A stretch of 64,000 bases of DNA from Nitrospina sp. (GTDB lineage: Bacteria > Nitrospinota > Nitrospinia > Nitrospinales > JACRGP01). How positions within the stretch are numbered: the first letter of the stretch is position 1; every line of letters starts with the position of its first letter. The stretch lies in contig JACAVV010000015.1 of the NCBI GenBank assembly GCA_024648695.1, positions 1 through 64,000 of the forward strand. The letters are read 5' to 3'. A program made the position numbers and the translations under genes. This document shows, piece after piece, positions 1-64,000 of the stretch. The notes beneath the pieces are model-generated. The model had not been told where the DNA came from. It was given only the letters and a program-made list of their open reading frames with translations, and made no database searches.

Positions 1-304
1 GAAAAGTACCTCAAAAGTTCCCTAAATTTCTTGGTCGAAATTCGGGCGCGTTTTAAAATCGGGTTTCGCCGCTTCATAACTACATTTTAGCCCTCTTTGG
101 AGGACGTTAACTAGTCATGAACCAAAATAAAAATAACCGAACGTCATTCTGAGAAAAAGACAAGGAGGCTCCTGATGTCCTTCGCCGATCAATGTAATAA
201 AAGCAAAATACTTATGACATAAATGTCATTTTTTTCCTGGAAACTTAATGTAAATTTGATATTCTTTGTAAATTGTCCTACCATTCACCTGTATGGGAGG
301 ATCC
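1..304. other. Leading intergenic region
   Basis: No convincing coding sequence is seen in this stretch. The last bases (295-300, GGGAGG) are the ribosome binding site of the following histidine kinase. A short segment near 143-152 (GTCATTCTGAG) resembles the core of a widespread bacterial intergenic repeat, but it is too short to call. The region is AT-rich just upstream of the kinase gene, as expected for a promoter, but I could not pick a confident -35/-10 pair. Confidence 0.4.
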
Positions 305-2305
305 ATGGAACGGGAAATGAGCTTCACCACAAAGATAATGCTTGCCTTGTTTTTGAGTGTGGGGGTACCTGTATTGGGCAGTTTAATGTTCAATGCTTAT
401 ATTCCCGAATGGCGTCTCGAAAACGAGTCCCTGCATGCGATGATGGAGAGTTTGGGAGGGTGCCTGGCTCTTACATTGGGATCGGTTTTACTACTCAGTT
501 TTAAAAACTCTAAGAATAAAGACTATCCCTGGATTGCCTGCGCGCTTTTTAGTATGGGGACCCTGGACATTTTCCATGCTTCCGAAGCTTTGGGAAAACT
601 GTTCGTTTGGTATCACTCCACCGCCCACTTTGCTGGTGGATTGTTTTTTTCCATGGTTCTTTTACCGGAAGCCTGGAAGGACAAAGTTAAAACCGGTCCT
701 TTACTGCTGGCAACCCTGACGGGTACTCTGGTTTTTGGCGCAGGGTCCCTGTTGGCAGAAAACTCCGTTCCGGCCATGGTGTTGAACGGGCATTTCACCC
801 CACTCGCCAGACTGCTTAATATTTCAGGCGGCATCGGTTTTTTGCTGGCCGCATATCATTTCTTCTTCAAAGCCCGGAAAAAAAATGAACCGGGAGATTT
901 TTTATTCGCGATCCACACCACGCTTTTTGGCGTTGCGGGAATCTTGTTCGAGATGTCCGTGTTGTGGAATGGAAGCTGGTGGTTGTGGCATTTTCTTCGC
1001 CTTGTTGCCTATTTAACCGGGTTTGTATTCGCCGTAAAACAATTTATTGATCAGGCGGATATGGTTCAACAAGCCAAATCCAGACTGGAAGCCACGATAG
1101 TGGATCTGGAAGAAGCCAGATCCCGGGCGGAAAAAGCCAGTCAGGCCAAATCCCGGTTCCTGGCCCAAATGAGCCACGAACTAAGAACCCCTCTGAATTC
1201 TATTCTTGGGTTTTCCCAATTATTGATCTTGAAAAAACAGCATTTGGATTCCGACCAACTCCATCAAATAAAGCATATCGAAAAGTCCGGAGAACTGTTA
1301 TTGGGCCTGATTACGGATATTCTGGATTTCTCAAAAATAGAGGAAGGGAAACAGGAGGTTTTCCTGGAACCTGTTTCGCTTATTGAGATCGTTCAGGAAA
1401 CTCTGGAAGCCATGAAGCCCATTGCCAATAGGAGTGAGGTGACACTGAATTATGATCTGGACAACTGGAAACACCTTCGTGTCCATGCAGACAAATTTCG
1501 TTTAAAGCAGGTTTTGTTCAACCTCGTTTCAAACGGGATCAAATACAATGTGCCCTCAGGTACCGTTGACTTGACTTGTAAACAGGAAAAGGGGAAGGAC
1601 CGCTTCACCCTGATGGTAACAGACACAGGAAGGGGTATTCCCGAAGAAGATCTTGACAAAGTATTTGAACCTTTTGAACGCCTTGCAATGAGCAACACCG
1701 CCATTCCGGGTTCAGGAATTGGGCTCACCATTTCAAAAAAACTGGTCGAAATGATGCAAGGTAGCTTGACGATAAAAAGTCGAGTAAACCAGGGAACGAC
1801 CTTCTTTATAACGCTTTCAGGTTATCCGGATACAATGGAAGTCGATCAGAATAATGAGGAACCCGTTTTAATCTCCGAAAAAATAAGAGATTCGGGGTAC
1901 GAGGGAGATGATAATCGCAAAGCGGTCCTGTACATCGAAGACAATGAAGTCAATCTTTTTTTTATGGAGGATTTCTTCAAGAATTTTTCCAATATAAAAC
2001 TGGTTTCGGCAAAAGATGCCGAATTGGGTTTGCAAATGGCCAGCTCTCAAAACTTTGACCTCATTTTGATGGATATTCTTCTTCCAGGAATGAATGGTAT
2101 AGAAGCTTGCAGACAATTAAAAAAATCATCCCGAACCGAAAATCTCCCGGTATTGGCTATAAGCGCACTGGCCGCCAAACGTGATATTGAAAAGGCCATG
2201 CAATCGGGATTCGACGATTATTTTACCAAACCGGTGGATTGCAATGCGTTACGATCTGTTTTGGAAAAGAAGCTGGGGTCCCTGGTTAGTCAATCTGCAG
2301 GATAA
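305..2305 (+). CDS. Hybrid sensor histidine kinase with membrane sensor and C-terminal receiver
   Basis: This is an inner-membrane sensor kinase that should autophosphorylate and pass phosphate to its own receiver domain. Residues 1-250 hold about seven hydrophobic segments of MASE-like character (including FSMGTLDIFHA), followed by a linker and short coiled coil. The HisKA motif SHELRTPLNS has the phosphoacceptor at H291. The HATPase domain shows the N box around N410 and the G motifs DTGRGIPEE and GSGIGLTI. The receiver (about 545-660) has phosphoacceptor D590 in MDILLPGMNG. I chose ATG 305 over ATG 293 because GGGAGG lies 4 bases upstream of 305. There is no output domain after the receiver and no response regulator nearby, so the downstream partner is unknown. 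The signal sensed is also unknown. Confidence 0.93.
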   Translation: MEREMSFTTKIMLALFLSVGVPVLGSLMFNAYIPEWRLENESLHAMMESLGGCLALTLGSVLLLSFKNSKNKDYPWIACALFSMGTLDIFHASEALGKLFVWYHSTAHFAGGLFFSMVLLPEAWKDKVKTGPLLLATLTGTLVFGAGSLLAENSVPAMVLNGHFTPLARLLNISGGIGFLLAAYHFFFKARKKNEPGDFLFAIHTTLFGVAGILFEMSVLWNGSWWLWHFLRLVAYLTGFVFAVKQFIDQADMVQQAKSRLEATIVDLEEARSRAEKASQAKSRFLAQMSHELRTPLNSILGFSQLLILKKQHLDSDQLHQIKHIEKSGELLLGLITDILDFSKIEEGKQEVFLEPVSLIEIVQETLEAMKPIANRSEVTLNYDLDNWKHLRVHADKFRLKQVLFNLVSNGIKYNVPSGTVDLTCKQEKGKDRFTLMVTDTGRGIPEEDLDKVFEPFERLAMSNTAIPGSGIGLTISKKLVEMMQGSLTIKSRVNQGTTFFITLSGYPDTMEVDQNNEEPVLISEKIRDSGYEGDDNRKAVLYIEDNEVNLFFMEDFFKNFSNIKLVSAKDAELGLQMASSQNFDLILMDILLPGMNGIEACRQLKKSSRTENLPVLAISALAAKRDIEKAMQSGFDDYFTKPVDCNALRSVLEKKLGSLVSQSAG

Positions 2306-2311
2306 CACCTT

Positions 2312-3706
2312 TTGAATCCCTTAAAAGTTTACTCTCCTTACAATAAAAATATAATTCGGGAACTCCCTCTGAATTCGCAAACGGATTTGGAAAAGGCCCT
2401 GAGTGAAGCGAGCGCACTGGCAAAAGACCCGGATCGTACCCTGCCCCCTTTTCAACGAATGGAAATTCTGGAGCGCTGTGCGAACCTGGTTGAACAACGG
2501 CTGGAAGACTACGCCCGGCAAGCGGCAGAAGAAGGCGGCAAACCTCTCATAGATTCACGCGTTGAGTTGAAGCGGGCGGTCCAGGGGATTCGTGAAGCCG
2601 CACGCTCTGTAAACCGGGTGACGGGTCACGAAATACCCATGGGCCTGACGCCCTCTTCGACCCAGCGGTTGGCCTTCACTCAACGCGAGCCGATTGGGGT
2701 GGTGGTGGCAGTCAGCGCATTCAATCATCCTTTTAACCTCATTGTGCATCAGGTGGTCCCGGCAGTGGCGGTGGGGTGTCCGGTGATTGTGAAGCCTGCT
2801 TTGACGACCCCGATATCCTGCTTCAATCTCGTGGACTGTTTGTATGAGGCAGGCCTGCCTGAGGATTTCTGCCGGGTTTTGCTTTTGGAAAATGAGTTGT
2901 CTGAAAAACTGGTAACGGATTCCCGAGTCGATTTTTTCTCCTTCATCGGTTCCGCCAAAGTGGGCTGGTGGTTGCGCTCCCGATTGTCGCCCGGAACGCG
3001 ATGCACTTTGGAACATGGCGGTGCCGCGCCGGTGATATTCACTCCTTCCGCAAATTTGGATTCTGCATTGCCTCTGCTGATTAAAGGGGGATTCTATCAC
3101 GCCGGACAAGTGTGCGTTTCGGTCCAGCGTGTATTTGCCCATGAAGATGTGGTGGCCCGTTTGGGCGAGGGATTGACCACGATGGCCCAATCTCTTAAAG
3201 TAGGTGACCCCTTGAATGAAAACACAGAAGTCGGTCCGCTCATTCTGGAACGCGAGGTGGACCGCGTGCATGAGTGGGTCGAAGAAGCTCGCCAATCGGG
3301 TGCGAAAATTCTGTGCGGTGGCAAAAAGTTGAACGAAACCTGTTACGTGCCCACGGTAATTTTGAATCCGCCAGACTCCGCCCGCGTTTCGTGCTCAGAA
3401 ATTTTTGGTCCCGTGATCAATGTTTATACCTACACAGACCGCAAAGAAGCCATCGCCCGGGCCAATGCCATTCCCTATTCATTTCAGGCGGCTGTGTTCA
3501 GCAAGGACATCGATGAAGCGCTCGACACCGCCAATCGCCTCAACGCCTCTGCGGTGATGGTGAACGATCACACCGCCTTCCGCGTCGACTGGATGCCATT
3601 TGCCGGACGCAGGGAGTCAGGACTCGGCGTTGGCGGCATCCTCCCCTCCATGATGGAAATGACCGAGGAAAAAATGATAGTATTTAAGTCGGACCTTATC
3701 GGCTAA
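2312..3706 (+). CDS. NAD(P)-dependent aldehyde dehydrogenase
   Basis: Member of the aldehyde dehydrogenase superfamily, oxidising an aldehyde to a carboxylate with NAD(P)+. The hallmark residues are visible: N138 in SAFNHPF, the general base E234 in LEHGGAAP, and the nucleophile C268 in GQVCVSVQRVF. The C-terminal motif EIFGPVINVY is also present. At 464 residues it is a typical single-domain length. The gene begins with TTG, only 6 bases after the stop of the kinase gene, with AGGA about 9 bases upstream, so the two are probably co-transcribed. The overall look is closest to the glyceraldehyde-3-phosphate/lactaldehyde/phosphonoacetaldehyde-like branch. The substrate cannot be assigned from sequence. 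Confidence 0.92.
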   Translation: MNPLKVYSPYNKNIIRELPLNSQTDLEKALSEASALAKDPDRTLPPFQRMEILERCANLVEQRLEDYARQAAEEGGKPLIDSRVELKRAVQGIREAARSVNRVTGHEIPMGLTPSSTQRLAFTQREPIGVVVAVSAFNHPFNLIVHQVVPAVAVGCPVIVKPALTTPISCFNLVDCLYEAGLPEDFCRVLLLENELSEKLVTDSRVDFFSFIGSAKVGWWLRSRLSPGTRCTLEHGGAAPVIFTPSANLDSALPLLIKGGFYHAGQVCVSVQRVFAHEDVVARLGEGLTTMAQSLKVGDPLNENTEVGPLILEREVDRVHEWVEEARQSGAKILCGGKKLNETCYVPTVILNPPDSARVSCSEIFGPVINVYTYTDRKEAIARANAIPYSFQAAVFSKDIDEALDTANRLNASAVMVNDHTAFRVDWMPFAGRRESGLGVGGILPSMMEMTEEKMIVFKSDLIG

Positions 3707-3840
3707 CCTCAGTTTTGGATTTGAAAAACCCCTCATCAACCCACAGTTATTGCTGACAAACCAAAATAGACTTAATGGAATAGCGCGCAGTAAAAAACGA
3801 CAAGGGTAAATGTGCGCCTTAATAATTTGGAGACGTTTTA

Positions 3841-5448
3841 ATGAAAAAAATCGCGATCGCGGATTGGTACGTATTGAAAGACCGGGAACCTTCCTACGCA
3901 TTGGTGGCCAATGTCGATCTGGTGGTGATCCGTTATGATGACCAGGTTTCCGTGTTGTATGGCCGATGCCTGCATCGTGGAGCCTTGCTGGCAGATGGAT
4001 TTGTCGATGGCGACAACCTGATCTGCGGTGTGCATCATTGGGATTTCCGGTTCGATAGCGGCGTCAGCGAATACGATAACGACGAAGCGCTTCCCAAATT
4101 CAGTTCCTGGATCGAGAACAACCGTGTCTACGTCGACGAAGAAGAAATTTCAGCATGGCACGAGGACCATCCGCAACCTTTCAAACGCAAGGAATATCAA
4201 GGCCAGTACGCCGATCCCGAAGGCACCAGTGTAGAACCGCATACTGGTTTCATCCACACGCTGTCGAAAAATGGATTGAGCAAAATGGGGCACCACGGTC
4301 CAGTTGCCGCGATGGGGGTTCCGCAAGAGGAATTGCCGCGATGGGACGATTTGCAATTCGTCACCGCGCAGATCGCCAAAATGCCTCTGCTCGAAGACGA
4401 GCCGGTGAGTACGGGCGTGGTGATCGGACCGCGTGCTAAAAAACCTTTGCGCCTGGATATCCCCTTGCTGGTATCGGACATGAGTTTCGGCGCACTTTCC
4501 GAAGAAGCAAAAATCGCCCTGGCCAAGGGAGCCGATCTTGCAGGAACCGGGATTTGCAGTGGCGAAGGCGGCATGCTTCCCGAAGAACAGGAAGCCAATC
4601 AACGTTACTTTTACGAATTGGCGTCGGCCCGATTCGGCTATTCGATGGATAAAGTGAAAAAGTGCCAGGCCTTTCATTTCAAAGGCGGGCAGGGTGCGAA
4701 AACCGGCACCGGCGGTCACCTTCCCGGAAACAAGGTGAAGGGCAAGATTGCAGAGGTACGCGGACTGAAAGAAGGTGAACCTGCCATATCGCCACCCCGT
4801 TTTCCTGACTGGAACAATTGGAAACAGATCAAGGATTTCGCCGACCAGGTTCGAGACGAGACAGGCGGCATTCCCGTAGGCTACAAACTATCGGCCCAGC
4901 ACATCGAAAAAGATATCGACACCGCACTGAATATCGGTGTCGATTACATCATCCTCGACGGACGCGGTGGCGGCACCGGAGCCGCCCCCTTGTTGTTCCG
5001 CGATAACATTTCCGTGCCCACAATTCCGGCCCTGGCGCGGGCGCGCAAACATCTTGAGCGTATGAACCGCAATAACGTGACTCTTGTCATTACCGGCGGA
5101 CTGCGTGTCCCCGCCGACTTCGCCAAGGCCCTCGCTTTGGGAGCCGACGCCATTGCCGTGTCCAATTCAGCTTTGCAAGCCATCGGTTGCATCGCCATGC
5201 GAGCCTGTCACACCAACAATTGTCCGGTGGGCATCGCGACACAGAAGGAAAACCTGAGACGACGGCTCATTGTCGACCAGTCCGCACAAAGGCTCAACAA
5301 CTTTTTCCGTGCCTCGGTGGAGTTGATGCAAGTGATGGCACGCGCGTGCGGACATCGTCATCTCAACCAATTCAATCGCGACGATCTCATCACCTGGAAA
5401 AAAGAAATGGCGTCACTTTCCGGCGTCAGGTATGGCGGGGTGGGCTGA
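3841..5448 (+). CDS. Rieske [2Fe-2S] domain fused to FMN-binding glutamate synthase-like domain
   Basis: An unusual two-part redox protein. Residues 1-105 form a Rieske domain with the ligand pattern C43-x-H45 and C62-x2-H65. Residues about 150-530 match the FMN/synthase domain of glutamate synthase: GEGGMLPEE, KGGQGAKTGTGGHLPG, DGRGGGTGAAP and VITGGLR for the TIM barrel and flavin, then a 3Fe-4S motif C450-x5-C456-x4-C461 in the context CHTNNCPVG. There is no N-terminal glutamine amidotransferase domain, so it cannot itself hydrolyse glutamine like GltB. The Rieske domain would deliver electrons to FMN and the 3Fe-4S cluster. The true substrate of this family is unsettled. GGAG precedes the ATG. 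Confidence 0.88.
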   Translation: MKKIAIADWYVLKDREPSYALVANVDLVVIRYDDQVSVLYGRCLHRGALLADGFVDGDNLICGVHHWDFRFDSGVSEYDNDEALPKFSSWIENNRVYVDEEEISAWHEDHPQPFKRKEYQGQYADPEGTSVEPHTGFIHTLSKNGLSKMGHHGPVAAMGVPQEELPRWDDLQFVTAQIAKMPLLEDEPVSTGVVIGPRAKKPLRLDIPLLVSDMSFGALSEEAKIALAKGADLAGTGICSGEGGMLPEEQEANQRYFYELASARFGYSMDKVKKCQAFHFKGGQGAKTGTGGHLPGNKVKGKIAEVRGLKEGEPAISPPRFPDWNNWKQIKDFADQVRDETGGIPVGYKLSAQHIEKDIDTALNIGVDYIILDGRGGGTGAAPLLFRDNISVPTIPALARARKHLERMNRNNVTLVITGGLRVPADFAKALALGADAIAVSNSALQAIGCIAMRACHTNNCPVGIATQKENLRRRLIVDQSAQRLNNFFRASVELMQVMARACGHRHLNQFNRDDLITWKKEMASLSGVRYGGVG

Positions 5449-5453
5449 TCTTT

Positions 5454-5471
5454 CCTGAAACCGCTTTCAGG
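5454..5471. terminator. Small hairpin between convergent genes
   Basis: A perfect 7-bp stem (CCTGAAA / TTTCAGG) with a CCGC loop lies just after the Rieske-fusion stop codon and before the convergent peptidase gene. It has no uridine run on either strand, so termination activity is uncertain. Confidence 0.35.
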
Positions 5472-5565
5472 TCACACTTTCCTTTCAAAGGGTGTCTTCA
5501 TATCCCCTGGAGGGGTCCCAGGTACAAACCCGGTATTCAAGAATTTGGAAGATTGGAACCCGGCT

Positions 5566-6354
5566 TTATAAGGTGGAAAGAACTTTCTGTGCCGGATCTT
5601 GCTGGTAAAAATCCTTTAAAACCTGGTACAGTTCTGGATGGTAGCGTTTCATGCTTTCAGGTTTACTGAAAAAGTATTCCGTCACCACCGCGAAAAATTC
5701 CGCTTCGTTCGTCGCCGCATAACTGTCAAAGAAAACCGGTTCACCGTTTTCTACCTTGTCACGGAGTTCCAGATACTCTTCGGAACAGACCCGACTCCAC
5801 CGCAGATATTCCTCAGACGTGGTCAGGGGAGGCGTGCCGTCCGCACTGCCATCGAGCATATCCAGTTTATGGGCGAATTCGTGAAAGACGACATTATGTC
5901 CGTTTTCCGGATGCCGGGTTTCTCTTTTCACCGCGTCCCACACGAGGATCACCGGCCCGCTATGATGTGCCTCGCCAAGAATGGGAATCGGGCCACGCAC
6001 CGGGGATGTGGGGATTTCAAAAAAACCAGGGGATCTCTCTGGAGAAATGACGGTTGTGGGATAAACGTAGATGGTTTGTACATTGCGGTAATAATCGTTA
6101 GGTAATGCGAGTATCAGCAGGCAGGCCTGAGCCGCGATGATGACGCGGATTTCATCCGTCAATTCCAGCCCATTGCATCCCTCCCAATCCTTTTCGGCAA
6201 TAAAGATCCGGACAAGATCCTTCAACCGCTTTTTTTCTTCAAGATCGAGGTGTTGATAATAGGCAATGTTATTTCGAATGTATCTCTCCCACTCGCCCGG
6301 AAAAGGAACAGCCAGTATTTTCCTCCGCCGAAAATCACGAAACCAGTGCCACAT
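5566..6354 (-). CDS. mtfA: MtfA-like zinc metallopeptidase (M90 family)
   Basis: Cytosolic zinc aminopeptidase-like protein of the MtfA family. In E. coli, MtfA binds and inactivates the glucose repressor Mlc and has peptidase activity. The zinc signature H158-E159-F160-A161-H162 followed by KLDMLDG is intact, and the conserved downstream segment NEAEFFAVVTEYFF supplies the usual third ligand region. The N-terminal half with GCNGLELTDEIRVIIAAQACLL is also typical. At 262 residues it matches the family length. It is transcribed alone, convergent with the Rieske fusion. Whether an Mlc-like partner exists here cannot be judged from the window. Confidence 0.9.
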   Translation of the reverse strand: MWHWFRDFRRRKILAVPFPGEWERYIRNNIAYYQHLDLEEKKRLKDLVRIFIAEKDWEGCNGLELTDEIRVIIAAQACLLILALPNDYYRNVQTIYVYPTTVISPERSPGFFEIPTSPVRGPIPILGEAHHSGPVILVWDAVKRETRHPENGHNVVFHEFAHKLDMLDGSADGTPPLTTSEEYLRWSRVCSEEYLELRDKVENGEPVFFDSYAATNEAEFFAVVTEYFFSKPESMKRYHPELYQVLKDFYQQDPAQKVLSTL

Positions 6355-6695
6355 AAGATATCACCTACCCTCAGTTGTCGATAAGACCCCCTCTCCCCCC
6401 TCGCGTAAGAAGAAAGGGTGGGCCCAGCATAGCCTGGCATTCCCATATAAATATTATGAAGAAGAGCAAGGGGGAAAAATGAGGCCGAAGGCCAACCTTA
6501 GAGAGTACTCAATATAAAGATTGCGCCAATATAAATTGTTTTATAAGATTCATTTCTCCACGGTCAAGCATTTTAAAGTCAAGTTGCTCAAACTTCATTT
6601 CGAAGAAAAGTAGCGTATGACCGGAGTACGCCAATGGCCAAGACACGGTTAGATAAAATCTGACTTATTATAGGGATATAAATTTTTGGTTAAGG
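6355..6695. other. Intergenic region without a gene
   Basis: About 340 bases between two minus-strand genes. No credible coding sequence was found. Near 6384-6420 a pyrimidine-rich stretch (CCCCCTCTCCCCCCTCGCG) resembles a degenerate form of the CCC/GGG-rich intergenic repeat seen more clearly at 55245. The remainder is AT-rich. Promoter elements for the MtfA-like gene should lie at the left end. Confidence 0.4.
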
Positions 6696-8363
6696 TCAAT
6701 AATATTCCTCGCGGAGTGATTCGATCAGCTCCGTCGTGTCTTCTTCAAAGATCCCCATTGCGGTAAGCACAGCCCGGCCGATCTGGAGGCTCGTTTCCAA
6801 TGTTTCTGAAATTGCGACAGTTGCCCCGGCCTTTAGCAACTGGTTGCAGTGTTGCCGGTCGCGTCCACGGGCGTAAATGGCCAGGTCCGGATAAAGGAGC
6901 CGCAAGACATGCACCAGTCGTAAGGCAGGAGCCGTCCGGTCCAGCGTGCAGACCAGTGCACCGGCCCACTCCGCATCGGCCGCCTTCAGAACATTAACCT
7001 GGCTGGCATCGCCGTAAAAAACCGAGAAACCTTCCCGCCTTCCTTCCCGCACGCGGTCGGGATTACTTTCGATGGCAAGATAAGGCACATTCCCGGCCTG
7101 CAGGATCATCGCGATCCGACGGCCCACGCGACCGAAGCCGGCAATGATGACATGCGGCCACTCCCCTTCAATATGTGTGGTACTTACATCGTGTCCTTCA
7201 CCCGTATGGATGAACTGCTTGCTGAGAAATTCACCCAGATTCGCCATCAAGGGTGTGGTCATCATGGTGAGCGCGATCACCAGTGTCAGGAATTGAAAAA
7301 GATCGTTCTCCATAACGCCGTTCACCGCGGCCAGCCCAAACAGGACGAACCCGAATTCGCCACTCTGCGAAAGCAACAGGGAGACCTGAGTTGCATCCGC
7401 CCTGCCGGCACCTGTCAGCCGACACAGGATCCAGAGAATGGAGGATTTGACCACCAGAAGTCCAAATACTATTCCGGCAATTTCGACAGTGTATTGGCTG
7501 ATCAGGCTGAAATCGATGGACATTCCGACGCCCATGAAAAACAGACCCAGCAGAATTCCACGAAATGGCTGAATATCGGCAATCACCTGGTGCCGATAAT
7601 GAGAGTCCGCCATCATCAACCCGGCCAGAAACGCGCCCAGCGCCAGCGACAGGCCCACTTGCTCCATAAGCCAGGCGGTGCCCAGCACTGCGAACACCGC
7701 CGCCGCGGTGAACACCTCCGCCGTCCGGCTCGTGGCCACCAACCGCAGAGCAGGGGAAAGGAGAAACCGGCCGGCAAGGATGACGATAGCAATAGCCAGC
7801 ACGGCCTCTAACAACGCAAACTCTATCCCATGCAATAGCGAGGCATCCGCGGCGAGCAAAGAAACCAGCGTCATTAAAGGCACAACCGCGAGATCTTGTA
7901 GCAAAAGCACCGACAGTGCCGTGTAACCGTGATGAGTCCCCATGTCACCTCGCTCTGTCAGAATTTGAAGGCCAAATGCCGTTGATGAGAGTGCCAAACC
8001 AAAACCGACGATCACTGCGGGCATGAGGGGTTGACCAAACAGCAAAGCCAGGCTCATGATAACAAATCCGGTTAACATTACTTGTGCGGTACCCAGACCG
8101 AACACCATCCGCCGCATCGACCATAAGCGTTCAGGTTTCAGGTCAATGCCAATAATGAATAGCAGGAAAACTACTCCGAACTCAGCGATATCCTGAATTA
8201 TTTCAATTTGGTCGACGAAACTAAAGCCCCAGGGACCAACAACGACGCCCGCCGCCAGGTACCCCAGAACCGAACCAAGTCCCAGCCGTTGGAAGAGTGG
8301 AACGGCGATAATTGCAGCCGCTAACAGAATCAGAATGTCTGCGAGGTAATGGGTTTCAATCAT
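6696..8363 (-). CDS. CPA2-family cation:proton antiporter with TrkA-N domain (KefB/KefC-like)
   Basis: Inner-membrane monovalent cation antiporter or channel. The first roughly 385 residues form about twelve membrane segments with the CPA2 signatures GYLAAGVVVGP and GLALSSTAFGLQ. The C-terminal part is a cytosolic TrkA-N/RCK domain with the nucleotide-binding motif GFGRVGRR, followed by conserved GDAS. At 555 residues it matches KefB/KefC-type proteins, which exchange potassium (or sodium) for protons under control of NAD(H) or glutathione adducts. No KefF/KefG-like ancillary oxidoreductase lies next to it. It is divergent from the toxin-antitoxin pair downstream on the plus strand. Confidence 0.92.
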   Translation of the reverse strand: MIETHYLADILILLAAAIIAVPLFQRLGLGSVLGYLAAGVVVGPWGFSFVDQIEIIQDIAEFGVVFLLFIIGIDLKPERLWSMRRMVFGLGTAQVMLTGFVIMSLALLFGQPLMPAVIVGFGLALSSTAFGLQILTERGDMGTHHGYTALSVLLLQDLAVVPLMTLVSLLAADASLLHGIEFALLEAVLAIAIVILAGRFLLSPALRLVATSRTAEVFTAAAVFAVLGTAWLMEQVGLSLALGAFLAGLMMADSHYRHQVIADIQPFRGILLGLFFMGVGMSIDFSLISQYTVEIAGIVFGLLVVKSSILWILCRLTGAGRADATQVSLLLSQSGEFGFVLFGLAAVNGVMENDLFQFLTLVIALTMMTTPLMANLGEFLSKQFIHTGEGHDVSTTHIEGEWPHVIIAGFGRVGRRIAMILQAGNVPYLAIESNPDRVREGRREGFSVFYGDASQVNVLKAADAEWAGALVCTLDRTAPALRLVHVLRLLYPDLAIYARGRDRQHCNQLLKAGATVAISETLETSLQIGRAVLTAMGIFEEDTTELIESLREEYY

Positions 8364-8688
8364 GTCTTGCTGTCATTGTTAATCACTTTCTTAATGGGAA
8401 TAACTGCTTTTGCCAAATGGTCAAATCGCTAATTGACGGTTTTTTGAAATTTATACAAACTTTAATGTCCGTTTTGGGTCAAATGAAGACAGATGGCCTG
8501 GAAACTTGAAAACCGGCTTTTACATAACGAGCATTATCACCCACCAAAAGTGGCTTGTTTCACCCGTTTGTTGTTATTCATTATAACAAAAGCCTGATTC
8601 TCATGGCCCGATGTTTCACTTCCTTTCCTAAAGACAATTGCGAATGTGCTATTATAGTTAGACTATCTAGCTATAATGAGGTTTATCC
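8364..8688. other. Divergent intergenic region
   Basis: About 325 AT-rich bases between the minus-strand antiporter and the plus-strand toxin-antitoxin operon. No coding sequence is credible. The right end carries the palindromic operator of the toxin-antitoxin operon (described separately). Promoters for both directions must lie here. Confidence 0.5.
8654..8674. promoter_or_regulatory. Imperfect palindrome, probable antitoxin operator
   Basis: Two 9-base arms, ATAGTTAGA at 8654-8662 and TCTAGCTAT at 8666-8674, are inverted copies with 8 of 9 matches and a 3-base spacer. They overlap a TATAAT hexamer (8672-8677) and sit 14 bases before the antitoxin ATG, with GAGG at 8678-8681. Antitoxins of the Phd/YefM family autorepress by binding such palindromes at their own promoter, so this is the likely operator. 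Confidence 0.6.
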
Positions 8689-8931
8689 ATGGAATGGAAA
8701 TTGGCAGATGCGAAAAACAGATTCAGTGAACTGGTCAGCAAGGCTCTCTCGGAAGGACCTCAACGGGTATCGCGTCGCCAGGACCGGGTGGTGGTGATTT
8801 CGGAAAGCGAATACCAGCATTTGACCGGTCAAAAACCTGACTTTATTGAGTTTCTTCTTGACGATGATCTCAAGCTGAATGGAAAAGAATTTGAACGCGA
8901 CTCCTCTTTACCAAGGAAAATAAACTTGTGA
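8689..8931 (+). CDS. Phd/YefM-family antitoxin
   Basis: Small antitoxin of 80 residues. The N-terminal half has the Phd/YefM DNA-binding pattern (WKLADAKNRFSELVSKAL, then QRVSRRQDRVVVISESEYQHL). The C-terminal part, rich in acidic residues and ending in RDSSLPRKINL, would wrap the toxin. It overlaps the toxin gene by 4 bases (GTGA), so the two are translationally coupled. Repression of its own promoter is expected through the palindrome at 8654-8674. Confidence 0.9.
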   Translation: MEWKLADAKNRFSELVSKALSEGPQRVSRRQDRVVVISESEYQHLTGQKPDFIEFLLDDDLKLNGKEFERDSSLPRKINL

Positions 8932-9344
8932 GGGTTTTACTGGACACCTGTGTCATCTCGGAACTTTGGCGAAAGGGCAGTTCAGAAATCGTGCGAGAAC
9001 GAATTTCAGGTTTGGCTCCTCAGGATACCTATTTATCCGTTCTGACCATCGGTGAAATCAACAAGGGCATTCAACTGCTTAAAGAAAGTAAAAAGAAACG
9101 GGAGCTTCAAAACAAACTCACCTTTCTGGAAAATGAATACCGGCACAATATACTGGAAATCAATATTGAAACGATGCTGGTATGGGGAGAAATAACTGCT
9201 GTTTGCCAGAAGAAAGGCAAACCTGTACCCCTAAGCAATGGCCTCATTGCAGCCACAGCCATCGCTCATGGATTACATTTAATGACCTGTAATACCGGCG
9301 ACTTCCAATATATGGGTTCCCTACTCATCAATCCCTGGAGATAG
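8928..9344 (+). CDS. vapC: PIN-domain toxin, VapC/FitB type
   Basis: PIN-domain ribonuclease toxin of 138 residues, starting with GTG inside the antitoxin stop. The family cleaves RNA, often tRNA, using a cluster of acidic residues. D6 (LLDTCVISEL), E43 (TIGEINKGI) and D125 (CNTGDF) are present. The third position, normally Asp in a D-x-L-I-A-A-T-A motif, is Asn here (N104 in SNGLIAATA). That could weaken metal binding and activity. The gene ends 20 bases before the spermidine synthase-like gene, so read-through is possible. Confidence 0.9.
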   Translation: MRVLLDTCVISELWRKGSSEIVRERISGLAPQDTYLSVLTIGEINKGIQLLKESKKKRELQNKLTFLENEYRHNILEINIETMLVWGEITAVCQKKGKPVPLSNGLIAATAIAHGLHLMTCNTGDFQYMGSLLINPWR

Positions 9345-9364
9345 ATTTCTAATAGAATAAATAC

Positions 9365-11572
9365 ATGAAAGTCTTTGCCCTGCAAACTCTGGTGTTTCTT
9401 AGTTCCTTTTTGGTGTTCCTGATTGAACTGATCATGGGGAAAATCATTTTGCCCAGCTTTGGTGGGGGGTATCTGGTTTGGGGCATATCGGTGGTTTTGT
9501 ATCAGGGCCTGCTGTTTCTGGGATACTATTATGTCCACCTGATGAACCATCGTTTCAGTTTTTCCAGATTCCGGATGCTTCAAATCGTTTTGCTGGCCCT
9601 GTCCTGCCTCAGTTTTCCGATCGCCCTGGAACGTTTGCAAAACCCGGCATACAACTGGCCGCCGGTGGTGGAAATTGTCATCCTGCTGACGCAAAGCATC
9701 GGGCCGGTGTTTTTCATGTTGGCCAGCCTTTCCATATACACGCAAATTCAATTGTCACACTCGGACCTTGAAGAGCGCAAGAATCCGTATGTGCTATTTG
9801 CCGGCTCCAATTTGGGAGCGTTTGCGGCTTTACTGAGTTATCCGTTTCTCATTGAACCTCTGCTGGACACCCCGGCCCAGTTGAAAATCTGGCAAGTCAG
9901 TTATGTGATTCTGGTCATGCTGTTTCTGGTTCTTCAAAAAGTCATACCTGTCTTCATCTCCGAATCTGAAGAAACTGTTTCCAACTCACCGACTCCGAAA
10001 TTAACCATCCTGTGCTGGTTGCTTTTGAGTTCGGCTCCTTCGGCCCTGTTTCTGGCGGTCACCAACCAGTTGACCTTTAATATCGCGCCCATACCCCTGC
10101 TTTGGGTCTTGCCTCTGGCACTGTATTTGCTCACTTTCGTGCTGGCGTTCAAAAAAAAACCTTTTTGCCCAAAATGGCTACAGGACAGGTTTTCCCTGTT
10201 TGTGGGTATGGGAGTGGCCTTGTACTTACTTCACCTTATGGGGTCGTCGGTGATGGAATTTCTGGTGATGATCATGTTGCGCTTTCAACTGCCCCTGTAT
10301 GCACTGGGCACTTTGATGGAGCCTCTGCTGTGGCTGGGGCTGTGCTTCGCTTTTTGCCTTGTGTGCCATTTCCGATTGCATGCGGAAAAACCCGAAGCTC
10401 CCGGTCAGTTGACGACCTTCTACCTCTGCCTTTCCATAGGAGGGTTTCTGGGAGGAGCCTTGATCAACTGGGTGGTGCCTCTGATTTTCGATTCAATGGT
10501 CGAGTCGCTTCTCGCATTCCTTCCGGGAGCACTGGCTTTTTATTTGTTGGAAAAACAACATCGCAAATGGGATGTTCCAACCCTGGGCCTTGCTGGTGGA
10601 CTGATCGCCTTGGTTTTGATTTGGCCCTGGATATTGCAGAACCAGAATCCCGTTAATGCAAAATTGTTGAATATCCTGTTCGCCATTCTTGTGTTTCTGG
10701 GAATTGCCTTCATACGCAGTCGGCATCACGGCCACGTTCTCGTTCTGAGCGCTTTGATTCTTTTGATTCCGCTCATCGAAACGCTCAAGGAAAAACGTGA
10801 GGAGGTGTATCAAACCCGAAATTATTATGGAATCTACAGTGTGTATGATCGCGGCCCGTTTCGTTATATGAAACATGGAACAGTGGTGCACGGTGCGCAA
10901 AACCTGGCTCCGGACAAAGCGAAACAGGCTTTGATGTATTACCACCCACGATCTCCTATGGGCGAATTTTTCCGTTTTCAGCATATCCCCAACACCCGCA
11001 CGGCTCTGGTCGGATTGGGTACCGGCTCGCTGGCTGTACTGTCCCGGCCCGGCGACGAGATGACGTATTTTGAACTGGATCCCGAAGTGGGGCACATTGC
11101 AAGAAACTATTTTGCGTACCTGAAACAGGCGCGTGGGAAAGTCAACCTCGTATACGGCGATGCACGTGTCTCCTTGAGAAAGGAACCTTCGCAAAGTTTC
11201 GACACGCTCGTTGTGGATGTGTTCAATAGCGGGTCGATTCCCGTCCACTTGCTAACGGTGGAAGCCATTCAGGAATACCAACGCCTGTTAATACCCGGCG
11301 GCTTGATGTTTTTCCACATCTCCAACGAGCACCTCAATCTGGCCCCTGTGATCCAGGCCAATGCAAGGCAATTGGGACTGCATTCCGCGATAAAGCATTC
11401 GCCCTTCATTCATTCGCCAGAAGGCGTCTTCACACTGTGGGCCGCTTTGACAGCGGATGAAGAAAAATACAGGTGGTTGACCCAATCACTGAAATGGCGT
11501 CCAATCAGGGCTCGCCCCATGCCCCCCTGGACCGACCGTCATTCCAGTATTCTTTCGGTGTTGGTGGATTGA
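9365..11572 (+). CDS. Membrane-bound spermidine synthase-like protein
   Basis: A fusion of an N-terminal multispan membrane region (about residues 1-470, twelve or more hydrophobic segments) with a C-terminal spermidine synthase-like Rossmann domain. The SAM/dcSAM-binding loop is G550-L-G-T-G554, followed by the acidic FELDPE motif, DARVSL, and VVDVFNSG in place of the usual catalytic DxxD(P) region. Many genomes carry such fused MFS-like/SpeE-like proteins and few have been characterised. Aminopropyl transfer is not proven, because the substrate-binding residues are not clearly conserved. The start at 9365 places the first membrane helix at residue 5. No adjacent polyamine gene is seen. Confidence 0.85.
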   Translation: MKVFALQTLVFLSSFLVFLIELIMGKIILPSFGGGYLVWGISVVLYQGLLFLGYYYVHLMNHRFSFSRFRMLQIVLLALSCLSFPIALERLQNPAYNWPPVVEIVILLTQSIGPVFFMLASLSIYTQIQLSHSDLEERKNPYVLFAGSNLGAFAALLSYPFLIEPLLDTPAQLKIWQVSYVILVMLFLVLQKVIPVFISESEETVSNSPTPKLTILCWLLLSSAPSALFLAVTNQLTFNIAPIPLLWVLPLALYLLTFVLAFKKKPFCPKWLQDRFSLFVGMGVALYLLHLMGSSVMEFLVMIMLRFQLPLYALGTLMEPLLWLGLCFAFCLVCHFRLHAEKPEAPGQLTTFYLCLSIGGFLGGALINWVVPLIFDSMVESLLAFLPGALAFYLLEKQHRKWDVPTLGLAGGLIALVLIWPWILQNQNPVNAKLLNILFAILVFLGIAFIRSRHHGHVLVLSALILLIPLIETLKEKREEVYQTRNYYGIYSVYDRGPFRYMKHGTVVHGAQNLAPDKAKQALMYYHPRSPMGEFFRFQHIPNTRTALVGLGTGSLAVLSRPGDEMTYFELDPEVGHIARNYFAYLKQARGKVNLVYGDARVSLRKEPSQSFDTLVVDVFNSGSIPVHLLTVEAIQEYQRLLIPGGLMFFHISNEHLNLAPVIQANARQLGLHSAIKHSPFIHSPEGVFTLWAALTADEEKYRWLTQSLKWRPIRARPMPPWTDRHSSILSVLVD

Positions 11573-11687
11573 CAATTGAAATTGGTCCCTTTTCAGTTGA
11601 AAGTAATTGAGGATACTGTTTCAATACCTTTAATGATTTTTATTAAGCCCGTTGTATCTTACTTAAATTTTAAGGGCCCAGAACATC

Positions 11688-12725
11688 ATGCTTTGCCAAT
11701 CACAAGGACCGGACAAGGAATATCTGACTACACGTATCAGGAGTTTCAACCGCCCCATAGCGGTTGTGGGAAGCCTGACTTCGGCTGAAAGAATCCTGGA
11801 AGCGGTGCTGGAGGGTGAGATTCCTTTTCGTGGAATCTACGAAGCACCTGAAAGGCTGAAACAACCGATTTCCTTAAGAGGACAGCCAATTCAACCCTGG
11901 CAGGAACTATCCAAACTGGATCCGGATGTTCTGATTCTGATAGGTTCCAGTCGCGCAGTCATCGATTTACAGGACACAATAGAAACCATCCGATCCCTGT
12001 GCTCCTGCAGGGTACTGCCTCTGGACAGTTTATTGGATGTTTATGATATCCACAAAGAGTTGGCGCGCCTCCTCCAATTCGAGTTCGACGAGTACCTGTT
12101 TGGAAGGGGCTTTTTCAAAGAAGCCCATTGGCATCCCGAACCTCCGGGAATTGATTTCGAGGGAAAAACTATATTGGAGCTGGGGCCCTTTGAAGGTAAC
12201 AACAGTGTGATGTTGATGGCAAAAAAACCGAAAAAGGTCATCGGACTGGAAGGGCGGCCTTTAAATTACGCGAAATTTTCGGTGGTTCGTTCGTTATACA
12301 ACTGGCAAAACTATGAATTGCTTTTGGGCGACATTCATTTATTTCCCAGCCTGGTTTCCGAGCCCGTCGATATCATCTATTGTTCCGGCGTGCATTACCA
12401 TTCCGCCAAACCCTGGTGGCTGTTGAAGTCGTGTTTGGAGTCCTGTGACACGATTGTGCTGAATGGCCATGTCGCCTCTTCCCATTCCGTGCATCCCAAG
12501 GGAACGCAAACCGTAACCCTCGAAAGCGGGACGTATGATTTTGAAATTCAACCCGAGTTTGGTTGGAAAGACAATCTGAGCGGCCTCAGCGATCACAGTT
12601 TGTGGTTTAAAAAAGAAGACCTGATTCACTTTCTGAATCATTACGGATTCGATTACAAAGAGTATCACTCCGCAGTGACCGGTCCCGGCTTATGGATTTT
12701 CAGCGTGGTGACCAAAAGGAAGTGA
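11688..12725 (+). CDS. Class I SAM-dependent methyltransferase-like protein with N-terminal Rossmann-like domain
   Basis: A 345-residue cytosolic protein. Residues 20-125 look like a nucleotide-binding or CoA-binding-like fold (RPIAVVGSLTSAERILEAV, then DVLILIGSSRAVIDLQ). Residues about 155-340 are a class I methyltransferase domain with motif I I162-L-E-L-G-P-F-E-G, an acidic VIGLEGR strand 2 end and a GDIH motif. The substrate is unknown. The first 15 residues may be dispensable, because an SD is not obvious before ATG 11688. The stop codon forms part of a 10-bp inverted repeat that likely ends transcription. It is co-directional with the spermidine synthase-like gene, 115 bases apart. Confidence 0.78.
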   Translation: MLCQSQGPDKEYLTTRIRSFNRPIAVVGSLTSAERILEAVLEGEIPFRGIYEAPERLKQPISLRGQPIQPWQELSKLDPDVLILIGSSRAVIDLQDTIETIRSLCSCRVLPLDSLLDVYDIHKELARLLQFEFDEYLFGRGFFKEAHWHPEPPGIDFEGKTILELGPFEGNNSVMLMAKKPKKVIGLEGRPLNYAKFSVVRSLYNWQNYELLLGDIHLFPSLVSEPVDIIYCSGVHYHSAKPWWLLKSCLESCDTIVLNGHVASSHSVHPKGTQTVTLESGTYDFEIQPEFGWKDNLSGLSDHSLWFKKEDLIHFLNHYGFDYKEYHSAVTGPGLWIFSVVTKRK

Positions 12726-12753
12726 ACCGGCAAACCAACCGAATCACTTCCTT
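12716..12753. terminator. Bidirectional hairpin between convergent genes
   Basis: A perfect 10-bp inverted repeat, AAGGAAGTGA (12716-12725) and TCACTTCCTT (12744-12753), separated by 18 bases that can form an inner CGG/CCG step. It overlaps the stop codon of the methyltransferase and lies just before the 3' end of the convergent hypothetical gene. There is no strong uridine run, but its position favours a terminator for both strands. Confidence 0.5.
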
Positions 12754-12762
12754 CCCGTCCCT

Positions 12763-13353
12763 CTATTTCAAATCTGAAAAATCGCCTCTCACCTTGTCGA
12801 GGTTTTGCCGGTAGGTTTTAGCATCTCCGTACTCGAAAAAGTTCCGATACCGGCTGTGCAAAGTCTTCATTTTTCTGGCGTGCTTGATCGGGCACCAGTA
12901 TTGTTCCGTGCGCGCCGCTATTTCTCGAGTGTAGGCGATCACTCCGTTAAAATAACCACAGTACACACAGTTGATTTTTTCGATCGCATTTAAATAACTC
13001 AGGTATTGTCGATCCATCAAAACATATTTATCGCGGACCACCAGGGGAATTCCATAGATTGGAAAACACACACGTTGATAAATGGTAATCATGGCATCCA
13101 GCATCAGCGCAGGTATCAGGCAGGAATAAATGACGGGTGCCGTAAGAATATTCAATATTTTGGCATCGCGCAGGTAATAACGGATTTTCTTGATCCATTC
13201 CCTTTGTTGCTTGCGAATTTCCTTTTCGAAAAAAATCCGTTTTTCCCGCACCTCGTAAAAGAACTCTTCCTGTTTGCGCTCCAGTTCTACCAGCAGTTCA
13301 TCTTCCAGGGCTTTGATATTTTCCATTAAGTCTTCCAGTTTCGATTTCATCAT
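12763..13353 (-). CDS. Conserved hypothetical protein, coiled coil plus hydrophobic segment and Cys motif
   Basis: Function unknown. The 196 residues comprise a charged coiled coil (about 5-58), a hydrophobic stretch (about 66-96) that could insert in or lie on the membrane, and a strongly patterned region with C129-x2-C132 (NCVYCGYFNGVIAY) and C154 (YWCPIKHARK). The sequence resembles a hypothetical family I have seen in diverse marine bacteria. The three cysteines with nearby histidine could bind a metal, but the pattern matches no named motif. It is the last gene before the convergent methyltransferase, and 47 bases separate its start from hutI, also on the minus strand. Confidence 0.75.
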   Translation of the reverse strand: MMKSKLEDLMENIKALEDELLVELERKQEEFFYEVREKRIFFEKEIRKQQREWIKKIRYYLRDAKILNILTAPVIYSCLIPALMLDAMITIYQRVCFPIYGIPLVVRDKYVLMDRQYLSYLNAIEKINCVYCGYFNGVIAYTREIAARTEQYWCPIKHARKMKTLHSRYRNFFEYGDAKTYRQNLDKVRGDFSDLK

Positions 13354-13400
13354 TTCTCTCAGGTGAGTGGGAAAGGGGGCTTCTTAAACATGTTTAAATT

Positions 13401-14618
13401 TCAGGGCTGTTCTCCCGATAAAACATTGCCTTTGCGATACACCGTTTGCACCAGATTATCGCCAAAATAATAAAACAAGTCGCGGTAGTCATCGGTTTTC
13501 AGAACCAGGAAATCGGCCTGTTGATCAGGAAGTAAACCTCCAAAATGCTCCTCTTGCCCAAGCGCTTTTGCGGAACCCAGGGTCGCGGCCGAAATAGCCT
13601 GTTCGGGCGTTATTCTATACATATGCGCGGCCATATACAGCACGGTTTGCATATTATAAACCGGCGAGCTTCCGGGATTGCAATCGGTTGCCAGTGCGAT
13701 GGGAATGCCTTTTTCAATCATCGTGTGGACCGGCGGCAGTTGGCTGTTGGCCAAAAAGAAAGTCACTCCGGGCATGAGAACCGCAGTCGTCCCGCTCATC
13801 TGCATGGCCCGCAAGTCTTTGGGAAGGGCGTGCTCAAGATGATCGCAGGATAATGCGCCCAACCGGGCCGCATGATAACAGCCGCCACTATGGGACAATT
13901 CTTCCACATGGGCACGAATCTGGAATCCCATGAGGCGCGCCTGCAAAAACAAGCGCCGCAAATCGGTTACACTAAAAGCTCCGCGCTCACAAAATATATC
14001 GATACCGTCAGCCAATTCACGAAATTCTTTCAAATGCCCAATTATCGTTTCTAAATAGGCGGCTTTATTCATTTCCGGAGGAACCGCATGCGCGCCCAGG
14101 TAAGTCAAGGTGATGGGTACCTTCAAACTCTTTCGTAATTTGTGGCCCACCTTGAGCATTTTCATCTCAGTTTCATAATCCAGACCGTAACCCGATTTGA
14201 TCTCGAAGGCTGTAGTTCCCAGGGCCATCATCTTCACCATTCGTTTACGAGCGCCTAGATACAATTCCTTTTCCGTAGCCTCACGAGTTTCACGGACCGT
14301 CTGCAAAATGCCTCCGCCTTCTTCCAGTGCTTCCAGATAGGTGCTTCCCTGAATCCGCGCCACCATCTCTTCCTTTCGTTCACCGGCATAGATTAAATGC
14401 GTGTGGCAGTCGACGAAACCGGGGACCACCGAACGCTTTTTAAGGTCGATCACCTCATCATAAGATTTCGGACGGATTCCGGCATTAGCCAGAACATCCA
14501 ACACCTGCCCGTCTTTAACCACCAGGGCGCAGTTGCGTTGAATCCTTATTTTGGGCGGCCCTGCTGACTCCACCTGGATCAGTTCGCCTATATTTTTAAA
14601 GCAAATGGTTTTAGGCAT
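13401..14618 (-). CDS. hutI: Imidazolonepropionase
   Basis: Third enzyme of histidine degradation: it hydrolyses 4-imidazolone-5-propanoate to N-formimidoyl-L-glutamate. The amidohydrolase fold is evident from the metal motif DCHTHLIYAG, the conserved GGGILQTVRETR, KSGYGLDYETE, THLGAH-like segment TYLGAHAVPPE, HVEE and the late ALATDCNPGSSP. At 405 residues it has the normal length. It lies 50 bases downstream of hutU in the same direction and probably belongs to the same transcript. All expected catalytic segments are present. Confidence 0.96.
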   Translation of the reverse strand: MPKTICFKNIGELIQVESAGPPKIRIQRNCALVVKDGQVLDVLANAGIRPKSYDEVIDLKKRSVVPGFVDCHTHLIYAGERKEEMVARIQGSTYLEALEEGGGILQTVRETREATEKELYLGARKRMVKMMALGTTAFEIKSGYGLDYETEMKMLKVGHKLRKSLKVPITLTYLGAHAVPPEMNKAAYLETIIGHLKEFRELADGIDIFCERGAFSVTDLRRLFLQARLMGFQIRAHVEELSHSGGCYHAARLGALSCDHLEHALPKDLRAMQMSGTTAVLMPGVTFFLANSQLPPVHTMIEKGIPIALATDCNPGSSPVYNMQTVLYMAAHMYRITPEQAISAATLGSAKALGQEEHFGGLLPDQQADFLVLKTDDYRDLFYYFGDNLVQTVYRKGNVLSGEQP

Positions 14619-14668
14619 AATTAGACTTTCAATAAATTTTTACGGATTCCATTTTTGAAAAGGGTGAT

Positions 14669-16390
14669 TTATTTTGGAAGAACCACCTTCCGGGCTTTTC
14701 CCACTTTTTTGGCTTCAGGGTAACCGGCGTCCACATGGCGCGCGACTCCAAGGCCGGGATCGTTGGTTAAAACACGGTAAAGGCGTTCGGCTTTCTTTTT
14801 GGTTCCATCGGCCACGATCACCATACCGGCATGCAATGAGTTGCCGATACCCACGCCGCCGCCATGATGAAAACTCACCCAACTGGCGCCGGAAACGGCA
14901 TTGATGCCGAAATTCAATAAGGGCCAATCGGCCACCGCGTCGCTTCCATCCATCATATTTTCTGTTTCCCGGTTGGGTGACGCGACACTGCCGCAATCCA
15001 GGTGGTCGCGTCCAATTACAATCGGGGCCTTCACCTTGCCGCGTTTCACCAAACGATTCATCACATCGCCCATTTTGGCGCGTTCACCGTAACCCAGCCA
15101 ACAGACACGTGTAGGCAGGCCAAGGATCGGCACTTGTTTTTGAGCTTTACGGATCCAGCGGTGCAAACCTGTTTTTTCAGGAAAGGTTTGGATCACCGCC
15201 TCGTCGATTGCAAGTAAATCCTGTTTCTTTCCCGATAACACCGCCCAACGGAAAGGACCCTGGCCTTCGCAAAACAAAGGTCGAATGTAAGCCGGGACGA
15301 AACCCGGATAAACAAACGTTCCATCCGAATGGCGCACCTGCAAGCCGCCCGATTCCGCCTGTCCGCGCAGGTTGTTGCCGTAGTCGAATACCACGGAACC
15401 CTTCTCCTGCAAGCCTATCATGGCACGGGTGTGCTCGACAATGGTGGACAGGGATCGTTTGCGATATTCTTCCGGATCCTTACTTCGCAGTTTCATGAGC
15501 GTTTTGTAAGTGTTTCCCTCAGGGACATAATCCATCAGGTTATGTGCTGATGTCTGGTCGGTAACAATATCGGGAATTTTGTTTTTCTTGAGAAGCTGTT
15601 TTGCAACAGTGGCCCCGTTGGCCACAATACCAACGCTGATGGGTCGCCCCTCGTTCAATCCTTCATCAATCCATTGCAACGCGGTGTTCAGGGAATCGGT
15701 GGCGCGGTCCAGGTAGCCCTCTTGCAAACGCCGTTGCACATGGTCCGGGTTGACTTCGGCAACCAGCACGCAGGCTTCATTCATTGTTCCCGCCAGGGGT
15801 TGCGCGGCGCCCATATTTCCCAAACCTGAAGTGAAAATCCATTTGCCTGCCAGGCTGTTCGACTCGAAATCCTTTACGCCACACGCGGCGAAGGTTTCGT
15901 AAGTGCCCTGTAAAATGCCCTGGGTCCCGATGTATATCCAGCTTCCAGCGGTCATTTGACCGTACATCATGAGTCCGAGCCGGTCCAGTTCGTCGAAATG
16001 ATCCTGGGTGGCGTAGCATGGGACCAGATTGGAATTGGCGATCATCACCCGTGGCGCATCGGGATGGGTGGTAGCGATGTATACGGGTTTGCCGGATTGG
16101 ATACATAGAGTTTGATCCGATTTCAGGCGTTTCAATTCGGATACGATGCGGCGGTATTCCAGCCAGTTTCGAGCGGCGCGGCCGCTTCCTCCGTAGACGA
16201 TCAACTGTTTCCAATCCAGGGCAACGCGGTCGTCGAGATTGTTCTGCAACATACGCAGAGCCGCTTCGCTGTCCCAGTCCCTGCATCGGATTTTCAAAGA
16301 AGTGCTGGCGCGGGGGGAACGTTTGGGGCAAAGTTCCATATACATCGGCCGGGATTGCGATTGATCGTGATTTCGGGTTTTTCGTTTCAT
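14669..16390 (-). CDS. hutU: Urocanate hydratase
   Basis: Second enzyme of histidine degradation: it adds water to urocanate to give imidazolonepropionate, using tightly bound NAD+ as an electrophile. Family segments are clear: YGGSGRAARNW, IGTQGILQGTYETF, FTSGLGNMGAAQPLAG, DQTSAHN, CEGQGPFRWA, CWLGYGERAKMGDVMN, and DHLDCGSVASPNRETE. I place the start at 16390 because GGAGGAGG lies just upstream and the ATG overlaps the hutG stop codon (ATGA). This gives 573 residues, close to the usual size. An upstream in-frame start would add 11 residues inside hutG. Confidence 0.97.
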   Translation of the reverse strand: MKRKTRNHDQSQSRPMYMELCPKRSPRASTSLKIRCRDWDSEAALRMLQNNLDDRVALDWKQLIVYGGSGRAARNWLEYRRIVSELKRLKSDQTLCIQSGKPVYIATTHPDAPRVMIANSNLVPCYATQDHFDELDRLGLMMYGQMTAGSWIYIGTQGILQGTYETFAACGVKDFESNSLAGKWIFTSGLGNMGAAQPLAGTMNEACVLVAEVNPDHVQRRLQEGYLDRATDSLNTALQWIDEGLNEGRPISVGIVANGATVAKQLLKKNKIPDIVTDQTSAHNLMDYVPEGNTYKTLMKLRSKDPEEYRKRSLSTIVEHTRAMIGLQEKGSVVFDYGNNLRGQAESGGLQVRHSDGTFVYPGFVPAYIRPLFCEGQGPFRWAVLSGKKQDLLAIDEAVIQTFPEKTGLHRWIRKAQKQVPILGLPTRVCWLGYGERAKMGDVMNRLVKRGKVKAPIVIGRDHLDCGSVASPNRETENMMDGSDAVADWPLLNFGINAVSGASWVSFHHGGGVGIGNSLHAGMVIVADGTKKKAERLYRVLTNDPGLGVARHVDAGYPEAKKVGKARKVVLPK

Positions 16391-17289
16391 GATGGCCTCC
16401 TCCTCAAAGCGACGCCCTGACAAAAGGAATAATAGATCGAAACCGCTAAACGGCCGGTTCGATCCGCTTCAATGACCGGGTTGAATTCAGACATGTCGAA
16501 CAAGTGGACTTTCGGACACTTTCCTGCAAGCCGCGCCAGATGGAGTGCGTTGCAGGCGCTCAGCCCCAGGGTTCCCGGACAGGATACGCCGGGGGCGTAA
16601 GCCGATTCTATGGAATCCAGATCGAAACTCACGAAAATGGAATCGCACCGGGACGATAATTCCTTCAGCACCCTGTCAAAATCAGATTCCGGAGACGAAT
16701 TCAAATGGTCCAACCAAAGGATGTTCCCTCCTTTGTTTTGGATGTATTCAGCGTGTTGCCTGGAGCACTGGCTTCCCTGGCCAGCGAACGCGACGAAATG
16801 TTCAGGTTGGAACCGTGAATCGTCCAGAAGCAACCGAAAGGGAGACCCACTGTGGGCCTGTCCGTCTTTTAAGGGGCGAACGTCCAGATGGGCATCGATG
16901 TTCACCACTCCCACGCTGTCGTTTCGTTCCAACAAAGCACAGGCATTTGGATAAGACTGGTCATTGCCTCCTCCCACAACAAACGGAATGCCCTTTAAAT
17001 CCATTATTTTTCCCACCGACCGGGTCAATTCCAAATGCGATTCAACATGGCTCAGTCCTGAAGAAACATCTCCTGCATTGGCAAGTTGCAGAGACGACAG
17101 ATTGATATCGGTTTCCGGGTTATCAATGGTTCCGAATTTTTCCAGGCGTTCGCGAAATACTCTGGGTCCCTGAGCGGCCCCGATGCGGCCATTATTAATG
17201 GCCACTCCCTGGTCGTAGGGAAAGCCCAGAAGTACGATATCTCCACTCCATCCCGACTGCATTACATGGCCCAGGCGCAAATCGTCCAT
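16387..17289 (-). CDS. hutG: Formimidoylglutamase-like ureohydrolase (arginase family)
   Basis: Arginase-superfamily enzyme, most likely splitting N-formimidoyl-L-glutamate to glutamate and formamide given its place directly before hutU. Binuclear manganese motifs NIDAHLDVR and SFDLDS are intact. In the first motif the usual metal-ligand His is replaced by Asn (GGGNDQS), which may mark a subfamily. The ATG at 17289, preceded by GAGAGG, is preferred over a TTG 21 bases upstream, giving 300 residues. Its stop overlaps the hutU start by 4 bases. An alternative is another ureohydrolase such as an agmatinase-like enzyme. Confidence 0.88.
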   Translation of the reverse strand: MDDLRLGHVMQSGWSGDIVLLGFPYDQGVAINNGRIGAAQGPRVFRERLEKFGTIDNPETDINLSSLQLANAGDVSSGLSHVESHLELTRSVGKIMDLKGIPFVVGGGNDQSYPNACALLERNDSVGVVNIDAHLDVRPLKDGQAHSGSPFRLLLDDSRFQPEHFVAFAGQGSQCSRQHAEYIQNKGGNILWLDHLNSSPESDFDRVLKELSSRCDSIFVSFDLDSIESAYAPGVSCPGTLGLSACNALHLARLAGKCPKVHLFDMSEFNPVIEADRTGRLAVSIYYSFCQGVALRRRPS

Positions 17290-17482
17290 AAAGTCCTCTC
17301 TGGTTATCAAAGGAAATCCTGATACGGATAATTAGTTTCTTAAAACAGGATACTCCTGTTTGCTATTTCTTCAAAAAAATCCGGGTCGGTGAGACCGTTC
17401 ACGCTTGTCTTTGTTGGTAGGGTTTTGATATATTTGGGGTTCAATTAACAGTTCGTGATCCGCAAAAATTGGAGGATAAAAC

Positions 17483-17818
17483 ATGTCTTATTCGACCGAA
17501 GCCTTGAAGCAGGCAATTGAGCTTGAAAAACAGGCGATCGAAAAATACAAACAGGCCATCAACAGTTGTTCCCTTGAGGATGCTAAAGAAACTTTGAAAC
17601 AAATGGTGGAAACAGCCACTCAGCATCTTGAAACCGCTCAATGGTTGATTATGGCTGAAAACAGCCCGTCGGACGTTGCCGCTGAAGAACCTAAAGAAAA
17701 TGGTGCCACCAAACTGGCCGCCGGTAAATGTCCGTTCTCGGGTCAGTTCAAGGAAATGGGCATCGACATCGAAAACATGGATATGTCCAAATTCGACATG
17801 TCAAAGTTCAAATCCTGA
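17483..17818 (+). CDS. Small helical hypothetical protein
   Basis: Function unknown. This 111-residue protein has a strong ribosome binding site (GGAGG, then ATG 8 bases on). Residues 4-60 form amphipathic helices with repeated EKQAIEKYKQAI-type segments that resemble half of a ferritin-like or rubrerythrin-like bundle. The E/H pattern (E14, E18, E46, H51, E52) could bind metal, but the spacing is not diagnostic. The C-terminal half is low-complexity, has one Cys (GKCPFSGQF) and ends with a doubled MDMSKFDMSKF motif. No export signal is seen. Confidence 0.7.
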   Translation: MSYSTEALKQAIELEKQAIEKYKQAINSCSLEDAKETLKQMVETATQHLETAQWLIMAENSPSDVAAEEPKENGATKLAAGKCPFSGQFKEMGIDIENMDMSKFDMSKFKS

Positions 17819-17920
17819 TGAGGCAACGCCTGGAAGAGGCTCCGGCCAACGAAAATTGTATTCATGCCGTATTCCACTGGCCGGGGTAGGCGGGATTGTT
17901 CTTGAAATAAGCGTGCGGCT

Positions 17921-17950
17921 GGGCTCGCTTTGCTCGCCCGCTGGTTTTTT
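17921..17950 (+). terminator. Possible Rho-independent terminator
   Basis: An imperfect GC-rich hairpin (GGGCTCGC / GCTCGCCC, 6 of 8 pairs, TTT loop) is followed after GCTGG by a run of six T (17945-17950). It lies about 100 bases after the small helical protein gene and before the next plus-strand gene. The surrounding interval 17819-18065 contains no other feature. Confidence 0.35.
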
Positions 17951-18065
17951 AAATGTGGCTGTTGAAAATTTTTGCCTTCGACCTTATGTTAGAGGGAGAG
18001 GGCAGTCTTCAGAGTTCCCCGTCGATGAGGACGGGGCAGGTTGATATTTTTTTGGAGTTGTTACC

Positions 18066-18476
18066 ATGTATTCCTCAGAACCTCGAGATGTGTTGATCGA
18101 ATGTTCCGGTTGTGGCATCGAAAATCAGTTTGCAAGCTTTACACCAGGAAACTTTTTGGTTTGTAACCAATGCCGGGAAAAACTCCTTCATGCGTCTATC
18201 GACGAAACACATAAGGAATATGTGTGTGAAGATTGCGGATTCACGATGATCCTCAACAACGATACCAAGGTAGAAATCGGGGAATCCGACTGCAAGTGCG
18301 GGAGCAAAAATATTATCGAAATGGAATCGTCTTCTCTCACGGCTGAGACCCTTGAAATCGAAGCCCGCGACGAAGAGGAAGAGCTGGATGAGGATGATTG
18401 GTACCGTTCCGGCACCGTGATTGATGATTTAGACGATTATAATAACCTGTTCGATAACGATCCCGGTTCGAATTAG
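18066..18476 (+). CDS. Zinc-ribbon protein with acidic C-terminus
   Basis: Function unknown. The 136-residue protein carries two successive Cys4-type ribbons: CSGCG with CNQC, and CEDCG with CKCG. These should bind two zinc ions and may contact nucleic acid or protein. The C-terminal 45 residues are strongly acidic (RDEEEELDEDDW and DDLDDYNNLFDND). It has no signal sequence, so it is cytosolic. It is preceded by TTGGAG. It stands between the small helical protein and the curlin-repeat gene on the same strand, but gaps of 248 and 98 bases make operon membership unclear. Confidence 0.72.
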   Translation: MYSSEPRDVLIECSGCGIENQFASFTPGNFLVCNQCREKLLHASIDETHKEYVCEDCGFTMILNNDTKVEIGESDCKCGSKNIIEMESSSLTAETLEIEARDEEEELDEDDWYRSGTVIDDLDDYNNLFDNDPGSN

Positions 18477-18574
18477 GCTTTTCGCCAGCTGGGATCTTTA
18501 GAGGTTGTTTTTAAGGGGGGTAAAAGCATCCTGATTTTTGAAACTTAGTTTTCAATTCCTGGAGGCACATCTCA

Positions 18575-19663
18575 ATGCGAATCAATAAGAGAAACTCTGG
18601 CCTTGTTTTGGGGGCCGTCCTTTTTTCCCTGGTAAGTTTCAGCACCCATGCCTTTGGGGAAGCTCTGGATATTTTTGATGACACGTTTGAAGATCAGCCC
18701 CGTGAAGTTCTTTCCTTTATCGCGCAAGCGGCCAACACAGCAGAAATTTTACAGTTCGGTGATGATAACATCGCCCAAATTGCACAGGTTGGGGATTCCA
18801 ACGAGGTCGGCATCTCGCAAACCGGGGATTCCAACCGGGCTTTCATTGAGCAGGAAGGGTTGACCAATTTCGCCGACCTGGAACAAGAAGGCAATTCCAA
18901 TTTTGGACCGGATGAGGAATCTGTTGCTATTATGCAGTTTGGTGATTTGAATTCTGCTGAAATTTTGCAGATTGGAGATTTCAATTTTGCCAGCATTTTG
19001 CAGTTCGGCTCGGAAAATGAAGCTTCCATTGACCAGGAAGGCAACGAAAATATTGCAGAAATCGAGCAGACCGGTGGATTGAACACCGCCCTGGTGAGCC
19101 AGTTGGGCAACGGCAACGAAGTGTTGATCATCCAGGCAGGTTTGGATGAAGATATCTTTCTGGACGACAATTCGGATCTCACTGCCGACGAACACCGCGA
19201 CCAAAGGGGCCGCGGATCCATTCTTGGTCGTATCCTCGGGCATGACGAGGACGATCATGGCAGGGGGCATACCGATCTTGCGTTGGTGGACTCCGGCGAA
19301 AACAACACTGCGGAAATCACTCAGGAAGGCGATTTCAATCTCGCTTCCATCCTCCAGTTTGGAAATAATAATGAGTCGATCATCACGCAGGGTGGCGATT
19401 TCAATACCGCTGATATCGCTCAGGATGGAGAGTTTCTCATCGCTTCCATCTTTCAAGAAGGGGATGGCAACGAAACCTATATCTCTCAACAAAACGAATC
19501 CAACGAAGCAAATGTCACCCAGCTTGGAGATGATAACCTGGCCAGCATCATCCAGCACGGAACCGGTAACCTAGCCGACGTGACTCAGATCGGTAGCGAG
19601 TTGAATTTCACCGTTACTCAGCCTGGTGGCGAAACGGTGATCATTTGTCAGGGTAGCTGTTGA
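18575..19663 (+). CDS. Curlin-repeat secreted protein, probable functional amyloid subunit
   Basis: A secreted, acidic, curli-like protein. Residues 1-28 are a signal peptide ending at HAFG. The mature part is built of about 22 units with the curlin pattern I-x-Q-x-G-x-x-N (for example IAQIAQVGDSN and LASILQFGNNN). CsgA/CsgB use such strand-turn-strand units to form cross-beta fibres outside the cell. Twelve units come first, then a charged Asp/His/Arg-rich insert (about 188-240), then ten more. The protein ends with two cysteines (IICQGSC), unusual for curlins. It is long for CsgA (150 residues). No csgE, csgF or csgG homologue is visible nearby. Confidence 0.85.
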   Translation: MRINKRNSGLVLGAVLFSLVSFSTHAFGEALDIFDDTFEDQPREVLSFIAQAANTAEILQFGDDNIAQIAQVGDSNEVGISQTGDSNRAFIEQEGLTNFADLEQEGNSNFGPDEESVAIMQFGDLNSAEILQIGDFNFASILQFGSENEASIDQEGNENIAEIEQTGGLNTALVSQLGNGNEVLIIQAGLDEDIFLDDNSDLTADEHRDQRGRGSILGRILGHDEDDHGRGHTDLALVDSGENNTAEITQEGDFNLASILQFGNNNESIITQGGDFNTADIAQDGEFLIASIFQEGDGNETYISQQNESNEANVTQLGDDNLASIIQHGTGNLADVTQIGSELNFTVTQPGGETVIICQGSC

Positions 19664-19827
19664 TTGAAGTCGTTCGTCAATGGGTAGGAATACAAACCCG
19701 GCACAACCCTATTATAAAGCTTTGAATTTTAAGGATATATTTCTGCTTTTCGGCTATCATAGAGACTCTCGTTATTCAAAAATAGTTTTTCAGCGGCAAC
19801 GACTGTGTCATTGATCGGGGGTTTTCT

Positions 19828-20064
19828 ATGAAAAAACCGATTGGCTTGTTTTTATCCCTGCGACATTTTGTTTTGATGGCAGGGCTCCTGTTCATATATG
19901 CTTGTGACGCCACGAGTTCATTTACGGATAACATCACCGACTCGGTCGATTCCGTGGTGAAGGAAGTTAAGGAAACCGGAGAGTCCGTTATCAAGGAAGT
20001 CGGTGAGTTTGGTGAAAAAGTGGGATCGGGTGCCGGAAAGTTTGTGGAAGAAATCAAGAAATAG
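19828..20064 (+). CDS. Small lipoprotein with charged helical tail
   Basis: A 78-residue predicted lipoprotein. A hydrophobic signal ends in the lipobox LFIYAC, so the mature protein would start with a lipidated Cys at residue 27. The rest (DSVDSVVKEVKETGESVIKE and so on) is a 40-residue amphipathic, lysine/glutamate-rich helix with a repeating V-K-E pattern. It may be a structural envelope component, loosely recalling Lpp-type lipoproteins, but I see no specific relationship. It follows the curlin-repeat gene by 164 bases on the same strand and precedes the GT9 gene by 80 bases. Confidence 0.72.
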   Translation: MKKPIGLFLSLRHFVLMAGLLFIYACDATSSFTDNITDSVDSVVKEVKETGESVIKEVGEFGEKVGSGAGKFVEEIKK

Positions 20065-20144
20065 GATCAGATAAAAATTTCTCGCCCCACTCGCCCTCTT
20101 CCTGGTCTCTTGATCTCTTTTTCTACCCCCTACCCATTCTTATT

Positions 20145-21257
20145 ATGGCCACTGACCCATTAAACAATCCGCCCAAAACGATATTAGTTTTTAAACTGGG
20201 AGCCATGGGTGACTTCATTTTTGCTTCCTCGTTTATGGAACAGTTGCGCCGCAATTTTCCAGACTCCAGAATTTTGCTGGTGACCGGGCAAACTTATATG
20301 AAGGTCCTGCAAGCCAATCGCGATGTCGACCAATTGATTGCGGCAGATGATAAAACGCTTTACAAGGGTTCGCCCTGGGCAAAGTTCAAAGAAACATTTC
20401 GATTAGTCGCATTGTTGCGAAAAGAGCACATTGACTGCGCGTTCGTTTTGCATCGCGCCTGGCCGTTTAATTTGCTGGTTTTTCTTGCAGGGATTCCCTG
20501 CCGTGTTGGTTTCAACCGTAGAAATGAGGGTATGTTTTTAACCCATAAAGTGAAACCCCAACCACGGCGCAATGAGCGCGAAATGTTTCTGGATTTGCTG
20601 AGAGTGTTGGATATCCCGGTCCAATATGAGGGATCGCGGTTTTATCTTAGCGAAGAAGAAGACCAGTTTCTCGCCCGCTATCTGGAACAGGAGGGCATCG
20701 AAGATTCTGAGTTGTTGATAGGGATTGGTCCCGGCGGCGGCAAGAATGTAAAATCCTGGATGCCGTCACGAAGATGGCCGCAGGAAAATTTCATCGCATT
20801 GGCCAAAAAGTTTTCAGACGCCCAATTAGGCAAGATTATCCTGTTTGGGAGCCGGGATGAAACCGAATTGATGTCGGCTATCCGTAACGCCGTTCCGAAT
20901 GCGCTGGATGCCTCCGATCTTTCCTTTGGAGAAATGGCCTCCGTGTTTCGGCGTTGTCAAGTATATATAGGAAACGATAGTGGTCCCTTGCACATTGCGG
21001 ATGCTATGGGTGTGCCGATCATCGGGTTGTATGGTCCCACCGATCCCAAAGTGCAAGGTGCAATTAACTCTTCAGCAACCTTACTCTTTAAAGATGTGGA
21101 ATGCTCTCCCTGCTTCGACAATGGTTCCTTCCCGCCTTGCGACCACATCACCTGCCTCACCTCCATAAGTGTTGAAGAAGTCTGGCAGACCCTTTTGAAT
21201 AAACTGGAACAAATAAAGCCCACGGCCAGCACGGATTCTGTGGAACAAGCGATTTAA
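20145..21257 (+). CDS. Glycosyltransferase family 9 (heptosyltransferase-like)
   Basis: GT-B glycosyltransferase of the lipopolysaccharide heptosyltransferase family, probably adding ADP-heptose or a related sugar to the LPS core at the inner face of the inner membrane. The N-terminal LGAMGDFIFASSFMEQLRR and the C-terminal NDSGPLHIADAMGVP followed by GLYGPTDP are the family hallmarks. The length of 370 residues is normal. No clear SD precedes the ATG at 20145, but the sequence downstream matches the expected N-terminus. The acceptor and sugar donor cannot be decided from this sequence. Confidence 0.9.
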   Translation: MATDPLNNPPKTILVFKLGAMGDFIFASSFMEQLRRNFPDSRILLVTGQTYMKVLQANRDVDQLIAADDKTLYKGSPWAKFKETFRLVALLRKEHIDCAFVLHRAWPFNLLVFLAGIPCRVGFNRRNEGMFLTHKVKPQPRRNEREMFLDLLRVLDIPVQYEGSRFYLSEEEDQFLARYLEQEGIEDSELLIGIGPGGGKNVKSWMPSRRWPQENFIALAKKFSDAQLGKIILFGSRDETELMSAIRNAVPNALDASDLSFGEMASVFRRCQVYIGNDSGPLHIADAMGVPIIGLYGPTDPKVQGAINSSATLLFKDVECSPCFDNGSFPPCDHITCLTSISVEEVWQTLLNKLEQIKPTASTDSVEQAI

Positions 21258-21336
21258 AAAGGATCCGGGATTGTCAGATGGAATCGGGTAATGGGGAACA
21301 AACCTCTCTCTTGGCGGGAAAGAATTAATGCGTTTA

Positions 21337-22236
21337 TCAATGAAACCTAATCAACTCCACCCAAACATCTTGCCAGTGTTTTTTCTCCTTCATAGACCCA
21401 GCACACAAAAGGTTCTTCAGGGTTTTTAAATAGAGATACAGTTTCAATAGTTCCAACCCTATTCTACCGTGGTGTTTTTTGTAAAAGTGTAATTGGCTTT
21501 TTCGGTATTCCAGCAGGGCACGATAATTTTCAGGACCCGTACTGACTCCACCTTTGTGAACGATTCGTGCTTCGGGTGTGTAATAAACCGCCCAGCCCAG
21601 CTCATGCAAGCGCTTGCTGATATCCATTTCTTCGCAATACAGGAATAAATTCTCATCAAGCAAACCTGCTTCAAACAAGGCTTCGCGCCGGAAATATAAA
21701 CAAGCGCCTTGAACCCAATCGACGGGCCGGGCCTCGGAATGCGTCCACTCCAGATATTTTCCAACCCAGGAATTGTTGTGCTTTACGTAAAGATTGGTGA
21801 ACACCTTGCGTCCAAAGTCGTTAATGAAATTCATTCGTTTGCCAAAGGAATGCTGAAGCTTGCCATCCTCATCTTGCAATCGCCCGCCAACCAGGCCAAC
21901 GTTGGATCGGGTGTTCAGGATTTCGGCCATCTTTTCAAACGCGCCGGGAAGAACCAGGGTATCGTTGTTCAATAACACGATGTGTTGGCCATTGGCGATA
22001 CGGATGCCCTGGTTATTGGCTTTGGAAAAACCCAGGTTCCTCTGATTGCCGATCCAGTGCACTGCAGGATAGCTTTTTAAAACGTCTTCCTTGCCAGGAT
22101 GGGTGGAATAGTTGTCGACAACAATGATTTCATAGGTGAGACGCTGGACGTTTTCTGAAATCGACTGCAGACACTCCAACAAGGCATCTTTGGAGTTGTA
22201 ACTGACGATGATGATTGAAAGGTCGACGGCGTTCAT
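21337..22236 (-). CDS. Glycosyltransferase family 2 (rhamnosyltransferase-like)
   Basis: GT-A glycosyltransferase, likely for surface polysaccharide or O-antigen. It starts with DLSIIIVSYNSKDALLECL, has the nucleotide-sugar motif VLLNNDTLV in place of a strict DxD, and the acceptor-side motifs WVQGACLYFRREAL and LYCEEMDISKRL typical of the rhamnosyltransferase-like branch. At 299 residues it is of normal length, with no membrane helix, so it is soluble or peripheral. It is convergent with the GT9 gene, 79 bases apart, and lies 16 bases downstream of the solute-binding protein gene. Confidence 0.9.
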   Translation of the reverse strand: MNAVDLSIIIVSYNSKDALLECLQSISENVQRLTYEIIVVDNYSTHPGKEDVLKSYPAVHWIGNQRNLGFSKANNQGIRIANGQHIVLLNNDTLVLPGAFEKMAEILNTRSNVGLVGGRLQDEDGKLQHSFGKRMNFINDFGRKVFTNLYVKHNNSWVGKYLEWTHSEARPVDWVQGACLYFRREALFEAGLLDENLFLYCEEMDISKRLHELGWAVYYTPEARIVHKGGVSTGPENYRALLEYRKSQLHFYKKHHGRIGLELLKLYLYLKTLKNLLCAGSMKEKKHWQDVWVELIRFH

Positions 22237-22252
22237 GGTTCCATCATACAGC

Positions 22253-23860
22253 TTATCGCTTCAGTTTCACATGTTTCAGGTAGAGCAATTCCATGGAGTT
22301 GAGTTTCAATCCTTCCACATAGGGTTTCACCAGCAAATTTTGTGTGGTGATGAACAGGGAAATGATCGGGGATTCCTTCAGAGTCAGGATCGATTGCGCT
22401 TCATCATAAATCGTCTGCCTTTTGACCGGGTCCGTTTCCGCGGCCCCTTCGGCAACCAGCTCATCGTATTTCGTATTGGCCCAACGCAGGTGGTTGTTGC
22501 CGCTGGTGGAAGTGAACAGGTTCATAAAGTTGTCCGGATCCGGAAAGTCTGCACCCCATCCCAGCCGAAATATTGGCGGTGGATCGAGTTTCAGTCCGCT
22601 TAAAAACACTTTCCATTCCTGGCTGTCGAATTCGACCTGAATGTTCAAATGACGCTTCCATTGATCTTGTATGAATTCCGAAATGAGCCGATGGACCGGA
22701 TCGCTGTTATACACCGCGGTCACTGTGGGAAACCCGCGTCCTTCTGGATAACCCGCTTGCTTTAGAAGTTCCCGAGCGCGTGCAGGATCAAACCCGGCTC
22801 CAGCTTTCTCATTGTAGCCAAACATTCCCTTGGGGATCCAGGACGCCGTAGGAATTTCTCCGCCTTTTAGAATGGTTGGAATTTTTGACCGGTCGATGGC
22901 ATGCGCCAGGGCTCGCCGGACGCGCGCATCGTTGAAGGGTGCTTTTCCGGTGTTGAAGCCGTAATAGTATCCGCGCAATAGTGGCACGTTGCGGTACTCA
23001 GGACTGTTCTGAAAATGTGGGATGGCCACTGGCGGTAGTTCCACCATGTCCAGGTCGCCTGTTTCGTAGAGAGTCAGGGCCGTGGTGTCTTCACGCACTA
23101 CGTACGCTTCAATCCGGTCGACTCCGGGGGGCGAACCGTAATAACGCGGATTGGATTTCAAAATGATTTTGTACTCGTGTTGCCATTCTTCCAGTTCAAA
23201 GGGACCGTTGCTGACTATGTGTCCCGGATCGGTCCAATGGTCACCATGGGTTTCGATGATGTCCTTGCGTAAGGGAAAGGTCACCATAAAGGTGGTGATG
23301 CTTGGGAAATAGACCACCGGTTTGTTCAACCGGACTTCAAGGACGGATTCCGATGTGGCCCGCACGCCAACCTGATCGGGGTCCTTTAGCTTGCCCGAGT
23401 TGTATTCCGAAGCATTTTCAATATCGAACAGGAAATAGGCATACTCTGCCGCGGTAGCAGGGTTCAGCAGGCGTTTCCAGGAATATTCAAAATCATGAGC
23501 GGTCAGTTTTTTGCCATCGGTCCAGTACACATCGTCGCGCAGGAAAAAAGTAAGGGTCTTGCCGTCGTTTGAAAACTCCCAGCGTTTGGCAATGGCGGGG
23601 ATGGCCTCCAAATGTTCGTTGTACTGAGTGAGTCCTTCCATGAGGTTGGTCAGCAAATCAAAGGAAACATTGTCGGTGGCCAGGGACGCGTCGAGGGTGG
23701 GCGGCTCAGACTTAATTGTCATTCGAAAGGTTGTATCTTTGGAAGAAGACACATTGGCATTCGAGCAGGCTATGCTTCCTGAGAATATGATTAGCAGAAA
23801 AATTAACCACAGATGGATTTTATAATTGGGCCTAAAAAGTTTCGGTTCCGGATCGCTCAT
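22253..23860 (-). CDS. Extracytoplasmic solute-binding lipoprotein, family 5 (OppA/DppA/NikA type)
   Basis: Periplasmic binding protein for an ABC importer of the peptide/nickel family. A lipobox (SGSIAC) follows a hydrophobic helix, so it is membrane-anchored. Family segments are evident: [20 protein letters not shown] near the N-terminus, [32 protein letters not shown] and [16 protein letters not shown] choose ATG 23860, which overlaps the hypD stop codon (ATGA). A longer reading would run 51 residues into hypD. No permease or ATPase genes accompany it here. The sequence looks more like oligopeptide binders, but NikA belongs to the same family, so nickel supply for the hydrogenase is a possible role. 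Confidence 0.85.
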
Positions 23861-24948
23861 GTTTGGGCTTTTTGATATCGATAATACGCGGCGCAGGCTC
23901 CTTCGGAAGAAACCATAGTTGCTCCCAAAGGGAATTCCGGTGTGCATTGGTTTCCAAAGGCGGAGCACTGGTCTGGTTTTTTGATACCTTGCAAAACGAG
24001 ACCGCTGATGCATTCCGATGACTCTTCAAAAATGGGAAGCTCCATGTCAAAACGCCTCTCTGCATCGAATTGAGCATACTCCGGCCTTAAGCCCAAACCA
24101 CTGGCAGGAATTTCGCCGACACCTCTCCAGGTTCGGGGCACGATTTCAAAAACACTTTGCATAATTTTTTGTGCAGGCAGGTTGCCTTCCTTTTTCACCG
24201 ATCGGCTGTATTGATTTTCAACTTCGGCCCTGCCCTCTTCCAACTGTTTCACACACATGTAAATTCCTTGTAGAATATCCACTGGCTCAAATCCCGTCAC
24301 CACAATAGGAACCTTATATTCTTTTGCAATCGGTTCATATTCCTTATACCCCATGATAGTGCAGACATGCCCTGCGGCCAGAAAAGCTTCCACCCGCGTG
24401 GATGACGAGTCCAGAATGGATCGCAAAGCCGGGGGCACAGTGACTTGTGATACCAGAAAGGAAACATTGTCCAATCCTTCCTGCCGGGCCTGATACACCG
24501 CCATTGCGTTGGCCGGAGCCGTGGTTTCGAATCCGATCGCAAAAAACACCACCTGCTTTTCCGGATTTTCTTTGGCTAACTCAAGAACATCCATCGGAGA
24601 GTAAACGATTCGCACATCGCCTCCCTGCGCCTTCACGGAAGAAAGGTCTCCCTGCGATCCGGGAACCCGCAACATATCGCCGAAGGTGCAAAAGATAACG
24701 TCCTTTAAACCCGCGATGGCAATGGCCTTGTCGATCAAATGAGCAGGGGTCACGCAAACCGGACAGCCGGGTCCATGCAGAAGGGTGAGCTCCTGCGGGA
24801 GCAATTCCTGAATACCATATTTAACGATGGAATGGGTTTGCCCCCCGCATACTTCCATTAAGGTCCAGGGTTTGGTCTGGATACCTTGTATAGCTTCGGA
24901 AAATTTGCGTACGGTTTCGCTGTCTCGAAACTCATCGACATATTTCAT
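23857..24948 (-). CDS. hypD: Hydrogenase maturation protein HypD
   Basis: Iron-sulfur scaffold for assembling the Fe(CN)2CO centre of [NiFe]-hydrogenases, working with HypC. Conserved cysteine motifs are present: [12 protein letters not shown] near residue 40, [10 protein letters not shown] near 70, and the C-terminal cluster region with [26 protein letters not shown]. At 363 residues it is of normal length. The start overlaps the hypC stop by 4 bases and its own stop overlaps the solute-binding protein gene, so translation is coupled through all three. Confidence 0.97.
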
Positions 24949-25187
24949 AGTGCGCTCTCCTCGCTTTGAGGACCTTCCAGGGTTGCGAGTATGTTTTGAG
25001 CTTCCTGTTCATCCAGAATGCTGATTGCAAATCCGACATGAACGATCACATAATCGCCCGGACGTGCTTTTGGAACATAAGCAAGGTTCACTGATTTCAG
25101 AATTCCGCCGAAACTCACCTGGCCTTGCGGCATCACAGGGTCGTCATCCAGAATCTTTAAAATTTTACCGGGAACGGCCAGACACAT
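24945..25187 (-). CDS. hypC: Hydrogenase maturation chaperone HypC/HupF
   Basis: Small chaperone of 80 residues that carries the Fe(CN)2CO unit with HypD and holds the hydrogenase large subunit precursor. The invariant N-terminal MCLAVPGKI with the essential Cys2 is present, as is the later [15 protein letters not shown]-like segment ([16 protein letters not shown]). AAAGGAG sits 8 bases before the ATG. It overlaps the end of hypF by 23 bases and the start of hypD by 4 bases. Confidence 0.96.
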
Positions 25188-27525
25188 GGACCAGACTCCT
25201 TTCGACGTTCTGCCATTTTAAGGCGGCGATTTGTCCCAGCGCCAGTCCGCCATCGTTGGGAGGCACTTTTTGATGCCAATAAGGTAAAAACCCTTCCTTC
25301 TTAAGTTTGCGGATCGTTTGGACGGTCAAATATTTGTTTTGAAAACACCCTCCGGACATCACCACTTTTTCTTCTCCAATCAACTTGGCCAAATCAATAA
25401 TTATTTCAACCAGCATATTATGAAATTTAAGAGCAATGAGTTCGCAATTCACTTTTTTACGGACATCATGAATCAACTCATCGACCATGTGAGAGACGTC
25501 CACATGATAGCGCAAAGCCAAATCATAACAATCGGGAACTTCTTCTTTAACAGGTGCTGTTGAGACACAAGGGTTCGCAACGACATCAAAGCCATAACTT
25601 TCCCCGGTATACGAACCGCGAGCCAAACTTTCCAATTTCATCGCTGACTGGCCTTCAAAAGAACAGCGTTGTCGGATGCCTGCCAGGGAGGCGACCGCAT
25701 CGAACAGCCGACCACAACTGGAGGTTTTGGGACAGTTTATTTTATTATCCATCATAGACAGCAACACACGCGATTCTTCCGTGGAAAAATTTTTGAGCAT
25801 CTCGTGGGTTTCCAGTAGACGCCTTCCCAATAATTCGTAAGCCAATCCCAGCGCACTGCGCCGTGGCTCGCGGATCGCCTGCTCTCCCCCCGGCAAGGGA
25901 AAAGGTCGAAAACAGGCCACTCGATAAAACGTGTCTTCAGTGATTCGAAAAAACTCGCCACCCCATAGTGTGCCGTCCAGGCCGTACCCCGACCCGTCCC
26001 AGGCGATTCCCAACGCGGGGACTTTCACTGCGTTCTCGGTCATACAAGATAAAATGTGGGCGACATGATGCTGGACGTGGAGGCAATCCTGATCTTCATT
26101 TTCAGCCCAACGCGTAGACAGGTAGTCCGGATGAAAGTCGCAGAGCAATCGCTCCGGATGCGGGGCATAACTTATGGAAAAAAGGTCGAGGGTATTTTGA
26201 AAAGTTTCTATTTGACTCTCACTGTCCAAATCACCCAAATGTTGACTGAGGTAGACACGGTCCTCCTGCGCAACGGCAATGGTATTTTTAAGATGCCCCC
26301 CCACCGCTAAAACCCGGCGCTGGTTGCCATTGATCCTGACAGGCAAAGGAGCATAACCGCGCGAACGACGTAAGACCTGTTCATTACCCATCACCTCGCG
26401 TGTTATGGAGTCATCTACAGCCAGAATAATGGGTCTGTTATGAACCAGGAAACAATCTGCAACTCCATGAAGCCTTTGCAAGGCCTCTTCGTTTCCAGTA
26501 CAAATCGTTTCATCAGAAATATTGCCACTGGTCGCAACGACGGGAAAACCAAGATCGCGCATCAAAATATGATGCAAAGGAGAGTAAGGCAACATCACTC
26601 CCAAGTCCGGGCTGTCCGGCGCGGCGTTGTCAGCAATGGAAATATGTTTCTTACGAACCAACAAAACGATGGGAGCCGATGGGGAACTGAGTAAGCTCTC
26701 TTCGAAAGAAGACAGTTCGCAATCGTTTTGGATGCTTTGCAAAGAAGGATACATCAACGCAAAAGGTTTTTCTTCCCGGTGTTTGCGGTCGCGAAGCCGG
26801 GCCAACGCCTGCTGATTATTTGCGGAAACCATCAAATGAAATCCACCAATACCCTTGATGGCAACGATTGCGCCTTCTCTCATTTTTTGTACGGTTTGCA
26901 CCATTGCCTCGTGGCCTTCGGACAAGAGCATTCCATCCCGGTCCCAAAACTCCACCTGGGGTCCGCAATCTCCACAAGCATTGGTTTGGGAATGGAACCG
27001 GCGGTCGTCGGGGTCATCATATTCCTTTTGGCAGGCAAGGCACATGATGAACGATTTCATCGAAGTGCGTTGTCGGTCGAAAGGGAGCGACTCAACCAAC
27101 GTAAAGCGTGGCCCGCAACAGGTGCAATGGGTGAAGGGATACAAATATCTGCGGTTGGAGGGCTCAAAAACTTCTGTCAGACAATCGGAGCAAACGGCGA
27201 CATCAGGCAGTATTGAAGTGCAAGCGCCTTCGGAATCATCACTTTCCTTGATGAGGAACTGGTTTTCTCCCAAGGGATCTATTGGGGAGGATTGCACAGT
27301 TTCAATGCTTGCGTGAGCTGGCATTTCATGTTTTAAGCATTGAATAAATCCCTTCAAGTTTTCGGGATCGCCTTCCGCCTCAATGCAAACCCCTTGTCTG
27401 GAGTTTTGCACCCAGCCATTTAAAAGAAACTTTTGGGCCAGCCTGTAAACAAAGGGACGAAACCCGACACCTTGCAAGGTTCCGTAAATGGAAACCCGAA
27501 TTCTTTCCAGAGGCGCGGAAAGCAT
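25165..27525 (-). CDS. hypF: Carbamoyltransferase HypF
   Basis: Makes the cyanide ligand precursor from carbamoyl phosphate and transfers it to HypE. Domains in order: acylphosphatase (residues about 8-95, GTLQGVGFRPFVYRLA), two zinc fingers (about 110-185, CSDC, CTCC, CLAC and CGDC), a YrdC-like domain (about 200-390, IKGIGGFHLMVSAN and RKHREEKPFALM), and a Kae1-like C-terminal domain (about 400-786, with HHVAHILSCM and VMSGGCFQNKYL). At 786 residues it is full length. GGAG precedes the ATG by 6 bases. It lies 38 bases after hypA. Confidence 0.97.
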   Translation of the reverse strand: MLSAPLERIRVSIYGTLQGVGFRPFVYRLAQKFLLNGWVQNSRQGVCIEAEGDPENLKGFIQCLKHEMPAHASIETVQSSPIDPLGENQFLIKESDDSEGACTSILPDVAVCSDCLTEVFEPSNRRYLYPFTHCTCCGPRFTLVESLPFDRQRTSMKSFIMCLACQKEYDDPDDRRFHSQTNACGDCGPQVEFWDRDGMLLSEGHEAMVQTVQKMREGAIVAIKGIGGFHLMVSANNQQALARLRDRKHREEKPFALMYPSLQSIQNDCELSSFEESLLSSPSAPIVLLVRKKHISIADNAAPDSPDLGVMLPYSPLHHILMRDLGFPVVATSGNISDETICTGNEEALQRLHGVADCFLVHNRPIILAVDDSITREVMGNEQVLRRSRGYAPLPVRINGNQRRVLAVGGHLKNTIAVAQEDRVYLSQHLGDLDSESQIETFQNTLDLFSISYAPHPERLLCDFHPDYLSTRWAENEDQDCLHVQHHVAHILSCMTENAVKVPALGIAWDGSGYGLDGTLWGGEFFRITEDTFYRVACFRPFPLPGGEQAIREPRRSALGLAYELLGRRLLETHEMLKNFSTEESRVLLSMMDNKINCPKTSSCGRLFDAVASLAGIRQRCSFEGQSAMKLESLARGSYTGESYGFDVVANPCVSTAPVKEEVPDCYDLALRYHVDVSHMVDELIHDVRKKVNCELIALKFHNMLVEIIIDLAKLIGEEKVVMSGGCFQNKYLTVQTIRKLKKEGFLPYWHQKVPPNDGGLALGQIAALKWQNVERSLVHVSGRSR

Positions 27526-27563
27526 TTAAAACTCCAATGAGAAAACCGACATTATGAGGCAAG

Positions 27564-27827
27564 TCATTCCTCTACCTCAATGCTTTGCAACAAGATTTCC
27601 TGAGCGTTCGGATCATTGATGTCTTCTGAAACCTCGACTTCCAAACATGCGTTTTCCGCACAGCTAGCTCTTGACGAATGCTCGAAATGTTCGCGGAAAT
27701 GATCTGCGGAAATATGAGACAGAGCTCCTAACTTCACTTTTACTTGCATGATTTTCTTTCCACCCTGGTCCCTGGATAAAGATTCAAGTTTCCGCATCAA
27801 ATCCGCCATTAAAGATTGTTCATGCAT
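27564..27827 (-). CDS. hypA: HypA-like nickel metallochaperone lacking the zinc ribbon
   Basis: HypA delivers nickel to the hydrogenase large subunit with HypB. This protein keeps the nickel-binding N-terminus (M1-H2-E3), the KVKLGALSHISADHFREHFEH segment and the C-terminal LLQSIEVEE. It is only 87 residues against about 115 in normal HypA. The region that should carry two CxxC pairs is replaced by a short linker (SEDINDPNAQEI). Because both flanks are intact, this looks like a clean deletion of the zinc module rather than a truncation. AGGA precedes the ATG. It lies 15 bases after the protease gene. Confidence 0.85.
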   Translation of the reverse strand: MHEQSLMADLMRKLESLSRDQGGKKIMQVKVKLGALSHISADHFREHFEHSSRASCAENACLEVEVSEDINDPNAQEILLQSIEVEE

Positions 27828-27842
27828 GGTTAAATCCTAAAA

Positions 27843-28298
27843 TTATCTTGTTAGCTTTATTATAGCCCCGATTGCTTTTTCCATAGCCTGTTCCACCTCG
27901 GCAGACAAACCCTCACCCGGCTCGAAGTTTTTTCCTTCAATGCCAAAAATTTGAAGTCGATCCGGAAGCTGGTCCAGCGTGCGACCCAGTTCCACTGCTT
28001 CCGCGATTCCCAAATTGTGCGTGGAACACGAAAAAAAACGCGAGGGTATCGACTCCTGAATAGCGTCAATCGAGTGAATGGTTCCCGGTGCCTGACCAGA
28101 AGACACAGCGTCCACAACAACAACATGATCTTTGTTTGCCCAGGCAGACATCAAAGCCGTCCCGTCGCCACTTTGTTCAAGTACGCAAACCGTCTCGTTC
28201 GCATTTTCTTTCAATCGTCGCGCAATCAGTAAACCCACCGCATCGTCCGACCGGTACATATTACCAATTCCTATTATGAGTAAAGAGTTTTTTTTCAA
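27843..28298 (-). CDS. [NiFe]-hydrogenase maturation endopeptidase (HyaD/HycI family)
   Basis: Protease that trims the C-terminus of the hydrogenase large subunit after nickel insertion. The nickel-recognition motifs are present: GIGNMYRSDDAVG with the conserved Asp near residue 18, VVVVDAVSSG (about 60), and the histidine segment STHNLGI (about 92). At 151 residues it is of usual size. The assigned start is a TTG without an obvious SD, and the reading begins directly at the expected LLIIGIGN strand, so the start is uncertain by a few codons. It is the first gene of the hyp operon in this window. No hydrogenase subunit gene precedes it. Confidence 0.9.
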   Translation of the reverse strand: MKKNSLLIIGIGNMYRSDDAVGLLIARRLKENANETVCVLEQSGDGTALMSAWANKDHVVVVDAVSSGQAPGTIHSIDAIQESIPSRFFSCSTHNLGIAEAVELGRTLDQLPDRLQIFGIEGKNFEPGEGLSAEVEQAMEKAIGAIIKLTR

Positions 28299-28442
28299 GG
28301 GTGCTTATTGGTCCAGCGAAAAGAATAAAAAATATGTTTCGATTCAACAATCAAACTCCCAGATTGATAAATGTTGTTTGTTTGGATTCTGAAAGTATAT
28401 TAAAATCGCAACGAGTAAGTAATTGAAAATTTATAATAAATT

Positions 28443-29333
28443 ATGCCGAAATTAGAAGAAAATCAAATATCAGCAGTTTCAAGAATCTTTTCTACAACTG
28501 TAATTAAAGAGTTGGCGCGACATGGCAAGTCCGTCTTATTAAAAAGATTATTAAAAGAATCTTTCCTTTTAAATACCATTCCTGAATCAGAAACAATTCG
28601 TCAGGTTTTCGAAGTGGGTTTTTCTTTATTAAAAAATAAACAAAATCGCAATGAGTACATTTATAAATCTGCATTGATCGAAAAACTACTTCTTGGCGTC
28701 CATAATCTACAAACGGCTTCAATGTTAACAGAATTTCGTGTGGAGAACTGTAAAGCTGATTTTGTTATTTTAAATGGAACCGCCACCGCCTATGAAATAA
28801 AGTCAGAGAGAGATTCGTTGTCACGCCTTGAAAGCCAAATAAAAGCTTATAGTAAAGTTTTTGCAAAAGTAAATATCATAGTTGGTGAAAACCACCTTGA
28901 TTCTGTATTGCTTATGGTTCCCAAAGAAATTGGCGTATTAAAGTTATCCAACCGATATCAAATCAGTACCATTAGGGAAGGGCTGGAGGAACCCGGAAGA
29001 ACCTGTCCAGCTACAATATTTGAATCCCTTCAATTAAAAGAATCAAAGGCAATTTTGGAAGATCTTGAAATAAAAACGCCGGAGGTTCCAAATACTCAAA
29101 TGTATGCAAACCTGAAATCTATCTTTTTGACTTTAAATCCTATTGATGCTCACTATGGGATGGTTAGAATATTAAAAAAAACCCGAAACCTGATATCACG
29201 AAAAGGCCTTATTAATAATTTGCCATTGTCGCTTCAAGCAGTTGCCCTGACCACTCCTCTTCGCAAGAGAGATCATCAAAGGTTAATTTCTGCTATGGAA
29301 ACCCCTATTCATGATGCCATAAAGTGGACATAG
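28443..29333 (+). CDS. sce7726-family protein with PD-(D/E)XK nuclease-like core
   Basis: I recognise this as an sce7726-type protein of unknown function. A helical region (1-90) precedes a PD-(D/E)XK-like core: E97 (LTEFRV), D106 (KADFVIL), E118-x-K120 (YEIKSERDSLSRLE) and Q132 (SQIKAY). This order matches restriction-endonuclease-like active sites, so DNA or RNA cleavage is plausible. The remaining 150 residues have no recognised motif. The gene is AT-rich compared with its neighbours and has no clear SD. It is followed after 4 bases by the sce7725-type gene. It may sense or cleave invader nucleic acid. Confidence 0.78.
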   Translation: MPKLEENQISAVSRIFSTTVIKELARHGKSVLLKRLLKESFLLNTIPESETIRQVFEVGFSLLKNKQNRNEYIYKSALIEKLLLGVHNLQTASMLTEFRVENCKADFVILNGTATAYEIKSERDSLSRLESQIKAYSKVFAKVNIIVGENHLDSVLLMVPKEIGVLKLSNRYQISTIREGLEEPGRTCPATIFESLQLKESKAILEDLEIKTPEVPNTQMYANLKSIFLTLNPIDAHYGMVRILKKTRNLISRKGLINNLPLSLQAVALTTPLRKRDHQRLISAMETPIHDAIKWT

Positions 29334-29337
29334 AAAA

Positions 29338-30303
29338 ATGTATTTTCCTTATTTTCGTGGCAAACAATACGAATTAATAACAATTAGAGAATCGGCATCT
29401 CTTTTTGCTGAGCATAACTTTATACCGATTATTGAACCCGTAAAAGAACAGCTTGGGGGGTTAAAAAAATCTCTTGAGGCTATTAAGGAGAACGATGCTA
29501 AAGCCATAGTTATAGTCAACCCGCAATACGGTGATCATAGTAGTAATGGCCAGGTAATATCTTCCCTGCTAAACAAGGATTTTGGAAATTTCAATAATTT
29601 CATCAAAGGAATCCTGCTTACGGAAAACCTTTCCACAACGGATGCCCAGGAGCTTTTGGCTACATATAGGCGAAATGGTGAACTGGCCCTTATCCATGCC
29701 GGATTTTCCCATGCCAAAGAACTTTCTTCCATAATTTCAAATCAAGAGGGATTATTCTCAAGTATTTTTTTGGAAAACTATTGTGGAAAGCTATATCGCC
29801 GCCATTTCGAAAACCATTCGAACAGAATACTTATTAGAGACGGTTTCCAGCAAAGAAAAAATCGGGACCATCCATCAGTTGAGTTTTTCTCCGATTTACA
29901 TATAACATTTGAGGACGAAAGAAAAATTAATGGTTTTGGCGATTTTTTGATTGTAGGCAATGAATACTCGGAAACCGGAGGCCCCGCTTATACGATAGCC
30001 ATTCATCTCACTTATATAGATGATGAAAGAGATGACGAAATGCACGTACATCATTTTAAATCAGATCGTCAAAATACTCCCAAGGACCCTGCTGGGAAAT
30101 TTGCGGAAGCCCTGGAAAAACTAATAAACGAACTGGACAAACCCCATAATAAAATCCAGGAAACTTCAGCCATACAAGAATTCCGTAGCTTGCACATAAG
30201 GGGGCATTTCCCAGGTTTAGGTTATATTAAAAAACTGTCCATGAAACATCACATCGAGACCTTAGCGCAATATTTTGCGAAGAATGAAATTACCGTCAAA
30301 TGA
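29338..30303 (+). CDS. sce7725-family (beta-family-like) protein
   Basis: A 321-residue protein of the sce7725 type, of unknown function. The N-terminal MYFPYFRGKQYELITIRE, IPIIEPVK, AIVIVNPQYGDH and ILIRDGFQQRKNRDHP segments follow an alternating strand/helix order like a TIM-barrel, similar to the phage beta-family proteins. The segment HVHHFKSDRQNTPKDPAGKF is His-rich. It has no signal or membrane segment. It sits between the nuclease-like gene (4-base gap) and the RES gene (ATGA overlap at 30300-30303), so the three should be made together. Its partnership with sce7726 recurs across genomes, to my recollection. Confidence 0.75.
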   Translation: MYFPYFRGKQYELITIRESASLFAEHNFIPIIEPVKEQLGGLKKSLEAIKENDAKAIVIVNPQYGDHSSNGQVISSLLNKDFGNFNNFIKGILLTENLSTTDAQELLATYRRNGELALIHAGFSHAKELSSIISNQEGLFSSIFLENYCGKLYRRHFENHSNRILIRDGFQQRKNRDHPSVEFFSDLHITFEDERKINGFGDFLIVGNEYSETGGPAYTIAIHLTYIDDERDDEMHVHHFKSDRQNTPKDPAGKFAEALEKLINELDKPHNKIQETSAIQEFRSLHIRGHFPGLGYIKKLSMKHHIETLAQYFAKNEITVK

Positions 30304-31322
30304 TGTGTTGCGCAAATTGTTTTGGTGACAGAGGTTTGAAAAAGGAAATTATCCCCCTTCGTTCAACTCAAAGAGGAACCTGTTCTTATTGCACAACTGA
30401 AAATAAGGAATTAGTTGAACCAAATCATTTAAGCGAATATTTCGAGTTGTTGATAAGCATTTATCGGCCTGATCCGGATGGAAAAACGCTTGTAGAATTG
30501 CTAAAAGAGGATTGGTCTTTATTTGATCATCCCAAAATGGATAATGCTCACGCGAAAGAACTTTTGGGTGATATTCTTGATGATGGAGAGTTAGTTAGAA
30601 AAAACTTCATCCCTTCCGAATTGTGCCACACGGATAGGCTCGATAGTTGGGAAGAATTGCGTAAGGAACTAATGCATCAAAATAGATTCTTTCCCGCAAC
30701 TAAAATGGATCTGGATAGATTTGAAGAACTTCTTTCCCGATTAATAGCTGATCAGGATGAAATTTTTGATGTTTGGTTTAGAGCAAGGATTCAGCAAGGA
30801 GATGATACCTACGAAATTTCAGAGATGGGCGCTCCGCCTCAGCGAATGGCTTCCCATGGAAGAGCTAACCCTGCAGGAATCCCTTACTTGTATTTAGGTT
30901 CCAAAATCCATACCGCTATTTCTGAGGTTAGACCTCATCCTGGCGAAAAAGTTTGGGTGGCGGATTTCAATATTGTCTCAAACCTTAAAATAGTAGATTT
31001 AAGGGACCCGAGAAAACTGGTTTCTCCATTTCTACTCACTGATGACAACGAAATAGCATTGCTAAGAGGGGATATAGGTTTTTTAGAAAAATTGGGTAAT
31101 GAACTCACTACTCCTGTTTTACCAACTGCAGCCGCAATTGATTATATTCCTAGTCAATATTTATGCGAATTTATTAAAAAATGTGGTTATAAAGGAGTTA
31201 TCTATAATAGTTCTGTTAGCGATGGTGTTAATTTAGCGCTATTTAATCCCTTGGATGGAAAACCGAAATCTTTAAGACGGTATTCTATTTCCAATGTTTC
31301 TGTGGAATTTGATGGTGTTTAA
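30300..31322 (+). CDS. RES-domain protein with zinc ribbon and HEPN-like N-terminal region
   Basis: A 340-residue probable effector. Residues 3-31 hold a C4 zinc ribbon (CCANC and CSYC), and residues 40-160 are helical, like the HEPN/RES N-terminal domain. The C-terminal RES domain (about 165-330) keeps the conserved pattern G-R188-A-N190-P-A-G, Y196/Y198 and E209 (HTAISEV). RES toxins of Res-Xre systems degrade NAD+ by phosphorolysis. Here no Xre antitoxin is present; instead the two upstream genes are translationally coupled to it. The inferred role is NAD+-depleting toxicity in an abortive-infection-like module. The gene is AT-rich. Confidence 0.82.
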   Translation: MMCCANCFGDRGLKKEIIPLRSTQRGTCSYCTTENKELVEPNHLSEYFELLISIYRPDPDGKTLVELLKEDWSLFDHPKMDNAHAKELLGDILDDGELVRKNFIPSELCHTDRLDSWEELRKELMHQNRFFPATKMDLDRFEELLSRLIADQDEIFDVWFRARIQQGDDTYEISEMGAPPQRMASHGRANPAGIPYLYLGSKIHTAISEVRPHPGEKVWVADFNIVSNLKIVDLRDPRKLVSPFLLTDDNEIALLRGDIGFLEKLGNELTTPVLPTAAAIDYIPSQYLCEFIKKCGYKGVIYNSSVSDGVNLALFNPLDGKPKSLRRYSISNVSVEFDGV

Positions 31323-31376
31323 CTTATTTTCCAATAGGTTGAACCTGACCAACGCAAAACTCCAGTTAAATTTACG

Positions 31377-34300
31377 TTAAAACAGTGTGACTTTCCCATC
31401 CTTCGAGATTTCCAGTCCTTGCGCGGCGAGGTAGCTGAGGACATCGCGGAAGCCGGAGAGCATTTGCAGTTGGTCCTGAATTTGGGCGAATTGTTTTAAG
31501 CTGGTTACCGGCAACCGCTTCAGTTCAGGGGCTTTGAGGATGCCGCCGACCAGACTGCTTTTCAGCCAGGTTTCTATGTTCAAGTTGCCGTGATCCAGTG
31601 TCAGCAAAAATTTGTGTGGATTGGCCAGCTTCAATTTGGCGCGGGTGTCGACGATGGCGGGTTTGCTTTCTTCGGGATCCAGGAACAGTAAAACCCGGTC
31701 CATGGCTTCTTCGCCAATACGTGTGATGGCTAACTTCAACTGAATCTGGTCGAGGGTGATGCGTTCGTTTTCGGTCCCCTGCGTGATTTCGAATCCGAAT
31801 TGCATATTGCCGTCCACGGCAGATGCTTCCCCACCGGGTGTGACCTGCTCTCCTATGAGTTCATTGAAGTCGAGTCCTGCGAACTCGGTGTGAAATTTCA
31901 GTACCGGACCTTGCGGTGTCTGCTCCAGGAACAATTGACCTGCCATGGATCCTTTTAGCAGATCGAACAAAAACTTCTCCGCCGCCAGACGGTTGTTCTT
32001 GAAAAATAAATCCATCCCAACATCCGTCACTTCATAGGGCTTGTAAACGAGGCTGGCTATTTTAATTATGTTTTTGTTTCTGGAAAATTCCCTCAACTGA
32101 TTGAAGAATCCTTTTTCGGCGATATTAAATCCAGAAGGGTCTGTTTTCAGGGCATCACGGTCCAGAGCCAGTTTTTTATTGAAATTGAATTTGCCTTGAA
32201 CATCGTTCACCTCCAGTCCCGGCTCCTTTGCCAGGTGGAAATGATCGAATCCGACATCCCCATCTAATATGACTTCCTGTTTTGGCGCCAGGTTGATCGA
32301 AATATTGGAAGACAATCCGCCACGTGTCTTCATTCCCTTGACGCCGGAAGCAACTTTGTCGACCTTCAGCGAATTTTTTGTCGTGATGGCAACATCAAGA
32401 AAACGCAATAAATCTCTCGGTTTCGTGGACACACGTTTGCTCAGAAAGGGTTTCAATCCATCAATCCGGCCGGTGATGGTATGCTGTAATCCCAATTGGG
32501 GAATATTTAATTGATGCTTCTTAAATGAAATTTTATTCCACTGGTCCATCTCGTAATTGAAAACGAATGTTGGCGCGACCCACTGCTCGCCCAGAAAATC
32601 GGTTTTAAAAACACGGCTTCCTTTCAAATCACCAGAAAGGAATAGGGTCTGATCCTTCACCTCCAACTGCGTATTCTGGTTCAACCCTTCGATCTTGATT
32701 TTCTGGTCGGGCCAGTCGACCGCGACGTTTTGAAGTCCCATATTCGCCTTTAGGGCTACCGGAATTTTGAGCGATTTCATCTCCTTCTCGCTCGGTTTTT
32801 TTCCTCGTGCCGCCAGGCTCAGCGAAGCGCCTCCACTTAGCTTTAAAGTTTCAAAACCTTTTTTATAGGCCGATGGCAGTAGGTTCATGATGGTGTTCAG
32901 GTCCAGTTGAGGCACGTTTCCTTTCAGATCAAACGATTGACCCCAATCCTTTACCGTACCTTCTGCCTCGCCTTCAATAATGCCAGGGAGTGACACCTGC
33001 GCAAGCTCCAGATCGACATCCCCCGCAGGAATGTCCATTCGGGCTAATGCCGTCAAACTCGCTTCGTCGAACTTCAAATCCAGGTCGCCGCTTTTATAGG
33101 CAGGCGACTGAATACGCGTCTTGAGATCAATCCGGCTTTTGGCCAGCGATATATCGTGGATGTCCAATACAAAATCACTGCGGGCGGGTCCTGTTTGAAT
33201 TTGTTCCAGCGCCTGCGTTTCCTTGTATCCCATGTTGCCCGTCAGGGTCAGGTTGCGGACGTCATGTTTGCCCGGCAAAAGGTCGCCGCGAATTTTTGAG
33301 TTGAGAAAGAACCCGCTTACTCGCGCTGGCGGTTCCTTAATCCTCAATTCCCCAAGACGCATATTGATCTGATTGTTGAGCGGAATGATACCCGAGCCGC
33401 GTTTTAGTGGAAAAAACTTTTTCATGTCCAACTGCACTTGCGATTCGAGTGCGGTCAATTGATATAAGGACAAGGCTCGCGCACTGGTCAGCTTGGTTTC
33501 GATATCCGCTTTTTGTGCACGGATCCCTTTTTTCGGATCGTACTCCAAAGGAAGCACCGCAGACAGTTCAAGGTTTTCGACATACACTTCCGGTTGCGCC
33601 ACATCGGCATGGACCCCTTTCAAATCGATTTGACTATGCGCTTTCGTCGCTAGCGGCATGAAAGATTTGTCCAGCCGGGTGTTCACTTTCGATTTGACGA
33701 TGGCGATTCCCTCCAGCCGGTTCACCCCGTATTGCTCCTGCAGTTTTTTGGGAAGCCATTCGCCCAGACCGGTCAGGTCGAGCTTCAGATCCTGGTTGAC
33801 CTTGAGACCTCCCTGTCCCCAACGCCTCATGGATCCTTGCAGGTGTGTTGTCAAAAATTTCCCAACCAGGCCATCGAATTTAAATGCCGACAAGTTGCCC
33901 TTTTGCAAATTGCCACTGGTCGATCCGGAAAGGTACAAATTGCTTCGAAAGGTCCCCAGTTCCGGCAAGTCGGCAATAGCTTCCCTGGCGGTGCTGGAAA
34001 AGCTGATGCGGGTTTGCGGAAGATTGGGTCCTTTTCCGGTGAGTCTCAATTTTTGCTTGAGGCCTTTGACCTCAAAATCCAACGCACTGGCCTGACTGAC
34101 CGTAAAGTCGACATTGGCGGCCACTTGTTGCGGAACCAGGTCCAGCAGGTGTGCACCCTCAACTTTCATCACTCCGTTCAAACCCTTTATCCTGGCCGAC
34201 ACTGGAGGATGGTTGGCAAACACTTCGTCCATAGTCACCTGGCCCCCGGAAACTTTAAGGTCGTGTGGCTGAAAGCCAGGAAGAAAACCGCTGACTTGCA

Positions 34301-36338
34301 AATCCTTCAACCCCACAAAACCACTAACACGGGTGGGGTGAAACATATGGCCGATCCAGTCACTCACCTCTTTCAGGTTTAAGGAAGCGCGGTTAATGGT
34401 GGCTTGAAATCTCGGGTCTTTGGAATACGATTGAACCTTGCCGCTGAGCTCGACCTGATTGTCCAATCCAATCGTCGCGAACAGGGAATGGATATCCACT
34501 GTTTCCGGTTTCAAACCAAGAGCGACATCCATCTGCGTTCTCACATCTGGCGCAGGAATCGCTTGACCATAATAAAGGTCGCTATCCTTCATGCCGACCA
34601 TTCCCTTGAGCCGAGCACCGTTTAAATCGCGAGCCCGAATTTCAAGATCCGTCAGGAATGAGGTCTTCACCGAGATGCCGGGTTTCGCCATCGACTCAAA
34701 GACAAGGTTATGAGGTCCGGATCCATTTTTAGGCGGCTCCATGATCACGTTTAGAATGAGGTCGATTTCATCTGCGGTGGCTTTACCCCGCGCCTGTAAA
34801 CTGAGGCCGTTGACATCGGCGAGCATTTGGTCGTCCTGCTTGTAATGCAGTTTCACTTGATTGACAGACAAGTCATGCAAGTCCACACCGAATGGAATCG
34901 GCAAACTGCCATCGCTTTTGGGTGTCTCTTTGGGATCCGCCAATCCCTTGCCTTTTCCCAAATCAAGCAAAGGCTGAAAATTCCAGCGTCCTCCTTTGGA
35001 AACCGCATACACCTCTGGTCGATCCAGAACCACCTGATTGATCACGATATGCCCCTGGATCAACTGGGTCAAATCGTAGTCCAGAACCAGAGACTCCATC
35101 CGAGCGATAGGCTTTTTCCCTGCCCCCAGTTGTACCTTCTGCACTTCAAGGCCACTGAACAGGCTGAAATCGAGCTTGCCGATGGTGACCGGAGTTTTAA
35201 GGTAATTCGTCGCTTCCCTTTCTGCAATGCTACGAACCGTTTCAGCGGGAAAGTAGTAATGCAACATATAGGTCAGAGCGCCAACACAAAAAACCAGCAG
35301 AAACACGGTCCAGAAAATCAAACGGAAAACGATTCGCCCCCACGAGCGTTTTGGTTTTTCAGGAGGTTTCTTCTTTAAATAGATTTCTTCCAGTTCCTCA
35401 TCATCGAAATCGCCGGATGATGTTTCAAAAGTGGTTTCTTCACCCTGCGGTTCTTCTGATTCCGGATCCTCAAGTTGCAGTTCCTCATGCTTCTGCTCTT
35501 CGATCACTGGATCTTCAACCTCTGGGTTTTCCTGTCCCGATTCCTCCGACGCCACCTCAACTTGAGTTACATCAGTAAAACCCGGCTCTTGTGGAAAGGC
35601 ATCCATGAGATTTATTTCCTGGAAAACCGGTTCCTCTTTTGTGGAGTCTTCTTCCAGAGAGGAACCCTCGGGTTCCGGATCTTTTGGCTTACGGGAAAAG
35701 AGGCGGGACCACCATCGCTGAGGCTTTTCGGGAGGTTGCTCTTCTGAAAAAATATCTACTGAATCTTCATCATTAAAACCTTCCGATGACGCTTCAAATA
35801 CGGTGTCCTCTCGTTCCAGTTCTTCTGGTGGGATATCATCTCGTTCCCGGTCTTCCGGTACCCCTTCCCCTTGCACACTGTCTTGTTGATTTGGATCTTC
35901 CAGAACGGCATCCATGAGGACCTTATCCTGAATTCCCGAATCTTCATCAATAGCAGTGACCTCAGGTTCCGGATCTTTGGGTTTTCGGGAAAAGAGGCGG
36001 GACCACCAGGACTTTCGTTTTTCAAGAGGTTTTTCCTCAAGATCAAATTCTCCGGAATCCTCATCGAAATCCTGCGAGGATAATTTAAAATAGAGTCTGT
36101 CGGGCTCCGGTTCCTCTTCGGGCAGGTTGTCCGGAAAAGATTCGCCGCGTTCGAAATACTCGGGGATCGGTTCCTCTCGCGGGGGCTCTTCGGGCGTCGA
36201 GTCCTCTGGCGTCGAACCTTCAGGCTTTCGCTCATCAGGCGCGGAGTCTTGCGAACCGGGTCCCGCATGAAACTCCGGAGGCTGGTCTCCCGGTTCCGGT
36301 TTTTCGGGGGGTTCTTGTGAAGGATCGTTTTCAGTCAT
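31377..36338 (-). CDS. Very large AsmA-like envelope protein with repetitive acidic cytosolic N-terminus
   Basis: A 1653-residue inner-membrane protein of the AsmA/DUF748-like group, thought to help move lipids or assemble the outer membrane. Residues 1-330 are disordered, Glu/Pro-rich and cytosolic. They contain two copies of a WWSRLFSRKPKDPEPE block (W111 and W209) and a third related block KRSWGRIVFR that runs into the single membrane helix (about 333-358). The periplasmic part has the AsmA-type start RSIAEREATNYLKTPVTIGKLDFSLFSGLEV and long beta-rich repeats, ending in a DUF-like C-terminal domain (GLDFNELIG). It overlaps the M28 peptidase gene by 8 bases. Confidence 0.82.
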   Translation of the reverse strand: MTENDPSQEPPEKPEPGDQPPEFHAGPGSQDSAPDERKPEGSTPEDSTPEEPPREEPIPEYFERGESFPDNLPEEEPEPDRLYFKLSSQDFDEDSGEFDLEEKPLEKRKSWWSRLFSRKPKDPEPEVTAIDEDSGIQDKVLMDAVLEDPNQQDSVQGEGVPEDRERDDIPPEELEREDTVFEASSEGFNDEDSVDIFSEEQPPEKPQRWWSRLFSRKPKDPEPEGSSLEEDSTKEEPVFQEINLMDAFPQEPGFTDVTQVEVASEESGQENPEVEDPVIEEQKHEELQLEDPESEEPQGEETTFETSSGDFDDEELEEIYLKKKPPEKPKRSWGRIVFRLIFWTVFLLVFCVGALTYMLHYYFPAETVRSIAEREATNYLKTPVTIGKLDFSLFSGLEVQKVQLGAGKKPIARMESLVLDYDLTQLIQGHIVINQVVLDRPEVYAVSKGGRWNFQPLLDLGKGKGLADPKETPKSDGSLPIPFGVDLHDLSVNQVKLHYKQDDQMLADVNGLSLQARGKATADEIDLILNVIMEPPKNGSGPHNLVFESMAKPGISVKTSFLTDLEIRARDLNGARLKGMVGMKDSDLYYGQAIPAPDVRTQMDVALGLKPETVDIHSLFATIGLDNQVELSGKVQSYSKDPRFQATINRASLNLKEVSDWIGHMFHPTRVSGFVGLKDLQVSGFLPGFQPHDLKVSGGQVTMDEVFANHPPVSARIKGLNGVMKVEGAHLLDLVPQQVAANVDFTVSQASALDFEVKGLKQKLRLTGKGPNLPQTRISFSSTAREAIADLPELGTFRSNLYLSGSTSGNLQKGNLSAFKFDGLVGKFLTTHLQGSMRRWGQGGLKVNQDLKLDLTGLGEWLPKKLQEQYGVNRLEGIAIVKSKVNTRLDKSFMPLATKAHSQIDLKGVHADVAQPEVYVENLELSAVLPLEYDPKKGIRAQKADIETKLTSARALSLYQLTALESQVQLDMKKFFPLKRGSGIIPLNNQINMRLGELRIKEPPARVSGFFLNSKIRGDLLPGKHDVRNLTLTGNMGYKETQALEQIQTGPARSDFVLDIHDISLAKSRIDLKTRIQSPAYKSGDLDLKFDEASLTALARMDIPAGDVDLELAQVSLPGIIEGEAEGTVKDWGQSFDLKGNVPQLDLNTIMNLLPSAYKKGFETLKLSGGASLSLAARGKKPSEKEMKSLKIPVALKANMGLQNVAVDWPDQKIKIEGLNQNTQLEVKDQTLFLSGDLKGSRVFKTDFLGEQWVAPTFVFNYEMDQWNKISFKKHQLNIPQLGLQHTITGRIDGLKPFLSKRVSTKPRDLLRFLDVAITTKNSLKVDKVASGVKGMKTRGGLSSNISINLAPKQEVILDGDVGFDHFHLAKEPGLEVNDVQGKFNFNKKLALDRDALKTDPSGFNIAEKGFFNQLREFSRNKNIIKIASLVYKPYEVTDVGMDLFFKNNRLAAEKFLFDLLKGSMAGQLFLEQTPQGPVLKFHTEFAGLDFNELIGEQVTPGGEASAVDGNMQFGFEITQGTENERITLDQIQLKLAITRIGEEAMDRVLLFLDPEESKPAIVDTRAKLKLANPHKFLLTLDHGNLNIETWLKSSLVGGILKAPELKRLPVTSLKQFAQIQDQLQMLSGFRDVLSYLAAQGLEISKDGKVTLF
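35671..36008 (-). repeat. 44-base direct repeat within the AsmA-like gene
   Basis: Two near-identical 44-base segments (35671-35714 and 35965-36008) match at 41 of 44 positions. Both encode the block GluPro-rich...RKPKDPEPE with WWSRLFSR. They are 294 bases apart (98 codons), in frame, and mark duplicated units of the cytosolic tail. Confidence 0.8.
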
Positions 36339-37212
36339 GGGTTGTTTCGGCTTTCACAAGATGATGTTTGCAAAAATGGACCAGGCCGTCGCAGACGTTC
36401 TTCATGAACTCCACATCCAGGGTATCCAGGGTATCTGTGGCCTTGTGATAATTTGGATTGCGAAAAAATGCTGTGTCCGTGAGCATCACTGCCGGGAGCC
36501 CCAGATCCCAGAAGGGTTTGTGATCGCTAAGGCCGACCTCCGGAAAATGGGTGCCGTCACCGGGCACCACCAGAATCTCCGAACCAAGACCAGGCACGTT
36601 TTGCTTGAACGATTGTAAAATGTCCGCTGATAATGTTTTGGAATTATCGTTACCCACCACTGCAATAAAATCACCGTGGTCGGGATAGACATCTTTCGGC
36701 ACGTAAGGAGGATAGTGTTGAGAACCCGGTTCTTCGTCACGGTAGCCAATCATCTCCAGCGAAATCATGCCTGTCAAATGTGTAGACTGGTCCCGAATCT
36801 GGCGAACGTGTTGATCGCTTCCGATGAACCCGTATTCTTCCAGGGTGTAACCGGCAAAAATCAGCGTTTGGTTGAGAGGCACATCACAAAGGCACCGTGC
36901 CAGCTCCAGCAGACCGGCCACCGCACTGGCGTTGTCGTCTGCTCCCGGAGACCCGGTCACCGAATCGTAGTGAGCGGCAATGATGAAGGTTCCGGAATCC
37001 TTGCCTTCCCCCGGTTTGGTTGCAAATATATTGAAACACTCGGAATTTTCAAAAAATACCGGGTCACGCGAAACACTCAAACCAAGCGACTGGAAATGGT
37101 CTGCGATATAATTTCCTGCGGCATCCAGCGCTGACGGAGACGTTTGATGATTTCTTTCGCCGACCAGTGCTTCGAGGTGCTTTAGCAGGGGGCCCGTTCC
37201 GGGACTTGACAT
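36331..37212 (-). CDS. M28-family zinc aminopeptidase-like protein
   Basis: Co-catalytic zinc peptidase of the M28 family (aminopeptidase Y/glutaminyl-peptide cyclotransferase-like). Metal and catalytic residues are visible: the HYDSVTGSPGADDNASA motif (His, Asp and bridging Asp), the general base pair in TLEEYGFIGS, and a late His in GLSDHKPFW. At 293 residues it is a single catalytic domain. No signal peptide is obvious, so it may be cytosolic. It is the first gene of a two-gene unit with the AsmA-like gene, whose start overlaps its stop by 8 bases. Confidence 0.88.
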   Translation of the reverse strand: MSSPGTGPLLKHLEALVGERNHQTSPSALDAAGNYIADHFQSLGLSVSRDPVFFENSECFNIFATKPGEGKDSGTFIIAAHYDSVTGSPGADDNASAVAGLLELARCLCDVPLNQTLIFAGYTLEEYGFIGSDQHVRQIRDQSTHLTGMISLEMIGYRDEEPGSQHYPPYVPKDVYPDHGDFIAVVGNDNSKTLSADILQSFKQNVPGLGSEILVVPGDGTHFPEVGLSDHKPFWDLGLPAVMLTDTAFFRNPNYHKATDTLDTLDVEFMKNVCDGLVHFCKHHLVKAETTHD

Positions 37213-37305
37213 AGACTCTAACTCTCTGATTTTTGAGGAGTTGTTAAGTTTTATCGCACGCTTTTAGCATTATAGAGGGAAACATTTTGCAGAGTCAAAA
37301 AATTG

Positions 37306-37334
37306 TTTACATTTTGCCGGGAACCGCTTAACAT
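37306..37334 (+). promoter_or_regulatory. Candidate sigma-70-type promoter
   Basis: TTTACA (37306-37311) and TAACAT (37329-37334) are separated by exactly 17 bases in the divergent region between the M28 gene and the next plus-strand gene. The expected start site falls at or next to the ATG at 37341, which would give a leaderless or near-leaderless message. No SD is seen before that ATG. Confidence 0.4.
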
Positions 37335-37340
37335 ACCGCC

Positions 37341-37658
37341 ATGTTGAAAGTGGAATGTCATTCTGGATATAAAGTCAATGAGCGGCCGATGGCGTTCAGT
37401 TTATTTGAGAATCGCTACAAAGTTGAAGAAATTGTCGACCGCTGGTTTGGAGAGGGAAGCAGTTATTTTAAAGTCCGGGCTGAAGATCAGAATATTTATT
37501 TGTTAAAATATGATCAAGGCCAGGACGTTTGGGATCTGGTATTTTTTCAAAATCCCCGGGTCGCAACTGTAATGAATACTCCGAATCTGGAGGCTAATCC
37601 CCCATCATCCTTTAGCTCCTCCAGAAACGAATCCGACCTTCCTCCCGTTTTGAATTAG
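37341..37658 (+). CDS. Small conserved hypothetical protein
   Basis: A 105-residue cytosolic protein. The N-terminal 75 residues resemble a small family found in several Gram-negative lineages, with the core pattern YKVNERPMAF, YKVEEIVDRWFGEGSSYFKVRAEDQNIYLLKYD and WDLVFF. It looks like a compact beta-sheet domain, and no enzymatic motif is evident. The C-terminal 30 residues are low-complexity Ser/Pro/Asn. The start at 37341 is preferred because the family pattern begins before the next Met. Function unknown. Confidence 0.75.
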   Translation: MLKVECHSGYKVNERPMAFSLFENRYKVEEIVDRWFGEGSSYFKVRAEDQNIYLLKYDQGQDVWDLVFFQNPRVATVMNTPNLEANPPSSFSSSRNESDLPPVLN

Positions 37659-37755
37659 GGAACCCATAGCATCGCGAAAGGGACATTGCGAATGGCCTTT
37701 TCCGCACCATAAGCTCACGTATCCTGTGAAGTTATGCAGGCCGTTTTTTCAGACC

Positions 37756-38430
37756 ATGCCAAATCCAACCATGAACACAGCCGTGAACCAATTTGTGGGT
37801 CAACGCCGCAAAATGGTTGAAGAATACGTTCTCAACCGCGGGATCAAAAACTTCCGTCTGGCCGAAGCAATGAGCCGGGTACCGCGCCACTACTTTGTTC
37901 AGGAATCCTTGCAACACAGGGCGTACGGCGATTCACCGTTGCCCATTGGCCAAAATCAAACCATCTCGCAACCCTACGAGATTGCCCGCATGACCGATGC
38001 TCTCAACCTGACCGGCTCCGAATGGGTGCTGGAAATAGGCACGGGATCGGGATACCAAACGGCAATCCTTGCGGAGATGGCAGAAAAGGTATTCACCATC
38101 GAGCGGATCAAATCGATTGCTTCCGCCGCCCACAAGCGTCTGGACGCATTGGGCTACATGAACATCGTCTACAAAATATTCGATGGCACCTACGGTTGGC
38201 TCGACCAGGGTCCGTTCGACGCCATATTGATCACCGCCGCAGGACCGGAAATCCCTTCCATCCTGATCGGCCAACTGAAAGATGGCGGTCGGCTGGTTTC
38301 GCCGGTGGGTGAAAAGAATCAGGAACTCATTCTGTTGCAAAAGCAAGGCGACCAAACCAGTCGACAATCCCTGGGCGAATGTTCCTTTGTCCCCCTCATA
38401 GGAAAATACGGCATCCGACCCCCGGCCTAG
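37756..38430 (+). CDS. pcm: Protein-L-isoaspartate O-methyltransferase
   Basis: Repairs damaged proteins by methylating L-isoaspartyl residues with SAM. Family segments are clear: MSRVPRHYFVQESLQHRAYGDSPLPIGQNQTISQPYEIA, the SAM loop LEIGTGSGYQTAILAE, VFTIER, and the late ILITAAGPEIP and GGRLVSPVG. The start is ambiguous between GTG 37726, ATG 37756 and ATG 37771, with no strong SD. I list 37756, which gives 224 residues, near the usual 210-220. Confidence 0.94.
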   Translation: MPNPTMNTAVNQFVGQRRKMVEEYVLNRGIKNFRLAEAMSRVPRHYFVQESLQHRAYGDSPLPIGQNQTISQPYEIARMTDALNLTGSEWVLEIGTGSGYQTAILAEMAEKVFTIERIKSIASAAHKRLDALGYMNIVYKIFDGTYGWLDQGPFDAILITAAGPEIPSILIGQLKDGGRLVSPVGEKNQELILLQKQGDQTSRQSLGECSFVPLIGKYGIRPPA

Positions 38431-39110
38431 GCCCTGGATAGAAATGCGGCTAAGGGGCTACACTAAGAATATAATCGATTGACGTATATTGACTCGAGTT
38501 ATGGATAAGGAGAATTTTACTCTCCTGTGGGTTTAGATTTGGCATTCATGAATGGCGATGACGGCGCTCATCAGGGCGGTTGAGAGTTTCTTAATATCCC
38601 TGCTTCCATGAAAAAATGAAAACGACAACCTTACCCAGGGAAAGTTGTCTTCCATTTCGATTATCTTGACCATTATCGATTTACTTTCAAAGAAGCTTTA
38701 GAGTTTAAAACCTCCTTTAAATTTCCATTGAAAACCTTCTTTGGGCTTGATACTGATCATCCGGGAGAAATTCATTTTTCACCCGATTAAATCGATTTCC
38801 TGGAAATTAAAACTGCAACCCTGGCCAATGAACCAACACCCTGACCACCATCAAACGGACAATGGACCTTGTAAAAAAATTTGGATATCAAATACTATAC
38901 ATTGGTTTCCGGAAATTTTACCTAAAAAATGCTATTGAATTTTAATTAATTGGGATATGGGGTTCTTAATGGTGACATAACCCGCGGGATAGAGGAAAGC
39001 TTAAAATCCGTTTTTTGGGTTGGTCAGGTTTTTTTATCCTGATTTATAATAGAAGGATCGTTGGCATTTCAAATCAATTGGTGAAACCTGCAATAACCTG
39101 GAGTTTAATC
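38431..39110. other. Gene-poor intergenic region
   Basis: About 680 bases with no intact gene. The middle (about 38533-38810) reads on the minus strand as a protein-like sequence interrupted by stop codons, listed separately as a possible decayed gene. The part from 38810 to 39110 is AT-rich and should hold the promoter of the Rap1a/Tai-like gene. No RNA gene or clear hairpin was recognised. Confidence 0.45.
38533..38775 (-). pseudogene. Possible decayed small gene
   Basis: One minus-strand frame reads from ATG 38775 (MNFSRMISIKPKEGFQWKF...) through a single in-frame TAA into a 46-residue segment beginning at ATG 38673 (MVKIIEMEDNFPWVRLSF...) and ending HECQI at 38533. The second segment has natural-looking composition, with PWVRLSFSFFHGSRDIKKL faintly resembling the C-terminal end of class V aminotransferases. 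The same frame continues upstream with further stops, which suggests decay. It could also be chance, or a real 46-residue protein. Confidence 0.28.
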
Positions 39111-39494
39111 ATGTACCGAAAAATCCCCCTATGGATTCCGGGATTCATTCTCGGAATTTTAATAATGGTTCAACCAGCCTGGGCTGAAGATTTAAGAGGA
39201 TTCAAACTGCTGGACTTTTGCACCAGTGAGGATATCGTGGCCGAAGGGATTTGCCTGGGTTATATCGGAGGAGTTCTCAATTCGGTTCAACTTTTTGAGC
39301 CCAATGGATTGGTAACCCTTAACCGGAATACTGAGGCTCCGGTTCCGCAACTTTGTGATACTCAGGCTTCCTGGCAACCGAGCAGTGTTCATGTGGCCCA
39401 GTGGTTGGAAGACCATCCCGGTAATTTGAATAAAAGTGCCGTGTTTCTGATTTTAAAAGCGATTGAAGATTTTCAATCGCCTTGTCAAAAGTGA
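39111..39494 (+). CDS. Secreted Rap1a/Tai-like small protein
   Basis: A 127-residue exported protein. Residues 1-24 are a signal peptide ending QPAWA. The mature part follows the Rap1a/Tai family layout: G-x-x-L-L-D-F-C, ICLGYIGGVLNS, a Cys-containing middle (QLCDTQ), the QWLEDHPGNLNKSA segment and a final Cys (QSPC), giving four cysteines that may form two disulfides. In Serratia, Rap1a-type proteins are immunity factors against type VI effectors. No effector or secretion gene is seen here. Start 39111 is chosen for the signal peptide and GGAG 9 bases upstream. Confidence 0.75.
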   Translation: MYRKIPLWIPGFILGILIMVQPAWAEDLRGFKLLDFCTSEDIVAEGICLGYIGGVLNSVQLFEPNGLVTLNRNTEAPVPQLCDTQASWQPSSVHVAQWLEDHPGNLNKSAVFLILKAIEDFQSPCQK

Positions 39495-39502
39495 GGTGAG
39501 GA

Positions 39503-40405
39503 TTATTTTTTGTTGCTTGCTACGGTTCCGCGTTCTCTAAAACTTTTGAGGGCTTCGGTTTCACGCATTTCCAGATGCTTGAAAATCTTCTTCAGGTTGA
39601 CATGCACTTGCGGGTCATTATCTTTAATGGCTATCGCGGTCCAGTAGCGGTTGACGGCATGTTCAAAATGCTGGTCCTGGGCATAGAGGTCTCCCAGCTT
39701 GGCAAAAACTTCCTGCCGGTCGGGTTGTAAAACGGAGACCCGTTCCAACATATCAATAGCCTGAGAAGTTTTTCCGGTTCGCATATAATCTTCCGCCAGG
39801 GTCTCGTAGAAAATGGGGACTTCTTTATCAATTTCGATGGCTTTCAATATATGCGTTTCCCCTAAATGTGGACGGCTTTGTTTGATGTACAACCGTCCCA
39901 GGCGGAAATGGCTTACGGCGTGTTGTGGATCAATGGCCAGTGCTTTTTCGTAATACCCCCTGGCCTCGGCCAGTTTGTCCATTCGTTCCATGTATTCTCC
40001 CAAAATGCTACTGGGATTGGGGTTGTCCGGATTCGCATCCATTGCGAGTCGCAGGGTTTCAAAAGCGGTTTCTTTGGAGCCTTGAGTGTAGTGAATCGCC
40101 GCCATGTTGATACGGCTGTTGGTGTCTTCAGTTTGTTGCAGGACTTCCTGGTACAGTCCCAGCGCTCCATCGAATTTTTTTTGATCCTGATAGGCCACGG
40201 CAAGGTTGTACTTGGCAAAGGTGTCATTGGGATCCTGCCTCAGCGCCAGTTTGTATTCATCAATGGAATCGGCCAGTTTGCCTTCATCGTACAGGGCTAC
40301 GCCTCGATTGAAATGACTTTCCACGGGGCTTGGACCCACACAACCTGCGAGCATGCCCAAACAGGCAACACCTATTCCAATACCCAGAAGGTTCCGGATC
40401 TTCAT
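39503..40405 (-). CDS. TPR-repeat lipoprotein
   Basis: A lipid-anchored protein of 300 residues with about seven tetratricopeptide repeats. The lipobox LAGC follows MKIRNLLGIGIGVACLGM. TPR units start with HFNRGVALYDEGKLADSIDEY and continue at roughly 34-residue intervals (AKYNLAVAYQDQKKFDGAL, and so on). It probably scaffolds envelope proteins. It is the last gene of the run phosphatase-kinase-STAS-mlaE-mlaF-mlaD, suggesting a role with the Mla transporter. An upstream GTG at 40444, with AGGTG before it, would add 13 residues. I prefer the ATG because it gives a normal signal sequence. Confidence 0.88.
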   Translation of the reverse strand: MKIRNLLGIGIGVACLGMLAGCVGPSPVESHFNRGVALYDEGKLADSIDEYKLALRQDPNDTFAKYNLAVAYQDQKKFDGALGLYQEVLQQTEDTNSRINMAAIHYTQGSKETAFETLRLAMDANPDNPNPSSILGEYMERMDKLAEARGYYEKALAIDPQHAVSHFRLGRLYIKQSRPHLGETHILKAIEIDKEVPIFYETLAEDYMRTGKTSQAIDMLERVSVLQPDRQEVFAKLGDLYAQDQHFEHAVNRYWTAIAIKDNDPQVHVNLKKIFKHLEMRETEALKSFRERGTVASNKK

Positions 40406-40457
40406 ATTCGGTTTGGAAATTTTATAACTGAAACCTGTGGCCACGGGTCACCTGCAC

Positions 40458-41585
40458 TTATTCTTCGTAAGAGCTTTTGTCCAACCGCCTCATACGGATC
40501 GGATCGTTGCCTGAATACACCGGTTGCCACTGGTTTTCCGGAGCAGAACGCTCGTCGGATTTGCGCACCAGTTTCCAGGGATTGCGTTCGATGTCGGCAG
40601 AAAAACTTTTAATGTGCGCGGTGGTCTCTTTGAGGTTTTTGACCACCTCTAACATGTTACGCCGGTTTTCAAGCAAAATACCATTGGTTTGCTGAAGCGT
40701 GGAATCCAGATTGGCCATCACCGATTGCGCCTTGCCGCTAATCTTGCGTGCATCGGTTTCCACATGCCGAACAAAACTTGTGACCCCCGGCCGATTGTCC
40801 GCCATCAACAGTTCCACTTCGCGGGTCAGGTTTTGCGTTTGTTCGATGATGGTGTGGATGTTTTGTTCTTTTTCAGTCAATAGTTTGTTGGTTCTATTGG
40901 TGATGTCCCGCACGTTGTGAATGACTTTACGGATTTCCCCTTTATCCTTGTCCATCAAATGGGCCAGTTCCGCTGAAACTTTGGCCATGTTTTTCAGGTT
41001 CTTTTTCAACCAGACCGTGTTGTCTTCCACCAAATGGTCCACGTTTACCAGGGAGTGCTGGACCATTTTCAGTGTGTGTTTGGATTCGACAATAAGGGTT
41101 TCGGAAAGGTCGGTGAAGCGTTGAATCTGGGCTACAAAATTTTCCATAATGTCGCCCACCTGATCGAACTCAAAAGAGTCCTGCCCTAACAACGTCTCGC
41201 CACTTGCGAGTTCCTTGGCCTTGGAGGTCCCTGGGCGAATTTCTATATACAAGCCGCCCATCAAACCGGCGGTTTTGATCATGGCGGTCGAGTTTTGCCT
41301 CAAATGTATTTTCGGATTCACTTCAGTAACCACTGCCACCCGGTCGCGGCCTGTGGGATCGGCTTCCATCAATTGGATGTCTTTCACGCGACCTACATCT
41401 AACCCGGCGTATCTGACAGGAGCACCGATATCCAGTCCGCCCGTAAAATTGAAGATGATCTTTAACTGGCGTTTTTCATCAAAACTATCCTGCACGTTGC
41501 CCAGAAAAAACACGAACACAACCATGACAACAAAACTGAGGCACACGAAAAACCCTGCTTTTACTTCAGATGATCGGTATTCCAT
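40458..41585 (-). CDS. mlaD: MCE-domain periplasmic lipid-transport protein (MlaD-like)
   Basis: Substrate-binding MCE protein of an Mla-type phospholipid transporter. One N-terminal membrane helix (about 10-32, KAGFFVCLSFVVMVVFVFFLG) anchors it, followed by the MCE domain (about 37-115, IIFNFTGGLDIGAPVRYAGLDVGRVKDIQL). The long C-terminal part (about 130-340) is helical with heptad-like spacing, longer than E. coli MlaD (183 residues), as in MCE proteins that form a tunnel or needle. It starts one base after the mlaF stop, so the genes are one operon. Confidence 0.93.
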   Translation of the reverse strand: MEYRSSEVKAGFFVCLSFVVMVVFVFFLGNVQDSFDEKRQLKIIFNFTGGLDIGAPVRYAGLDVGRVKDIQLMEADPTGRDRVAVVTEVNPKIHLRQNSTAMIKTAGLMGGLYIEIRPGTSKAKELASGETLLGQDSFEFDQVGDIMENFVAQIQRFTDLSETLIVESKHTLKMVQHSLVNVDHLVEDNTVWLKKNLKNMAKVSAELAHLMDKDKGEIRKVIHNVRDITNRTNKLLTEKEQNIHTIIEQTQNLTREVELLMADNRPGVTSFVRHVETDARKISGKAQSVMANLDSTLQQTNGILLENRRNMLEVVKNLKETTAHIKSFSADIERNPWKLVRKSDERSAPENQWQPVYSGNDPIRMRRLDKSSYEE

Positions 41586-41586
41586 A

Positions 41587-42393
41587 TCAGTACAGGCTCA
41601 TTTCTTTAAGTTCTTCCCCATAATCCTTCTGGGATTTGCTGAACGGTATGGGGCCGTCGGGACTGCCGTTAATGAATTGTAGGACTCTTGAATCCTGGCT
41701 GTTACGAATCTCTTCAGGGTTTCCTTCGGCGATGATTTTTCCTTTAAACAACATGATGATTTTATCGGAAATCCTCATGGCGCTCGGAAGCTCGTGAGTC
41801 ACCACAATGGAGGTGATTCCCATTTTTCGACTCAAGTCTATCATCAATTTGTCGATAACACCGATTGAAATAGGATCAAGTCCGGCAGAAGGTTCGTCGT
41901 AAAAAACGATTTTTGGGTCCAAAGAAATTGCTCGCGCCAGGGCTATGCGTTTTAACATTCCGCCGCTCAATTGCGCAGGCTTCAAATGCTCGCATCCACG
42001 CAAGCCCACCATTTCCAGTTTCATTGTCACCATGATCTTGATGGTGCTCATGGGAAGTTCAGTGTGTTCCCTCAAAGGCAATGCCACATTGTCTTCCACG
42101 GTCATGGAGTTGAACAGGGCACCGCTTTGAAACAGAATCCCGAATTTTTTGCGCACTTCGTTCATCTGCTCATTGTTCATTTTGGTGATGTCTTCCCCAT
42201 CGATAATGATTTTCCCGGAATCGGGTTTGTAGGCACCGATGAGATGGCGAAGCACAGTACTTTTTCCGCTTCCACTGCCGCCGATAATCGAGGTGATTTT
42301 CCCGCGTTCGAAATCCGCACTGAAATTGTCGAGGACCTGAATGCGCTTGGCCCCTTCACCAAATGATTTAGAAATGTTAGTGACGGATATCAT
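41587..42393 (-). CDS. mlaF: ABC transporter ATPase (MlaF-like)
   Basis: Cytosolic ATPase driving the Mla lipid transporter. The nucleotide-binding motifs are complete: Walker A GGSGSGKST, signature LSGGMLKRIALARA, Walker B IVFYDEPSAGLDP and the switch His in VVTHELPSA. At 268 residues it matches MlaF. The C-terminal tail (GSPDGPIPFSKSQKDYGEEL) is typical of MlaF, where it contacts MlaB-type STAS proteins in E. coli. It starts 3 bases after the mlaE stop. Confidence 0.95.
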   Translation of the reverse strand: MISVTNISKSFGEGAKRIQVLDNFSADFERGKITSIIGGSGSGKSTVLRHLIGAYKPDSGKIIIDGEDITKMNNEQMNEVRKKFGILFQSGALFNSMTVEDNVALPLREHTELPMSTIKIMVTMKLEMVGLRGCEHLKPAQLSGGMLKRIALARAISLDPKIVFYDEPSAGLDPISIGVIDKLMIDLSRKMGITSIVVTHELPSAMRISDKIIMLFKGKIIAEGNPEEIRNSQDSRVLQFINGSPDGPIPFSKSQKDYGEELKEMSLY

Positions 42394-42396
42394 GAG

Positions 42397-43203
42397 CTAT
42401 GTGAAAAAGAAAAAAATTGCTGTAAAAAATAAATCGGCGATGATGATAAGGATCATCGAAACCACCACCGAAGACCGCGTGTTCTGTCCGACTTTTTCTG
42501 CTCCCCCTTCAATCACGAAAGCCAGGTAACTGCCCACCATCACGATGATCCCGGCAAACACGATGCTTTTGATGATTCCGGAAACGAAGTCCTTCAACTG
42601 CATCCGGTCCAGCGAATTATCAATATAAGGTGTGGGGTCGATTCCTAAAGTGGTCACGCCAATGAAGAATCCCCCCAATATTCCCATCAGGTCCGCCATC
42701 ACCGTCAAGCACGGGAGCATGATGAGGATAGCCAAAAAACGCGGCGTGATCAAGAATTTTACGGGATTGAGGGCCATCGTTTCCAAGGCGAGGATTTCGT
42801 CGGAAACTTTCATGGTGCCCATTTCGGCGGTGAAGGAAGCGCCCACACGGCCCGCCATAACCAGCGCAGTCATCAAAGGGCCTAATTCACGGGTGACGGC
42901 CACACCTACCAGGGCGCCTACAAATTCCAAAGCGCCCAACTGCTCCAACTGGTAAGCGGTCTGAAAAGCAAGAATGACGCCGATCAAAAACGCCACCAGA
43001 AATACGATGACGGTAGACTTGACGCCCACTTCCTCCATTTGCACCCAAACGGGTCCCCATTTATTGGGTTTTCCCTTCAACGGCTCAATGAAGGAACAAT
43101 ACAGGGTTTCCCGGGTCAGAAACCAGATCCCGCTAACTTCTTTTAAAAAAGTTTCGGCGCTATCCTTAAGCTCAAACCCTTTTCGTCCGATAGAACCAAA
43201 CAA
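42397..43203 (-). CDS. mlaE: Mla-type permease (MlaE-like)
   Basis: Inner-membrane permease of the phospholipid ABC transporter. It has five to six membrane segments. The conserved family stretch runs from GALEFVGALVGVAVTRELGPLMTALVMAGRVGASFTAEMGTMKVSDEI through to ALETMALNPVKFLITPRFLA, where the coupling helix with conserved Glu and Arg residues is seen. At 268 residues it matches MlaE. The interval of 160 bases before it (43204-43363) separates it from the STAS gene in the same direction and holds no gene. Confidence 0.95.
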   Translation of the reverse strand: MFGSIGRKGFELKDSAETFLKEVSGIWFLTRETLYCSFIEPLKGKPNKWGPVWVQMEEVGVKSTVIVFLVAFLIGVILAFQTAYQLEQLGALEFVGALVGVAVTRELGPLMTALVMAGRVGASFTAEMGTMKVSDEILALETMALNPVKFLITPRFLAILIMLPCLTVMADLMGILGGFFIGVTTLGIDPTPYIDNSLDRMQLKDFVSGIIKSIVFAGIIVMVGSYLAFVIEGGAEKVGQNTRSSVVVSMILIIIADLFFTAIFFFFT

Positions 43204-43363
43204 AATCGTTTCCTATGGAAAGGTGCTACCCAAATTTTTTAATAGTACAAAGGAAAAATTGTTTTTTCTACCCGCCAACGACTTTCTGGCCGGTCCAGCG
43301 AGTGGAGTGGAGCTTGATAAATAAAGGAGGGCAGAAAACGAGTGACTGCGTTGTGAGCCTCCC

Positions 43364-43705
43364 CTAAACTCCCGCCAAAGCCTGTTCTTTCGTTTCGAAG
43401 GTTTCAAATACTGGAAGCAGTCTAGCGATTTCAAACACATCTTTAACGCCATCGGAAAGGCCGACCAGGCGAAATTTGTTTTTACTGCTGTGGCTCCATT
43501 GCAAACCTTCAACCAGGGTGGCAATCCCGGAACTATCTATATAGGGGACTCCGGAAAGGTCTACAATCACCGCTTTCTGGTTCTTTTTAAAAAGGGAAGA
43601 TAACTGGTCGCGCACTTGCGGGGACGAGTTCATATCCATATCCCCCTGGATGGCCAATGTCACCACACCATTTGGGTTTTCGTTAGTTTTGAAATCGATA
43701 CTCAT
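43364..43705 (-). CDS. STAS-domain anti-sigma factor antagonist
   Basis: A 113-residue STAS protein of the RsbV/SpoIIAA type. The phosphorylation site is intact: D57-S58-S59-G60 within VDLSGVPYIDSSGIATL, with S58 the expected phosphoserine. It would bind the adjacent HATPase kinase when unphosphorylated. The next gene downstream is mlaE, and in E. coli the STAS protein MlaB binds MlaF, so this protein could instead (or also) act on the transporter. The MlaB-type interface cannot be judged without a structure model. Confidence 0.88.
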   Translation of the reverse strand: MSIDFKTNENPNGVVTLAIQGDMDMNSSPQVRDQLSSLFKKNQKAVIVDLSGVPYIDSSGIATLVEGLQWSHSSKNKFRLVGLSDGVKDVFEIARLLPVFETFETKEQALAGV

Positions 43706-43723
43706 TGCAAAACCTTCTTGTTG

Positions 43724-44161
43724 CTACTCATTAGTACAAGATTGTGAGAACGCCGATCGCAGGTTTTTGGTCATTATCAGCAGGGTTCCTTTTTCGCTTT
43801 CAGTACAATATTCCACGGAATCCATGATCTCGTTTATGAAATAGGTGCCTAATCCTCCAGGACGCACATCATCCAGATGCCTGGGCTTGATTTTTTGTAC
43901 GTCACATTTTTTACCATAGTCACGGATTTTAACAACAAATTGATCTTCGTCAATAGAATAGGATATTTCTATAGGACTTTCACAATTGCCACCGTAACCG
44001 TATTTAATTACGTTGGAACAGGCTTCGTCAACACAAAGTACCAGTTTGCGGATCAGGCTTTCCGGAATTTCGTGGAAAGACAACAAATGGTTCAACACCG
44101 TGCGCGATAGTTTCAAATATTTTGAATCGCTGGGGATGGTGAGTTGTATAGGTTGTTTCAT
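43724..44161 (-). CDS. RsbW/SpoIIAB-like serine kinase (anti-sigma factor type)
   Basis: A 145-residue GHKL-type ATPase of the anti-sigma factor family. The N box is E46-A-C-S-N50 in VDEACSNVIKYGY. The Mg/ATP motifs are IRDYGKKCD and RPGGLGTYFINEIMD. It should phosphorylate the STAS protein encoded 18 bases downstream and sequester a sigma factor or other partner. No sigma factor gene is in the neighbourhood, so the final target is open. It overlaps the phosphatase gene by 4 bases. Confidence 0.9.
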   Translation of the reverse strand: MKQPIQLTIPSDSKYLKLSRTVLNHLLSFHEIPESLIRKLVLCVDEACSNVIKYGYGGNCESPIEISYSIDEDQFVVKIRDYGKKCDVQKIKPRHLDDVRPGGLGTYFINEIMDSVEYCTESEKGTLLIMTKNLRSAFSQSCTNE

Positions 44162-45495
44162 AAGGCCTTGAATGACAAAAAGGTCCAGTCGTCAAATTGT
44201 GATGCGTCTCCTATAAATTCAGATAATTCCCTTTCCAAACGAAGGATCAGAGCCCGTGGACCCGATGGTTCGTTCTTCAGGATATCACACAATTTGTCCA
44301 AACCGAACTGATTGTTTGACTCGTTTTTGGTTTCCAACACGCCGTCTGTATGAAGGAATACCCGGTCTCCTCTCTTGAGCACGATTTCTTCCTGCATATA
44401 AACCGTGTTGGGGACAATTCCCAGAGGCGTGCCACCTGAATGGGCTTCAAAAAAGGTGTTTTCGCCGGCGGATTGCAATATCAGGCCGGGATGCCCTGCA
44501 TTGGCTATTTTCAGGATGCCTTCATTGATATCCAGCAAGAGGAAAATGGCCGTCGTGTAACTGCCTTCCTTAGAACGTTCGCACAGGATCTGATTGACAC
44601 TTTCCAGCACACTGCGGGGATCTGGATTTTGATACACCACATGCCTGAAATCACTCATCAATCGCGCCATATGAAGCGCCGCGGGCATGCCCTTGCCGGC
44701 CACATCGCCGATCAAAATGGCGATCTGTTCGGAATTGATGGGGATGAAATCAAAAAAATCTCCTCCTACCACTCTGGCGGGAATCATTTTGGCGGCGAAT
44801 TCAAACGGACCGAATATATTAGGCACCACCGGCAAAAACTCCTGTTGCACCGCGTGCGCCATTCGCATTTCCTGATCCAGCTTCTGGGTTTCCACCATCT
44901 TTTTTACGGATAAGGCATTTTCGATGGCCAGAGAAGAGCTGTCGCAAATCATCTTGAATAAAGGAATACAGTCCTGTGAAAACACCTTACCCCCGGTTCG
45001 CTCATGGATCACCTCGCAGACGCCCAAAATCCGGTTTTTGTAAATCAGGGGTGCGCATAAAATAGAACCTGTCTGAAACCCTGTCGCCTTGTCAACATTG
45101 GGATTGAAGTTGGGGTGACTGTAAGCATCTTCGATGACCATCGCCAATCCGGTTTTCGCAACCGTTCCGGCAATACCTTCCCCCAAATGGATCCTGCCCA
45201 GGTTCTTGACTTTTTCACCCACCACACTGAGCGCGACACGAAATTCGAGGTTGCGCTTGTCTTTATCGAACAAGAGCAAACTGCAGGCGTCGGCATTCAT
45301 CACTTCCTTCGCCGTTTTCATGATTGTTTCCAGCAAGGTGTCCAGATCCAGTTCGGACGTGATGAGCGAAGTTAACTGCAAACAGGTTTCCAGGTTCTTA
45401 ATGCGTTTGCGATCCGCTTCTGTACCGGATTCGGAATCCAACGCTTCATCAATCTGGCTTTTATTGTCGGGGTTTTCAAAATTCACTTGAGTCAT
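44158..45495 (-). CDS. GAF-domain PP2C phosphatase (RsbU/SpoIIE type)
   Basis: A 445-residue cytosolic signalling phosphatase. A GAF domain (about 45-190, DTLLETIMKTAKEVMNADACSLLLFD, GIAGTVAKTGLAMVI) senses a small ligand or redox state. A PP2C/SpoIIE domain (about 230-440) has metal-binding aspartates in RVVGGDFFDF and ILIGDVAGKGMPAALHMA. It should dephosphorylate the STAS protein and so release it to bind the kinase. It is the first gene of the co-directional group leading into the mla genes. The signal is unknown. Confidence 0.92.
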   Translation of the reverse strand: MTQVNFENPDNKSQIDEALDSESGTEADRKRIKNLETCLQLTSLITSELDLDTLLETIMKTAKEVMNADACSLLLFDKDKRNLEFRVALSVVGEKVKNLGRIHLGEGIAGTVAKTGLAMVIEDAYSHPNFNPNVDKATGFQTGSILCAPLIYKNRILGVCEVIHERTGGKVFSQDCIPLFKMICDSSSLAIENALSVKKMVETQKLDQEMRMAHAVQQEFLPVVPNIFGPFEFAAKMIPARVVGGDFFDFIPINSEQIAILIGDVAGKGMPAALHMARLMSDFRHVVYQNPDPRSVLESVNQILCERSKEGSYTTAIFLLLDINEGILKIANAGHPGLILQSAGENTFFEAHSGGTPLGIVPNTVYMQEEIVLKRGDRVFLHTDGVLETKNESNNQFGLDKLCDILKNEPSGPRALILRLERELSEFIGDASQFDDWTFLSFKAL

Positions 45496-45765
45496 ACTAG
45501 TGCCGTGAATGTTAGGAAAGAGTTTTAAACATAGCGGTTTTCAGCAAAAGAGTCAAACCAAAATCCACATGAAAATTTTTATAAGCTATTGTATTATAAT
45601 GAATTTCTTTGATTTTTGGGGCCTTAGAGGCGCGGTGCTCCTGAATAATTTTTGGCTGGACCGATGGGGCCTCGACAGATATCCTGTCATGGATCATCCG
45701 GCGGGGGTCTAGCCGGAAAACCGTTCGTTCAAGTATCTCTCGAAACCAAATTGTCTTCAATAAAA
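45496..45765. other. Divergent intergenic region
   Basis: About 270 bases between the minus-strand phosphatase and the plus-strand endonuclease-like gene. No coding sequence is supported. Promoters for both directions must be here. An AT-rich segment at about 45540-45610 is the likely location for the leftward operon. Confidence 0.4.
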
Positions 45766-46614
45766 ATGACTCAAAGATCATCTCATAGTAAAAAATCGCA
45801 ACTGTCCATTGAAAAAGTTTCCGGGGAAGCGGAAGTTTTTTCCGAGTACAAACTCGGCGAATCCCTGCGCCAGGTGGGTGCCTCACCGGAATTGGTCGAT
45901 CGGGTGGTGGACTGCCTGCGCGGCGAAGTCTACGAAGGCATGCCGACGTCCCGTTTGTACCAGCGCGCGTTTCAGCTACTGCGCAAGGAAAAACACGCCC
46001 TCGCCGCACGCTACAGTTTGAAACGGGCGATCCAGAATCTCGGTCCCACCGGTTTCCCTTTCGAACGCCTTATCGGCGCCCTGCTGGAATCCCGGGGTTA
46101 CCGTATAAAAATCGACCAGACATTTAAAGGCAAACACGTCTCTCACGAGGTCGATGTGGTGGCGGAAATCAAGGGACATAAAGTGTTTGTTGAATGCAAA
46201 TACCACAACAGGCCAGGCAACAAAAGCGACGTGAAAGTTGCGCTCTACGTCCACGCTCGCTCGCTGGACTTGCAGGGGCTGGTCATGGACCCGGAAACGG
46301 ACCAGTTCTGGCTGGCCACCAACACCAAGTTCACCGGCGACGCGATCAAGTACGGAACGGGAGTCGGACTCCAGCTCCTGGCCTGGGATTACCCGCCGAA
46401 ACAAGGATTGAAAGACCTCATTCCCCTTTCCGGCCTGCACCCACTCACCTGTTTAACGACGTTGAAGAAGGAACTCAAACGCAAGCTTCTGGACAAAAAA
46501 ATCGTCCTCTGCCGGGAACTGTCCAATGGCCACCACTTATCAAGCCTGGGCCTCAACCAACCGCAAATCAGAAAAGTGTTGAATGAGATCAATGAATTGA
46601 GGGTTAGTGTTTAA
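45766..46614 (+). CDS. ATP-cone domain protein fused to a PD-(D/E)XK endonuclease-like domain
   Basis: A 282-residue protein of uncertain role. Residues 10-95 form an ATP-cone-like regulatory domain (LSIEKVSGEAEVFSEYKLGESLRQVGAS, then VYEGMPTSRLYQRAFQLLRK), as found on ribonucleotide reductases and NrdR. Residues 97-215 are a restriction-endonuclease-like core with D130 (HEVDVVAEI) and E143-x-K145 (VFVECKYHN). The combination suggests a nucleotide-gated nuclease, perhaps in DNA repair or defence. Start 45766 has no SD; an upstream in-frame start would add 38 poorly structured residues. It stands alone between divergent and convergent neighbours. Confidence 0.75.
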   Translation: MTQRSSHSKKSQLSIEKVSGEAEVFSEYKLGESLRQVGASPELVDRVVDCLRGEVYEGMPTSRLYQRAFQLLRKEKHALAARYSLKRAIQNLGPTGFPFERLIGALLESRGYRIKIDQTFKGKHVSHEVDVVAEIKGHKVFVECKYHNRPGNKSDVKVALYVHARSLDLQGLVMDPETDQFWLATNTKFTGDAIKYGTGVGLQLLAWDYPPKQGLKDLIPLSGLHPLTCLTTLKKELKRKLLDKKIVLCRELSNGHHLSSLGLNQPQIRKVLNEINELRVSV

Positions 46615-46649
46615 TCCTGACTTATATCCAGGAGAACAAGTTTCCCTAA

Positions 46650-47141
46650 TCAATCCCCATCGATTTGTCTGTCTTCCAGTTCTTCGTAAGTCAGGTATTT
46701 TTTGCGTTTGGGGCTGGGTCTGGATTTGGGCCTATGTTGTGTGTTCTGCGCATTTCGAACTTCCAAAGTATTGTCCTGCAGGAGTACGCGGATTTTGGTG
46801 ATTGGGGTGGTGGTTGAATTCGGATCTGCGTTTTGATGGACAGCGATGAAAGAATAGCCCACTAGGATTTGTTCGATGGCTTCGTCTAAAGGTTCGTTGG
46901 AAAGAGTCATGGTGATGAGGTCCAGGGCTTGCGCTCCTTCGCCGGTGAAGATATAAGGAGCTTTCCTGGATATTTCCGATAAAAAATCCCTCAAGGGCAC
47001 TTGCCTGGCTTGCAGGCTGATACGGTTGTTTTCCACTTTGAGGAACAGTTGTGAGTTTGAGCCATTATGCGTTTCGGCGAAAATGGGGGTAGCTACTGCG
47101 AGGAAAAGGCCAACTATTTTGTATTTTAGAAAGTTCCTCAT
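46650..47141 (-). CDS. Exported protein with STN/secretin-like N-domain
   Basis: A 163-residue protein with a signal peptide (MRNFLKYKIVGLFLAVATPIFA). The central part (about 38-95) has the pattern of an STN-type short domain of secretins and TonB-dependent receptors: ISLQARQVPLRDFLSEISRK followed by ITMTLSNEPLDEAIEQIL. The basic C-terminal tail (HRPKSRPSPKRKKYLTYEEL) is probably disordered. No secretin channel domain follows. It starts 7 bases after the stop of the upstream exported-protein gene, so the two are an operon. Function unknown. Confidence 0.72.
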   Translation of the reverse strand: MRNFLKYKIVGLFLAVATPIFAETHNGSNSQLFLKVENNRISLQARQVPLRDFLSEISRKAPYIFTGEGAQALDLITMTLSNEPLDEAIEQILVGYSFIAVHQNADPNSTTTPITKIRVLLQDNTLEVRNAQNTQHRPKSRPSPKRKKYLTYEELEDRQIDGD

Positions 47142-47148
47142 TTATCAA

Positions 47149-47868
47149 TCAATGCCCATGATGGTGCCCCAGACTTTGTTGCGCCAGGTGTTTCATAAAG
47201 GGATCCGCTTCCATGTCACCGATGTCTGAAAAATCGTTGCGTGAATAGTCCTTCACATCCGTGTGTTGAACAGGAGCCTCGTCTCCGGTCCAGATTTGCT
47301 TCAGTTTCAATGTGATCGATTTGTCCCAGTGGTATTGAGCGTATTTTAAAGGAAGGCGTTTGTCTTTCAGCCAAATCAATTCGATTTTCACACCATCCAT
47401 CTCCCCCTCATACCTTTCCCCTTGCCGGCCTTCATGAGTTACCTGGCCCAAATGCTTGAGTTTGCCCTGGATTAATTCATCCTCGATCATTTGATTGATT
47501 TTAATCCAATCGACTTTGGTTTCCAATGCAAGCAAATCTCCGGGAAAGTATTCGATCGCCTGCTTGTGTTTATGAAACAGGCGCGTGTAATAGATCTGCC
47601 CATCGGCTTCTTTTTTCCAGAGTTCGCCCCCATAGCCTTGCACGTCTTTGAGTTCCGCGCGGCCCGGAGAGCGCAAAAAATACCACGACCCCGTTTGGGT
47701 TGTATCCTTGGGGCCTTTTTGAATAATTGTAGATTCAAACTGGGCGACCAGGGAAGGAAATTCTTTTGCCGTTTTTTGTTCCGCCTGGACGGTTAACTCC
47801 AGAAGGAGAAGAGAGATGGATATCGAAATGAGTGCGGAAAAAAGCATCTTCCAGGAAAAAATTTTCAT
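47149..47868 (-). CDS. Exported protein with histidine-rich C-terminus
   Basis: A 239-residue secreted protein of unknown function. The start is placed at ATG 47868 because AAAGGAAG lies just upstream and a signal peptide follows (MKIFSWKMLFSALISISISLLLLELTVQA). The mature part (FESTIIQKGPKDTTQTGSWYF, AELKDVQGYGGELWKK, LIWLKDKRLPLKYA) has the alternating beta pattern of LolA/LolB-like lipoprotein carriers, but I would not assign it firmly. The C-terminus LGHHHGH may bind metal. It follows alkaline phosphatase across a terminator and is coupled to the STN-like gene. Confidence 0.65.
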   Translation of the reverse strand: MKIFSWKMLFSALISISISLLLLELTVQAEQKTAKEFPSLVAQFESTIIQKGPKDTTQTGSWYFLRSPGRAELKDVQGYGGELWKKEADGQIYYTRLFHKHKQAIEYFPGDLLALETKVDWIKINQMIEDELIQGKLKHLGQVTHEGRQGERYEGEMDGVKIELIWLKDKRLPLKYAQYHWDKSITLKLKQIWTGDEAPVQHTDVKDYSRNDFSDIGDMEADPFMKHLAQQSLGHHHGH

Positions 47869-47879
47869 GGCTTCCTTTC

Positions 47880-47923
47880 TATTTAATAAAATGAAGGGCG
47901 TGACACCCGAAGGCGCCACACCC
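47880..47923 (-). terminator. Strong Rho-independent terminator with UUCG tetraloop
   Basis: On the minus strand, just after the alkaline phosphatase stop, 12-base arms (47912-47923 and 47896-47907) pair without mismatch if G-U pairs are allowed. They close a UUCG tetraloop (47908-47911) and are followed by the U-rich tail UUCAUUUUAUU. This should end the phosphatase transcript before the downstream exported-protein gene. Confidence 0.82.
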
Positions 47924-47959
47924 GTTCATTACCAACTTTAGAACAATGCTCACTCTTGC

Positions 47960-49555
47960 CTACCAACCAAAAGCTTTACGCATGACGTGATAGATTACAT
48001 TTTGCTCCTGAACGCCTTCGAACAAGTGGGCACGTGGACCGACGCCATATACGGCAACATCTTCTGCGGCGTGGGTTTCACTTCCCAACGGAACAGCCGC
48101 TTCTTGCAGGAAAGCAGGGTCCGTCGTGTCGACACCCGTGAGGTCCGGGCGGCCAGCAGTGATACCCAAATAACCGTCGCCGAAATGAGGGAAGGATTTG
48201 GGACCTTCAATTTGCGTATCGGAAGCACCGGTGTATCCGGGACCATTCTGGTATCCCAAAGTGGTGTAAGGCAGTCCCAGGCTGTCTGTGGAAAAACTTG
48301 CCTCAGGAGCCCCCGTGCCATCGTTTCCAATAACTTTACCGAGAATGGAGTTGCCACGGGTTGGGTAACCGGCAATGGTAAACACGTGACTGTGGTCGGC
48401 GGTAACCAGGATGAGCGTATCACGAAGATTTACCATATCAACGGCCTTTTGAATCGCTTTGGAAAACTCGATGGTATCGGTCAAAGAACGGTAAGCATTA
48501 CCCGCGTGATGACCGTGGTCGATGCGTCCGCTTTCAACATGCAGGAAAAAACCACGGCGGTTTTTCTGCAGGATCTGAATTGCTTTCTCGGTCATGTCGG
48601 TGAGAGAAGGTTCGCCACCGGTGTCGCCAGGGCGATCGAATTCGTATTCCATGTGAGAGCGTTCGAACAGACCGAGAAGATGATCGGTGGTCGCAGGATT
48701 CACTGCATTGAACTGAGCCTGGTTCCACACGTAGTCACTGTTTGGCAAAGTAGCAAGCCATTCGGTCGGAAGATTTCGACCGTCGGTGCGTTGACCAAAT
48801 GAACCCGCATCTTCGGGGTCTGCAAAAGTTTCTGGTAAAAATTCGCGGCGGCCTCCGCCCATAGCAACTTCGATTCCATCGCCCCAGGGAAATTCGATCA
48901 ATTGGCGGGCGATGTCGCGACAAGTGTTTTTGGAAAGATCAGCACCGGCTGGAATATCACTGTCATTTTCCCAGTTACGTTCCGGACCGTGAGCAAAGGT
49001 GGAAGCGGGGGTGGCATGGGTCAGACGCGCGGTGGATACAACACCTGTGGATTTGCCCTTTTCCTCTGCCATTTCGAGCAAGGTTTTTAATTGATTGGTA
49101 AAAGCGGAATCACAATCTTTTCGAATCGTGTTCTGATTCACCGCGATCAGGCCGGCTTTGGTTTTAACACCGGTCATCATAGCCGTCATGGTTCCAGCAG
49201 AATCCGGAGTTTGCTGGTTTGTGTTGTAAACTTTGGACAATCCGACGTAAGGAAAGGTTTCAAAACTCAACTTGTTCTCTTCACCGGATTGGGCGTTCAG
49301 CTGGCCTTCCAGAATACGAGCGGCGGTAACAGTGGAAATGCCCATACCATCGCCGACAAAAAGGATTACATTTTTTGCACGTTGAATGGGACGCGGCGTG
49401 CGGAAATTGTCGATTACTGTTTGTTCTCCCTGGTCAAACCAGAGTTGCGGGGTTTCGTTTTCGGGCTGAACACCGCCAACGAAACCCTGGGCCTGGCTGG
49501 CAATTGCCAAAGCCGTTACGAAACCAATCGAAAGGGAAAGCTTTCTCATTGACAT
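47960..49555 (-). CDS. Alkaline phosphatase (PhoA family)
   Basis: Secreted phosphomonoesterase that releases phosphate from organic esters in the periplasm. Signal peptide residues 1-24 end in SQAQG. The family motifs are intact: D69 in LFVGDGMGIST, nucleophile S119 in TPDSAGTMTAMMTGVKT, HVESGRIDHGHHAGN, VTADHSHV, and SETHAAEDVAVYGVGP for the zinc and magnesium ligands. At 531 residues it is somewhat longer than E. coli PhoA. AAGGAG lies 8 bases before the ATG. I looked upstream for a Pho box and saw no convincing one. It is a single-gene transcript, given the downstream terminator. Confidence 0.94.
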   Translation of the reverse strand: MSMRKLSLSIGFVTALAIASQAQGFVGGVQPENETPQLWFDQGEQTVIDNFRTPRPIQRAKNVILFVGDGMGISTVTAARILEGQLNAQSGEENKLSFETFPYVGLSKVYNTNQQTPDSAGTMTAMMTGVKTKAGLIAVNQNTIRKDCDSAFTNQLKTLLEMAEEKGKSTGVVSTARLTHATPASTFAHGPERNWENDSDIPAGADLSKNTCRDIARQLIEFPWGDGIEVAMGGGRREFLPETFADPEDAGSFGQRTDGRNLPTEWLATLPNSDYVWNQAQFNAVNPATTDHLLGLFERSHMEYEFDRPGDTGGEPSLTDMTEKAIQILQKNRRGFFLHVESGRIDHGHHAGNAYRSLTDTIEFSKAIQKAVDMVNLRDTLILVTADHSHVFTIAGYPTRGNSILGKVIGNDGTGAPEASFSTDSLGLPYTTLGYQNGPGYTGASDTQIEGPKSFPHFGDGYLGITAGRPDLTGVDTTDPAFLQEAAVPLGSETHAAEDVAVYGVGPRAHLFEGVQEQNVIYHVMRKAFGW

Positions 49556-49904
49556 CTCAAGACTCCTTAACTTTAGTGAATAACTGTGTGGGATCGGGAC
49601 TACCTGACCGTTGGAAATACCAATGTTTGGTTCTCAATTCGATTGCCTCCTTAGTCTTTTGGAATGGCAAAAACAATGGAACCAGCATCACTGAAACTCT
49701 ATTGGAAAAAGAAATTTGTATATGGTTGGTTCTTCTCCAAAAAAGTTTCTTGCGAGTTGGTAATGGAGTCAAAAATATAAAACTAGAATGAGCGGGCTAT
49801 TTGGAATAATGAAAATATCGATGAGGAGTCTGATGAAGTTTGGTTGTGAGATTAAAAGCAAAAAATTTGAGGGCTTTTAGAAACGCGTTAGGGAGACCTC
49901 TAAT
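49556..49904. other. Intergenic region without a gene
   Basis: About 350 bases upstream of alkaline phosphatase with no supported coding sequence. It should carry the phosphatase promoter (minus strand). No phosphate-box-like pair of CTGTCAT repeats was recognised. Confidence 0.4.
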
Positions 49905-50205
49905 TTATTTAAAAAATGAGCGTTTGGGATCCAGAACCACGGGGATTGGTTTGTCCGAGTCGGCCAAAACGGTGATAGGGTCGCCTGCTTTTGGAAGGCT
50001 GTGACAGATGCGCAGTGTCACCCAGGTTTTATTTTGCAACGGGGAGGGGCTATGTGGATGGGTCCATTCGAAGTGGACTTTGTACAATCCGAAACTTGCG
50101 GTGCGGTGGACTTTGGGGTCGGGCCCGGTGAGGCTAAGGAGTTTGCCTGAAATTGGTGCCCTGTTTGCATGATGTTGTTAAAGATATCATTCTTTCGTTT
50201 CCACC
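49905..50205 (-). pseudogene. Frame-shifted C-terminal part of a DUF3592-like gene
   Basis: Directly after the stop of the upstream DUF3592 gene (50206), coding-like sequence continues in two other frames. First comes a segment reading LGWKRKNDIFNNIMQTGHQFQ, then KLLSLTGPDPKVHRTASFGLYKVHFEW and on to PITVLADSDKPIPVVLDPKRSFF, ending at 49905. Together with the upstream gene this restores one longer protein with two DUF3592-like halves. Two frameshifts, near 50205-50210 and near 50135-50145, break it. Either the gene has decayed or the sequence has indel errors. Confidence 0.6.
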
Positions 50206-50610
50206 CTAAGGGAAAAGGGCAATCACTGAAAGTCCGGTGACCAGAAAAAACGAGGGGAATCCCCATATCCGTAAATGACTTGCGATCAGGACCCGTTCAG
50301 GGTTTTCCTCATCATAATAGATGATAACACTTTTACCCATATTGAATCCCCGGATACCGGAAGACGTTTGTGCCGGGACGCGCAAGCAGATGCCGTTGTG
50401 TATGAATTCCACCACCGGCGCGAACACCGTGGTCGACCGTCCTTCTCCCGAATTAGAAGTTGAAGAACGCGCTTCGTAATCGACCACCGTTCCCGCAATC
50501 CTTTCCCCCTGAATCATCGTCCGAACGTTTCCAAAAATAATGTATGCGCCTAATCCGCCGAAGATGATTCCAAAAATGATCATTAAATGGGGAGAGGTGT
50601 TTTTTTTCAT
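50206..50610 (-). CDS. DUF3592-domain membrane protein (N-terminal part of a probably broken gene)
   Basis: A 134-residue membrane protein. An N-terminal helix (HLMIIFGIIFGGLGAYIIFGNV) is followed by the DUF3592 core: GTVVDYEARSSTSNSGEGRSTTVFAPVVEFIHNG, then MGKSVIIYYDEENPERVLIA, and the start of a second helix (FPSFFLVTGLSVIALFP). The function of DUF3592 is not known. I place the start at ATG 50610, where the membrane helix follows at once. An upstream in-frame start adds 34 residues of poor quality. The protein ends abruptly inside its second helix because of a frameshift; the rest is described at 49905-50205. Confidence 0.7.
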   Translation of the reverse strand: MKKNTSPHLMIIFGIIFGGLGAYIIFGNVRTMIQGERIAGTVVDYEARSSTSNSGEGRSTTVFAPVVEFIHNGICLRVPAQTSSGIRGFNMGKSVIIYYDEENPERVLIASHLRIWGFPSFFLVTGLSVIALFP

Positions 50611-50794
50611 GGTAAACGCTTGCAGGAGATTTGTGTGAAATATACGATCCGGTTTCGGATGGCATTCACCCTCTACTGAAGGTAGAGAGTTCAGATTATC
50701 TAATTTTAGCACTTAACAGCATTTAACCATGACTCAGACAGGGGTTTGTCTTTCAGCATCAGATTTCGCATTCGGCATTGAATTTGTCTGGCGG

Positions 50795-53700
50795 TCATTT
50801 CAAAACACCTAATTGGGCTACAGGCTTGAACTCGTACATCAAATTTCGCAAACTCGTGAATCCCATGCGGTATTCCAGGGTGGAATTGACTCCTGTTTCC
50901 ACTGCCACTCTGTACCAATCAATGGCTTCGGAATGTCGTTCTTCCTGTTCTGCTTTATAGGCAATGTAGTAGGCCGCAAGGCACCGTTCTTTGGATGACT
51001 TTGTTTGAGAGAGCAGTGCTTCCAGGGTATTGAATCCCAGCAGGTACCGGCCGATATGGTGATAGTGGTCCGCAGTTCCCTTTCGATTGTAGTGGTTCAT
51101 TAAAGAAACTTTCTCATCCTTATTCATTTCCTTTAACGTAAGGGAAGACGCCGCCCGCAATAGCCAGGTGTAGGAATCCGGTTTTTCGATCAGTTTCCAC
51201 AGCAAGGGATACGTCCGGGTCTGAAATATAAATTCCGCCGATTGCCGCAACCATTTGTCCGGAACCGATTTTTTCAGCCAGGCCAGAGCCTGTTTCTCGT
51301 CTTTCCATTTGCGTAAATAGGTATAGGCTTCCAGCAGGATCAGAGTTTGTCCGTAATAACCGGTTTTGATTTGTTCCTTGATTTTGAACGCCAGCTCCGG
51401 ATTCTTTCCTTTCTTGAAAACTGCGTGAGCGATCTGGCCATATTGAAACGGGTTGTATTTGGAACCGACCAGATACGAAAACGCGTTGACGCCTTTATCA
51501 ACTTTTTGCTTTGAAAATATTTCAGAAAAAGCGGTGCCTATGGTATCGCGCCAGTCTTCGGTGTTCAGGGTGAATGGATATTTGCGCAAAACTTCACCCG
51601 CCTCTTCATGGCGGCCCTGACGCCACAGAAATTTCACCAGCGGCAACATGTTGTGTAGGGCTCTGGGATAACGTTTGTGCAAAAACCGGAATGTGGTTTC
51701 GGCATCTTTCGGATATCCCAGGTGGTCCTGCAATTCACCGGTCAGTCTTAATGTACGTGCCTGCTGTCCGCCTTCGAGATGGGAGATTTCTTTCCAGGCT
51801 CTGTTGTAAAGCTTTTGTTTCATGTAGGATTCGGTCAGGTAATTGTAGGCAAAAACGTGTGCCAGTCCGCCGGTTTTCACTTTCAATTTTTGCCAGTCGC
51901 GAATAGTTCGTCGTGCTTCCCTGAACCCTTTCACCTTGAACAGATATTCCACAAATTTTTTGCGGAGATACCAGTTACGCGGATCTTTTTTGATGAGTTC
52001 CCGGTACTGCTGTTTCAAATAGGCTGGTTTCACCGTTCCAAGCAAATCCAGCCATTCCAGGGCAAAAGCCTGATTATTGATCTGCTTGCCGCCTGACCCC
52101 AGAAAGGATTTCAAAGCCGCGGTATCGCGTTTAAAGTAGGCGTAGCGGACTTGTTCGAATTCGTAACGGGCGGGATCGGTGTGTGCCAGAAAGGCCAGAG
52201 TCTTTTCATAAAGCTTTAAATCAAACAAATCCTCGTAAGCAATGTCTTTAAGATATTTCTGGTGCAAGGCTCGGCTGTCCAGACGAGCTAATAATAATTT
52301 CGCGTTGGAAACCAATTGCGGGTTTATGGTGGGAAAGTGTTTTTTGATTTCCAAGTAAGTTCTGAATAGCAAATCGCCGCCCAGACCCGGGTGGTTTTTT
52401 AAATCCTCTTCAAGTGCGGGCAGATTTTTGCGCGAAGATTCCGATTCAATCAGATGTTCAAACCAATGCCAAAAGTCGGTTTTAACCTGTGAATACAAAT
52501 TCACATTCCGCCTGATTTCTTCATCAGCAAACCCACCTTGAACCCTGTTCTTCTCAACCTGTTTTTCCAGAAACCCGTTTTGAGTTTTTTCTTTGGAACT
52601 TTCTTGAAGGGCAGGAGCCATCCCTCTTCCGAGCCAATCTGCAAAGGTTTTTGCATCTTGAATCGCGGAAAGTGTATCCAGATAATAGTTTCCCTTTTCA
52701 ATTAAAGGCGAAAATAAAAATCCATACATCAAGGCGCGATAATGTTGGGATTCCATGAAAATCCCTTGATAGCGGTTTTCTACTTGATGAAGTAAACTTT
52801 CAAATTGATCGGTCAGCTTGCGCGGATCGTAGATAAAAAGATCCGGATATTGAAGGTAATTTGGACGAGTAATATCCAGGTAATTCTGAACTTCTGAGTA
52901 AAAATCATTTTCACTAAAAAAGATTTTGAAAGTGGGTTTTGGAAATTTTTTTGATTCAAAAGGAGTCACCTGATTCTTTAAATGAAACAAGGTAATTGCA
53001 AGGAACCAGCCGGTAGAACTTCGGTTATTTTGAATCGAACCCACATCCATCAAGGTTTTAAACAGGGGAAGAGATAAATGGGATTCTTCAAAAGCTCCAA
53101 AAAACCATTGGGCCCAACGCTGATAGTTTTGATCATAAGCCAAACGCTGAAGCCATAAAAATTTTGTTTCTGTGGAGGCTTTTTTCTTCTTAGCCATTTG
53201 CTCAAGGCTTTCATTTTCCCGGTCCAAATAGGCCCGCAAAGGATCCGATTTTCTCAAGCGCCACGCCAGCTTTTTGGCGTGCGCGCTGTAGCCCATTTGA
53301 GAAGCGAGCAAGGCCTCTTCACGGAAACTGTCAAACTCTGTCAGGTTTTGTGTGACAGCAAGCATTGCCAGAGATTTACCCGCTAAGGGATCCATCAATT
53401 GCATGGAGTCGAAAGAAAAGCAAAGCATCTGCACCAATCCGCGGGTGGCCAGGTGCAACAACTCTGCGTCGCGATGGCCCTCCTCCCACAAGTGGTTTGC
53501 GGATTTCAATCCGGCTAGAGTGGACTGCAACAGATAGCCGTCTAGAGTGGCGCGCAAGGAACTGTAATCGCTCTGGGGAGACGTGGCGATTTCTTGAGGG
53601 TATTTCGCATTGAGGGCGTGGACCCATTCGGTGAGCAGTCCGGTGAAGTGAGAAAAGTCCGGCTGTTCGGGAAGGGAACCGACGCGCTCACCACCATATT

Positions 53701-53992
53701 CGATCTGCCAAAGCCCCTGGGAAAACTTCGCTGTGGCCGTTTGCCTGGGTTCGCCTGTGAACCAGTGATGAACGTCTGCCACCGCAAATAAGGCGCGACG
53801 ATCCGGTTTCAGACGGTAAGCCGATTGCAGGGTGTCCAGCATTTCCCCGGAAGGCACTTCCAGAACGGTTGGAATTGCGAGACCCTGGGGTTTACCTGTT
53901 TCATTGGGCGGACTCGGTTGTAGCGCCCAAAATAACACGCCTGCCAGTAACGACAATAAAATCGCAATTCGGATGACCCGACCATTAGTCAA
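50795..53992 (-). CDS. Large helical-repeat (TPR-like) envelope protein
   Basis: A 1065-residue protein of unknown function. One N-terminal membrane helix (residues 7-24) anchors it, with the bulk outside the cytosol. The rest is almost wholly helical, with TPR-like pairs most evident after residue 640 (YKQLYNRAWKEISHLEGGQQ, LRLTGELQDHLGYPKDAETTFRFLHKRYP, ERHSEAIDWYRVAVETG). The N-terminal 150 residues (about 45-120) look different and may form a small separate domain. No peptidase or transglycosylase motif was found. It stands alone. Codon usage looks ordinary. It may be a scaffold for envelope or secretion complexes. Confidence 0.75.
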   Translation of the reverse strand: MTNGRVIRIAILLSLLAGVLFWALQPSPPNETGKPQGLAIPTVLEVPSGEMLDTLQSAYRLKPDRRALFAVADVHHWFTGEPRQTATAKFSQGLWQIEYGGERVGSLPEQPDFSHFTGLLTEWVHALNAKYPQEIATSPQSDYSSLRATLDGYLLQSTLAGLKSANHLWEEGHRDAELLHLATRGLVQMLCFSFDSMQLMDPLAGKSLAMLAVTQNLTEFDSFREEALLASQMGYSAHAKKLAWRLRKSDPLRAYLDRENESLEQMAKKKKASTETKFLWLQRLAYDQNYQRWAQWFFGAFEESHLSLPLFKTLMDVGSIQNNRSSTGWFLAITLFHLKNQVTPFESKKFPKPTFKIFFSENDFYSEVQNYLDITRPNYLQYPDLFIYDPRKLTDQFESLLHQVENRYQGIFMESQHYRALMYGFLFSPLIEKGNYYLDTLSAIQDAKTFADWLGRGMAPALQESSKEKTQNGFLEKQVEKNRVQGGFADEEIRRNVNLYSQVKTDFWHWFEHLIESESSRKNLPALEEDLKNHPGLGGDLLFRTYLEIKKHFPTINPQLVSNAKLLLARLDSRALHQKYLKDIAYEDLFDLKLYEKTLAFLAHTDPARYEFEQVRYAYFKRDTAALKSFLGSGGKQINNQAFALEWLDLLGTVKPAYLKQQYRELIKKDPRNWYLRKKFVEYLFKVKGFREARRTIRDWQKLKVKTGGLAHVFAYNYLTESYMKQKLYNRAWKEISHLEGGQQARTLRLTGELQDHLGYPKDAETTFRFLHKRYPRALHNMLPLVKFLWRQGRHEEAGEVLRKYPFTLNTEDWRDTIGTAFSEIFSKQKVDKGVNAFSYLVGSKYNPFQYGQIAHAVFKKGKNPELAFKIKEQIKTGYYGQTLILLEAYTYLRKWKDEKQALAWLKKSVPDKWLRQSAEFIFQTRTYPLLWKLIEKPDSYTWLLRAASSLTLKEMNKDEKVSLMNHYNRKGTADHYHHIGRYLLGFNTLEALLSQTKSSKERCLAAYYIAYKAEQEERHSEAIDWYRVAVETGVNSTLEYRMGFTSLRNLMYEFKPVAQLGVLK

Positions 53993-54158
53993 TATTCTGT
54001 CCCCTGTTCATTATGTACAATGATTGCTAAAAATTATAAACGTTTGCCTTTCAGGAATCTATTTGATTCTTAAGGCTTTATAATGATTGCGAAAATAATC
54101 GAAGCGGGTATTGAAGAGCGATATAATGAACCTAATCAACCTTTCAGGAGGAAGGAAA

Positions 54159-55229
54159 ATGAAAAAGCTGATCGCAAATCGTTTTTCAACCATTTTCGTA
54201 ATAGCCGCTTTGTTTTGTACCGTTTTTGGTGCGGGCAGAGGACAAGCCGTCACCATTGAGGAATACCTAACGCCTACTAATGACAGTTCCCCGACCGATC
54301 TCTCTTTTGATGCAGACGGCATTTTGTGGTTCACCGAAATCCAGGGCAATCGCATTGGCAAGCTGGATCCGGCTAAAGCCAAGGCAGGCACCAGTGACGG
54401 ATTTTCAGAATTCCAAGTGCCCACCGCCGACAGTCGTCCGAACAACATCACCGTGGCTCGCGACGGTACCATCTGGTTCACCGAAATGCAGGGGAATAAG
54501 GTGGGACGGCTCGATCCCAAAACCGGAATCATCAAGGAATACGCGATCCCGACCCAAAACAGTGAACCGCATGACATTCTGGAAGGTTCCGACGGCAACA
54601 TCTGGTTTCTGGAATTCGAAACGAACAAAGTGGGACGCCTCGATCCTGCAACAGGTGCCATCCGTGAATACCCTGTTGGCAAAGGTAATCCGCATGCGAT
54701 GGTGATCAAGGACAGCACCCTTTGGTTCACCCAGGGCGGCAAGTTCTGGGCAAAGAAATTTGCCAACAAGTTGGGCGGACTTGATATAGCGTCGGGCAAG
54801 TTTTTCGATATCCCCGTGCCACCGAAAAATTCTGTGCCGCACGCCATCGCTCTGGCGAAAGATGGATCGCTTTGGTTTTCAAAAATGTTCGAACAAAAAT
54901 TGTCTCAGATTCAGGAAGGCTCTACAAAAATTCTCGATTATCCTCTATTGGGAAACAAGCGCAATCCGCATGACATTTTTGTGGACGAAGGCCGGGGCTG
55001 GATCTGGTTCACCCAAATCCGCCACGACAGCATAGGCCGTCTGGACCTCGCCAGGGCGAAGCCCGAAACCAGCAAGGGAATGGAAGAATATAAATTGCCG
55101 ACAAAGGGAGCGCATCCATCAGCGATAACGATGGATAAGGAAGGCAACCTCTGGTTCACAGAAATGGGCCACTTCTTCCGCGGCCATTTTCAAAATAAAA
55201 TAGGAAAGCTGGTAGTGGGGGAACAGTGA
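54159..55229 (+). CDS. Secreted beta-propeller protein, virginiamycin B lyase-like
   Basis: A 356-residue exported protein. Signal peptide residues 1-29 end in GRGQA. The mature part is a seven-bladed propeller of about 42-residue repeats with the Vgb/NHL pattern DGxIWFTExxxNKIGRLDP (for example DGTIWFTEMQGNKVGRLDP). Virginiamycin B lyase linearises streptogramin B antibiotics, but most bacterial relatives in this family are not proven lyases and may be generic carriers. I choose ATG 54159, which has AGGAGG just upstream and a signal peptide. Confidence 0.82.
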   Translation: MKKLIANRFSTIFVIAALFCTVFGAGRGQAVTIEEYLTPTNDSSPTDLSFDADGILWFTEIQGNRIGKLDPAKAKAGTSDGFSEFQVPTADSRPNNITVARDGTIWFTEMQGNKVGRLDPKTGIIKEYAIPTQNSEPHDILEGSDGNIWFLEFETNKVGRLDPATGAIREYPVGKGNPHAMVIKDSTLWFTQGGKFWAKKFANKLGGLDIASGKFFDIPVPPKNSVPHAIALAKDGSLWFSKMFEQKLSQIQEGSTKILDYPLLGNKRNPHDIFVDEGRGWIWFTQIRHDSIGRLDLARAKPETSKGMEEYKLPTKGAHPSAITMDKEGNLWFTEMGHFFRGHFQNKIGKLVVGEQ

Positions 55230-55244
55230 GGACAAGTCATAGTC

Positions 55245-55287
55245 TCCTCCTCACCCCAGCCCTTTCCGCGGTGGGGAGAGAGGGTAC
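55245..55287. repeat. CCC/GGG-rich intergenic repeat or hairpin
   Basis: A segment reading CTCCTCACCCCAGCCCTTTC with a matching GGGGAGAGAGGG arm lies between convergent genes. It resembles a widespread class of intergenic palindromes (CCCTCACCC...GGGAGAGGG) and could also stop transcription from either side. A degenerate inverted copy occurs near 60087-60117. Confidence 0.45.
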
Positions 55288-55303
55288 AGGCAGAATTTTA
55301 TGA

Positions 55304-55642
55304 TTATCTTTTCTCAGCGCAGGCCACGCAGAGGAGGGATTCGGGCATCAGCAGGATGCGTTGTGGGGGGATGGGTTCCCAGCAACTACGGCACATTCCG
55401 AAATCAGGGTCATCGATATTCGCCAGGGCTTTTTCCATATTCTCCAACTTGAACTTTGCGGAGTTCAGGGAAGCTTCATTGATGCTTTTGCTGTTGATTG
55501 CTTCCATACGCGTCAAACGCCCAATTGCGTTGTCTGGGGCTACGGGCTGAACCGTTCCTTCGAGGCTTTTTATGAGGCTCTTTTGATTTTCAATTTCCTC
55601 GACGATTGTTGATTTCAGTTGTTCTTTATATTCAGAATCCAT
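55304..55642 (-). CDS. TraR/DksA-type zinc-finger protein
   Basis: A 112-residue protein of the DksA/TraR family, which binds the RNA polymerase secondary channel. An N-terminal coiled coil (about 5-75) is followed by a four-cysteine zinc finger, CRSCWEPIPPQRILLMPESLLCVAC, with the usual pattern. The typical acidic DxxDxA tip of DksA reads here as NIDDPDFGMC. It is shorter than E. coli DksA (151 residues) and more like the small TraR/YbiI group. It is the last gene of a minus-strand set after the acidic small protein and the methyltransferase. Confidence 0.85.
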   Translation of the reverse strand: MDSEYKEQLKSTIVEEIENQKSLIKSLEGTVQPVAPDNAIGRLTRMEAINSKSINEASLNSAKFKLENMEKALANIDDPDFGMCRSCWEPIPPQRILLMPESLLCVACAEKR

Positions 55643-55674
55643 GCTCTGCCTCTAATGTTATCCCCGAAGAAACT

Positions 55675-55923
55675 CTAGATAAAATCTTCCAGATCAAATT
55701 GTGCCTCGCATTCGGGATGGCGGAAATCGACATACAGATCGGCTTCATCGAACTGAGCGTTCCAGTTGTATAACCGTTCCCATTTCAGGTCTTCTGCTTC
55801 GACTTTCGCCGTGTACTCCTCGAACTGCTCCTTCGTTTTGCATTCCAGCACAACTCTAAATCGTTCATTGGCTTTGAACTCAAGCAGAAAACGTTCTTTT
55901 TTTTCGTTTGTCTCGTCGGTCAA
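55675..55923 (-). CDS. Small acidic hypothetical protein
   Basis: An 82-residue cytosolic protein of unknown function, read from TTG 55923 because AAAGGA lies 7 bases upstream and an upstream reading would run into the preceding gene. The sequence (KKERFLLEFKANERFRVVLECKTKEQFEEYTAKVEAEDLKWER) is mixed helix and strand, and ends with acidic residues (ECEAQFDLEDFI). It starts 16 bases after the methyltransferase stop on the same strand, so co-transcription is likely. Confidence 0.6.
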   Translation of the reverse strand: MTDETNEKKERFLLEFKANERFRVVLECKTKEQFEEYTAKVEAEDLKWERLYNWNAQFDEADLYVDFRHPECEAQFDLEDFI

Positions 55924-55939
55924 AATAAAATCCTTTCGG

Positions 55940-56731
55940 TTAAGATTCGGTTTGGGAGGCCCAGCCGGAAAAGGCGCAACGCATGGCATGCAAAGGCACG
56001 AAGCGCGAAATGTCCTCAGCAATGAAATTCATGAATTCGTCGGCCAGAGTCTGGTCTTCGAAGCATTCATAAACGTCATCCAGAAATCCACCGCGCAACA
56101 AAGGATGTTCCAAAAAAGCGCGGCCGGGTCCGGTGACCACTTCCAGAGGTTCTTCGCTGGCTTTCACTCGTTCCATTCCCAAATCCTTCAACCATTCTTC
56201 GGCTTGTTTTGCTGAAGGTCGTTCGTGAATATATTCCAATAGGGCTTTTTGCTCCTTTTCGTATCCTCGCTTTTTCATTTCCTCTTCGACGACCACCCAC
56301 AGGGAATCGAAGGTTCCCAGCGAGGGAAAAGTCAATACCAACTGACCGCCGGGTTTGAGAAATTGCACCAGGCTTTGCAAAGCCTCGAATCGATGCGGCC
56401 GAAAGAACATGAACGACAAATTGCCCGTGATGCGATCAAATTGCGGTAGTGATGGCGGCAGTTGTTTCATATCCGCCACCTCGAACTGCAACCAGGGCAT
56501 GCGGTTTTGCTGGATCGTTCGAGCCCTCAACACTTGCCGGTGATTGATGTCAACAGCGAGGACCTTACCTTCTGGTCCTACTTTAGATGCAATATGAAAG
56601 GAAGGGATTCCACCACCTGCGGCAATGTCCAACACCGTTGCCCCGGGAAAAAGGTCGAGGTGACCCAACAACGTTTGGGCAAAAGGCGTCGACCAGGGAT
56701 CGTTAGTGGGAAGGGGCCAGATGTCGGTCAT
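55940..56731 (-). CDS. Class I SAM-dependent methyltransferase (UbiE-like)
   Basis: A 263-residue methyltransferase. Motif I is VLDIAAGGGIPSFHIA, followed by the acidic strand VLAVDINHRQV, motif FEVADMKQLP and GNLSFMFFRP, and the late FLKPGGQLVLTFPS. This is the generic Methyltransf_11/25-like fold; the substrate is unknown. I favour ATG 56731; a TTG at 56770 with AAAGG upstream would add 13 residues. It follows the FG-GAP lipoprotein gene on the same strand by about 50 bases. Confidence 0.82.
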   Translation of the reverse strand: MTDIWPLPTNDPWSTPFAQTLLGHLDLFPGATVLDIAAGGGIPSFHIASKVGPEGKVLAVDINHRQVLRARTIQQNRMPWLQFEVADMKQLPPSLPQFDRITGNLSFMFFRPHRFEALQSLVQFLKPGGQLVLTFPSLGTFDSLWVVVEEEMKKRGYEKEQKALLEYIHERPSAKQAEEWLKDLGMERVKASEEPLEVVTGPGRAFLEHPLLRGGFLDDVYECFEDQTLADEFMNFIAEDISRFVPLHAMRCAFSGWASQTES

Positions 56732-56785
56732 AAAGGGTTTCGGTTTTTGAAAGGTAGAGAAGGGGGACAAATTTATTTTGACCTT

Positions 56786-57934
56786 TTAACCTTCTTCCAC
56801 CTTCGATTGAAAACTTGGTTTTTGCAGAATGATTTCCAGCAATGAGGCGTCGTGCAGGACCACTGCCAGGTCTTCGAGGCCGTCCCGGTTGAAATCGGCA
56901 CCTACCATGGCGCGGGGTTCGCGTCCGACAGGATAATTATTGTGCGGGAACACAAAGGTACCGTCGCCTCGTCCTTCCACAACCGATACACTTCCGTCGC
57001 GCCGATTGGCCACCACGACATCCGGAATTTTATCTCCGGTGAACTCGCCTGCGACCATCGCATGCGGTCCTTTTTCCCCCGCAAAATCGGGCATGGCCTG
57101 GAAATCGCCCTGGCCGTCGCCCAGGAACAGAGTCACGCTGTCAAGCATGGTGCTGGAGACGATCAGGTCGGCGTTTCCGTCCATATTCATATCGTATTGC
57201 GTGATGTTCGACGATTGGTGTCCGCCTTTAATTTTTTTAGGGGTTTGAAAGGTGCCGTTGCCATTGCCCAGATAAATTTTGATATTGTTCGATCTGACGG
57301 CGTTGAACGAAACGGCGAGATCCAGGTTCTTGTCATTATTAAAATCGCCTGTAGTGATGGATGACGGTGTTCCCGGTGCTTTATAGGCTTCCGCCAGTTT
57401 GAACTCGCCGGTGCCGGTGCCAATCAGAATAAGGAGTTTGTCGAAACGGAGAGTCACCACGAGATCCACTTTTTCGTCGTTATTGAAATCCCCCGAAGCC
57501 AGGCCGATGGGAAGCCTGCCCACTTTCACCGGTTCCTTTTTGATGAACACCCCGTCCTTTTGGCCGAGGATGATGGATACATTATCGTCGCCATAGTTCC
57601 CCACGGCGACATCCGCGATGCCGTCTCCATTGAAATCATCCAGCGCCAGCGACATCGGTTCGCGTCCGGTTTCAAGCACCACTTCTTTCTTGAAAGAACC
57701 GTCGCCGGCACCCTGATAATAATGGATCGAATGATCCTGAGAATTGGCGATCAGTAAATCCGGATAGCCATCTCCGTTCATATCGTGGCTTCTCATCGTG
57801 GTGGGTTTTTTACCTACGGGGTAGGTGACCGGCATGCTGAAAATATCGGGGGCCGGACCCGATTGCTGGCAAGCGGAAGGGAATAGAAAAAGACATGCCA
57901 GGCTGAGCGTTAGAAAAATTCTGTTATCAAACAC
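56786..57934 (-). CDS. FG-GAP/VCBS-repeat lipoprotein
   Basis: A 382-residue lipid-anchored beta-propeller. Lipobox FPSAC follows a hydrophobic signal, so the protein is anchored at Cys22. The body consists of seven FG-GAP units with calcium-binding loops of the D-x-N-x-D-G-x-x-D type (DMNGDGYPDLLIANSQDHSI, DFNGDGIADVAVGNYGDDN, DFNNDKNLDLAVSF, and others). Such proteins often mediate surface adhesion or carry proteins in the envelope. No enzymatic domain is seen. It is the first gene of a minus-strand set with the methyltransferase. Confidence 0.85.
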   Translation of the reverse strand: MFDNRIFLTLSLACLFLFPSACQQSGPAPDIFSMPVTYPVGKKPTTMRSHDMNGDGYPDLLIANSQDHSIHYYQGAGDGSFKKEVVLETGREPMSLALDDFNGDGIADVAVGNYGDDNVSIILGQKDGVFIKKEPVKVGRLPIGLASGDFNNDEKVDLVVTLRFDKLLILIGTGTGEFKLAEAYKAPGTPSSITTGDFNNDKNLDLAVSFNAVRSNNIKIYLGNGNGTFQTPKKIKGGHQSSNITQYDMNMDGNADLIVSSTMLDSVTLFLGDGQGDFQAMPDFAGEKGPHAMVAGEFTGDKIPDVVVANRRDGSVSVVEGRGDGTFVFPHNNYPVGREPRAMVGADFNRDGLEDLAVVLHDASLLEIILQKPSFQSKVEEG

Positions 57935-58089
57935 GTTTCAAATGTTCTCCACAAGGCGTATTAAAACTTGCGACCCCGGTTACTTTGGCGAATAACCTTC
58001 GAAAGGTCTCTATAAAAACGTTTAAATTCTAAAATAAATCTAATATAATCAATAGTTTATGAAAACTTTTAAGCCCTCTTCCTGCAAAA

Positions 58090-58902
58090 ATGGCCCCTCT
58101 GTCTCAAGTGTTTCCATTCAAAACAAAAGAGCCTGCGCCCGGTACATCGGGTCTACCTTGCACGGCGCGAATCCTGGTTAAAAAACCGTTCTGGCTGATC
58201 CAGTGGATATTGTGGCTTTCAGCCTGCGTTTTACTCGCCAATTGCAGTGGCCCCAAATTGTTTCCGGAGTTACCCGGACCCGGTGTTTACCATACCGTGC
58301 AAAAGGGGCAAACCCTGTATCGCATTGCGCAGGCTTATGGCATTGATTTTAAGACTCTACAACGAATCAACGGAATAGACAACCCGGAAAGACTGCAAAT
58401 CGGCACCCGGCTTTGGGTTCCCGGAGCGAGCCGCGTAGTTTACATTCCTCCTAGTGATTCCAAAAAGATTCAGGTGGCGCGAAAACCCAAGCGGACGACC
58501 AAAAAGTATAGAAAAAAACATGCAGTAAAATCCCGATTAATGTGGCCGGTTAAAGGCACGTTAACCTCCGGATTCGGCAAGCGAGGCGGTAGAAACCACG
58601 AAGGCATCGACATCGGGGCCAGAAAAGGAACGCCCATTTGGGCGGCGGACGATGGCAAGGTGGTGTTCAGCGGATGGGGTCCGACAGGTTACGGCAAGAT
58701 GATCATTGTCCAGCACACCAGGCAATTGACCACACTGTATGCGCATAACTCGAAAAATCTGGTTCGCAAAAATACCACGGTGAGGCGGGGGCAAACCATC
58801 GCGCGGGTCGGAGCTACAGGTCGGGCAACGGGACCGCATCTCCATTTTGAAGTCCGCAACAACGCTCACCCAAAAGATCCACTGCTTTTTTTATCCAATT
58901 GA
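58090..58902 (+). CDS. LysM and M23-domain murein lipoprotein (NlpD/EnvC-like)
   Basis: A 270-residue envelope protein for peptidoglycan binding and cleavage control. After a long N-terminal lead, a hydrophobic helix ends in the lipobox VLLANC. A LysM domain (about 65-110, YHTVQKGQTLYRIAQAYGIDFKTLQRIN) binds murein, a basic linker follows, and an M23 domain (about 150-268) retains the zinc motifs HEGIDIG and HLHFEV, so it may be an active endopeptidase. NlpD proteins with intact motifs can still be activators only. It is co-directional with apt. Confidence 0.9.
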   Translation: MAPLSQVFPFKTKEPAPGTSGLPCTARILVKKPFWLIQWILWLSACVLLANCSGPKLFPELPGPGVYHTVQKGQTLYRIAQAYGIDFKTLQRINGIDNPERLQIGTRLWVPGASRVVYIPPSDSKKIQVARKPKRTTKKYRKKHAVKSRLMWPVKGTLTSGFGKRGGRNHEGIDIGARKGTPIWAADDGKVVFSGWGPTGYGKMIIVQHTRQLTTLYAHNSKNLVRKNTTVRRGQTIARVGATGRATGPHLHFEVRNNAHPKDPLLFLSN

Positions 58903-59027
58903 AGCCGGAGCCGAGGATACATTATTGCCGACAACATTAAGGAACTTTGCTAATATAACCAGCCGGGCCATTGCGGATTCCCAATAAATTACTAAATAAA
59001 CATTTTGCCGTGCACGGAGAAAATTAA

Positions 59028-59546
59028 ATGGAACAATTAAAACAAGCCATTCGAGACATCCCCGATTTCCCGAAAGCCGGGATCGTTTTCAAAGACATCA
59101 CCCCTATGCTTTCCAATCCGGAAACCCTGGCGCAATGCATCAATGCTTTTAAGGACCGGTATGCCGGTAAGGGGATCGATACCGTGGTCGGAGTCGAGGC
59201 TCGTGGATTTATCTTTGGCGCGGCGCTGGCCTTATCGCTGGGGTGTGGTTTCACCATGATCCGCAAACCGGGAAAGCTTCCTTACAAAACATTTCAGGAA
59301 ACCTACAGCCTGGAATATGGCACCGACACCATAGAGATTCATCAGGACGCTATTCAAACCGGACAGAAAGTTTTGGTCATCGACGACGTGTTGGCCACGG
59401 GGGGAACCGTGAATGCCGCGGCCAGCCTACTTAAAAATAATTTTGAATGTGAAATTTTAGAAGCGGCATTTGTGATGGAGTTGGGGTTCCTGAACGGACG
59501 AGACAAACTCGGCGGCCTTCCTGTATTTTCACTGATTACGTATTAG
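59028..59546 (+). CDS. apt: Adenine phosphoribosyltransferase
   Basis: Purine salvage enzyme converting adenine and PRPP to AMP. The family motifs are clear: DIPDFPKAGIVFKDITPML near the N-terminus, GVEARGFIFGAALAL, RKPGKLP, and the PRPP-binding VLVIDDVLATGGTVNAA. At 172 residues it has the normal length. GGAG lies 9 bases before the ATG. Confidence 0.97.
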   Translation: MEQLKQAIRDIPDFPKAGIVFKDITPMLSNPETLAQCINAFKDRYAGKGIDTVVGVEARGFIFGAALALSLGCGFTMIRKPGKLPYKTFQETYSLEYGTDTIEIHQDAIQTGQKVLVIDDVLATGGTVNAAASLLKNNFECEILEAAFVMELGFLNGRDKLGGLPVFSLITY

Positions 59547-59643
59547 GTTTTGAAAAGCAATATACATGGGGGACCAGGTTTGTTGGTGAAGAGAGTGTTT
59601 CGAGCCTAATCATGTAAATGCATCTCCTGTAATACGAAAAGAG

Positions 59644-59686
59644 TGTCATCTTGAGGAGCGCATTTTGTGACGAAGGATCTCTAGTA
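59644..59686. repeat. Widespread GTCAT-type intergenic repeat (single copy)
   Basis: The segment TGTCATCTTGAGGAGCG followed by TTTTGTGACGAAGGATCTCTAG matches the general form of a repeat seen between genes in many bacterial genomes (TGTCATTCTGAGGAGCGAAGCGACGAAGAATCTC-like). Only one clear copy is in this window, with a weak fragment at 143-152. The function is unknown. Confidence 0.4.
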
Positions 59687-59754
59687 AACGCCTTATCGCA
59701 AGAATGGTTTTTCTCCCACAGTGTGGCCTTAACTCGAAAGAAATAAACCTCCGT

Positions 59755-59991
59755 TCAGTTAGTTTCTTTGGAAGGTTTGAGAACGCGGAAAAACAATTCG
59801 CCCTTCAAATGCTGGAGAAGCTTGTTAATATCGTCCAGGTAATCGGGAGAGGCTACCAGCTCAATCAAACCACGGCTGGCATCCAGGGTGCGGACCACAG
59901 CCAGTTCATCGTAAGCCTCGAACAGGGAAACGATGTAGGCGATATCTTTTTTATCGACTTCGAGCTGGATTTGGATTGAATCTTCGTGCAT
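59755..59991 (-). CDS. DUF4911-domain small protein
   Basis: A 78-residue cytosolic protein resembling DUF4911, with SIQIQLEVDKKDIAYIVSLFEAYDELAVVRTLDASRGLIELVASPDY as the conserved core. The pattern suggests a compact alpha/beta domain, possibly a small-ligand or protein-binding module. Function unknown. I place the start at ATG 59991, where homology begins. An upstream ATG at 60012 would add seven residues. Neither has a clear SD. It is convergent with apt and stands alone. Confidence 0.68.
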   Translation of the reverse strand: MHEDSIQIQLEVDKKDIAYIVSLFEAYDELAVVRTLDASRGLIELVASPDYLDDINKLLQHLKGELFFRVLKPSKETN

Positions 59992-60012
59992 GGGTTTTCG
60001 GGTATTTATCAT

Positions 60013-60402
60013 TTTTTTAGTAACTATTAGGGCAATGCCTTGGAGGCAGGGCTGTTAAAGAAAGACTTCAAAATTTCCCTTCTTTACACCGTGGGAGAAG
60101 GCCAGGGTGGGGGGGATGATTTGTTGTCTGCTTCCGCTTTTAAAAAGAAACCTTGGTACTCAGGGGTTGAAAGATCTATTTTAACGTTCCCGCCTATCAT
60201 GTCAATATAAGCAATCCCCTTTACACCAGAACCCCAGGCTAAAATCAATAAACCCTGGAAATTGTATTTAGTCCCCCCCCTTAATAAAAGTCGTCTGAAA
60301 ACCCGGCTTGAATCACCTTTTTTTATCTCTGCAGATAGCAGGAAAGTTCAGAAAAATGATATTTTCAATAAAAAAAGAGCTTTAAATTTCCTTTATCAAG
60401 TG
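60013..60402. other. Intergenic region, no intact gene
   Basis: Nearly 400 bases without a gene. At 60087-60117 a GGGAGAAGGCCAGGGTGGGGG stretch is an inverted, degenerate relative of the repeat at 55245. Just downstream begins the decayed FIMAH fragment. Confidence 0.4.
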
Positions 60403-60680
60403 ATCTCTCCGATAGAGGCGATTGCTAACCAAACAGTCGTCGTGGAAGGATTGGACCTTCCTAAAGGTATTGAAAACGGTTGCTCAAAAGCTGGCCCATG
60501 CGGCCAAATCTATCGAAAAAGGGAAACCGGAAGAAGCGATTCTGAACCTTCAGGAGTTCATCGGGCAATTGAACGCATTGAGCGGCAAGAAGATCGATCC
60601 AACAGATGCCGATGCATTGATTGCGCAAACCCTGCCCATTATTGCGGCTATCACCGCAAAAGCCAACAGCGTTTTATTAA
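60403..60680 (+). pseudogene. Decayed FIMAH-domain gene fragment
   Basis: The segment SPIEAIANQTVVVEGLDLPKGIEN at 60403-60477 reads in one frame. The sequence then shifts frame and continues as AQKLAHAAKSIEKGKPEEAILN, then LQEFIGQLNALSGKKIDPTDADALI. Joined across one frameshift near 60478-60490, these match the FIMAH domain found at the C-terminal ends of secreted multidomain proteins. No N-terminal domains or signal peptide precede it. It is therefore a remnant of a larger secreted protein, followed at once by a terminator. Confidence 0.6.
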
Positions 60681-60682
60681 AA

Positions 60683-60718
60683 ATCCCATCTCCGGAAGTC
60701 CGGGAAGGGGATTTTTTT
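60683..60718 (+). terminator. Rho-independent terminator after the FIMAH remnant
   Basis: A 13-base imperfect stem (60683-60695 with 60700-60711-side arm, about 10 of 13 pairs, CCGG/CCGG core, AAGT loop) is followed by TTTTTTT at 60712-60718. It lies right after the FIMAH-coding sequence, as expected for the terminator of the original gene. Confidence 0.65.
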
Positions 60719-60874
60719 ATTTTTTCCCCAAAGCCGTTGAAGTTTTCAGGCGTAACTCATCCTTTTTCGAAAATTTGCCGTTATACTATTATTATCATTG
60801 GAGAGAAGTAAAACGATTCCTTTGGTTTTTGGGTTCACTGCAAACCATTGAAAAAGTGTGAGGGAGATAGAAAT

Positions 60875-62380
60875 ATGGCATTAAATGGCAGAAATTTTTC
60901 TTATTTTAAAACCATAACTATTATTGTTGTCTGGGCTCTGTTAATGGCTGGAAACCTGTGGGCTCAACCGGGAAACGGCAGTGCAGGTTCTCAGGGTGTT
61001 AAAAAAGCCCGGGTCATAGACCACTGGACTAAAGATAGAATGGAAAGCGCCACACCGCGCGATTTAAGAATCGATCCGCGAGGTTTAGGTTATTTGCGTC
61101 ATGCCAACGGGTTTCTGCAACCTTATGGCCATAAGGTTGCGGCGGGCCAGAATCCGCAAAAGGGCCCACCCAACAACTCTGATAATTCACCACCCCAGAT
61201 CTCGAATATGGACCCGAGCCAGGGAGAAACGGTTGGTTCCCCTCATACTTTTTCCGCGACCATCACCGATCCTGAAAGCGGTGTGAAATCGGCAACCTTC
61301 ACGTTTCTTTATCCGGATGGTGTGACGACTCAAAGTTTCAACGCAAATCAAGGCACCAATGACGTTTGGAACGTGGAATTGAATATTTCCGACGGGAATT
61401 GGCAATGGCAGGTAACTGCTAAAAATAATGGCTCCAAGGGAGGTTTGACCAGCACCAGTTCCTGGGTTGACTTCACAGTATCCGCTAGCGGTGGAGGTGG
61501 TGGTGGATCCGGTGGAAACGGCGACACGATCACCAACGCAGAATGGACCGCTGGCGGCGCTGTGCAAACGGCTATGGGACGTATCTATTTTGAGATGCCG
61601 AACAATGCGAAGCGAAAGGGACCCTGGGGCGGCTATGTCTGTTCCGGAACAGTGGTCAACGATGGTACCACTGGGCGCTCGGTCATTTTGACTGCGGCAC
61701 ATTGTGTTTATGATGATGCGAACAAGGCCTTCGCGCGAAACGTTCTTTTCATTCCCAATCAGGCAGACACCACCGGATCGGGAACCGACACCAACTGCAA
61801 TAATGATCCTTTGGGTTGCTGGGTACCTTCGTTCGGAGTGGTCGATGACGACTGGTCGAGCCGAGTGTTTCCCAATAACGTCGCCTGGGACTATGCCTAT
61901 TATGTGGTTTCAGATAGCGGTGCCCATTCCGGTAACGGCGGCGGCGGAGCCCTCGATTCAGCCACGGGCGATTTGACCATCGATTTCAGTGCGCCTCACG
62001 TGAATGACGGTGTCGAGGGCAATACCAGCAACGATTTCACGCATGCACTGGGTTACAGCTATAGCGAAGATCCCCATTTCATGTATTGCGCCGAAGATAT
62101 GACCACCGAAGGATCCGACAATTGGTGGCTACCCAGTTGCGGCCTTTCCGGCGGATCTTCCGGCGGTGCCTGGGTGCAACCGATGAACACGGGAACGGGA
62201 GACGGACCGGTGATTTCTGTAAATTCCTGGGGCTACACCACATCACCCGGAATGGCAGGACCGATACTGGTAGATCCTGCCACTTCGGCCCAATGTCTGT
62301 ACAATACGGCAACGAGTGAATCGTTCGGATCCGTGCCTTCAGCAGATGGCGAAGCGGGTGTGATTGACACCTGTTTTTAA
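60875..62380 (+). CDS. Secreted trypsin-like serine peptidase
   Basis: A 501-residue exported protease. The signal peptide ends near MAGNLWA (about residue 32). Next come a conserved region (VIDHWTKDRMESATPRDLRI...LQPYGHKVA), an Ig/fibronectin-like domain (about 105-210), a Gly-rich linker, and a chymotrypsin-fold catalytic domain. The triad is H276 (LTAAHCVYD), D339 (AWDYAYYV) and S429 (GGSSGGAW). Cysteines (CSG, CNNDPLGCW, CAED, SCGLS) suggest disulfides. Start 60875 has GGGAG 9 bases upstream; an upstream Met lies before the SD. It is paralogous to the next gene. Confidence 0.92.
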   Translation: MALNGRNFSYFKTITIIVVWALLMAGNLWAQPGNGSAGSQGVKKARVIDHWTKDRMESATPRDLRIDPRGLGYLRHANGFLQPYGHKVAAGQNPQKGPPNNSDNSPPQISNMDPSQGETVGSPHTFSATITDPESGVKSATFTFLYPDGVTTQSFNANQGTNDVWNVELNISDGNWQWQVTAKNNGSKGGLTSTSSWVDFTVSASGGGGGGSGGNGDTITNAEWTAGGAVQTAMGRIYFEMPNNAKRKGPWGGYVCSGTVVNDGTTGRSVILTAAHCVYDDANKAFARNVLFIPNQADTTGSGTDTNCNNDPLGCWVPSFGVVDDDWSSRVFPNNVAWDYAYYVVSDSGAHSGNGGGGALDSATGDLTIDFSAPHVNDGVEGNTSNDFTHALGYSYSEDPHFMYCAEDMTTEGSDNWWLPSCGLSGGSSGGAWVQPMNTGTGDGPVISVNSWGYTTSPGMAGPILVDPATSAQCLYNTATSESFGSVPSADGEAGVIDTCF

Positions 62381-62390
62381 TTAGATACAA

Positions 62391-62433
62391 GCATCCCTGC
62401 ACTCGCCATTAAAAGGTGGGTGCAGGGAGATGC
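62391..62433 (+). terminator. Long hairpin after the first peptidase gene
   Basis: GCATC-CCTGCAC (with further pairs to 62407) and GTGCAGG-GA-GATGC (to 62433) form a stem of about twelve base pairs with a small bulge and an ATTAAAA loop, 10 bases after the stop codon. No uridine run follows. The position suggests a terminator or mRNA-stabilising hairpin. Confidence 0.55.
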
Positions 62434-62626
62434 TATTGCCTCTCCTATTCATTCCCTCGGCAACATATTCACGTTATTTCCTAATAACTCCTTGCCTTGT
62501 CCCTTCCGTCTAAGTAATTAAAAATCAAGTTTCTATTGACATCCATCAGAAATTGACAGATATTCATTATATAAAAACATTAACATTCAAAGTATTATAA
62601 GGGGTGAGCAATGGAGGGAGAGGTCC

Positions 62627-64000
62627 ATGATATACCTTGATTACAGGCGCATGTTTGGTTTAGTGCCATCGATGATTCTTTGTTTGTATTTATTTCCCGG
62701 ACCAGCTTATACCCAATCGGGTCCAGATTTTACTCAAATCATGAATCTCGGAAAAGTCCGTACCTTACAACATTGGTCACCGGAACGACAACGTTCTGCG
62801 ATTCCCCGGGACCTGCGTGTGGATTCCCGGGGACTGGGCTATCTGGAATTGCCCAGAGGATATCTGCAACCCTATGGGCACAAGGTAGCTATAGAACAAG
62901 GGTCCAGTGTACCGGGTTCGCATGGCAATCCATTCAATCCAAAAGATAACGCGGCTCCCCTTATCTTTGATATGGTTCCGGGTCAAAATGAGGATGTCAA
63001 CTTATCCCATACATTTTCCGCGAAGGTTACCGATCTTGAAAGTGGAGTCAAATCTGTATCGTTTACGATTCGTTATCCGGATGGCATCCACAGCCAAAGT
63101 TTCAAAGCCCAACCCCAGGGAAATAATGTATGGAGCCTCACATTGCAAGGGTTGACGCAGGGAAACTGGAGCTGGCAGGTAAACGCCAAAGACCATGCCA
63201 TTCAGGGCGGCAACCCCGGTGCGTCGGCCTGGGTGGACTTTACGGTGGACACGCCGGGAGCCGGTTCCGGAGAAGACGGTGGCACGGTGGTGCATTCTGA
63301 ATGGACGAGGGGAGGTTTGGTGAAAACGGCCGTCGGCCGGATTTTTTTCGAAATGCCTCGCAATCCTCAGAGAGAGGGTCCCTGGCGGGGATTCGTATGT
63401 TCTGGTACCGTGATTGAAGACGATCAACCAGGCAGATCCATCATCCTGACCGCCGCACATTGCATTTTCGATGATGAAAACAAGGCTTTTGCACGCAACG
63501 TACTTTTCATTCCAAATCAGTCGGAAACAACCGGCTCCCGAAGCGACCGGAACTGCGATAACGATCCTTTGGGGTGCTGGGTCCCCTCCTTTGGTGTGGT
63601 GGACGATGATTGGGCGACGCGGGTTTTTCCTGCAAACAAGAGATGGGATTTCGGGTATTATGTCGTTCCCGATGGCGGAGGCCACTCAGGTTCCCATCCC
63701 GCCCTGCAAAGCCTGGACAAAACAGCCGGCGCCATGCCGATTAGTTTTGATCCGCCCCAATTCGACGACGGAGTGGATGGGGGAAGCAGTGATGATTTCA
63801 CACACGCCTTCGGCTATTCGTTCAGTGTGGACCCCAATTTTATGTATTGCGCCGAAGACATGACAACGGAAGACGTTACGTGGTGGTTGCCGAGTTGCGA
63901 TCTTACAGGCGGATCGTCCGGAGGTCCTTGGATTCAACCTTTGGGGACCAACGGAGAAGGACCGGTCATTTCGCTAAATTCATGGGGTTATATAGGCTTG
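62627..64000 (+). CDS. Second secreted trypsin-like serine peptidase (partial, runs past window end)
   Basis: The reading frame stays open from ATG 62627 to the last base (458 codons), so the C-terminus is missing. GGAGGGAGAGG lies just before the ATG. It begins MIYLDYRRMFGLVPSMILCL, a signal sequence ending near GPAYT, and then follows its neighbour domain for domain: VRTLQHWSPERQRSAIPRDL, the LQPYGHKVA segment, an Ig-like domain and a catalytic domain with H278 (LTAAHCIFDDEN), D341 (RWDFGYYV) and S431 (GGSSGGPW). It is a tandem paralogue of the preceding gene. By comparison, about 40-50 residues are missing. Confidence 0.92.
   Translation, partial: MIYLDYRRMFGLVPSMILCLYLFPGPAYTQSGPDFTQIMNLGKVRTLQHWSPERQRSAIPRDLRVDSRGLGYLELPRGYLQPYGHKVAIEQGSSVPGSHGNPFNPKDNAAPLIFDMVPGQNEDVNLSHTFSAKVTDLESGVKSVSFTIRYPDGIHSQSFKAQPQGNNVWSLTLQGLTQGNWSWQVNAKDHAIQGGNPGASAWVDFTVDTPGAGSGEDGGTVVHSEWTRGGLVKTAVGRIFFEMPRNPQREGPWRGFVCSGTVIEDDQPGRSIILTAAHCIFDDENKAFARNVLFIPNQSETTGSRSDRNCDNDPLGCWVPSFGVVDDDWATRVFPANKRWDFGYYVVPDGGGHSGSHPALQSLDKTAGAMPISFDPPQFDDGVDGGSSDDFTHAFGYSFSVDPNFMYCAEDMTTEDVTWWLPSCDLTGGSSGGPWIQPLGTNGEGPVISLNSWGYIGL

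Follow-up and report, generated by a model that had tools for sequence, protein, structure and literature searches.

A RES-domain protein encoded with relatives of the P4 CII and Beta proteins: a mobile three-gene cassette and candidate phage defence system

The described systems closest to the locus reported here are toxin-bearing phage defence loci and RES toxin–antitoxin (TA) modules. The gop-beta-cII locus of the phage satellite P4 protects against phages lambda and P1, and Gop is toxic without Beta (PMC9122126). PD-lambda-2 encodes a HigB-like toxin, an Xre-M78 peptidase fusion, and a Beta-like protein, PD-lambda-2C, which defence requires but neutralisation of the toxin does not (PMC9519451). 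RES toxins form a large family whose members are usually TA toxins, and none had been implicated in immunity as of 2024; the NAD+-attacking immunity known relies on TIR and SIR2 enzymes (PMC11535050). RES toxins carry an R-E-S triad and consume or modify NAD+, with most of the tested enzymes consuming it and the reaction differing among homologues (PMC12457610). The active site of NatT comprises R, R, Y, S, and N, and NatRT, the corresponding TA system, showed no phage phenotype (PMC11535050). Both NatRT and GndRX are active in stress responses (PMC11535050, PMC12457610).

Here, we analyse a cassette of three genes in a 64,000-nucleotide stretch of a Nitrospina sp. contig (JACAVV010000015.1; hereafter, the window). 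We consider it probable that this cassette is a horizontally moving abortive-infection system of the toxin/regulator kind, similar to gop-beta-cII but with a different effector, a RES enzyme attacking NAD+; toxicity, neutralisation, trigger, and protection against phages are the elements of this reading that we infer. If true, this would be the first RES enzyme used in phage defence, in place of the Gop killer gene.

Layout and composition of the cassette

The three open reading frames are intact and all lie on the + strand. The first (28443-29333, 296 aa) belongs to the sce7726 family and encodes a putative PD-(D/E)XK nuclease-like protein related to P4 CII (the PADLOC model is named "cll"), as indicated by NCBIfam, PADLOC, blastp, and alignment. 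After a 4-base gap comes a sce7725-family gene (29338-30303, 321 aa), and a 4-base ATGA overlap leads from there into a zinc-ribbon/HEPN-like/RES-domain gene (30300-31322, 340 aa), the predicted effector. The coordinates thus agree with the tight packing described in the original prediction. Its statement that the cassette is AT-rich was borne out when GC and codon use were compared within the window: at 37.4% GC, the cassette is the lowest 2.9-kb stretch, the rest averaging 48.7% (sd 1.8), and its GC3 is 29-35% versus 55% (sd 5) in the 36 other long ORFs. The AT-rich island (28300-31330, no strand applicable) appears to have been acquired, as its composition and the separation of its flanking genes in relatives suggest. 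By inspection, these flanks are hydrogenase-maturation genes on one side (HypF, a HypA-like protein, and a hydrogenase protease) and an AsmA-like gene on the other. Scanning the cassette for promoters and terminators gave results at chance level, and a scan for repeats in it showed nothing remarkable. A 16-base near-perfect direct repeat has one copy upstream of the sce7726 gene (28402-28417) and the other inside it (28642-28657), which may be chance.

Kinship with P4 CII, P4 Beta, and the RES toxins

The first protein matches the NCBIfam sce7726 model (NF033832, E=3e-54), the PADLOC "cll" model (1e-23), and P4 CII itself (blastp, 1e-15), with weak Cas4 similarity (0.02). P4 cII is annotated as sce7726, and the NCBIfam family covers both proteins, so by sequence the two are placed in the same family. 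The PD-(D/E)XK-like motif stretch runs from E97 to Q132 (28731-28838, + strand), and the PD-(D/E)XK-type residues E97, D106, E118, K120, and Q132 are invariant in 60/60 sequences. A PDB match to CagY was discarded as a repeat artefact. Each of 24 genomes with the trio yielded one sce7726 gene. Elsewhere, P4, Pasteurella phage Pmp11, and three gammaproteobacteria each have a sce7726 gene and a true Beta gene in convergent orientation. The Pmp11 locus (L086:2601-4893) is thus another phage-borne locus of the gop-beta-cII type and adjoins a CI-like repressor; the gene in its gop position gave no match to the PADLOC gop model.

The second protein is clearly a sce7725-family member (NCBIfam NF033831, E=4e-99), and its AlphaFold2 model (pLDDT 93) predicts an alpha/beta barrel-like fold. 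No significant PDB fold was found for this model, which had weak barrel-type matches, and its best match among viral structures was a protein of Gordonia phage Powerball (A0A5J6TRS2, E 1.5e-9). The PADLOC and Pfam beta models did not match the protein, nor was pairwise blastp with P4 Beta significant. Profile comparison was more sensitive. With a first profile, hhalign aligned sce7725 and the Beta family (PF14350) at E 9e-4 and a probability of 23%; with more diverse members, the alignment was full-length and co-linear (E 3e-5) at 72% probability, which is not above 95%, while reversed, shuffled, and unrelated control profiles reached at most 1.2%. One divergent sce7725 protein also had a weak match to the Pfam Beta model (E 0.008). 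These comparisons indicate that sce7725 is a remote homologue of P4 Beta, which is a statement of remote homology and not of family membership. The link of the sce7726 and sce7725 proteins to CII and Beta of gop-beta-cII was not part of the original prediction and was added by the present analysis. It ties two uncharacterised, widespread families, sce7725 and sce7726, to a killer locus of a phage satellite that was among the first such loci to be described, and the trio offers a concrete, testable role for both.

In the third protein, the RES domain (30780-31244, + strand; Pfam E=4e-15) contains R163, R188, Y198, E209, S304, and N311, which are invariant in all 62 aligned sequences and include the R-E-S triad (PMC12457610). 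N190 is kept in 61/62 and Y196 in 56/62. The N-terminal C4 zinc ribbon (30309-30392, + strand) has its four cysteines, C4, C7, C28, and C31, in 62/62. The ribbon and the intact RES active site had both been proposed from the sequence, and the residues named for this protein and for the sce7726 protein are all at the positions given, nearly all of them invariant in relatives. The proposal of HEPN-like helices fared less evenly: it is backed by a fold-level family match that lies below threshold (HEPN_RES_NTD1, 23.6 bits with a cut-off of 27.4), but the Rx4H motif is not conserved (R121 in 45/62, H126 in 37/62). A catalytic HEPN RNase was rejected on this basis, and the region is unlikely to act as one. 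The AlphaFold2 model (pLDDT 92) is closest to MbcT, P. putida Xre-RES, and ParT among PDB folds; the Foldseek E-values are modest because the RES part alone aligns.

The presence of ParT among the closest folds raises another option, in which the enzyme would modify one specific target of host or phage by ADP-ribosylation, in the way that ParT modifies Prs, rather than deplete NAD+. RES homologues do differ in their reaction (PMC12457610), but no sequence feature discriminates this activity from NAD+ depletion, and most tested RES enzymes consume NAD+ (PMC12457610). We consider a specific target unlikely.

Comparison with the known systems shows what the cassette shares with each. With gop-beta-cII, it has in common a CII-family protein, a remote full-length Beta homologue, and a make-up of three genes in which the effector gene adjoins that of the Beta type. 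However, the effector is a RES enzyme where P4 has the 133-aa Gop with a hydrophobic segment; the three genes share a strand in the order 7726-7725-RES, unlike in P4, where cII and gop-beta are convergent; and the similarity to Beta is detectable by profile comparison only. No gop homologue was found in the cassette: the RES protein has neither a PADLOC gop match nor similarity to P4 Gop, and no other gene of the cassette is a plausible candidate. Like PD-lambda-2, the cassette has three genes and a Beta-family component, which is required for defence in PD-lambda-2, but toxin and regulator are unrelated, PD-lambda-2 has no sce7726, and its Beta-like part is not an antitoxin. The HigB-like toxin and the Xre-M78 fusion are absent from the cassette. 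The RES-Xre TA systems (MbcTA, ParST, NatRT, and P. putida Xre-RES) share the RES fold and the invariant active-site residues, but the RES protein here differs by its C4 zinc ribbon and helical HEPN-like region at the N-terminus, and the cassette has no Xre, MbcA, or ParS antitoxin; as predicted, there is no Xre gene, and the neighbours of the RES gene are sce7725 and sce7726. With TIR/SIR2 immunity (e.g., Thoeris and DSR), the cassette would share the proposed outcome, NAD+ loss in infected cells, although its enzyme belongs to the ART-like RES superfamily and its sensors are unrelated. By its gene content, then, the cassette is assigned neither to gop-beta-cII (no gop, and beta only remotely) nor to RES-Xre (no Xre). 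By analogy, it most likely works like gop-beta-cII with the enzyme of a RES-Xre system. The trio as a system is not covered by the PADLOC 2023 models tested.

Distribution, mobility, and defence neighbourhood

About 85,000 genomes were scanned with a sce7725 alignment, which gave 348 relatives, and we examined the best 80 of these 348 loci. The same three genes, in the same order and on the same strand, are present in 77 of these 80, which confirms that they are co-inherited; the gaps range from -43 to +24 bases between sce7726 and sce7725 and from -8 to +22 bases between sce7725 and RES. Of the other three loci, L007 meets a contig end and L053 a run of N, whereas L072 genuinely lacks RES and has an integrase-like gene after it. 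These 80 loci are spread over about 14 phyla, and the record titles include Proteobacteria, Actinobacteria, Bacteroidota, Chlorobi, Nitrospinota, Nitrospirae, Planctomycetes, Cloacimonadota, Spirochaetes, and Campylobacterota, as well as desulfo-/geobacterial groups, Victivallaceae, and several candidate phyla. Copies are also known from Enterobacteriaceae (Lelliottia and Enterobacter), which makes the cassette readily testable in E. coli. A sampling of Alpha- and Gammaproteobacteria, with the centre genomes excluded, was added to avoid the bias of best matches. There, sce7725 occurred in 1/384 alphaproteobacterial genomes (a trio) and in 3/368 gammaproteobacterial genomes (one trio, one pair without RES, and one broken copy), which shows the distribution of the cassette to be sparse and patchy. 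In a mirror-tree analysis, the pairwise distances within each protein family were correlated across the trio, with r = 0.82-0.88 for 63 loci, from which near-duplicates and one outlier had been removed, and an overall range of 0.82-0.91; 0/999 permutations on the full set did as well. By this measure, the three proteins co-evolve.

In the window's phylum, 3/77 genomes have the cassette, and each of these copies occupies a different region of the trio tree: the window's copy with gamma- and alphaproteobacterial copies, the second with Alteromonadaceae, and the third with a Brocadia copy. In relatives, the AsmA-like gene and the gene for the hydrogenase protease are widely separated or lie on different contigs, for which reason no clean empty site can be shown. 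A shared core syntenic position was considered and rejected from the patchy presence and the non-adjacent flanks, which leaves the earlier view of the cassette as an island standing. Trio copies are found on plasmids, ICEs, prophages, and viral contigs; the Salmonella houtenae copy, for example, adjoins an integrase and ICE genes. The cassette moves horizontally, including between phyla. Two damaged copies were seen: in one (L073:10001-13875), an insert of ~1.8 kb near the end of sce7725 interrupts the gene and leaves RES intact, and in the other (L042:10946-12452), RES is split in two.

Such carriage on plasmids, ICEs, and prophages, the tight overlapping genes, and the usual role of RES toxins in TA systems (PMC11535050) would also suit a plain addiction module of mobile elements, with RES as toxin, sce7725/sce7726 as antitoxin, post-segregational killing, and no part in defence. 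However, the best 80 copies mostly belong to genome contigs, a good number of which are long and chromosomal; two regulators of ~620 aa in total, one of them nuclease-like, are more than an antitoxin needs; and the related gop-beta-cII does defend. We regard simple addiction as rather unlikely.

The surroundings of the trio bear on its role. The original prediction had suggested counting nearby defence genes, and 132 genes at most 4 kb from the trio matched 208 PADLOC families, among them SoFic and the specificity subunits of type I RM systems, whereas 132 control genes drawn at random positions from 20 trio genomes matched 4. Redundancy among the type I specificity models inflates the figure of 208, which is not convertible to a gene count. 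Defence genes are enriched near the trio, and we claim this enrichment but not its size. A non-defence stress or metabolic regulator, for which defence and mobile neighbours would be incidental, has its precedent in the stress roles of NatRT and GndRX (PMC11535050, PMC12457610), but the patchy presence, the transfer between phyla, the defence-rich neighbourhoods, and the homology to gop-beta-cII make it very improbable.

Abortive infection is the explanation best supported because the trio is conserved, its proteins co-evolve, the third has a RES fold and active site, the other two are kin of CII and Beta, and defence genes are close by. In the mechanism that we propose, the RES protein would be the effector, attacking NAD+ by phosphorolysis, hydrolysis, or ADP-ribose transfer and so stopping growth. 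The Beta-like barrel of sce7725 and the nuclease-like sce7726 protein would form the control and sensing part, which may keep the effector silent in healthy cells. A phage-derived nucleic acid or phage process would then be sensed, and the effector released or activated.

The pair without RES and RES without the pair

Many phage and prophage contigs (L108, L110, L111, L112, L114, L119, and L258-L279) have the sce7726-sce7725 pair but no RES gene, and a repressor or integrase is frequently its neighbour. Such phage and prophage pairs fall in at least 4 separate places on the sce7725 tree, which points to several independent losses. The pair may therefore have a job of its own, and a function as antitoxin only is weakened as an explanation. 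We also considered whether RES never occurs without the pair, which was rejected: relatives of the RES protein (24-43% identity) stand alone on enterobacterial conjugative plasmids and on phage contigs, including Bacillus-type ones. These solo zinc-ribbon/HEPN-like RES genes (L280, L281, L282, L238-L241, L245, and L249), some of them near SIR2, TIR, or Y-family polymerase genes, imply that RES may not need an antitoxin. Because the pair occurs without RES and RES relatives occur alone, chassis and effector are separable. For the same reasons, and because PD-lambda-2C does not serve for neutralisation, the step in which the pair restrains RES is weakened. The intact RES beside the interrupted sce7725 of L073 and the absence of a phage phenotype for NatRT (PMC11535050) also count against our main reading.

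In phages, the RES-less pair could possibly be phage-borne immunity or counter-defence: it would be protective on its own or else serve the phages as an antidote. Taken further, sce7726-sce7725 would be the immune (or phage-borne immunity or counter-defence) unit, cleaving as a nuclease or blocking other systems, with RES as an accessory. The repeated origin of pair-only phage loci beside repressors and integrases and the invariant PD-(D/E)XK residues speak for this, but the trio is the rule in cellular genomes (77/80) and RES co-evolves with the pair, and we find it decidedly unlikely. The abortive-infection reading can instead be widened: a Beta-type barrel and a CII-type nuclease-like protein would be the chassis of a widespread new immune system with exchangeable effectors (the Gop membrane toxin in P4, RES here, and peptidase/HigB modules elsewhere), the trio would be the first with a RES effector, and phages would carry the chassis without effector, perhaps to silence the system. 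We give this broader proposal an even chance.

Some further neighbours of these genes deserve mention. On one viral contig (L264:4150-6813), an Xre regulator and an M78/IrrE peptidase lie directly upstream of sce7725-sce7726, with the order of the pair reversed, an arrangement that recalls PD-lambda-2 and CapH/CapP. In L170 and L171, the gene ahead of Beta looks peptidase-like by eye. The neighbours in these three loci fit an exchangeable effector/regulator slot. On the Enterococcus faecium conjugative plasmid p114-2 (L004/L088), sce7725 is found without RES and is preceded by an unrelated-looking hypothetical gene.
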